Positions 1-32,103 of a DNA stretch of 32,103 nucleotides are shown one piece after another. Position numbers and translations under genes: made by a program. Numbering within the stretch: position 1 is the stretch's first letter; each line of letters starts with the position of its first letter. Source of the stretch: Phycisphaerae bacterium (GTDB lineage Bacteria; Planctomycetota; Phycisphaerae; Phycisphaerales; SM1A02); the NCBI GenBank assembly GCA_016845245.1, contig JAERSY010000055.1, positions 1 to 32,103 on the forward strand, in the 5' to 3' direction. The notes under the pieces were generated by a model. The model did not search any database and was not told the DNA's origin. It saw only the letters and a program-made list of their open reading frames with translations.

Positions 1-651
1 GTTAAATCCAAGCGAAATGGAGAAAGTGCAAAGAAAGGCGCATACGGGACGATCGTTACGATTGCGATTCTGACACAACTTTGCATGTTACCTGGACAGT
101 TTCTCAATGATTTAGGCAATGCAAACAGCACTGCTCAGTTACAGATGATTCCAAAATCAATTAGCACTGCAATACAACTTGAGGTTGCAAAAAGCAAGCT
201 GGATGAAGCGCAGAAAAAGGACAATGCAGACAGTACAGATGAACAAGCATCTTTAAAACCTCTCATCGATCGCGTTGCTGATTTAGAAGCAACCGCAATT
301 ACACTTGATGAGAAAATGAAGGACCTTGACAAGCATCAGAAACCATTGCTTAGAGTGTTTGGGGGCATACTTCTTTTTGCAGCATTCATATTCATATATT
401 TTTGGTCACCGTGGGCAATGTATGCCGCACTGGACCCAACAGAAAATGTAGTTGACAAAAAGCAAGCCATTGCGCGTGGAAGAGAACTCGCACAAAGGGG
501 CGGAATGATCAACATCTGGCTTGCACCCCTTTCTGCATTCATCATTGCATTTGTAAGCACGATTGCATGTTTCTTGCCCGGGCTTTTCCTAGGCATTCCC
601 TTAGCAGTGGCTCTTGTCCCCAGTATGTATATGATTCTTAAAGGCGAATAG
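1..651 (+). CDS. Membrane protein of unknown function, 5'-truncated by the window edge
   Basis: The frame is open from base 1 to the TAA at 649-651, giving at least 216 residues. An internal ATG at 85 exists, but it would cut through a hydrophobic stretch (visible residues about 15-34, GTIVTIAILTQLCMLPG), so the true start probably lies upstream of the window. After this first membrane segment comes a Lys/Glu/Asp-rich, heptad-like region (about residues 60-115) that looks like a coiled coil. A second membrane segment follows (about 122-145, rich in Phe, Ile and Trp), then a pair of hydrophobic stretches near the C-terminus (about 175-212). I do not recognise the family. The shape, with helices flanking an extramembrane coiled coil, only suggests an inner-membrane protein. 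Confidence 0.6.
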   Translation, partial: VKSKRNGESAKKGAYGTIVTIAILTQLCMLPGQFLNDLGNANSTAQLQMIPKSISTAIQLEVAKSKLDEAQKKDNADSTDEQASLKPLIDRVADLEATAITLDEKMKDLDKHQKPLLRVFGGILLFAAFIFIYFWSPWAMYAALDPTENVVDKKQAIARGRELAQRGGMINIWLAPLSAFIIAFVSTIACFLPGLFLGIPLAVALVPSMYMILKGE

Positions 652-677
652 TTAAACACTCAGCACTGTGTAAGTGG

Positions 678-683
678 TAAACT
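678..683 (+). promoter_or_regulatory. Candidate extended -10 box (TGGTAAACT) of the 690 ORF
   Basis: TAAACT is preceded by TGG, an extended -10 pattern, and ends exactly 6 nt before the ATG at 690. No Shine-Dalgarno sequence is visible. If used, transcription would start at or next to the A of the ATG, giving a leaderless message. The same spacing recurs at several other genes in the window. Confidence 0.35.
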
Positions 684-689
684 GAAACT

Positions 690-998
690 ATGAAAGACTT
701 CTTATTCTTTGTCCTTTGCATCGCAGTTGCATGGTTCCTACTATTTATTGTCTTCAGCTTGTCTGGACTAGAAGGAGACCCATCAATAGTCATCTCGTCA
801 CTGATTGGTTTCATTTTTTATTTTGCGTTTAGAAAGTACATCAAAAGTTCCAAACAGGATCAAGTGACAGCTAGCATCGATCACGCTCGGTCATCGCTAC
901 TTTGTTTCCTAGGCTTGTATGCAAGGAATGTATCAGTCGCTTGCCAGAATGCTTCGAGTTTATCGATTCGCTCGCGGGCTTCGTCTCGCATTTCTTGA
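690..998 (+). CDS. Small membrane protein whose 3' end reads into the regulator gene
   Basis: This 102-residue ORF begins with two hydrophobic segments (residues about 3-24 and 30-47) followed by a basic stretch (RKYIKSSKQ, about 49-57), typical of a small inner-membrane protein. I do not recognise a family. The last ~40 residues, from base 881 on, are antisense to the 3' end of the RpiR-type gene. They are Ser/Arg/Ala-rich and lack membrane-protein character. The regulator has the normal length for its family, so the odd tail is more likely in this ORF, perhaps because its original stop codon was lost. Translation is plausible for the first 60 residues and uncertain for the tail. Confidence 0.4.
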   Translation: MKDFLFFVLCIAVAWFLLFIVFSLSGLEGDPSIVISSLIGFIFYFAFRKYIKSSKQDQVTASIDHARSSLLCFLGLYARNVSVACQNASSLSIRSRASSRIS

Positions 999-1735
999 AC
1001 TACTCTCGACACAATAAGTTCAGCTGCAATCACTGCAGGCACCGCACTATCAAACGGGCCAACCGCAGGGATGGTTAACTCACAACGAAGTTCAGTCAAC
1101 TCAGCAAGCGGCGACAACGGACTATCCGTCACCGCAATGATTGTTACACCATGCTCAGCAAGCGTTTGGGCAGCACGAATCGAGTTTCGTCTGTAGCGAG
1201 TAAAATCGAACACAACTGCGACATCCCCTTTTTTTGCGCCGCATAAATCTCTTCCAGTAGCGTGCTCTTCAACAAGCCGCACATCTGAACGAATCATCGA
1301 AAGACCGCTTTGCAAAACGTACGCCCCTGCCATCGACGTCTCTCCCGAAAGAATAATCACTTGATTCGCACTGACTATTGGCATCGCCATCTTTGAAAGC
1401 GATTCACTGCCAAGCGCTTCAAAAGCATGGTGCATCGCACGTTCAATTGAGTGCTGCGTTTCACCATCACCATGTTGCCGAACTCGCTGGCTTGGACTGA
1501 TGACTTGCTCAGATAGTTCGCTTTGGGCATGCTGTTGCAATTCTGTAAAACCATCAAACCCAAGCTTTACCGCGAACCGGACAACTGAAGGTGGACTCGT
1601 GCCAACATGCTCAGCAAGCCCTGAAACTGTCCCAAACGTGAGGAGCGTCGGATCGTTCATAACCGCCTCAGCAATACGCCTATCAGTAGGCGTAAGCCGC
1701 GTATTCGCAGTTGCAATGAGATTTTTTATGGTCAA
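881..1735 (-). CDS. MurR/RpiR-family transcriptional regulator (HTH plus SIS domain)
   Basis: The 284-residue length is normal for the RpiR family. The N-terminal helix-turn-helix domain spans about residues 1-75, with the recognition region near 36-58 (VSGLAEHVGTSPPSVVRFA). A SIS sugar-isomerase-type fold follows at about 110-245, including the glycine/serine turn near 129-133 (LSGET) and the VVFDFTRYRRN region at 174-184. RpiR proteins usually bind phosphosugars through the SIS domain and repress or activate neighbouring genes. This gene is divergent from the amino-acid catabolic operon starting at 1838, with 102 bp between the two starts. The simplest inference is that it controls that operon and itself. 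The effector is unknown, and a phosphosugar would be unexpected for such an operon. Confidence 0.85.
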   Translation of the reverse strand: MTIKNLIATANTRLTPTDRRIAEAVMNDPTLLTFGTVSGLAEHVGTSPPSVVRFAVKLGFDGFTELQQHAQSELSEQVISPSQRVRQHGDGETQHSIERAMHHAFEALGSESLSKMAMPIVSANQVIILSGETSMAGAYVLQSGLSMIRSDVRLVEEHATGRDLCGAKKGDVAVVFDFTRYRRNSIRAAQTLAEHGVTIIAVTDSPLSPLAELTELRCELTIPAVGPFDSAVPAVIAAELIVSRVVQEMRDEARERIDKLEAFWQATDTFLAYKPRKQSSDDRA

Positions 1736-1763
1736 AAGTGGACTTCCTCTGTTCTGTATGTTA

Positions 1764-1818
1764 CATTATCGATATAATATTGTATCATTCGTTACAGTAA
1801 ATGCAATGACCGATAATG
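1764..1818. promoter_or_regulatory. Divergent promoter region with inverted-repeat operator candidate
   Basis: The 102-bp gap between the regulator and the aminomutase gene holds CATTATCG at 1764-1771 and its exact reverse complement CGATAATG at 1811-1818. Further matches just outside the arms give GTTA-(2 nt)-CATTATCG on one side and GTTACATTATCG on the other. A perfect -10 consensus TATAAT lies between the arms at 1773-1778 on the plus strand and overlaps the near-palindrome ATTATCGATATAAT. This is a plausible binding site for the divergent RpiR-type protein. The -35 element is not clear. Binding is inferred, not shown. Confidence 0.45.
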
Positions 1819-1837
1819 ATTAACAGAGAACACCAAT

Positions 1838-3280
1838 ATGCCAAACAAATATGAACCGACTGAACGTGAACAAGCATTTCTCGATACCGTTGAATCCCCA
1901 AAGTACCAACGGGAAATTGTTAACGGGCTCAAGCCATTCTTCAACGAGAAAGTTGATGAAGACATGCAATCGTTTTACACAGAAGGCGAAATTACAGCCC
2001 TCAAAGTATTGCAAGATACAGAGCGAGACGTCGAGCATCGCATGCCAGTCAAACTCACAAGGCATTACTTTAACATTGCAAAAAACAGTGAAGCGATCAA
2101 GAACATCGTGAAAGCGAAGCCAGATGAAACTGCAGACCTTGTTGGCAGTGAAGATCCTGGCTACCAAATGGACTACTCCCCTGTTGAGGGTCTCCTTCAC
2201 AAGTATGAAATGGGATTGATGTATGTCATTTCCACGTGTTCATCGCACTGCAGGTTTTGTTATCGCGAAGAACTCATCGCTCGTAAAGAAGTTGAACGGC
2301 ATGATGGTACAGTCGCAAAGAAAGGGCTTGCCCAAATCCCAGACATTGTTGCGTACATTCATAAACACAACAAAGAAGTCGCAGACAATGGTGGCATCCA
2401 TCCAGAAACTGGACGAGAAAAACTTCGCGAGATACTTTTGTCTGGTGGAGACGCAATGGTTCTCAACAACAAGAAACTTGCTGAGTGGCTCGCGGCTCTT
2501 GCTGAGGCAGGCATCGAATCAATCCGTGTCGGCACAAAGGAAATGGCATTCTTCCCAGAGCGCTTTGATGAGTCACTCTTGACGATGCTCGACAACTGGC
2601 ATGCGACATATCCAGAAGTTGGGCTTCGGTACATGCTCCACTTCAATCACCCAGACGAATTCCTTGCGAAAGATGAAGACGGCAATTACATTCAAGATGA
2701 AAGTGGCATTTACAAATGGATTCCTGAAACCGACAAAGCCATGAAAGGTCTTGTATCGCGGGGCTGGATTAGCGTTGAAAACCAATCGCCAATTATTAAG
2801 GGCATCAATGATGACTCCGACAAGCTCCGCATTATGCAGAGAGCATTAAAGCGAGTTGGTGCTGAAAACCACTACTTCTTCTGCGGTCGCGACATTATTG
2901 CGCATCGCGCATTCAATGTTCCAATTGAAGAAGCGTGGAAGATTCTCAATGATTCACAAAAAGGATTGTCAGGCGTTGAAACTCACGCTCGACTTTCAAT
3001 CACGCACTACCTTGGAAAAACCGAAGTTGCCGCAGTGACAAATGAACCAATTCCTGGTCTTAAAGGAAGCGAAAATGGTGTTGTCATCATGAAACTTTTG
3101 CGGAATGCAGCAGGCGCAGAACTTCGCGGCAAAGTGTGCATCGTCGGTCGCAATCCTGATGCAATATGGTTTGACGATTACGAAGACCGCGTCTTGTTCG
3201 ATGAAGCTGGGCTTTATGATTATGACCGCGTGCGTGATGTCCTTGAAGCACCACCGATCAATCAGTGCGGTCAATGTTAA
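1838..3280 (+). CDS. kamA: KamA-family radical SAM amino acid 2,3-aminomutase, probably not lysine-specific
   Basis: This enzyme type moves an amino group from C2 to C3 of an amino acid using a 4Fe-4S cluster, S-adenosylmethionine and PLP. The cluster motif CxxxCxxC is at Cys134, Cys138 and Cys141. It is followed by Arg143, which matches the residue that holds the substrate carboxylate in lysine 2,3-aminomutase. LSGGD is at 201-205, and the PLP lysine aligns with Lys394 (LGKTEV). At 480 residues it is longer than the ~416-residue clostridial enzyme, with an N-terminal extension and an acidic insertion near 278-300. An ungapped by-eye alignment from memory puts Arg351 at the place of Asp293, and no Asp at the place of Asp330. 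Those two residues bind the lysine side-chain amine, so the substrate is probably not lysine. The protein ends in CGQC, recalling the C-terminal zinc cysteines of the family. It is the first gene of a tightly packed operon. Confidence 0.85.
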   Translation: MPNKYEPTEREQAFLDTVESPKYQREIVNGLKPFFNEKVDEDMQSFYTEGEITALKVLQDTERDVEHRMPVKLTRHYFNIAKNSEAIKNIVKAKPDETADLVGSEDPGYQMDYSPVEGLLHKYEMGLMYVISTCSSHCRFCYREELIARKEVERHDGTVAKKGLAQIPDIVAYIHKHNKEVADNGGIHPETGREKLREILLSGGDAMVLNNKKLAEWLAALAEAGIESIRVGTKEMAFFPERFDESLLTMLDNWHATYPEVGLRYMLHFNHPDEFLAKDEDGNYIQDESGIYKWIPETDKAMKGLVSRGWISVENQSPIIKGINDDSDKLRIMQRALKRVGAENHYFFCGRDIIAHRAFNVPIEEAWKILNDSQKGLSGVETHARLSITHYLGKTEVAAVTNEPIPGLKGSENGVVIMKLLRNAAGAELRGKVCIVGRNPDAIWFDDYEDRVLFDEAGLYDYDRVRDVLEAPPINQCGQC

Positions 3281-3984
3281 CGAAACAAATCGAGAGCGTT
3301 CAAGAAGGCGTTGCGAGAATTCGCGATGGCGATACCGTCATGATTGGCGGCTTTGGCGAAGCAGGCAGTCCGATTGAACTCATTCATGCGCTCATTGATT
3401 TAGGTGCGACGAACTTAACCGTCATTAATAACAACACCGGAAGTGGCGAAGTTGGGCTTGCTGCGCTCATCAAGGAAAAACGCGTTGCCAAAATGATTTG
3501 CTCTTACCCGAGGACGGCGAATTCGACTGTCTTCCCTAAGCTTTACAAGGAAGGCGACATTGAACTTGAGCTCGTCCCACAAGGGACACTTGCGGAACGC
3601 ATTCGTGCAGGAGGCGCAGGCATTCCCGCGTTTTACACCCCAGCTTCGTTTGGCACGCCACTTGCGGATGGCAAAGAGACGCGAACAATCAATGATAAGC
3701 AATACGTACTTGAGTATGGTCTGACTGCAGACTTTGCACTCATTAAGGGCAAAGTTGCAGACACATATGGCAATGTCATCTACAACAAGACCGCGCGAAA
3801 CTTTGCGCCGATTATGGCGATGGCTGGAAACACTACTGTGGTCCAAGCCGAACGCATCGTTCCCGCAGGCGACCTTGATGCTGAAACGATTGTCACTCCC
3901 GGCATTTTTGTACAACAAGTCGTGGAAGTATGTGAACCACTTCTTGAATCCGCACTTGTTGCAGAAGGAGCAAGTTATCCATGA
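3274..3984 (+). CDS. 3-oxoacid CoA-transferase subunit A, closest in appearance to 3-oxoadipate CoA-transferase (PcaI-like)
   Basis: This is the alpha subunit of a family I CoA-transferase, which moves CoA from a donor such as succinyl-CoA to a 3-oxoacid. The CoA-transferase signature DGDTVMIGGFGEAGSP sits near the N-terminus. NNNTGSGEVGLAAL, ICSYPR and KQYVLEYGLTADFALIK look more like PcaI than like acetoacetate-specific ScoA, by comparison from memory. I chose the ATG at 3274 (236 residues). A GTG at 3265 in the same frame would add three residues. Either start overlaps the aminomutase stop at 3278-3280, which implies translational coupling, since no Shine-Dalgarno is evident. The length is normal for the subunit, and subunit B follows in the next gene. 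Confidence 0.88.
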   Translation: MLTKQIESVQEGVARIRDGDTVMIGGFGEAGSPIELIHALIDLGATNLTVINNNTGSGEVGLAALIKEKRVAKMICSYPRTANSTVFPKLYKEGDIELELVPQGTLAERIRAGGAGIPAFYTPASFGTPLADGKETRTINDKQYVLEYGLTADFALIKGKVADTYGNVIYNKTARNFAPIMAMAGNTTVVQAERIVPAGDLDAETIVTPGIFVQQVVEVCEPLLESALVAEGASYP

Positions 3985-4625
3985 GCGCCTTATCACGAGA
4001 TGACATGGCAAAACGACTTGCTCAAGATATCCCTTCGGGTTCATATGTCAATCTAGGCATTGGCATTCCGGAACTTGTTGCAAAGTATGTTCCTGAAGGC
4101 AGAGAGTTTATCTATCACACTGAAAATGGCCTCCTCGGGATGGGTCCCGCGCCTAAGGAAGGTGAAGGCGACCCCGAACTCATCAATGCAGGTAAGAAAC
4201 AGGTCACAGCACTTCAAGGGGCTGCATACTTTCATCACGCAGACAGTTTTGCAATGATTCGCGGCGGGCATCTTGATTTATGTGTTCTTGGAGCACTCCA
4301 AGTTTCAAAAGAAGGCGATTTGGCAAACTGGTCGACTGGCGCGCCCGATGCAATCCCTGCGGTTGGCGGCGCAATGGATTTAGTTGCTGGGGTGAAATCA
4401 ATTTATGTCTTAACGCAACACACTACAAAGAATGGCGAGCCGAAACTTGTTGAATCGTGCACCTACCCACTCACTGGTGTTGGTGTTGTCAATCGCATTT
4501 ACACAGACCTTGCAGTCATTGATGTCACCGATGAAGGATTCCGTCTTGTGGAATTGAGCCCTGGCGTTGACTTTGAGTATGTGCAAGAACGAACGGATGC
4601 ACCCCTGCTTCCAATGAAAGACTAA
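3981..4625 (+). CDS. 3-oxoacid CoA-transferase subunit B (PcaJ-like)
   Basis: This is the catalytic beta subunit of the CoA-transferase. The active-site glutamate is Glu48 in the motif YHTENGLLGMGP (residues 45-56), which forms the glutamyl-CoA thioester intermediate in this family. Other family hallmarks are YVNLGIGIP (22-30), the long conserved FHHADSFAMIRGGHLD, and IPAVGGAMDL. The 214-residue length is standard. Its ATG overlaps the subunit A stop in an ATGA arrangement, and AAGGAG lies 10 nt upstream inside subunit A. The two subunits would form the usual heteromeric enzyme. Together with the aminomutase before it and the aminotransferase after it, the enzyme probably activates the 3-oxoacid made by the operon. 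Confidence 0.9.
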   Translation: MSALSRDDMAKRLAQDIPSGSYVNLGIGIPELVAKYVPEGREFIYHTENGLLGMGPAPKEGEGDPELINAGKKQVTALQGAAYFHHADSFAMIRGGHLDLCVLGALQVSKEGDLANWSTGAPDAIPAVGGAMDLVAGVKSIYVLTQHTTKNGEPKLVESCTYPLTGVGVVNRIYTDLAVIDVTDEGFRLVELSPGVDFEYVQERTDAPLLPMKD

Positions 4626-4627
4626 TC

Positions 4628-5908
4628 ATGACGCGAAGTGACGAACTTTATAAGAGAGCTTTAAATGTTTTGCCGGGTGGCGTCAGTCGAAACACTGTGC
4701 TTCGGACGCCTCAACCCTACGCTGCATTTGGCAAGGGTTGTGTGATTACAGATTTAGATGGCGTTGAGCGAATTGATTGTTCAAACAACATGGCATCGCT
4801 CCTTCATGGCCATGCTGACCCTGACATCGTCACTGCAGTGACTGAACAACTTCAACGTGGCTCGGCTTTCACGATGGCAACTGAGATTGAAGTTGAGTAC
4901 GCAGAACACTTATGTTCACGAAATGATTCGTTTGAACAATGCCGTTTCGTCAATTCTGGAACAGAAGCAATCATGGCATGCTTAAAAGCATCGCGAGCAT
5001 TTACAGGTAAGTCAATGATTGCAAAAGCTGAAGGCGCATACCACGGCCAGTACGATTATGCAGAGGTCAGCCAAACACCAACCCCCGGAGATTGGGGTGA
5101 CGTTGATTCGCCAAATAGTGTTCCGGTTGCACATGGCACGCCTCAAGGCGCGCTTGATGATGTTGCCGTGATTCCGTTCAATGATAGTAAGCGCGCTATC
5201 GCCATTCTTGAAAAACACAAAGACGAACTTGCGTGCGTTCTTATTGATCTTATGCCTCATCGCATTGGACTAAGGCCAGCAGATGCTGAATACGTTGAAG
5301 CGCTTCGCGAGTGGACAATGCACAATGATGTGCTTCTTGTGTTTGATGAAGTGATTACATTCCGTAGTGAGTATGGCGGTCTTCAGGAACAGTATGCTGT
5401 TTCCCCTGACTTAACTGCAATGGGGAAAGCAATTGGGGGCGGCTTCCCTGTTGGAGCGATTGCAGGAAGGCGTGATGTCATGGATGTGATGAACCCGAAG
5501 AACACGCCGCTTCTTTTTCCACATTCGGGAACCTTTTCAGCAAATCCAATCACATTGACTGCTGGCTTAACTGCGATGAAGAAGTTTGACCGAGATGCAG
5601 TGGCTCGTCTTAACACGCTTGCCCTTCGCGCGCGCACAGGCATTGAAGACGCCATTCAAGAAACTGGCGCTCATGCGTGCGTCACTGGTGCTGGTTCGAT
5701 GTTACGCATCCACATGAAAAAGGATGTGCCGATGAACTTCCGCGAAGCGTTCCTCACAGAAGAAGAAAACGTGCGACTCAAAAAACTCCTTGACCACTTG
5801 TTTGAGAGCGGGTTCTTGATGATTAACACTTGCTCCGCTGCCCTCTCTACGCCAATGACCGAAACTGAAATTGACGATCTTGTCGAAGCCGTCAAACGGG
5901 GCCTCTAA
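4628..5908 (+). CDS. Class III PLP aminotransferase, likely for a beta-amino acid
   Basis: A 426-residue fold-type I aminotransferase of the glutamate-1-semialdehyde aminomutase/beta-aminotransferase branch. Visible landmarks are VNSGTEA (108-114), YHG (138-140), the PLP-contacting FDEV (Asp240) and the Schiff-base lysine Lys267 in TAMGKAIGGGFPVGA. Two features point to beta-amino-acid aminotransferases rather than to heme synthesis. First, LPGGVSRNTVL near residue 15 places Arg21 where the Variovorax beta-phenylalanine aminotransferase has its substrate-carboxylate arginine (alignment from memory). Second, HSGTF follows the active site. The ATG lies 2 bp after the subunit B stop, so it is the last gene of the operon. 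The inferred role is to convert the beta-amino acid made by the aminomutase into a 3-oxoacid for CoA activation. A housekeeping HemL role is unlikely in this context. Confidence 0.87.
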   Translation: MTRSDELYKRALNVLPGGVSRNTVLRTPQPYAAFGKGCVITDLDGVERIDCSNNMASLLHGHADPDIVTAVTEQLQRGSAFTMATEIEVEYAEHLCSRNDSFEQCRFVNSGTEAIMACLKASRAFTGKSMIAKAEGAYHGQYDYAEVSQTPTPGDWGDVDSPNSVPVAHGTPQGALDDVAVIPFNDSKRAIAILEKHKDELACVLIDLMPHRIGLRPADAEYVEALREWTMHNDVLLVFDEVITFRSEYGGLQEQYAVSPDLTAMGKAIGGGFPVGAIAGRRDVMDVMNPKNTPLLFPHSGTFSANPITLTAGLTAMKKFDRDAVARLNTLALRARTGIEDAIQETGAHACVTGAGSMLRIHMKKDVPMNFREAFLTEEENVRLKKLLDHLFESGFLMINTCSAALSTPMTETEIDDLVEAVKRGL

Positions 5909-5914
5909 CCACAA

Positions 5915-6062
5915 AGGGTCAGACCCGGTACCAGGTCCGGGGTCAGACCCTTTTTTGAGGACATCATCAAAACCGCCTTCACGCACTAAAAACGCCAATT
6001 GTTTATGACTTTGGGGGCAGGTCGGGTACCAGGTCCGGGGTCTGGTACGGGGTCTGACCCTA
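5915..6062. repeat. Palindrome-ended intergenic repeat, copy 1
   Basis: This element is shared with 14054-14189. The common core runs from AGGTCCGGGGTCAGACCC (5933-5950) through a conserved central segment (5957-6014) to GGTCCGGGGTCTG and a terminal GGGTCTGACCC (6050-6060). The two ends are reverse complements of each other (GGGTCAGACCC against GGGTCTGACCC). In this copy an 18-bp unit beginning GGTACCAGGTCC occurs twice, at 5927-5944 and 6025-6042. By eye the two copies agree at roughly nine of ten positions over about 130 bp. It sits between convergent genes. It resembles REP/MITE-type non-autonomous elements, but no transposase is present in the window. Confidence 0.8.
5916..5956 (+). terminator. 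Intrinsic terminator formed by the left end of repeat copy 1
   Basis: Eight bases after the aminotransferase stop, the sequence GGTCAGACCCGG pairs with the downstream CCGGGGTCAGACC (4 bp, one mismatch, 5 bp, then weaker pairing around a GGTACC-containing loop). It is followed at once by TTTTTT at 5951-5956. This has the form of a rho-independent terminator for the catabolic operon and is part of the repeated element. Confidence 0.6.
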
Positions 6063-6076
6063 TGTTTGGGGGAAAA

Positions 6077-6111
6077 CAAAAGGGGCTGGCACTCGCCGGT
6101 GTGCCAGACCC
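6077..6111 (-). terminator. Intrinsic terminator for the minus-strand dockerin operon
   Basis: On the minus strand CTGGCAC (complement of 6101-6107) pairs perfectly with GTGCCAG (complement of 6086-6092) across an 8-nt loop. The stem can extend by GGG/CCC with a bulge. It is followed by CCCCTTTTGTTTT. It lies about 35 bp beyond the stop of the M23-like gene at 6145, the last gene of the operon. Confidence 0.6.
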
Positions 6112-6144
6112 TAAAGTTGAGAGAAGAGTTTCAACCCTTTTTTG

Positions 6145-7767
6145 TTATCCCCAATATGCAATCAGAATGAGAAGGTCATTCACATCGACAACACCGTTGT
6201 CGTTCAAGTCACCGCCACATTCTTCACAGGAGCCCCATTGCGCGATGAGCGCAAGCAAGTCGCTTACATTGATGACACCATCACAGTTAAGATCACCATG
6301 AGAAACACCTTCAAGTCGCTTTGTGACGACAAATGGTTCGCCGCTAGCAGTTCCATCAGATGGCACAACTGTACATGTCAACACAGCACCTGGACACACT
6401 TCAAGTCGCGGAAGATGATCAGCAAGACCTGCTGATTCAACTTGACGCAAGATGTTGTCGCCAACTGACCACGTGTATTCATAGCGAACTAAATCCCAGT
6501 CGAGATCATCAAGTGCACCTGGAGTCAGCACGCTACACGTCAATGTGTCATCAACTGTTGGAAAGTACGGTGCGATTGTTGCGGAGATTGGCTCTGGCAC
6601 GCGGTTTGGTGTTGGATCTTCCGGCGTCACAATTGTCATTGGAAAGTTTAAGTATGGATCCCCATTCACAATCATGTCAACTGTCCATGTTCCGGGAATC
6701 GTATTCAGTTCAGAAAAATCCCAGTAAAACCAAGTGACAAAGAACCGGTAGGATGTCCATGAAGAGTTAAGCCAGTTCGTACCCGAGTCATGTTGCAAGA
6801 CGCCATTTGGATCATAAAACCGCATGCGGTAGTTGCTAAATGGACCAATATCAGTTGCAATTGTCCACATCCACACGCCATCATTATCAAGTGGGATGTA
6901 ACCCTCAAGCGGAGGATGCCACATGTATTCTTCGTCTTCAAAGAAATCATTAAGGTTCGCTGTTGTTATACCGAACTCTTTACATTCAGCTCCAATTGGT
7001 ACAGCAATTTGATTGAGCCAACCACTTGGTTGAACATTGCAATCACCCGCATATGGTTCGTAATTCACCCACTCATCTTCAACACCGCTTGGCACCCATG
7101 ATTCAAAATGCAAGTGTGGCCAGTTGCTATAGCCACTCGAAGCAACGAGCCCTATTTGTTCGCCCGCCTTTACTTCTTGACCAACTTCAACGTTGACACT
7201 CCCTTGTTTCATGTGCAAGTACCACACATAGCGTCCCTGCCCATGGTCAATTGCAACATAATTGCTCGCAGTGTCTGGATCCCAAACTGTGTTTTGATCG
7301 GGCTCACCATCATGCGTCATGTAGACCGTTCCATCGAGCGGCGCAACAATTGGCACGCCTACAGACTGATGTTCGAACGTAAAGATTAACGCATCAATGC
7401 CTTTGTGCCCATCATACGAATAACTTCCACAATCCCACGCTTGATGCGCATCCTCTTCAGGATTCAAGTCAACATAGTTTGACATGATGAGGTCTTCCCA
7501 TTCTCTTGCCCCAACAGGGAAGAATGGGTACTTACGATCATCGACATAAGTTCCTGCTTGAGACAAAGGTCCAAAATCTCTGATGTACGATTGTAAACCT
7601 CGCCGCATGTTTGCCCTGTCTTTAGCTGACACGCAATTTGCACCGTGCACATGTTCATGGAACTCTGCAATGCCCGCCAAGCCATTCGCTGGTTTTTGCT
7701 TTACTTCAATATCTGCAAAAACAGCTGTGGTTGTCAAAATGATTGTTGCACATAGTAAATTTTTCAT
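6145..7767 (-). CDS. Exported M23-family metallopeptidase-like protein with C-terminal dockerin
   Basis: The start is the ATG at 7765-7767, which gives a signal peptide (MKNLLCATIILTTTAVFA, 1-18) and has AGGAAG just upstream. An upstream in-frame ATG at 7803 would add 12 polar residues and is less likely. Residues about 115-225 form an M23 (LytM-type) domain with the metal-site motifs HKGID (His121, Asp125), YLHM (His185) and PHLHFE (His218, His220). Such enzymes cut peptide cross-links in cell walls or act on other glycine-containing peptides. A beta-rich region follows (about 285-475), then a C-terminal dockerin repeat pair (about 483-540, DLNCDGVINVSDLLALI and DLNDNGVVDVNDLLILI). It is the last gene of a four-gene minus-strand operon, 10 bp after its upstream neighbour. 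The substrate is unknown. Confidence 0.85.
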   Translation of the reverse strand: MKNLLCATIILTTTAVFADIEVKQKPANGLAGIAEFHEHVHGANCVSAKDRANMRRGLQSYIRDFGPLSQAGTYVDDRKYPFFPVGAREWEDLIMSNYVDLNPEEDAHQAWDCGSYSYDGHKGIDALIFTFEHQSVGVPIVAPLDGTVYMTHDGEPDQNTVWDPDTASNYVAIDHGQGRYVWYLHMKQGSVNVEVGQEVKAGEQIGLVASSGYSNWPHLHFESWVPSGVEDEWVNYEPYAGDCNVQPSGWLNQIAVPIGAECKEFGITTANLNDFFEDEEYMWHPPLEGYIPLDNDGVWMWTIATDIGPFSNYRMRFYDPNGVLQHDSGTNWLNSSWTSYRFFVTWFYWDFSELNTIPGTWTVDMIVNGDPYLNFPMTIVTPEDPTPNRVPEPISATIAPYFPTVDDTLTCSVLTPGALDDLDWDLVRYEYTWSVGDNILRQVESAGLADHLPRLEVCPGAVLTCTVVPSDGTASGEPFVVTKRLEGVSHGDLNCDGVINVSDLLALIAQWGSCEECGGDLNDNGVVDVNDLLILIAYWG

Positions 7768-7777
7768 CACACTTCCT

Positions 7778-8794
7778 TTATTCACAAGTTCCCCAAGCGC
7801 CAATGGCTGTCAGCAAATCACTGATGTTCACTTCGCCGCTGTTGTCTAAATCTTCTGCACATCCATCGCATGGGCCCCACGCACCGATGAGCATCAGAAG
7901 GTCTGAAACATTTACTGTGCCATCGCCGTTTATATCTTCTACGCAATCAGTTGGACAATCGTCAGCGACTGTGTTGCCACCCTTGTCGACATAGTTCCCA
8001 ATGATCTGTGGCCCAGGCGTGTCATCTCCAAAGTTACCGCAGACGGTTGTATCACTGAGTGATACTTGTCCACCTGATTGAATCCATAGACCACCAATTG
8101 CTGTGCCATTGTCGCTCCAAGCGAGGTTGCCACGAACAGTGCACCCTTGCATTGATACCGTTGCATCGGCAACGAGCACGCCACCGATTCCACGATACGA
8201 ACCGAAATCTCCACTATTGTTTTCAATGACACAATCTATAAATGAAATTTCTGTGTAGCCATCACTATATGCGTCAATCTGGATGCCGCCTGTAATTCCC
8301 TGATTGTCACGAAAGACGCACTTGGTAAGTGTCGCTTGCGCATCCTGCATCCCCCCTCCAACGAAATTGCTCTCAAAGACGCAATTTGCAATCGTGACGC
8401 CAGCACCACACTCATAAAGTCTCAGTCCCCCATAGCAATTGACTACGCGTATATTTTCAATATGGACACTGCCATTGGTTCCATAAATCCCCAATCCTTG
8501 TGGAACCGATCCGTCACTGCCTTCAACTCCATTAATTGTGACAGCGGGTGTTCCATCCTTGTTGGTTGCGCCCTGAAGCGTAATCAATTTCTCTAATATG
8601 TACACAGTCGTCCCAGTTCCGGTTCCATCAAACTCGTATGTACCCGCTGAGATGTGGACCATGTCGCCATCTACTGCGGCATCAACTGCATCTTGAATTT
8701 CTTCATAATCAGATGGTACATAAATCGTGTCTGCAAATGAAACAGACGAAGTTGCTAGTAAAATTGAACTGCAAGTAATGAGAAGTTTATTCAT
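7778..8794 (-). CDS. Exported right-handed beta-helix protein with C-terminal dockerin
   Basis: The protein has 338 residues. A signal peptide (about 1-21, ending SVSFA) is followed by IYVPSDYEEIQDAVDAA and GDMVHISAGTY, the usual opening of pectate-lyase-like beta-helix domains in this window. Short repeats with N-C-V-F-x-x-N/D-N patterns continue to about residue 270. The C-terminus holds two dockerin repeats (DINGDGTVNVSDLLMLI and DLDNSGEVNISDLLTAI) and ends WGTCE. No catalytic residues of polysaccharide lyases can be named with confidence, so it may be a binding or structural surface protein. The start codon directly abuts the stop of the upstream gene. GGGGAG lies 9 nt before the start, inside that gene, so the two are probably translationally coupled. 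Confidence 0.87.
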   Translation of the reverse strand: MNKLLITCSSILLATSSVSFADTIYVPSDYEEIQDAVDAAVDGDMVHISAGTYEFDGTGTGTTVYILEKLITLQGATNKDGTPAVTINGVEGSDGSVPQGLGIYGTNGSVHIENIRVVNCYGGLRLYECGAGVTIANCVFESNFVGGGMQDAQATLTKCVFRDNQGITGGIQIDAYSDGYTEISFIDCVIENNSGDFGSYRGIGGVLVADATVSMQGCTVRGNLAWSDNGTAIGGLWIQSGGQVSLSDTTVCGNFGDDTPGPQIIGNYVDKGGNTVADDCPTDCVEDINGDGTVNVSDLLMLIGAWGPCDGCAEDLDNSGEVNISDLLTAIGAWGTCE

Positions 8795-10777
8795 TTAGCA
8801 ATCTCCCCACGCAGCAATTGCTAAAAGCAAGTCGCTTACGTTCACACTTCCACTATCATCAATATCTTCTGGACAATCACCACATTCTCCCCACGCGGCG
8901 ATGATGAGCAGAAGATCAGTGACGTTCGTTACGTTGTCACCATTAATGTCACTGGGACAATCCGGCGGGCACGTAGTCGAAACGGTATTACCACCGTTAT
9001 CTATCCAGTCTCCGATGATTTGTTCTGAATTTGAGTTTTGACACACGGTTGTATCAGTGAGCGTCAAGGTCCACCACCCAGGCGCTTGGATGCCCGGAGA
9101 GTTGTATCGCACCAAACAACCAATAAGGTTGACTGTGCTTCCATTCATATCGTTAATCAGTCGAATGCCGCCTGAGTTTTGCTCAATCACGCAGTCGATA
9201 ACATCAATATCCATAGGCGTAGCGCCAGAGGAGTCATTACAAACGAGTCCGCCACCAATGAAATAATGATTATTGTTTAGCATTTTGCAATTTTCAATTT
9301 TGCCCTGCACGTTGGATAGAAACAATCCTGAGGTCTGGCCATAGTTATTTTCAAAGATGCAATTTTTAATGATAGCTTCGCAAAAACCAACTGCCATGCC
9401 ACCACCGACACCTGAGAAATTCCGAACATGCAAGTTTTCAACCACAAAGGATTCTTCGCCTTCGCCAATAAGCGTGATGTAGTTAATATCATTACTGCCA
9501 GCACCATCAATGATGGTCGCAGGGCTACCGTCTTCATTGACTGCCCCAATGATTGAGACTGAAATATCTTCCAACCATAACTCGTCAACACCATGTTGAT
9601 GAAACGTCCCCGCTTCTATCATGATTGTGTCGCCATCAGATACTTCAAAGAACGCCATTTCAAGCGTTGGATATTCGCCTGGCACATGCAAGATTCCGTC
9701 TTTGTCTCCCGCCTCGCAACCATCGACGATTCCATCACCATCTTCATCTAAACACTGCGAAAATGTGCAAGAATCGTCTGCGTCAACTGCACCATAGAAT
9801 TGACCGGGCGCGTTCCCACATATGATTGAGTCATTGATTTCTGACAGTCCACCGCCAATATGGTAGATCCCGCCGATTTCATCACTAGCAGTGTTGTAAA
9901 CAACCAAACTGTGGGACATCTCAATCTCTGCATTGTCCGCATACATGCCGCCACCGTTCTGGGCTTCGTTTTCGCTTAACGTACAAGACACAAACAATGG
10001 GTTTGTCTCAACCCATGGTTCGCCTTTAGATTGTGTCGACACATACACTGCGCCACCATTGCCCGCACTCGCGTTGTGTGTCATTTCACAGTTACGGAAG
10101 ATGGGGCTGCAGTTTTGAATTGATACAGCGCCGCCATTTCCTTTTGACACACCGCCGGTCATCACGATATTGTCAACAATGACGAATCCGGGTTCTCCCG
10201 GTTCAGGCCCACCCCCGATGAGTTCAAACACTCGACCTTGCCCCTGAGCATCAATGATTACACCTGGCGAACCGTCAGGGTTCATCTCACCTTCGAGCGT
10301 TATGGTTTTTAACTTTATTGACAAGTCATACTCATAGTAAGTCCCCGCTGCAATCTTGATTCGGTCCCCTGACTCAGCTGCTGCGATGGCAGCACCAATT
10401 GTCTGGTATTCACTTGGGACACTCATCGTTTTTCCATTGACTACTGAAACGACTGCTGTGCGATCTTCATGACAACCATCTGCAAGCCAATGAGAATAGA
10501 TAGGCAACTCGCACGAAGCAAGTTCGGGGATTGTCCATTGGAACCCATTACATGTTGGCGGATAACTTCCGCCCGAGTAAATGCCATCCGGTGTACACAA
10601 TTGACCTGTTGAAATCGACGTTGCGCAAGGTGAGTCAAACACAATGATGTCTCCTGGCGCTACTTCAAGAGTTGCAGGTGTAATCGATGTTTCATCAATT
10701 GTGATTGTGTACGTTTCCGCAACGCAAAACGTACCAATTGTCAATATGCACGCTGTTGTTAAAAGTGTCTGCCTCAT
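8795..10777 (-). CDS. Exported cupredoxin-like/double beta-helix protein with dockerin; copper site lost
   Basis: I chose the ATG at 10775-10777 (660 residues). It gives a clean signal peptide (MRQTLLTTACILTIGTFCVA) and has GGAGAC close upstream, 16 bp after the preceding gene. An in-frame start at 10843 would run back into that gene. Residues 21-112 resemble a plastocyanin-like domain, but the copper ligands seen in the 23091 protein are replaced (Ser95 where the Cys should be, Cys51 where the first His should be). Two beta-helix modules follow. Each opens with VPxEYxT, then GDxIxIxAGTY/F and a phrase like NPDGSPGVIIDA. Two dockerin repeats close the protein (DINGDNVTNVTDLLLII, DIDDSGSVNVSDLLLAI; end WGDC). 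It is a close paralogue of the 10794-12773 gene, probably by tandem duplication. Function unknown; a cell-surface role is likely. Confidence 0.85.
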   Translation of the reverse strand: MRQTLLTTACILTIGTFCVAETYTITIDETSITPATLEVAPGDIIVFDSPCATSISTGQLCTPDGIYSGGSYPPTCNGFQWTIPELASCELPIYSHWLADGCHEDRTAVVSVVNGKTMSVPSEYQTIGAAIAAAESGDRIKIAAGTYYEYDLSIKLKTITLEGEMNPDGSPGVIIDAQGQGRVFELIGGGPEPGEPGFVIVDNIVMTGGVSKGNGGAVSIQNCSPIFRNCEMTHNASAGNGGAVYVSTQSKGEPWVETNPLFVSCTLSENEAQNGGGMYADNAEIEMSHSLVVYNTASDEIGGIYHIGGGLSEINDSIICGNAPGQFYGAVDADDSCTFSQCLDEDGDGIVDGCEAGDKDGILHVPGEYPTLEMAFFEVSDGDTIMIEAGTFHQHGVDELWLEDISVSIIGAVNEDGSPATIIDGAGSNDINYITLIGEGEESFVVENLHVRNFSGVGGGMAVGFCEAIIKNCIFENNYGQTSGLFLSNVQGKIENCKMLNNNHYFIGGGLVCNDSSGATPMDIDVIDCVIEQNSGGIRLINDMNGSTVNLIGCLVRYNSPGIQAPGWWTLTLTDTTVCQNSNSEQIIGDWIDNGGNTVSTTCPPDCPSDINGDNVTNVTDLLLIIAAWGECGDCPEDIDDSGSVNVSDLLLAIAAWGDC

Positions 10778-10793
10778 CTTGTCTCCATAATTA

Positions 10794-12773
10794 TTATTCA
10801 CAAGTACCCCACGCCGCGATTGCAATGAGTAAATCATTGACATTCACCACGCCGTTTTCATCTATATCTTCTGGGCATCCATCGCATGTGCCCCATGCAC
10901 CGATGAGCATGAGCAAGTCATTCACATTTATCACACCATCACCATCAATATCACCAGCACACGCAACTGGGCATTCTTCTGAGATGGTGTTTCCGCCCTT
11001 GTCAGTGTATTCACCGTACACCTGTGTCGGATCGGAGTCATAACCAATGTTTCCGCACACTGTCGAATGTACAATGGTCGCCGTTGCATCTTCTAGCACA
11101 CCCACACCGCCAAGACCCCCACCCTGATTGTCTCGCACGCTGCACCCAGACATGACTGTGTGACCGTTGTACAGCGATACGCCGCCAACAGCGTAAAACG
11201 GATAGGTCCCGTAGTTACCCTCGATGACGCAGTCAATCATGGTCAGCGAAGTTGCAGCGCCAGCATTGTCAATGACTTGCACGCCACCACAAAATGTACC
11301 TTGGTTGCCAGTGATGACGCAATTTTTCAGTTCGCTTATGGTACTACTGCAAACGATTGCACCGTAATAGGCGTAACACTCTTGAATGACGCAATTCGTC
11401 ACGTTTGCAACGCACCCCTGCAGGACGATCGGATCCAAACATCGTGTGATATGCAAATTCTCAATCACGCTAGTACCGTCGCCATAGCCAATGCCTATAC
11501 CATAAGCAGCGCCCTGCCCATCAATGATGACAGCGGGCGTGCCATCGGCATTCGTTTCACCGATGATTGAAATCGACATGCCTTTTGCATAGAGTTCGTC
11601 TGATTCTTCGAGTAGGTACGTGCCTGCTTCGATGACAATGGTATTGCCCTCGATAACGGTAGCAAAAGCACTCGCTAGGGTTTCGTATTCGCTTGGAACA
11701 TACAGAATACCGTCGTCGTCAATTTGGCAACCAATCGGAGAGCCGTCATCATCAGTTTGGCATGTGCCAGCAACACAGCTCTCATCATCTGGCCAAACGC
11801 CTACTAACTGATCTGGGAAATTACCGCAGACAATGCTGGAATAGACCGACATGCCTCCACCAACCTTTCCGGCGAAGCTAACACCACCGCCAGCACCCGA
11901 TTCGGTTGAATTCTGACCGACGATGCAGTGGCGTAGTTGAGCTCGATTGTTCGAAGAAAAAATGCCACCACCACCAATGGCCGCAGTATTTCCGGTAATC
12001 GTGCACCCAGCGAATGATGGTCCGGGCCCACCCATTGGTGGATTCGGGTTACAAGATGCGTAAATCGCGCCGCCTTTGATAAAAGATTGATTACCAATGA
12101 AAGTGCAATTTCGCACCAAAAGCCATTCTGCATCACAGACCAATGCACCACCTGTGCCAGCTATTGCGCCTCCTGTAAAAGCGATGGATTCAATCAATGG
12201 CCGAGCGGCCGCAGGACCAGTGCACGTAAGCACGCGGCCTTTTTGCTGCGCGTCAATCGTGACGGCAGGCAATCCATCAGCATTCAACTCACCCCGAATT
12301 GTGATGGCTTTTGCGGATAGTTGTAAGTCGTGTTCATAGTATGTACCAGAGGCAATCTGAATAAGGTCGCCGTCGTTTGCGGCGTCGATGGCACTAGCAA
12401 TCGTCGCGTGTTCTTTAGGCACATGCAGCGTGTCGCCACCAGTGTCGACATGGATGACACCTTGTGCGTTACAGAATGGGTCGCAGAAGAATGGAATTGA
12501 ACCCGCGTGAAAAGGCACCTCAAATTGAAGGTCGTTTGGTGGATTAAAGAAGAAACCGTCAGCTTGGCAATCGGTGCCTGAAGCGAAATGAAAAGTCATT
12601 CCTGGTGGAGGAGTTCCATCGATTTCCCACACCACGGTGTCGCCAGGCAGTGCCGCAATCGCATCTGGAGTAAAGGATTGTGTATTCACGTCGTATGAGA
12701 TGACGTGCGTTTCAGCTACAGCCATGGATGTGCCTAGTAACAGCGTGCTTATGATTGTTGCAATGTATTTCAA
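10794..12773 (-). CDS. Exported cupredoxin-like/double beta-helix protein with dockerin; partial copper site
   Basis: The gene appears to start with TTG (complement of 12771-12773) with GGGAG a few bases upstream. The start gives a signal peptide of about 20 residues ending MAVA. Residues 21-112 form a cupredoxin-like domain that keeps a His (His62) and a Cys (Cys97, in FFCDPFC), but has Phe100 instead of the second His and no Met ligand. It therefore probably does not bind type 1 copper. Two beta-helix modules follow, opening near residue 117 (LHVPKEHATIASAIDAA) and again with LYVPSEYETLASAF. Paired dockerin repeats at the C-terminus (DIDGDGVINVNDLLMLI and DIDENGVVNVNDLLIAI) end in WGTCE. 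It is the first gene of the four-gene operon and a paralogue of the next one. Confidence 0.86.
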   Translation of the reverse strand: MKYIATIISTLLLGTSMAVAETHVISYDVNTQSFTPDAIAALPGDTVVWEIDGTPPPGMTFHFASGTDCQADGFFFNPPNDLQFEVPFHAGSIPFFCDPFCNAQGVIHVDTGGDTLHVPKEHATIASAIDAANDGDLIQIASGTYYEHDLQLSAKAITIRGELNADGLPAVTIDAQQKGRVLTCTGPAAARPLIESIAFTGGAIAGTGGALVCDAEWLLVRNCTFIGNQSFIKGGAIYASCNPNPPMGGPGPSFAGCTITGNTAAIGGGGIFSSNNRAQLRHCIVGQNSTESGAGGGVSFAGKVGGGMSVYSSIVCGNFPDQLVGVWPDDESCVAGTCQTDDDGSPIGCQIDDDGILYVPSEYETLASAFATVIEGNTIVIEAGTYLLEESDELYAKGMSISIIGETNADGTPAVIIDGQGAAYGIGIGYGDGTSVIENLHITRCLDPIVLQGCVANVTNCVIQECYAYYGAIVCSSTISELKNCVITGNQGTFCGGVQVIDNAGAATSLTMIDCVIEGNYGTYPFYAVGGVSLYNGHTVMSGCSVRDNQGGGLGGVGVLEDATATIVHSTVCGNIGYDSDPTQVYGEYTDKGGNTISEECPVACAGDIDGDGVINVNDLLMLIGAWGTCDGCPEDIDENGVVNVNDLLIAIAAWGTCE

Positions 12774-12792
12774 CTCTATCTCCCTATATTTT

Positions 12793-12821
12793 TTGCACTC
12801 AGTGCATTTTTAGTGTACAGT
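12793..12821 (+). promoter_or_regulatory. Sigma70-type promoter for the HTH protein gene at 12877
   Basis: TTGCAC at 12793-12798 is separated by 17 bp from TACAGT at 12816-12821, a good match to a vegetative promoter. It would give a leader of about 50 nt. The -35 box lies inside the perfect palindrome described separately. Confidence 0.45.
12794..12806. promoter_or_regulatory. 13-bp perfect palindrome TGCACTCAGTGCA, operator candidate
   Basis: TGCACT-C-AGTGCA lies in the 103-bp gap between two divergent genes and overlaps the -35 element of the plus-strand promoter. It also sits about 20 bp upstream of the TTG start of the dockerin operon on the other strand, so a protein bound here could affect both directions. 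The divergently encoded protein with a predicted HTH (12877-14055) is the obvious candidate ligand, by inference only. Confidence 0.4.
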
Positions 12822-12876
12822 GATTTAGACCAAAGTCCATTCAAAACAAGTTAATAATGTCGATAAATAGATAAAA

Positions 12877-14055
12877 ATGACCCTAATTCTCACAGAACGC
12901 AACCTAGAAGACGCTTCAAACGTTGCAAAACACCTCAAGAAGGAGTTTGCGCCAGTGATGCAACTCCCTGCGGTGGAAGGACTTCGGGCATCAAAACTCT
13001 CTCATTCTCTTGGCGTGCACCGAATGACATGCCAGCGCATTGTGAAGTTAAAAACATCTGATGATGCCACTCCCCACCTGCTTACGCAGATTCCGGGGGT
13101 CACTGGCTTGCAAGAGTTCCTTGACGCGTTGATTGCCGCAGGTGTTTCGAAAGAAGTATTGTCTGGCGCCCATGAAGCCATCGATTCGTTTGCAACATTT
13201 TTAAATTGCATTGGACTTAGTCAAACAAAACTCGCTACTGCCCTTTCCTTGCACTATGAATCAACTGATCCTGAAAAGAGATTACAACGAAGAACAAAAC
13301 TCTTTGACGCAGCAGCATCCCTGATGGGTCAGTCAATGGAGTCAACCATCAGCATCATGGCGTTTAAAAATCATCCTTCTGAAGCGTTCAACTTTGAACA
13401 GATCGCAATCCGCGGCTATGCTGGCATTAGCGCAAGTCACTCTGCAATGCCAATTCGACTTCCTATTAACGCAGCGTTTTCCGATTTCAGAAAAGTTGAG
13501 GGCTCTGAGGCAGCGCGTGAACCGCAATCACTGATTGACGCTTTTTGCACCACACCCCTTCCAACAATAGATGCGCGAATGATTAAAGAAGAAAACCTTG
13601 CGCATATCATCAATCCAGAACACATTCCAGACGGAGAACTTTTTGACTGTTTTGCATCACAGCAAAGTATGTGGAAAATTGACAAGCCGGGCATGCACAA
13701 ATCGATTTGGCTTTATAACGATTACCCCTCACGCAGCTGCACATTTGATGTGTACATGCCTGAAGGGATAGCGCTACACAATTCCTTCTCTGCTGATTGC
13801 CATCTCTGGGGAACATCACTACTTGCACCACCGGAAGATTTGTGGATGACACGCTTTTCGACGCAACTTGAGTACATTCCACTTGGGCGCGGCATCAGTG
13901 AATCTGATTCACCTTTTTATACATGTCACAAAGAATTGACCGAACACATGTTCAACATAAAAGGGTGGAACCCAGATGAGTTTTTTGGTTTCCGTTGCCA
14001 AATGACTATGCCTGTGTGGCGCTCCGGCATCTGCCTCGTCATCGAAGAACATTAG
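12877..14055 (+). CDS. Uncharacterised protein with N-terminal helix-turn-helix
   Basis: The protein has 392 residues. I recognise no characterised family. Residues about 36-58 (LRASKLSHSLGVHRMTCQRI) fit a helix-turn-helix, and a helical region follows to about 160. The C-terminal half (about 180-390) is mixed alpha/beta with many Trp, Cys and His residues (for example CHLWGTSLLAPPEDLW). It could be a ligand-binding or enzymatic domain, but no catalytic motif can be named. There is no signal peptide, so it is probably cytoplasmic. It is divergent from the exported dockerin operon across a gap containing a perfect palindrome, which suggests a regulatory role. Its stop codon TAG directly adjoins repeat copy 2. 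Confidence 0.7.
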   Translation: MTLILTERNLEDASNVAKHLKKEFAPVMQLPAVEGLRASKLSHSLGVHRMTCQRIVKLKTSDDATPHLLTQIPGVTGLQEFLDALIAAGVSKEVLSGAHEAIDSFATFLNCIGLSQTKLATALSLHYESTDPEKRLQRRTKLFDAAASLMGQSMESTISIMAFKNHPSEAFNFEQIAIRGYAGISASHSAMPIRLPINAAFSDFRKVEGSEAAREPQSLIDAFCTTPLPTIDARMIKEENLAHIINPEHIPDGELFDCFASQQSMWKIDKPGMHKSIWLYNDYPSRSCTFDVYMPEGIALHNSFSADCHLWGTSLLAPPEDLWMTRFSTQLEYIPLGRGISESDSPFYTCHKELTEHMFNIKGWNPDEFFGFRCQMTMPVWRSGICLVIEEH

Positions 14056-14189
14056 GGTCAGGTCCGGGGTCAGACCCTTTTTTAGGGACATCATCAAAAC
14101 CGGCTTCACGCCCTAAAAACGCCAATTGCTCGTGACTTTGGGGTCAGGTCCTGTACCAGGTCCGGGGTCTGGTCCGGGGTCTGACCCTT
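14054..14189. repeat. Palindrome-ended intergenic repeat, copy 2
   Basis: This is the second copy of the 5915-6062 element, slightly shorter because the left end lacks the GGTACC-containing duplication. It begins at the stop codon of the HTH gene and ends at the stop codon of the minus-strand BNR gene, filling the whole gap between two convergent genes. GGGTCAGACCC followed by TTTTTT (14070-14083) can serve as a terminator for the plus-strand gene. Read on the minus strand, the centre keeps an open frame in both copies (HEQLAFLGREAGFDDV here), and the substitutions do not break it. Confidence 0.8.
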
Positions 14190-16114
14190 TATTTTAGAAT
14201 GAACTTTGTCCACTGTCTGTAATCGCCCGTTTGGATGGATACAAACAACTCTGGCGTGTCATCAGTTTGATCCCAAAGCACGTCAAATGATTTTGGAAGT
14301 TCCCAGTGAATCGTGTAATCGCCCGCTTTTTGATAGGTGTCAACTGGCCTGTCATATACCAAACTCCCGCGGATAAAGATTGTGATGGCCACTTTCTCAT
14401 CTTCAGGAACCTTGTAGGAAATCGTCGCGACGCCTTCTTCGACAGTGGCTGCAATTGAACACTTATCATTTTCAATCACTGGTTCATCACATTGCAAGCG
14501 CGCAAAGTGTTCATCTTCCGGTGCATACTTGTACACTCTGTTGCCGACAGCATACACAACGTCTTCGCTGACTTTAACAAAGCGATTGATGACATCGCCA
14601 TACACCGTATCAATCAGAATGGGCTCCCACGTTTCTCCGCCGTCAACTGTCTGAAGCGTCTCAGCAGGGTATCCGCCAATCCAGCCGACATCTTCATTTA
14701 AGAAGCCGATACCGTTAGCATGGAAGTTATCAGTAAATGTTCGTTCGACCCAAGTTTCACCACCGTCATACGTCGCGACCCATTTGTCAATGTCTTGACC
14801 ACCTGAGCAGACGCCATACCCAAATGAGTCATTTGCAAATCCCATTTTCCAGTAATGGCTTGAATAGTTCGTGATTTTTGTTTCCCATGTTTCGCCGCCA
14901 TCTTCAGTGCAAATGATTGCCGCTTGTCCCTGATGATTGCCGCCTGTGACATATCCCTTAAGCGGGGTATCAAAGTGCACATCGACAAATGTCCAAAAAC
15001 CATTACTTAAATCGATTGAATCCCATGTTTGCCCACCATCAGTTGACCGCACAACATAACAACCACCTGCGTACCTGCCTGCTCCAAAAATTGTTTGACG
15101 ATCAACCGCGTGAATACCACAAATGCCATTTGGAATCTCACCATTGATTGATGACAGTGGCACTGGTTCCCAAGTTTCTCCACCATCTTCCGTGAAGTAC
15201 AACGGATTTGTATCAGTGGTGCTTCCAACCCAACTACCTGGCCCAAGATTACCTGCCCATCCATGCAAGTCATCGACAAATGTCAAACACCGAAATGACG
15301 TGCCTTCTTGATAACAAACGAGCTCCCAGTTTTCACCAGCATCTGTTGATTTAAAAATCTCACCACTGACATTACAAATCCAAATTGTGTCACCACGAAC
15401 AACAATGTCGTCGTGATGTAAATATGGCGCAACAGGTGAAGATGCAAAGACTCTCCAAACGCCTTGCAATGGGCAAGGTCCCCAATTGTTTATCACCGAA
15501 AGTAAATCTGACACATTGACTTCTTCGTCACCGTTGATGTCACTCTCACAGTCACTGCAACTTCCCCAATCATTAATGATCGCAAGAATGTCAGAAACAT
15601 TCGTCGACAAGTCTCTATTGATATCTGTTGGGCATGGATTGTACGGCTCTTCCTTGCCAAGTTGAAGCGTGAGTGTTCCGGGACCAAATGAATCTTCGAC
15701 CCAGCCGCCAACTCTGATGATGTATGTCGAACCGACATCTGGAACAAACTGAACAAGCGAATGATAGGGCTGACAATCTCCATCATTTAACGCATCACCG
15801 CTACATGTGAGATACATCAAGTCGCTGCACCCAATCCCCTGTTCATAGACAATAATGCTTGTGTCAAACGACTCGGGGTCACACGTTGACACAGTGACAA
15901 CGTCATCATCTTCCGCCACATATTCAAACCAAATGTCTTTATGCAGACCACCCATCAAATCGCATGTGCTGTATGTGTCGTACCCGCTGTCTGTATATGT
16001 TGTTGTGTTGTATGACGTCTTTCCCTCGTCAATCACAATTGCATTTGAACAGTGATCTCCTGGCACTCCATAGGTGAGCGCAAAGAAAACTATGAGTTGG
16101 AAGGCAGTCATCAT
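14189..16114 (-). CDS. Exported BNR/Asp-box repeat protein with internal dockerin
   Basis: The protein has 641 residues. A short hydrophobic N-terminus (MMTAFQLIVFFALTYG) acts as a signal peptide. Residues about 19-152 form a Cys-containing beta domain (GDHCSNAIVI ... FDTSIIVYEQG ... IIRVGGW) that also occurs at the C-terminus of the divergent neighbour. A dockerin pair is internal rather than terminal (about 158-212, DINRDLSTNVSDILAII and DINGDEEVNVSDLLSVI). From about 216 to 540, repeated STDAGENWE, TEDGGETWE and STDGGQTWD motifs mark a BNR/Asp-box beta-propeller like Ycf48 or sialidase-type propellers. The last ~90 residues look like a C-terminal beta domain. No catalytic residues are apparent. 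A TATTTT box (complement of 16120-16125) ends 5 nt before the ATG. Confidence 0.83.
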   Translation of the reverse strand: MMTAFQLIVFFALTYGVPGDHCSNAIVIDEGKTSYNTTTYTDSGYDTYSTCDLMGGLHKDIWFEYVAEDDDVVTVSTCDPESFDTSIIVYEQGIGCSDLMYLTCSGDALNDGDCQPYHSLVQFVPDVGSTYIIRVGGWVEDSFGPGTLTLQLGKEEPYNPCPTDINRDLSTNVSDILAIINDWGSCSDCESDINGDEEVNVSDLLSVINNWGPCPLQGVWRVFASSPVAPYLHHDDIVVRGDTIWICNVSGEIFKSTDAGENWELVCYQEGTSFRCLTFVDDLHGWAGNLGPGSWVGSTTDTNPLYFTEDGGETWEPVPLSSINGEIPNGICGIHAVDRQTIFGAGRYAGGCYVVRSTDGGQTWDSIDLSNGFWTFVDVHFDTPLKGYVTGGNHQGQAAIICTEDGGETWETKITNYSSHYWKMGFANDSFGYGVCSGGQDIDKWVATYDGGETWVERTFTDNFHANGIGFLNEDVGWIGGYPAETLQTVDGGETWEPILIDTVYGDVINRFVKVSEDVVYAVGNRVYKYAPEDEHFARLQCDEPVIENDKCSIAATVEEGVATISYKVPEDEKVAITIFIRGSLVYDRPVDTYQKAGDYTIHWELPKSFDVLWDQTDDTPELFVSIQTGDYRQWTKFILK

Positions 16115-16231
16115 TATTCAAAATATCACTATCGATACAACATAGCAAGCGAAAATGGCTCAAATCAACTGTAAGGATTGCTATTGAACACGTATCGTGC
16201 CTGCACATTTGAAAAATAGAATATTCCTTGC

Positions 16232-17464
16232 ATGATTGTGTATAGTTCTATTGATGCTGCAAGCAAATCTTTAACCGGTGATGTGAGTAGTTTGACAATT
16301 GAAGCTAATGATCCTGCAATCTCAGTGAGTGATGCTTGGAGTTTGGAAGGCAGTTCCCTTGTTTCAATCAATGTCGATTTACAAACACAAGTTGGCCCTA
16401 ACTGGATTAGCGTCGTACCAATCAATTCTTTTTCCTCAAATGGACAGACTGCGGTAGCGGGCTCAAGCATTGGTGACGGCTACTCCATTCATGCAAATCC
16501 AAATGGTGGATTTGGTTTTGGACCAGTTACAAAAGTCGATTTCGACACAGCATATCGCGTTCATGGCCTCACACAAAATGCTTGCAGTACCTCGTTTGAT
16601 GAAGCATGCCACGGAGACTTAAATGGCGATTCACTTGTTGGAGTAGATGATTTGTTACTTGTGATTGGTTCTTGGGGGCAAGTTGGAGATGGGACCTTTA
16701 GGCCAATAGGGGATATCGCGCCGATGCCGAGTGGAGATTGCATCGTGAATGTCGAAGACCTCCTAGCTGCCATCGAACTTTTTAACACTGATTGCAATAC
16801 ATATGGCGCTTGCTGTCTAAGTGGTAAGTCATGTGAAATTCTCACATTCGAAGATTGCAGCGAACTTAATGGTTCCTACGAAGGTGATGGCACATTTTGC
16901 GAAGACACCTCATGTGTTGAAGAAGTTGGAGCATGCTGTCTAACTCCTTTTAAATGTGTGGACTCACTTACGCAGAGTGAGTGCATCGCTTTTTACGGTC
17001 AGTTTCAAGGAGAAAACACTGCATGTGCGATTGATACCTGTGAAGTCAGTGGCGATCATTGCTCAGTAGCGGTCTCGTACTCAATAGGCCAAAACGCTTA
17101 CAGCACAATTGGCGCCTTTGATAGCGGTTTTGGTTTACCAGATGATACTGAATGTGAATGGCTAAATTGGGAACCTGGTACACCAGATACCTGGGGTAAG
17201 TTTACACCAGACTCTAGCGGAATCGTCGACATCAGTTTGTGCAACAGTAATTTTGACACTTCTCTCGTCATCTACCAAGGTGACCACTGTGGCCAGTTAG
17301 CACAGATTGCATGCAATGGCGACGCCGAAGGTGAGGATGGTTGCCAACAATATTACTCTGCGGTCTATGACCTCCCAGTTGAACAGGGAGAAATGTACTT
17401 TATCCGTATCAGTGGATGGAACAGCGAATCCGGTAGTGGTATCTGCACGATTGATGCAGAGTAA
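16232..17464 (+). CDS. Dockerin and GACC-repeat protein, possibly missing its N-terminus
   Basis: The protein has 410 residues. The N-terminal ~125 residues are beta-rich and not recognised. A dockerin-like pair is internal (about 130-188, DLNGDSLVGVDDLLLVI and a second loop CIVNVEDLLAAI). Two Cys-rich repeats beginning GACCL follow (about 193-225 and 232-270), and then a C-terminal domain (GDHCSVAVSYSIG ... FDTSLVIYQGDHC ... FIRISGW, about 275-408) homologous to the N-terminal domain of the divergent 14189-16114 protein. No signal peptide is present, and the frame has a TAG about 13 bases before the ATG. The sequence therefore looks 5'-truncated, or starts unusually, compared with every other dockerin protein here. 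Confidence 0.7.
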   Translation: MIVYSSIDAASKSLTGDVSSLTIEANDPAISVSDAWSLEGSSLVSINVDLQTQVGPNWISVVPINSFSSNGQTAVAGSSIGDGYSIHANPNGGFGFGPVTKVDFDTAYRVHGLTQNACSTSFDEACHGDLNGDSLVGVDDLLLVIGSWGQVGDGTFRPIGDIAPMPSGDCIVNVEDLLAAIELFNTDCNTYGACCLSGKSCEILTFEDCSELNGSYEGDGTFCEDTSCVEEVGACCLTPFKCVDSLTQSECIAFYGQFQGENTACAIDTCEVSGDHCSVAVSYSIGQNAYSTIGAFDSGFGLPDDTECEWLNWEPGTPDTWGKFTPDSSGIVDISLCNSNFDTSLVIYQGDHCGQLAQIACNGDAEGEDGCQQYYSAVYDLPVEQGEMYFIRISGWNSESGSGICTIDAE

Positions 17465-17490
17465 CTAGATGTTCAACAGAATCAGAGGTC

Positions 17491-17940
17491 TCATTGTGTT
17501 TTTGATTGACGAAGACCCCTGACGATGTTTCCTGCCCACCATGCACAAGCGAGATAAAGCGGCATTTCAATCCAGAGCCACACTGGCGCTGGAACCGTCA
17601 TCATGTTCATCACACCACCTAAAAGCGTGACACATCCAACAACCATTGCCGCAATGCGAACATGGTTCTTTGAGATGAAGCCAGCAACAAGTCCACCTAT
17701 AAATGCTTGCGATAAATGCGCAACTAAGACAAGGATAAATGCAGACTGTGGCAATGAACCAATCCAGTCGAGCACAGCTTGTTTAGTCTCTTCATTAAAC
17801 GCATCTGAAAAGGACATCCCTTCTGGCATTGGAAAGATAAGGGTATTTGCAAAACCAATTGCCATGTTGCACAGAGACCCAATAATGATGCCAACGGCAA
17901 TGCCTAACACAGTACGAAGAATGTTTAGTAAGTGAATCAT
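17491..17940 (-). CDS. Small multi-spanning membrane protein
   Basis: About 149 residues from the ATG at 17938-17940. A GTG at 17955 would add five residues but overlaps the likely -10 box. Four hydrophobic segments are visible: near residues 5-28 (rich in Ile/Gly), 62-84, 90-108 and 112-130. The Gly-rich helices with short loops resemble small DUF-type membrane proteins, and I cannot name a family. TACACT (complement of 17947-17952) ends 6 nt before the ATG and no Shine-Dalgarno is seen, so the message may be leaderless. It is convergent with the 16232 gene, which ends 26 bp away. Confidence 0.7.
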   Translation of the reverse strand: MIHLLNILRTVLGIAVGIIIGSLCNMAIGFANTLIFPMPEGMSFSDAFNEETKQAVLDWIGSLPQSAFILVLVAHLSQAFIGGLVAGFISKNHVRIAAMVVGCVTLLGGVMNMMTVPAPVWLWIEMPLYLACAWWAGNIVRGLRQSKTQ

Positions 17941-18025
17941 GCTTTTAGTGTACACAATTGCGCATTGAGTGTTCTTTTTTATTGTAAATGGGCATTTTGC
18001 ATGGAATAATAGGTGGATTATGTTT

Positions 18026-20554
18026 ATGCAGTCCCTAATTGCTCTTTTGATTTCAGTTCACAGCCACACCGCCAATATGCATTTTGGTGACAAGTCTTTA
18101 CCTGTCGAACTCAATCCATTTTCTATCACAACTCCGGACACACAGTTTGTCACGAAAGATGGCTCCCTAAAGTATGACCCAAATGCAGTTGCGCTTTTTG
18201 TAAGTGAAGACAACAACATTTTTGTCGCGAAGACTCAGAACCACGTGTACGGCATAGCGTTTGTCGACGGCGGGGAATGGTCACTGCAAACCACCGTCGA
18301 TGCTGAAATGAAATGGCATGAAGTCGATGAAACACTTCCGCCAATTGGCGTACCTGTTTGCGGAACGATTGCAGATGATGCAAGACGAACTGCAAGCCGC
18401 CTCGGCACACAATCAAACACACCCCTCTCCCTAGAACTTGCTATTGAAACCGACTACGAATACGCAGAACTCTTTAGTGGCGACTTAAATGAAGCTGCTG
18501 ATTACATTGTTGCACTCTATGGAGCCGTCTCATTTATCTATCAAAGAGATGTCAACATTTCAATCGAACTTGTGTTTGCGCGATTGTGGGATACACCAGA
18601 TGACTTGTTTAACAATGACAATCCGTTTGGTCAGTTTGCAAACTATTGGAATGAGAACATGTCTCATGTCGAAAGAGATCTTGCGCAATTCTTAACTGGA
18701 CGAACGAATTTGCCTTACGGCGGTGTGGCATCACTCTCAGCAGTGTGTTCATCAAGTGGCTACTCCGTCTCTGGATACACGATGGGCTCGTTTTACAGCG
18801 CTACAGAACCGAGTTTTGCAAATTGGGATGTCATCGTCGCAGCCCACGAAATTGGGCACAATTGCGGCACTGGCCATACACATGATTACGATTTAGATGA
18901 ATGCGCCTATGGGGCAATCAACCGTGGTTCAATCATGAGTTATTGTCACACTTCAACTGGCGGGAACGCGAATCAAGACATGCGGTTCCACACGTATACA
19001 AGCGAGCGTATGAGGGACCACCTAGAAAGCGTCTCTTGTTTAGACATCGACTGCAATGGGAATCACATCGATGACGCAGAAGACATTGCTTCGGGCCTAA
19101 GTACTGATGACAATGGCAACTCAATTCCAGATGAGTGTGAAGATTGCAACCAAAATGGTACGCTCGACCCAACTGATATCGCAACTGGTTCAAGTCAAGA
19201 CGCAAATGATAATGGCGTTCCTGATGAGTGCGAGCCCGATTGCAACATGAACGGCTTGCCTGATTCACTTGATATTGCAAACGGAACAAGCGCAGACGCA
19301 TGGGGCAATGGCATCCCCGACGAATGCGAACTCGATTGCGACGGTGATGGCGTAAGCGATTACAACCAAATACAGAATGACATGACGCTCGACATCAATC
19401 GGAACGCGATTCTTGATGCATGTGAAGATTGTGATGGCAATGCCATTCCAGATGAAGTCGATTTAGCTGGCAACCGGTGGATTTGGATTGCTGGTACTGA
19501 CGAGGATGCAGTCAAAGCGTTTCACCCAAGTACTGGCGTACCCATTACAGAAACGAGCGGCGACACAGTCATCGATGGCAGAGATGTTGTGATCTCAGGT
19601 AATTACATATTCGTTTCACATGGTTCCGCAAACAGAGTCGCCGTCTATGACAGGCAAAACTACCAATACGTCAGTTCCCTAACAACTGGACTCTATGCAC
19701 CAGAAGGCATGGCAACAACGAATGACGGCCGATTACTTGTTGTGTCCCGAAACACGGATTCCGTTGAACAGTTTGATGCATCAACGTTGCAATCTCTAGG
19801 AACGCTCATCGAAACGAACGCTGGCGGACTCAACGAACCACGCGCAATCGTATTGACACTTGATGAACACATTCTCGTTTCAAGCGACAATCACAATGTC
19901 CTTGAGTTTGATGCAAACGGCGAGTTTGTGAGAGAACTCATCGCCCCAAGTGCAGGCGGTCTAGACACGCCTCTTGGTATTGTTCAGCATCCAGACGGCC
20001 AAATCCTTGTTACAAGTAATGGCACAAACTCAATCGAATCATACAACAGAAACACTGGCGAACATATTGAACGCTTTGATCGAGGCGGTTTAGAGTCGGG
20101 CTACTGGGGACTAGGCGAGCCATGGGCAATTCGAGTTGGACCGGATGGTGACATCTATGTGTCAACGCATGATGCCAACACTGCAATTCAAGTCTATGAG
20201 GCATCCACCGGACTCTTCAAGCGTCGTTTTTACATACTCTCGCAGCTAGCTCAAGGCGCGACTGGGTTTGCATTTGCACCATCATCTGGCAATGACTGCA
20301 ATGGCAATCTAATTCTTGATGCATGTGATATCAACAGTGGCGAAAGCAGTGATCTGAATCAAGATGGCACGCCAGACGAATGCCAATGCATCACTGATGT
20401 CAATACTGATGGGCAAACAAATGTTTCAGACTTACTTGCAGTCATTGATGCTTGGGGACAATCGAACTCGCCCGCAGATGTAAATGGAGATGGCGTCGTG
20501 AATGTCTCTGATGTGTTACTCATCATCAGTGCATGGGGACCATGTACGCCTTAA
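18026..20554 (+). CDS. Exported M12-like zinc metalloprotease with calcium-repeat, NHL and dockerin domains
   Basis: The preferred start is the ATG at 18026, 9 nt after AGGTGG. The ATG at 18020 is also possible, and 17969 is unlikely. A short hydrophobic signal (MQSLIALLISV) follows. The zinc motif HEIGHNCGTGHTH lies near residue 274 and fits HExxHxxGxxH of the metzincins, with SIMSY about 30 residues later as the Met-turn. Residues about 340-480 hold five repeats of the type DCNxNGxxDxxDIAxG ... GIPDECE, resembling thrombospondin type 3 calcium repeats. A six-or-so-bladed NHL-like propeller follows (about 485-755; repeated GLNEPRAIV, GLDTPLGIV, LGEPWAIRV). A C-terminal dockerin pair ends the protein (DVNTDGQTNVSDLLAVI, DVNGDGVVNVSDVLLII). 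The protein is probably a secreted or surface peptidase. Confidence 0.88.
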   Translation: MQSLIALLISVHSHTANMHFGDKSLPVELNPFSITTPDTQFVTKDGSLKYDPNAVALFVSEDNNIFVAKTQNHVYGIAFVDGGEWSLQTTVDAEMKWHEVDETLPPIGVPVCGTIADDARRTASRLGTQSNTPLSLELAIETDYEYAELFSGDLNEAADYIVALYGAVSFIYQRDVNISIELVFARLWDTPDDLFNNDNPFGQFANYWNENMSHVERDLAQFLTGRTNLPYGGVASLSAVCSSSGYSVSGYTMGSFYSATEPSFANWDVIVAAHEIGHNCGTGHTHDYDLDECAYGAINRGSIMSYCHTSTGGNANQDMRFHTYTSERMRDHLESVSCLDIDCNGNHIDDAEDIASGLSTDDNGNSIPDECEDCNQNGTLDPTDIATGSSQDANDNGVPDECEPDCNMNGLPDSLDIANGTSADAWGNGIPDECELDCDGDGVSDYNQIQNDMTLDINRNAILDACEDCDGNAIPDEVDLAGNRWIWIAGTDEDAVKAFHPSTGVPITETSGDTVIDGRDVVISGNYIFVSHGSANRVAVYDRQNYQYVSSLTTGLYAPEGMATTNDGRLLVVSRNTDSVEQFDASTLQSLGTLIETNAGGLNEPRAIVLTLDEHILVSSDNHNVLEFDANGEFVRELIAPSAGGLDTPLGIVQHPDGQILVTSNGTNSIESYNRNTGEHIERFDRGGLESGYWGLGEPWAIRVGPDGDIYVSTHDANTAIQVYEASTGLFKRRFYILSQLAQGATGFAFAPSSGNDCNGNLILDACDINSGESSDLNQDGTPDECQCITDVNTDGQTNVSDLLAVIDAWGQSNSPADVNGDGVVNVSDVLLIISAWGPCTP

Positions 20555-20561
20555 CGGAACG

Positions 20562-22385
20562 TTACGGACACGTGCCCCAATAACCGAGAATCCACAACAA
20601 GTCTGTCACATTCACAACACCGTCATGATTGATATCACCTGGGCCTGCCATATCGCCCCATGCTTCAAGCATGATGATGAGGTCATCTTCATCGATATCA
20701 TGGTCAAAGTCTGCGTCACCTTGACATGCTTCTCCGTCAATTTCAATCAATGCCTTCGCGAACCTAAGTTGTTCTTTCCAATCTGCCCACCCAAGCGTGT
20801 CATCAGGGAATGCCCAGTTCATCACAACAACATCTTCAGTACCACCATTCTTGTTTGGTTCACTTCCACCCCAATCAGTCCAATCAGTTGGTTCGCCGCT
20901 ATCCCAAGCAAAGGCGCCTTCAACTGCTAAATCTGAAAAGCCAATCCACATTAAATCTGTGCTCACTGATTGAATGAATACACTCTCTTCAGGCGTGTTC
21001 ACGGTGGCAAGATTTGCAGGACGATTCAACACCGACGAAAGCACATTTGCCATTTCATGTGCGTCGTAGTATTCGAGTGATTCAGTGGTCACAAAATAAT
21101 CATGTCCATCATGGTTTCCAAAATATTCAAAACCTAGGCCGAGTCGAACATCTCCATTTCGATTCAACGTGCTGTTCGCTCTTACACCTCTTGGCCCTCT
21201 TAATGGCGAACTTATGCCATACACATATCCAGCCCCCTGTTCCTTCATCGTAAAGGGCGAACCAATTAAAACCTTACTGCCACTTACGCCAACAGATTGT
21301 CCAAAACGATCTCCAAATGAACCATCACTTGGCGCAAACTGATGTGTTTGTTCAAATGTGCCTTCACTGTTTAACTTGAAGACATACGCACAGCCAGTTG
21401 ACTGTGGACTTCCGTATGCACCGATGACAATTGCATCGCCATCGATATCAATTGAAGCACCAAAATGCGACCACGACCAGCCGTCATTTGGAGCAAGAGT
21501 TTGTACTTGTTGAATCAAACCATCTGTGTATTCAAAGATATGAACAGCACCTACATTTGCGCCACCATTATTCGCATACTCTGCACCAACAATAATTGTT
21601 GAGCCCTCAATGGCAACTTCATTACCGAAGTAAGCGTACGCTTCTGGTTCATCTGGTGTTATTCGGTTTACAAGTGTCCAATTCCCCTTCGAATCATTGA
21701 TATAGACAAACACGCTTCCTGCGCTGACGCCATCACTATTGTCCCTCGGCGCACCAACAAGTGCAATGTTCCCATCAATTGCAACTGATGCACCTGCAAA
21801 ATTGACGCCTTCCACAAATGGCATCAATGTTGATTCAAGATTCCAAACTCCATCTGCTTCAGCAAAAATATATGCTGCCCCTTGAGCATTCACTGTCCCA
21901 TCGATAAATGGCGCGCCAACAATCAGTCGCTCCGCGCTTAAATCAAGTGAGTGACCAAAGTTTGCCTCGGATGGTAAATCCGTAGGCGCAAGTAGTGCTT
22001 CTTCTTCCCAGCCATTATTGTTACGAAAAATGTACACCCCACCACTTTTGAACGCTGGTTCATCTGCCCAAGTTGCGCCGGCAGCAATGACATCTCCCTC
22101 AATGTCAACTGACCACCCTAAGTAATCAAATCCAGACCCATTACTTGCTGCTAGCTCATCAATTTGAGTCCAATTTCTATCGTCATGTTGGAAGACATAC
22201 ACTGAGCCGGAATCAGGTCCGTTGCCTGGGTAGTTTCTTCGATAAGCACCTAGAATGGCAACGTTCCCATCCATTGCTACTGAAAACCCAACGGTGTCAC
22301 CCGGATTTGATGGTTGACCAACAAGTTTCGATTCATTGGGACCAAGTACAGTTAATAAGGCAATGCAAATTGATGATGCAATCAT
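20562..22385 (-). CDS. Exported FG-GAP-like propeller, C-type-lectin-like and dockerin protein
   Basis: The start is taken at the ATG complementary to 22383-22385, with GGAG six bases upstream. An in-frame TTG at 22397 would place that ribosome site inside the gene. A short hydrophobic leader (MIASSICIALLTVLG) is followed by about seven repeats resembling FG-GAP units (FGxSVDIxGDxIxxGAxxxxxGxxYxF, about 15-390), which usually form a beta-propeller. Residues about 415-545 look like a C-type lectin domain (YFVTTESLEYYDAHEMA, LMWIGFSD, WTDWGGSEPN). A dockerin pair closes the protein (DFDHDIDEDDLIIML and DINHDGVVNVTDLLWIL). Its stop lies 7 bp from the convergent metalloprotease stop. A glycan-binding surface role is likely; the ligand is unknown. 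Confidence 0.85.
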   Translation of the reverse strand: MIASSICIALLTVLGPNESKLVGQPSNPGDTVGFSVAMDGNVAILGAYRRNYPGNGPDSGSVYVFQHDDRNWTQIDELAASNGSGFDYLGWSVDIEGDVIAAGATWADEPAFKSGGVYIFRNNNGWEEEALLAPTDLPSEANFGHSLDLSAERLIVGAPFIDGTVNAQGAAYIFAEADGVWNLESTLMPFVEGVNFAGASVAIDGNIALVGAPRDNSDGVSAGSVFVYINDSKGNWTLVNRITPDEPEAYAYFGNEVAIEGSTIIVGAEYANNGGANVGAVHIFEYTDGLIQQVQTLAPNDGWSWSHFGASIDIDGDAIVIGAYGSPQSTGCAYVFKLNSEGTFEQTHQFAPSDGSFGDRFGQSVGVSGSKVLIGSPFTMKEQGAGYVYGISSPLRGPRGVRANSTLNRNGDVRLGLGFEYFGNHDGHDYFVTTESLEYYDAHEMANVLSSVLNRPANLATVNTPEESVFIQSVSTDLMWIGFSDLAVEGAFAWDSGEPTDWTDWGGSEPNKNGGTEDVVVMNWAFPDDTLGWADWKEQLRFAKALIEIDGEACQGDADFDHDIDEDDLIIMLEAWGDMAGPGDINHDGVVNVTDLLWILGYWGTCP

Positions 22386-22506
22386 TTCTTTCTCCAATGT
22401 GGTGCAATACCAACTTCCCTATTGTTGCGAATCAACTGCACGATTCAAGAGAAAAATGAGGGATGTGCCCCTATTCTGCTAGTATTGATATCGAGGAGGC
22501 CTTCTC

Positions 22507-23046
22507 ATGCACACAAAGATATCAATACCACAAGACAATCCAGCTGACGAACAGCAAAATAACGCTGGGAAGTGGGGTCTTATCTGTTCTATTGCAGGCA
22601 TTATCATGTGTGGCTGTTGGCTGTTCTCAATTCCCGGACTCATCTTATCAATCATCGGTTTGAAGAGAGAACCAAAAACGAATGCTCAATTAGGGCTCAT
22701 TCTCAGCATCATTGGCATTATTGAGATGCTTATTGCCGGACCGCTTATGCTTGCAGTTATGTTGCCAGCTTTCACGCATGGCTATTCAACTGCGAAAGTT
22801 TTGAAGACACAACACATCGTTCAAATGCACCAAGCAGCCCTTGAACTGCACCACGCAAATGATTCACATCCAAGAGACTTTGAAGAGCTTGTGAAGTCTG
22901 GAGATGTTCACAAAAATCATGCATTAGACCCTTGGGGCCAACCCTATCACATCGTACAAACTGATTCAAAACCATCGTATGTCGTCAGTTCAGGTCCAGA
23001 TAAGGAGCTAGGCACCGAAGATGATATTTCACCTAAGAGCGAGTAG
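22507..23046 (+). CDS. Two-helix membrane protein fused to a GspG-like C-terminal domain
   Basis: The protein has 179 residues, with a strong ribosome site GAGGAGG at 22493-22499. Residues 1-20 are polar. Two membrane hairpin segments follow (about 24-52 with a CGC, and 62-88), separated by GLKREPKTNAQLG, which resembles DUF4190-type membrane proteins. The C-terminal part (about 100-175) carries DPWGQPYHI and SSGPDKELGTEDDI, the calcium-loop signature seen at the end of type II secretion pseudopilins such as GspG. There is no pilin-type N-terminal cleavage site. It is therefore not an ordinary pseudopilin, and the tail may have been recruited to a membrane anchor. Neighbours give no clear function. 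Confidence 0.72.
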   Translation: MHTKISIPQDNPADEQQNNAGKWGLICSIAGIIMCGCWLFSIPGLILSIIGLKREPKTNAQLGLILSIIGIIEMLIAGPLMLAVMLPAFTHGYSTAKVLKTQHIVQMHQAALELHHANDSHPRDFEELVKSGDVHKNHALDPWGQPYHIVQTDSKPSYVVSSGPDKELGTEDDISPKSE

Positions 23047-23053
23047 TTTTTAC

Positions 23054-23081
23054 TTGATTTCATAACAAGTTAGGGTACAGT
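23054..23081 (+). promoter_or_regulatory. Sigma70-type promoter for the small cupredoxin gene
   Basis: TTGATT at 23054-23059 and TACAGT at 23076-23081 are separated by 16 bp. The -10 box ends only 9 nt before the ATG at 23091, so the transcript would have at most two or three leader bases. An AGAGGG sits in that gap but would not be transcribed in full. Confidence 0.5.
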
Positions 23082-23090
23082 AGAGGGTCT

Positions 23091-23591
23091 ATGCACCGAG
23101 TATCTGCCATGTTGGTTTTTTGCACAGCATCACTGTGTATTGCTGAAACCCACGTCGTGAATTGTGGCGGGATGTCATTTAGCCCAGAAACTATTACCGT
23201 TCAACCCGGAGACACCATTCGGTGGCAATACACAGGCGGTTTTCCGCACACTGCAACATCAGGTGCAAACTGTGCGTATGACGGCCTCTTCCATGGAACA
23301 GTTGCAAAGTTCAATCCGGTGTTTGAATGGGTTGTTCCAAATGACGTTCCTGATGTCATCCCCTATTACTGCATTCCTCATTGCAATGATGGCATGACCG
23401 GCACTGTTTATGTTGATGGAGCCGCCGAATGCAACAGCGACGTCAATGGTGACAGCAGTGTGAATGTATCTGACCTTCTTGCAGTCATTGATGCCTGGGG
23501 TCAAAGCGACCCTGATGCTGATGTGAATAGTGATGGCACAGTGAACGTCAGCGACTTGTTACAAATCGTTAGTGATTGGGGCGATTGTTAA
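23091..23591 (+). CDS. Exported cupredoxin with complete type 1 copper site and dockerin tail
   Basis: The protein has 166 residues. The signal peptide is about residues 1-18 (MHRVSAMLVFCTASLCIA). Residues 19-110 form a plastocyanin-like domain with all four expected ligands: His53 (FPHTATSG), then Cys94, His97 and Met102 in YYCIPHCNDGM. This matches the His-Cys-His-Met site of blue copper electron carriers. A dockerin pair follows (about 115-166, DVNGDSSVNVSDLLAVI and DVNSDGTVNVSDLLQIV), ending WGDC. It looks like a small surface-attached electron-transfer or copper-binding protein. It shares the cupredoxin domain with the two large beta-helix proteins, where the copper ligands are eroded. 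Its TAA overlaps the stop of the convergent hydrolase gene. Confidence 0.88.
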   Translation: MHRVSAMLVFCTASLCIAETHVVNCGGMSFSPETITVQPGDTIRWQYTGGFPHTATSGANCAYDGLFHGTVAKFNPVFEWVVPNDVPDVIPYYCIPHCNDGMTGTVYVDGAAECNSDVNGDSSVNVSDLLAVIDAWGQSDPDADVNSDGTVNVSDLLQIVSDWGDC

Positions 23592-24328
23592 CGACGAAGG
23601 GGTTGCCGTGGACGTGGCGGGGTCACTCCAGTTGAACGACCGAGTAGCGTCGCAATCTTAGGCGAAACTGCGTTTGCCCAAATGCTGTAACCCTTTTTAC
23701 TCAAATGCAAGCCATCAGGCATGACCTCTTTTGAAATCGTTCCATCATCTTCTAGAAAATGATGACCGATTGGATAAAACGTCACATCGTCATCATCTTC
23801 ATAGGTCCCTTGCAAGGCCTGATTCACTTGCAAAATTTCGCCTCGCATTTGATTAAACGATGCGCCTCTCGGGAAGATATCGAGCAAGAGTACATGAATT
23901 TGTGGCTCTTTCGCGCTTAGCTTTTTAACAACAGCAACAACGCCTTCATACACTTCTTCGGCCGTGTCTTGACGATACCCAAAGTTGTTTGTACCAATCA
24001 TGACGACTGCAACCTTTGGGTCGATGCCATCTAAGTTTCCGTTGTCTATTCTCCACAAAACGTGTTCAGTACGGTCACCACTGATTCCAAGATTCACAGG
24101 GCGAAATGAGACAAACGATTCATTCCACGCAGTTGAGCCCGCGCCTTCCCATCCCTGCGTAATTGAATCTCCAACAAAGACGACATCGACTTCACCCTGT
24201 TTTGATTGCACCTCTTCATTGATTGCGTTGTGGCGTTCTAAATGCCATCCATCACGAGAAGTTGGCACTACTGAGGACCCATCACCTAAAGGCGACAAAC
24301 AAAGTGTAAGCGTTAGAATTGTAAACAT
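23588..24328 (-). CDS. Exported SGNH/GDSL hydrolase
   Basis: About 246 residues from the ATG at 24326-24328. An upstream in-frame start at 24382 would overlap the divergent gene and precede the signal-like segment MFTILTLTLCLSP. The SGNH blocks are all present: GDSITQGW (Ser55), GISGDRT (block II Gly), GTNN (Asn114) and DGLHLS (Asp205, His208). The sequence resembles platelet-activating-factor acetylhydrolase-like esterases, which remove acyl or acetyl groups from lipids or glycans. The substrate cannot be read from the sequence. TATACT (complement of 24335-24340) ends 6 nt before the ATG with no Shine-Dalgarno. Stop codons of this gene and the convergent cupredoxin gene share the palindrome TTAA. 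Confidence 0.87.
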   Translation of the reverse strand: MFTILTLTLCLSPLGDGSSVVPTSRDGWHLERHNAINEEVQSKQGEVDVVFVGDSITQGWEGAGSTAWNESFVSFRPVNLGISGDRTEHVLWRIDNGNLDGIDPKVAVVMIGTNNFGYRQDTAEEVYEGVVAVVKKLSAKEPQIHVLLLDIFPRGASFNQMRGEILQVNQALQGTYEDDDDVTFYPIGHHFLEDDGTISKEVMPDGLHLSKKGYSIWANAVSPKIATLLGRSTGVTPPRPRQPLRR

Positions 24329-24359
24329 CACACGAGTATACACATTTCTAGAGTAGGAT
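24329..24359. promoter_or_regulatory. 31-bp divergent promoter region
   Basis: The whole gap between two divergent start codons is 31 bp. On the minus strand TATACT ends 6 nt before the hydrolase ATG. On the plus strand TAGAGT (24349-24354) ends 5 nt before the methyltransferase ATG. There is no room for leaders or for -35 boxes outside the opposite gene. Confidence 0.4.
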
Positions 24360-25028
24360 ATGGAAATGTCAAGTCGAACCAATCAATTGAGCGATGCCAT
24401 GTCATCATGGATTCATGAACACTCACTTCGAACATCCCCCGCTTCAGCCAAGTTGTTTGAAGACACAGCAACGCTCGAAGATGGGCTAATGATTACTTCG
24501 CCTGAACAATTGCAGTTTCTTGCATTTCTTGCAACGACGCTGAATGCTCAAAAAACAATTGAAGTTGGCGTTTTTACAGGAGCGAGCGCGCTTGCTGTTG
24601 CAGAAGTATTGCCTGACAACGGAACGGTCGTTGCATGCGACTTGACTGATGCTTATCTGCCAATAGCTTCTAAAGCATGGGAATACGCTGGCGTTGCATC
24701 AAAGATCGATATGCGAGTTGGACCTGCGCTTGAAACGCTTCAACAACTTATTGACGATGGCGGCAGCGAGTCGTATGACATGATGTACATCGATGCAGAC
24801 AAAGTGAACAGCCACAATTATTTTGAGCTTGGACTGCAACTCATGCGGCAAGGTGGAATCGTCGCAATTGACAACATGTTCTATGGGGGGCAGGTTGCAG
24901 ACCTTGATTTTGATGATGAAAACACGGTTGCGACGCGGATGCTCACGGACGCCCTTCATCGAGATGTACGCGTTGATTTCACGCTCATCCCCATTGGAGA
25001 TGGGCTCGCATTGATGCGAAAACGCTGA
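24360..25028 (+). CDS. Class I SAM-dependent O-methyltransferase
   Basis: The protein has 222 residues, standard for the bacterial caffeoyl-CoA/catechol O-methyltransferase-like family (Methyltransf_3). The SAM motif I is IEVGVFTGASALAVA (67-81), with CDL after the next strand (Asp94). The divalent-metal-binding motif is YIDADK (Asp145), joined by Asp171 and Asn172 in GIVAIDNMFYGG. The protein would methylate a hydroxyl group of a small, probably aromatic, acceptor, which the sequence does not identify. There is no signal peptide, so it acts in the cytoplasm. It is divergent from the hydrolase with only 31 bp between. A second ATG at 24366 would shorten it by two residues. Confidence 0.88.
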   Translation: MEMSSRTNQLSDAMSSWIHEHSLRTSPASAKLFEDTATLEDGLMITSPEQLQFLAFLATTLNAQKTIEVGVFTGASALAVAEVLPDNGTVVACDLTDAYLPIASKAWEYAGVASKIDMRVGPALETLQQLIDDGGSESYDMMYIDADKVNSHNYFELGLQLMRQGGIVAIDNMFYGGQVADLDFDDENTVATRMLTDALHRDVRVDFTLIPIGDGLALMRKR

Positions 25029-25116
25029 TTTTCCCAAGAAAAAAGAAAAACCGCAGTCATTTTAGAAAGTGCGAAAATGCCCTGTATGGTGAGGCAAGAA
25101 ATTGAAAGGACCTCCC

Positions 25117-26367
25117 ATGCATTTACATACCTTCATCGCTGCCGCATCCACTGCATTCACGTCTTCACTTCTCGCAGAAACCTTTTACGTATCACAAAAG
25201 GGACCTGCTGACTTTACATCCATTCAAGATGCAGTTGATGCTGCATCAAATGGCGACACCATCCTTGTACATCCGGGCACATACACAAGCGTTGACGAAA
25301 CTGAAGTGCTCACTACACGCGGAAAAGAACTCACAATTGAATCCATACAAGGTGCAGCAAACACGTTCATTAGTGGTGAACAAGTTAGACGTTGCATCAC
25401 AGTTGATTCCAGTGAAGATTTTAAAACTGTCATTAAAGGGTTCACAATTGTCAATGGAGTCGGTCAGCAACTTGCTGATTGGGAACCCACAACTGGCGGA
25501 GGCATTTTAGTAGGCAATGGTTCATCTCCAACATTCAAAGATTGCGTGATTCAATCGTGCATCGCACCAACGGTGTCCAACAAATGGACAAATGCTGGCG
25601 GTCATGGTGGTGGAATTGCATGTTTAGACAAAAGCAATCCCACGTTTGTCAATTGCACAGTCACATTCTGTTTGGCTGAATCAACAGAAAACCATGAGGG
25701 CAAGGGCGGCGGAGTCTATCTGTTTAACAACAGCGGCCCAGCGTTTATTGAATGCACAATCGCTCAGAATGGGGCAGCTACGGGGGGCGGCGTCGCATGC
25801 ATTGGTTCTGAATCGAACCAAAATTTAGCAACATTTGAGCGATGCGTTCTTCGAGAAAATGTTGCACTAGACGTGAACGGCTCCATGGGTGGCGGCGGAA
25901 TGTACTGTTGGAAACGCTCAGTACTTTCGATTACAGAATGCACATTCTGGATGAACGAAGCGAACACAGGTGGTGGCATTCGATGTTTTAGAAAAGGCGC
26001 AGACCCCGTCATTACATCGTCAACGTTTGAAATGAATGTTGCAACAAGCGAAGCAGATGGCGGCGGCGGTTTTAAGGGCGAACCGTATTCAGGTTTTGGC
26101 GCTCGACCTTCAATTGGCGACACGACATTTTGCGGAAACGAATCAGACAACATCAATGGCTACTACATCGATTTAGGCGACATCCAAGAAACGGAATTCT
26201 GTTGTGATGCCGATATAAATGGTGATGGTCTCGTTGGCGTTGATGAAATACTTGTAATCATCGCACACTGGGGCACATCGGATGTAAATGCAGATGTCAC
26301 CAATGACGGCACAGTGTCGGCGGATGACATTTTGTTTGTGCTAAGCAATTGGGGAGCTTGCCCGTAA
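25117..26367 (+). CDS. Exported beta-helix protein with C-terminal dockerin
   Basis: The start is the ATG at 25117, preceded by AAAGGA. The frame could begin at a TTG at 25102, but that would include the ribosome site. About 416 residues: a signal peptide ending SSLLA, then FYVSQKGPADFTSIQDAVDAA and GDTILVHPGTY, the standard opening of the beta-helix family. Glycine-rich coils with NCTVTFC, ECTIAQN and CVLRENVA continue to about 345. The dockerin pair at the C-terminus has the variant forms DINGDGLVGVDEILVII and DVTNDGTVSADDILFVL, ending WGACP. It is related to the three beta-helix proteins of the 6145-12773 operon but lies apart from them. No lyase active site is identified. Confidence 0.86.
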   Translation: MHLHTFIAAASTAFTSSLLAETFYVSQKGPADFTSIQDAVDAASNGDTILVHPGTYTSVDETEVLTTRGKELTIESIQGAANTFISGEQVRRCITVDSSEDFKTVIKGFTIVNGVGQQLADWEPTTGGGILVGNGSSPTFKDCVIQSCIAPTVSNKWTNAGGHGGGIACLDKSNPTFVNCTVTFCLAESTENHEGKGGGVYLFNNSGPAFIECTIAQNGAATGGGVACIGSESNQNLATFERCVLRENVALDVNGSMGGGGMYCWKRSVLSITECTFWMNEANTGGGIRCFRKGADPVITSSTFEMNVATSEADGGGGFKGEPYSGFGARPSIGDTTFCGNESDNINGYYIDLGDIQETEFCCDADINGDGLVGVDEILVIIAHWGTSDVNADVTNDGTVSADDILFVLSNWGACP

Positions 26368-26384
26368 TGTGTTAACATGATGTC

Positions 26385-27740
26385 ATGCGATGGATTGTCC
26401 TTGTCGTTTCTTTTTTCGTTGCTTTTGTAAGCGCTGCACAAGATGTGATTAACTATGAAGAAATTGAAGCGACAAATTTTCATGAACATCTTGCAAGCGG
26501 TAAAGCAACCACGCAATCGATTGCGACATACATCGAACAAGGAAGCGATGTCAATGAACTCATTGATATGGATTGCATCGGTCTCGGCTTTCAAAGCCAA
26601 GCACGATGGAGACAGCGCATGGAAAAGGAAGGATATGGGCTTGTCTCTCCCCTCATGCTTGCTTCAAAACGTTACGACACCGATGTCATTGAACTGCTAC
26701 TTAAACATGGCGCGAATCCAAACAAGAAAGGGTTCAGAGATTACAGCCCACTTAACATCGCCGCAGCCAGAAACAAGAATCCAGATGTTGTGCAAACGCT
26801 GCTTAATCATGGTGCAAATATTGAGATAAAAGATCAATATGGAGACACGCCTCTCATCAGGGCAACAAAATACAACACGGAAGTTGAAGTTGCGCGAACG
26901 CTTATCCATGCAGGCGCAAACATTCATGCTAAAGATAGCCGCGGGCTCACCCCACTCATGCGATGTTGTTACAAGTATGACGACTTCGAAATTATTGAAC
27001 AATTAATCGATGCTGGTGCCAATGTCAACGCGACGAGTGACCAGGGCTACACACCGCTCTACCTCGCACTTAAGGTGAGTTCTTTTGATGTTATCGATCT
27101 ACTTATTCAACATGGGGCGCAACTGAAAAGTCATGACGATGGTAAACACTCTGAACTCACGTACGCCCTTGAATCCAAAAGAGAAATCGAATCAATTCAA
27201 CTCTTGCTTGAACATGGGGCAAAGTCAACGCATCCTGCCACTTCATTACTCTCGCCACTTCACTATGCAGCGAGGAACTATGATGACATTGCGCTCGTTC
27301 ATTTGCTGTTAAAACATGGCGCAAAAGTAGATCAAAAGAATCGTTATGGCACAACGCCGTTGTACTACGCATTGAGTTACCACGCATCTCCTGAATTGTT
27401 GGACGCATACATTGATGCGGGTGCTAACATCTTTGCAAAGAACAACAAGGGAAACAATCTATTGTTTGCTGCTGCAAGGTCTGATTCCCCAGACACTGTC
27501 AAACGATTACTTGAGTTAGGCGTAGATCCACTTGCAAAAAATAGTGGCGAATATACGCCACTGATGTTTGCGACAAGATATGGCAAAAGCCCCGAGATTA
27601 TTGGACTGTTACTGACTGCTGGAGTCAATCCGAAACACAAAAACAAATACGGAAGAACTGCCCTCGACTATGCAGACAAGAATAAGAGGTTCAATGGCAC
27701 AGACGAATATTGGCGACTCTACTATGCAACAACTGAATAA
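26385..27740 (+). CDS. Exported ankyrin-repeat protein
   Basis: The protein has 451 residues with a signal peptide (MRWIVLVVSFFVAFVSA). From about residue 85 to 435 there are nine or ten ankyrin repeats (for example TPLMRCCYKYDDFEIIEQLI, HGANIEIKDQYGDTPL, AGANVNATSDQGYTPL, KNKYGRTALDYA). Ankyrin repeats bind other proteins, and an exported ankyrin protein would act in the periplasm or outside. The gene overlaps the Tat-exported amidase by 17 bp, so the two are probably made together, and the ankyrin protein may bind or inhibit the amidase. TAACAT (26373-26378) ends 6 nt before the ATG without a Shine-Dalgarno, which suggests a leaderless transcript. Confidence 0.88.
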   Translation: MRWIVLVVSFFVAFVSAAQDVINYEEIEATNFHEHLASGKATTQSIATYIEQGSDVNELIDMDCIGLGFQSQARWRQRMEKEGYGLVSPLMLASKRYDTDVIELLLKHGANPNKKGFRDYSPLNIAAARNKNPDVVQTLLNHGANIEIKDQYGDTPLIRATKYNTEVEVARTLIHAGANIHAKDSRGLTPLMRCCYKYDDFEIIEQLIDAGANVNATSDQGYTPLYLALKVSSFDVIDLLIQHGAQLKSHDDGKHSELTYALESKREIESIQLLLEHGAKSTHPATSLLSPLHYAARNYDDIALVHLLLKHGAKVDQKNRYGTTPLYYALSYHASPELLDAYIDAGANIFAKNNKGNNLLFAAARSDSPDTVKRLLELGVDPLAKNSGEYTPLMFATRYGKSPEIIGLLLTAGVNPKHKNKYGRTALDYADKNKRFNGTDEYWRLYYATTE

Positions 27741-29427
27741 CCAAACTTCACGAAGAAAGTTCGTTGCACACTCAGCATTTCTCGCAGCCCTTGGCGCATC
27801 AACTGCTTTTGGTCAAGATGAAGAAGCGCCATCTGCTGCAATAAAACATGCGGGTGATTTAGCAGGCATCACGTTTACTGATGAAGAACAATCGCAAATA
27901 CTACGCACGATTCAAGAACAGAAAGATATGTTTGCAGCACGAGCTGCTCTTGGCTCACTTCCAAATGCGCTCTCACCTGCAACGGTTTTTAACCCTGTTC
28001 TTCCAAGCAACCCAGCTTTAAGTCTCACAACAATCAATCACAACGATGTTCTACCGTCCGCTGGCCCCTGCCCAACAGATGACATCGAACTTTCCTTTGC
28101 GCCTGTCTGGAAACTTTCGCAATGGCTTCGCAACAGAGAAGTCACGAGTGAACACCTCACTCGCTTATCATTACGTCGGCTCAAACATTACAACAAACAA
28201 TTGAATTGTGTTGTGACATTCATGGACAATCATGCACTTGGCCAAGCACGAAAAGCTGATAAGGAACTTGACGCCGGTCAATGGCGCGGACCACTACATG
28301 GTGTGCCTTGGGGTGCAAAGGACATCATTGACACCTCAGGAGAAAAGACGACGTATGGCGCAGCACCCTTCAAGGATAGAGTTGCTGAAAATGATGCGGT
28401 TGTCGTTAAGCGACTGAATGATGCGGGCGCGGTCCTCGTCGCAAAACTTTCAGTTGGCGCGCTTGCGATGGGTGATGTGTGGTTTGGCGGCACATGTAAA
28501 AATCCATTTGACATAGAAGAAGGTTCTAGTGGTTCAAGTGCAGGAAGCGCGAGTGCAACTGCAGCTGGCCTTGTCCCCTTTACGCTTGGTTCAGAAACAT
28601 ATGGCTCCATTGTTTCACCATGCATGTTTTGCGGTACGGCTGGATTAAGACCAACCTTTGGTCGAGTTGCGAGAACCGGCGTTATGGCGTTGTGTTGGTC
28701 ACTTGATAAAATCGGTCCAATCTGCAGAACAGTCCTTGATACAGCAATCGTACTTCGAGCAATCAATGGTGGCGATATCGGCGACCCTTCAAGCATCACA
28801 CTCCCCTTCCATTACGACGCGAACCAATCCGCAGAGGGATTTCGCCTTGGATACGACCCTAAAGAAGTCATGACGGCTGATGAGTTTGGTGTACGCGAAA
28901 ACTACTTTGAGAAGATTCACCCTGATGTGTTAAGCGCCGCTGAATCTGCAGGCATGACGCTTGTCAGAGTTGATAAGCCTGACATTGACAACACACCGCT
29001 TCTCATCCCCTTACTCGCTGAGTCTGCTGCAGCATTTGAAGAGTTAACTCGTTCTGGCAGGGACGATGAACTCGTCAATCAGGAAGACAGTGCGTGGCCA
29101 AACACATTCCGTCAAAGCTGGCTCATCCCTGCTGTTGAACATATTCAAGCAAGCAGATACCGCAGAGAGGCGATGGAGAAAATGAATGTTTGGATGAATG
29201 GCTCTTTCGATGGTTTCTTAACACCGGGGTATAGCAACTTGCTACTCATTGCAAACAACACAGGTCAACCCGCGACGGTATTTAGAACCGGCATGGTAAA
29301 AAATAAGCCCGTCGCTTCAACCATCATTGGTCGCCTATTCGAAGAAGAGACAATTATTCGCATGAGCATGGCGATCGAATCTGAATTGGGTGTTTACAAC
29401 GTCAGACCGACGATTTCATCCACATAA
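27724..29427 (+). CDS. Amidase-signature hydrolase with Tat-type signal
   Basis: The start is the ATG at 27724, inside the end of the ankyrin gene (567 residues). The more upstream start at 27670 would add 18 residues unlike a signal. The N-terminus has a twin arginine, TSRRKFVAHSAFLAALGAS, so the folded protein probably leaves by the Tat route. Amidase-signature landmarks are Lys199 (WGAKDI), the serine-rich loop 268-275 (SSGSSAGS) and the nucleophile Ser295 in GSETYGSIVSP. These form the Ser-Ser-Lys triad of the family, which hydrolyses amides. The loop GSETYGS carries Tyr where most members have Gly. The substrate is unknown. Its overlap with the ankyrin gene suggests a functional pair. 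Confidence 0.88.
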   Translation: MQQLNNQTSRRKFVAHSAFLAALGASTAFGQDEEAPSAAIKHAGDLAGITFTDEEQSQILRTIQEQKDMFAARAALGSLPNALSPATVFNPVLPSNPALSLTTINHNDVLPSAGPCPTDDIELSFAPVWKLSQWLRNREVTSEHLTRLSLRRLKHYNKQLNCVVTFMDNHALGQARKADKELDAGQWRGPLHGVPWGAKDIIDTSGEKTTYGAAPFKDRVAENDAVVVKRLNDAGAVLVAKLSVGALAMGDVWFGGTCKNPFDIEEGSSGSSAGSASATAAGLVPFTLGSETYGSIVSPCMFCGTAGLRPTFGRVARTGVMALCWSLDKIGPICRTVLDTAIVLRAINGGDIGDPSSITLPFHYDANQSAEGFRLGYDPKEVMTADEFGVRENYFEKIHPDVLSAAESAGMTLVRVDKPDIDNTPLLIPLLAESAAAFEELTRSGRDDELVNQEDSAWPNTFRQSWLIPAVEHIQASRYRREAMEKMNVWMNGSFDGFLTPGYSNLLLIANNTGQPATVFRTGMVKNKPVASTIIGRLFEEETIIRMSMAIESELGVYNVRPTISST

Positions 29428-29440
29428 TCACTGATTTTTA

Positions 29441-29470
29441 TTCGCATACCACCTGTTGTTTGCATACACT
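29441..29470 (+). promoter_or_regulatory. Candidate promoter of the trypsin-like protease gene
   Basis: TACACT at 29465-29470 ends exactly 6 nt before the ATG at 29477. TTCGCA (29441-29446), 18 bp upstream, is a weak -35 match. No Shine-Dalgarno lies between, so a leaderless start is likely. Confidence 0.4.
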
Positions 29471-29476
29471 GATTGA

Positions 29477-31561
29477 ATGCAGACATTGATTCAATTGACG
29501 GTTTTTTACGTTGTTTCGTGCACTTTTACTTTTGGACAACTTACGCTTAACGAGATTAAGCATGTTCCATTAGGTGTTCAACTTGACAACTCAACCAAAT
29601 CTTCGTTTAAACGAACCACACATGAGATTGTCACCGTTGACAACGCCTCATCGTTTCAATTAGATTTTCGTGGCACAAAACTCGTGCACGGCGCACACAT
29701 ACGCATGACATCACTCCAAGATGGCGCAGTACAACACCTCAACAAACATACGCTTGCACAATGGCAAATGAAAAGCGCATGGTTTAATGGGGACACGGTC
29801 ATCGTTGAACTCATCGAGCAAGGACAAGAAACACATTCAAAATTAAACCTCCATCAAGCAATCACTGTTGAACAACTTGGTGTTGACCAATCAATCTGTG
29901 GCGGTGTCGACGACCGAGAACTGAGTTATGAAGCGAGGACAGCTAGAGGGATGCCAATCGGTTGCACAGCATGGATTATTGATGACACAAACCGAACCTT
30001 CTTATCAGCTGGTCACTGTTCAAATGGTGATGGCAGTGCACTCGGCATCATGCAATTCAATGTACCACTCAGCGATGCGAACGGAAACTACCAACACCCC
30101 GGCCCTGAAGACCAATACCCAGTTGACCCTGAATCAATTCAATTTACGCCTGACACCTACATCGGCAATGATTGGGCGTACTTCGGTTGTTTTCCGAACT
30201 CTGAAACGGGCTTAACTCCCTATGAAGCTCAACAATCATACTTCGAACTTGCAGACGAAGCCCCAATTGTTAAAGGGCAACAAATCAGAATTACGGGGCA
30301 TGGCACGACGTCATCACCCGTGAGCAATACGTGGAACGGCGTCCAAAAGACGCACATCGGTCCATTTGTTTTTAGTGAGGGCACAACGGTCGCGTACCAA
30401 ACAGACACAACTGGTGGAAACAGTGGTTCAGCAGTCCTTGACGAATCAACTGGCCTTGCGATTGGTATTCATACGAATGGCGGCTGCGAAGGCGCAAGCA
30501 ATCAGAATCATGGATGCGCTATACATAACCAGGGCTTACAATATGCACTTGCAAATCCTCAAGGCGTTTGCATACCAAACATTCTGCATTTTGAATTCCT
30601 CACACCTTTACCTGAATCTGTGTACCCAAACCAATCCTTTGAGATCGAGTTTTATGTACAAGACGGAAGCCAATCACCTGAAGAAGATTCAGTGATGCTT
30701 CACATCAACATCAATGGTTCGCAACAAGATATCCAAGCAACCGATCTCGGCGACCAACACTACAAGGTGACAATGCCCGCTTTTGATTGTGGTGATGATG
30801 TGAGTTATTGGTTCAGTGCGATTGGAAACGAAGGCGATGGCGCGTATTCTCCATACAACTACGAAGCAGCGCCATACAGACTTGCCATCGGAGAAATCAT
30901 TAAAGTTTCTTACATCGATGAATCATTCGATGACGGACTCCCCTCAGGGTGGGCTGTTGATGGATTGTGGCACGCGAGTTCATCGTGTACTCCAAATGGA
31001 GATTGTGGCGAAGCACCATTTATCTACTTTGGTTTAGACAGCGAATGCACGTATGACAATGGCGCTGCCGTCGAAGGTTCACTCACCACACCCACCTTTA
31101 CGTTTGACGAGTCAGTCTTTGAAGTTGAAGTTTCGTTCTGTTACGGGCTACTCACAGAAAGTTCAAGTGCGTATGACATCGCGACATTCTCAGCCAATGG
31201 CGTACCAGTTGATGAACTCAGTGACAGCGATGACTGGAATGAATATTCATTCACGACAGCGCCAAACGCAGATGGAACACTCACGCTATCTTGGGACTTT
31301 GATTCGGGTGACGATGTCTACAATGATTTTAGAGGGTTCCACGTCGACAATGTTCGTTTAACAACGGTCACTGTTGTCTGCGATGATTCAATCGATTGCC
31401 CAACTGACATCAATGGTGATGAAATGACAAACGTCAGTGATTTACTGCTTGTCATTGATGGTTGGGGGCAAGCCGGAATCCCTGCAGATGTTAATCAGGA
31501 CGGAATCGTCAACGTCTCCGACGTCTTACTCGTTGTGAGTCAATGGGGCGCGTGTGAGTAA
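29477..31561 (+). CDS. Exported trypsin-like serine protease with C-terminal dockerin
   Basis: The protein has 694 residues, with a signal peptide of about 20 residues (MQTLIQLTVFYVVSCTFTFG). The protease domain spans about residues 135-365. The catalytic triad is His180 (SAGHC), Asp232 (GNDWAYF) and Ser316 (TGGNSGSAV), a chymotrypsin-like (S1) arrangement. Residues about 130-145 (ICGGVDDRE) may mark the junction with a propeptide. Beta-sandwich regions follow at about 375-475 and 480-635, the second resembling MAM/jelly-roll modules (IDESFDDGLPSGWAVDG, GFHVDNVRLTT). The C-terminal dockerin pair (DINGDEMTNVSDLLLVI, DVNQDGIVNVSDVLLVV) ends WGACE. It is likely a secreted or surface protease. 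Its stop lies 7 bp from the convergent sialidase-like gene. Confidence 0.88.
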   Translation: MQTLIQLTVFYVVSCTFTFGQLTLNEIKHVPLGVQLDNSTKSSFKRTTHEIVTVDNASSFQLDFRGTKLVHGAHIRMTSLQDGAVQHLNKHTLAQWQMKSAWFNGDTVIVELIEQGQETHSKLNLHQAITVEQLGVDQSICGGVDDRELSYEARTARGMPIGCTAWIIDDTNRTFLSAGHCSNGDGSALGIMQFNVPLSDANGNYQHPGPEDQYPVDPESIQFTPDTYIGNDWAYFGCFPNSETGLTPYEAQQSYFELADEAPIVKGQQIRITGHGTTSSPVSNTWNGVQKTHIGPFVFSEGTTVAYQTDTTGGNSGSAVLDESTGLAIGIHTNGGCEGASNQNHGCAIHNQGLQYALANPQGVCIPNILHFEFLTPLPESVYPNQSFEIEFYVQDGSQSPEEDSVMLHININGSQQDIQATDLGDQHYKVTMPAFDCGDDVSYWFSAIGNEGDGAYSPYNYEAAPYRLAIGEIIKVSYIDESFDDGLPSGWAVDGLWHASSSCTPNGDCGEAPFIYFGLDSECTYDNGAAVEGSLTTPTFTFDESVFEVEVSFCYGLLTESSSAYDIATFSANGVPVDELSDSDDWNEYSFTTAPNADGTLTLSWDFDSGDDVYNDFRGFHVDNVRLTTVTVVCDDSIDCPTDINGDEMTNVSDLLLVIDGWGQAGIPADVNQDGIVNVSDVLLVVSQWGACE

Positions 31562-31568
31562 CACTTAC

Positions 31569-32103
31569 TTACTTTGCAAGGTGGCTTTGTAAGGCGGCAT
31601 CCATTTCACTGAGTTTCAAATGGACTCCACGAATGTAGGGCTGTTCACCTTCATCCCAGTGTCCATATGTCGCAGTAAAAATTGTTCCATCTGGCAACAA
31701 CTCAACGCCTGGATACGCACAATCACCCCGGACATGGTTGTCTGAGAGCCGAATGCGATATTGGCCATCCCGCCCCTTCTCTAAATCTTCAAATGTGCCA
31801 ACCCAAGCGACCCAGTCGCCTTTCGTCGGACTAGCATTTGCAGTATCGCGGAAGGAAACAAAGAGTCGCCCATCTTTTGTGTACGTCGCTTGATGCCTGT
31901 CGCCAGTGAGCGAACCCGGCATCGGTTTTGGAGTGCTCCAAGTTTTTCCATTGTCATCACTAAAACAAACTTGGCTGTCTGCTTTACGACTGTTCTCTCG
32001 TAGCAACATCGCATACCGTTTTCCATCTGGTGATCTAATGAGTCCCGGCTCACACAAATGGAGGTCGGGGTTGTGCGCAACAACTCTCGGCTCACTCCAC
32101 GTC
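31569..32103 (-). CDS. Sialidase-like BNR-repeat protein, 5' end beyond the window
   Basis: The minus-strand frame stays open to the right edge of the window, so the start is missing. The visible C-terminal ~177 residues begin TWSEPRVV and then LCEPGLIRSPDGKRYAMLLREN, in which Arg, Glu and Pro positions fit the sialidase/exo-sialidase superfamily. An Asp-box SDDNGKTWSTP follows at about residues 50-60, then PGSLTGDRHQATYTKDGRLFVSFRD and a C-terminal GVELLPDGTIFTATYGHW. The protein therefore looks like a six-bladed sialidase-fold exoglycosidase or BNR protein. The N-terminal catalytic Arg region and any signal peptide cannot be seen. It ends without a dockerin. Confidence 0.8.
   Translation of the reverse strand, partial: TWSEPRVVAHNPDLHLCEPGLIRSPDGKRYAMLLRENSRKADSQVCFSDDNGKTWSTPKPMPGSLTGDRHQATYTKDGRLFVSFRDTANASPTKGDWVAWVGTFEDLEKGRDGQYRIRLSDNHVRGDCAYPGVELLPDGTIFTATYGHWDEGEQPYIRGVHLKLSEMDAALQSHLAK

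Follow-up and report, generated by a model that had tools for sequence, protein, structure and literature searches.

In canonical REP sequences the hairpin has GT[AG]G at its foot, and the REPs that flank RAYT genes are inverted (PMC2817692, PMC6006769); such repeats usually number more than 100 per genome (REPtrons; Nunvar et al., 2010, PMC2817692). The doublets known as REPINs are composed of inverted repeats of one REP, which together with the spacer form a single hairpin (Bertels and Rainey, 2011, PMC3116915). The TIRs surrounding TIRYT genes are non-GTAG repeats with the end motif GGGGWSAS ('TIRtrons'; Di Nocera et al., 2013, PMC3733652), and the TIRYT proteins themselves fall largely into the TnpAY1 subclass 2.1 (Quentin et al., 2018, PMC6006769). 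In addition, a MITE bearing a minisatellite is reported for Porphyromonas gingivalis in the available text of PMC4596501.

The window analyzed here, a 32,103-nt stretch of contig JAERSY010000055.1 of a Phycisphaerae bacterium, contains two near-identical repeat copies, as had been noticed from its sequence: the stretches 5932-6067 and 14059-14194 are 90% identical over 136 nt in the repeat search of the window, and copy 1 used as a blastn query retrieved copy 2 at 92% (E = 2.9e-48). The earlier note described them as one palindrome-ended repeat of about 135 bp, of which the palindromic ends stood, while the unit proved to consist of two separate arrays divided by a 62-nt spacer, both arrays having the same orientation, so that it is not one palindrome, and its ends shifted to 5916-6061 (copy 1) and 14055-14188 (copy 2). 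On the forward strand, copy 1 is made up of a left array (5916-5951), which is parsed into the hexamers GGGTCA, GACCCG, GTACCA, GGTCCG, GGGTCA and GACCCT, a spacer (5952-6013) and a right array oriented as the left one and terminating in CTGACCCT (6014-6061). Copy 2 has the same layout, with a short left array, 12 bp shorter than that of copy 1 (14055-14078), a spacer (14079-14140) and a right array also terminating in CTGACCCT (14141-14188). Though the arrays are direct, the outer ends of the composite are inverted, the arms of copy 1 comprising 31 bp with 84% identity in the repeat search (5911-5941 and 6035-6065), and the whole unit is able to fold. The word GGGTCWGACCC, with one mismatch at most, occurs at five sites in the window, all of them inside the two copies; shuffled versions of the window gave 0.21 sites on average and two at the maximum.

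The arrays proceed in steps of 12 bp, GGTCCGGGGTCA or GGTCCGGTACCA, and are limited by AGGGTCAG...CTGACCCT, two ends that are inverted relative to each other. Within them we distinguished the 6-base blocks GGGTCA (A), GGTCCG (c), GTACCA (B), GGGTCT (T) and GACCCT/G (d), which in complete arrays follow, with variations, the order A-c-(B-c)n-(A-c)m-T-d, the number of hexamers being even; because of this usual order an array has a direction. Length differences between arrays amount to whole 12-bp steps. Eight composites were found in the genome, and in six of these the spacer is exactly 62 nt long, with differing sequences. The spacers of the two window copies are 89% identical to each other and those of the composites on contigs C93, C65 and C107 are 76-81% identical among themselves; between the two groups ungapped identity is 42-47%, the mean for shuffled sequences being 27%. 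Judging by this grouping of the spacers, the composites evidently form a separate lineage and did not result from solo arrays paired by chance. Homologous spacers of one length, which are not unique, ruled out a CRISPR array.

Further copies in the genome, which had been predicted from the window, were found. The search covered 1.91 Mb in 156 contigs (93% complete) and yielded 25 blastn pieces; several copies lie at contig ends, and therefore the copy count is rough and some loci may be halves of one. GGGTCWGACCC, a palindromic word, occurs 34 times per strand, and the reversed control pattern was not encountered at all. The family is represented by solo arrays of 48-84 bp, by composites of two arrays with the 62-nt spacer between them, and by a transposase gene with an array on each side. 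One and the same array, AcBcBcAcTd, was found at three places with unrelated flanks; one of these is the transposase unit, where it is the array on the 3' side, and at another, on contig C96, a second array follows it. An ORF scan of the 18 mapped loci revealed no interrupted gene. Both stretches in the window are copies of this small palindromic repeat, probably a mobile one, which is dispersed in the gaps between genes. An assembly artefact was ruled out, as both window copies and most of the others are interior to contigs.

The earlier note placed the mobilizing enzyme outside the window and proposed looking for a Y1/RAYT-type transposase with the same ends; such a gene is indeed present on contig C64 (G000:C64:38124-38702), with arrays of the family on both sides. 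It is one of two PF01797 genes of the genome, the other being on contig C54. The upstream array reads AGGGTCAGACCCG...CTGACCCT and the downstream one AGGGTCAGGTCCG...CTGACCCT; both follow the 12-bp grammar of the family in the same orientation, and GGGGTCAG occurs on both sides of the gene. The encoded Y1/HuH transposase of 192 aa possesses the HuH (NHFH) and Y---NP (YVEQNP) motifs and a Y1_Tnp domain (PF01797, E 6e-18). The best-matching model for both PF01797 proteins was NF047646, 'REP-associated tyrosine transposase', with 78.1 bits for the C64 protein and 72.6 bits for the other against a cut-off of 80; the IS200 model NF033573, consulted for IS200/IS605 identity, was not reached (31.7 bits, cut-off 55), and a phmmer comparison of the C64 protein with solved structures returned no match at E 0.001. 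In the C64 protein, no Pfam domain besides Y1_Tnp reached its cut-off; subclass 2.1 proteins are longer and have a C-terminal helix-turn-helix. The C54 gene is accompanied by single palindromes, upstream only, 12-bp arrays being found beside the C64 gene only. Sharing of ends with the transposase unit of the same genome, together with a non-coding 62-nt spacer, is what characterizes the composite as a MITE. As seen by eye, a tRNA-Ser-like gene lies directly upstream of the transposase unit on this contig (L043 8870-9063); behind it, its 3' part and the hairpin that comes next are present once more in degenerate form.

Matches in relatives were found as well, and their number depends on the transposase. 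Among 13 genomes of the genus, four possess Y1 genes, and exactly these four are the richest in GGGTCWGACCC (34, 50, 19 and 13 sites against 0-7 in the nine others; exact P = 0.0014). A more distant Y1 type with a YLAMNP motif is also present in two of the four; the counts alone therefore cannot assign the link to one enzyme type. Such numbers bear on the reading according to which some other, unseen transposase of the classical DDE type moves the composite by reading the 31-bp inverted repeats at its outer ends, the Y1 gene being no more than a passenger. The 84% inverted arms are what such an enzyme would use, but solo arrays are dispersed too, no target duplications are evident at the ends, and palindrome numbers linked to the enzyme suit Y1 systems; we consider this reading very improbable.

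The nearest homologue of the C64 protein in the genus (G033:C13, 59% identical) is encoded by a gene with ends of related blocks, GGGTCTGGTACGGACCTGGTAC, on both sides. By pattern search, the 12-bp pattern of our genome is absent from all other members of the 181-genome family set. The arrays of G031 have a period of 13/26 bp and are of the GGGTCAGGTCAAA type, being present also upstream of its Y1 gene on contig C110, and those of G032 and G033 have a period of 12 bp, GGGTCATGTCNN. Tandem structures were also noticed at or towards contig ends: a 26-bp (2 x 13) array of 8.7 copies in G031 (C60, L258 1-226) and, in G032 (C208, L296 1011-1413), a 56-bp unit repeated eight times with one GGGTCAGACCC per unit. 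The flanks of another Y1 gene of G033 (C48, L250) are rich in GGGGACAG and GGGGACAGTCCCC words, so that the genus has a further type of end. Arrays of 13/26 bp or of other 12-bp words related to ours in sister species, along with the fact that Tandem Repeats Finder calls our arrays 12-bp repeats, might be taken to mean that these are ordinary 12-bp minisatellites, dispersed through slippage and gene conversion and not by a transposase. Slippage, however, is unable to carry an array to unrelated gaps, and the fixed ends AGGGTCAG...CTGACCCT, the fixed module order, the spacer common to distant loci and the arrays on both sides of a transposase gene all speak against such an origin, which appears to us scarcely credible.

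At the family level, GGGTCWGACCC is high only in the four Y1-bearing genomes of the genus and in G046, a member of another genus, which has 33 sites and in which the search for Y1 genes gave none. The G046 copies (e.g., L330-L339) are mostly single TGGGGTCAGACCCCA sites, some apparently intragenic, and not 12-bp arrays; this genome is an unexplained exception to the link between the enzyme and the repeat at this level. A scan of GTDB and viral contigs with GGTCCGGKRYCAGGTCCGG produced matches of which those listed were for the most part coding Gly-Pro/Gly-Ser repeats or due to chance in GC-rich genomes, none with a Y1 gene nearby, and it therefore says little on how widely the arrays occur beyond the family. 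In the literature the exact core words occurred in unrelated sequences only.

Both window copies occupy convergent gaps, in agreement with the first description. Copy 1 lies between a class-III aminotransferase gene (4628-5908, +), which stops 7 bp short of the array, and the gene of an M23 peptidase with a C-terminal dockerin (6145-7803, -). The left neighbor of copy 2 (12877-14055, +) has no Pfam match, and the first base of the copy is within the TAG stop codon of this ORF; on the right, the array is adjoined by the last codon of the gene of a BNR/YCF48-like repeat protein (14189-16114, -). The convergent setting holds for these two copies and does not extend to the family as a whole, as other intergenic copies occupy tandem or divergent gaps as well: among the loci mapped genome-wide, several are in tandem gaps and at least one is in a gap that appears divergent, besides those in convergent gaps, and some copies adjoin the 5' ends of genes. 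At several mapped loci the gap to the stop codon is 0 to 8 bp. Three repeats of 119 nt of another kind, related to one another (67-71%), are located at the 3' ends of ORFs in the window (20420-20538, 23463-23581 and 31430-31548); the protein end at the first and the last of these matches the dockerin type I model. Proteins that end in a dockerin point to a host among the Planctomycetota (Phycisphaerales).

The position next to stop codons raises the question of a role in RNA. For copy 2, the right array as + strand RNA is predicted to fold into one long hairpin (-30.8 kcal/mol, z -3.35), and the DNA folding z values of about -2.4 to -3.0 likewise support hairpin formation. Weak terminator-like hairpins with a T-run were recognized on the + strand in copy 1 (5939-5951) and copy 2 (14066-14078), a further hairpin-plus-T site lies in copy 2 at 14176-14188, and three arrays have a T-rich tail after them. 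Over the 20 kb scanned there were 17 terminator-like sites, the shuffled sequence giving 19.9; for the gene to the right of copy 1 there is a separate terminator candidate outside the repeat (6107-6086). A terminator role, as assumed in the earlier note, is possible for the left genes from the sequence, at a level not above chance. The copies could also be regarded as elements that selection maintains in the gene gaps, either as conserved RNA structures at 3' ends or as bidirectional terminators, with mobility being minor or past and the likeness to the transposase ends reflecting a shared ancient origin. Adjacency to stop codons, good folding of the array RNA, T-rich tails and the relics described below at the same gaps in two relatives are in keeping with such elements; the dependence of copy number on the presence of the Y1 gene, the lack of over-representation of terminator-like sites, the several copies in tandem gaps or beside 5' ends, the lack of any Rfam match in the window and an orthologous gene end in G036 with no array argue against them, and we hold this explanation to be improbable.

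Neither G038 nor G036 has an array at the orthologous gene ends. In G038 there is a decayed relic, AGGTCAGACCC, about 82 nt past the stop codon (G038:C147, L326 2152-2162); no other site of this kind occurs in the 11.7 kb, and of 200 shuffles 15 contained one anywhere; in G028 a relic, GGGTCTAACCCCCGACCTGA, is situated directly past the stop codon (G028:C129, L328 2750-2769), and none of 200 shuffles had it. A search for Y1 genes in G038 and G028 found none. The relics in these transposase-free genomes imply that the sites may be old, or preferred and reused, rather than recent insertions: either the family predates the split and decays after loss of the enzyme, or the same gaps have been hit repeatedly. 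Among these relatives, which are 21-35% diverged at the DNA level, no clean pre-insertion (empty) site was definable and no transposition or excision event was seen in the compared genomes.

Considering these facts, we regard it as highly likely that the window copies belong to a non-autonomous MITE/REP-like element dispersed in trans by the Y1 (HuH) single-strand transposase of contig C64. The mobile REP/MITE-type family suggested by the earlier note is thereby supported through its many copies, the ends of the C64 unit and the enzyme-dependent matches in relatives. What we observed is the repeat family with its anatomy, a transposase gene whose ends match it, and repeat numbers that go with the enzyme within the genus; binding, cutting, transposition (and thus the movement of the family) and array growth we infer. 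By analogy with the IS608 and REP systems (PMC6006769, PMC3116915), the best reading is mobilization in trans via single-stranded hairpins. When the DNA is single-stranded, e.g., as lagging-strand template, each array would fold into a hairpin closed by AGGGTCAG and CTGACCCT; the transposase would bind two such array hairpins, cut and rejoin them, and the unit would thereby be placed beside genes or in the gaps separating them, at sites where it is nearly harmless. The internal 12-bp steps are probably gained and lost through slippage or recombination between repeats, because the order inside the array is the same in dispersed copies, whose differences amount to whole 12-bp steps. A bolder proposal, rather unlikely in our opinion, is that the Y1 transposase or hairpin replication itself builds the arrays, with a step and a word peculiar to each enzyme lineage (12 bp, GGGTCAGGTCCG, here; 13 bp, GGGTCAGGTCAAA, in G031; 12 bp, GGGTCATGTCNN, in G032 and G033); an array would then be a record of specificity, and the direct pair with its 62-nt spacer a distinct unit.

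A mobile element served by the C64 enzyme would represent a clear repeat family with its likely own transposase outside gammaproteobacteria, where REP/RAYT pairs have been studied best, and its module grammar and array types across sister species, several of which are enzyme-free, offer a natural experiment on the origin and growth of repeats and on their decay following loss of the enzyme. It resembles the REP/RAYT systems in consisting of extragenic palindromes which flank a cognate HuH transposase gene and whose copy number is tied to the enzyme. At the same time, the number of copies is in the tens, the flanking repeats are direct and not inverted, both C64 arrays pointing the same way, and no GT[AG]G (or CGTC) foot was present in any left flank of the parsed arrays, the base before GGGTC being nearly always A. 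Hence, the initial assignment to the REP type is acceptable with respect to behavior (extragenic, dispersed, multi-copy, enzyme-linked) and fails with respect to the foot and to the doublets, which are not inverted. With REPINs the composites share the doublet structure, a length-constrained spacer, a mostly extragenic location and a presumed movement in trans by a RAYT, but each half is bounded by palindromes and both halves have the same direction. From the minisatellite MITE of P. gingivalis, as presented in the available text, our family differs in host and sequence. The likeness is closer to the TIRYT/TIR systems, which also combine a Y1 gene with non-GTAG flanking repeats and the GGGGWSAS motif (here GGGGTCAG), the repeats being moderately abundant in the genome, partly self-complementary and arranged as dimers or clusters; unlike TIRtrons, however, the ends here are 12-bp modular arrays which point the same way on either side, a miniature form with a spacer constant at 62 nt exists, and the protein, with its Y motif YVEQNP, is only 192 aa long. 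To judge from these sequence comparisons, the family is best classed with TIR/REP-like MITEs, having a RAYT/TIRYT-type enzyme of its own; it is distinct from canonical REPs and REPINs, and its new parts are the 12-bp arrays (13-bp in a sister species), the direct doublets and the fixed 62-nt spacer.
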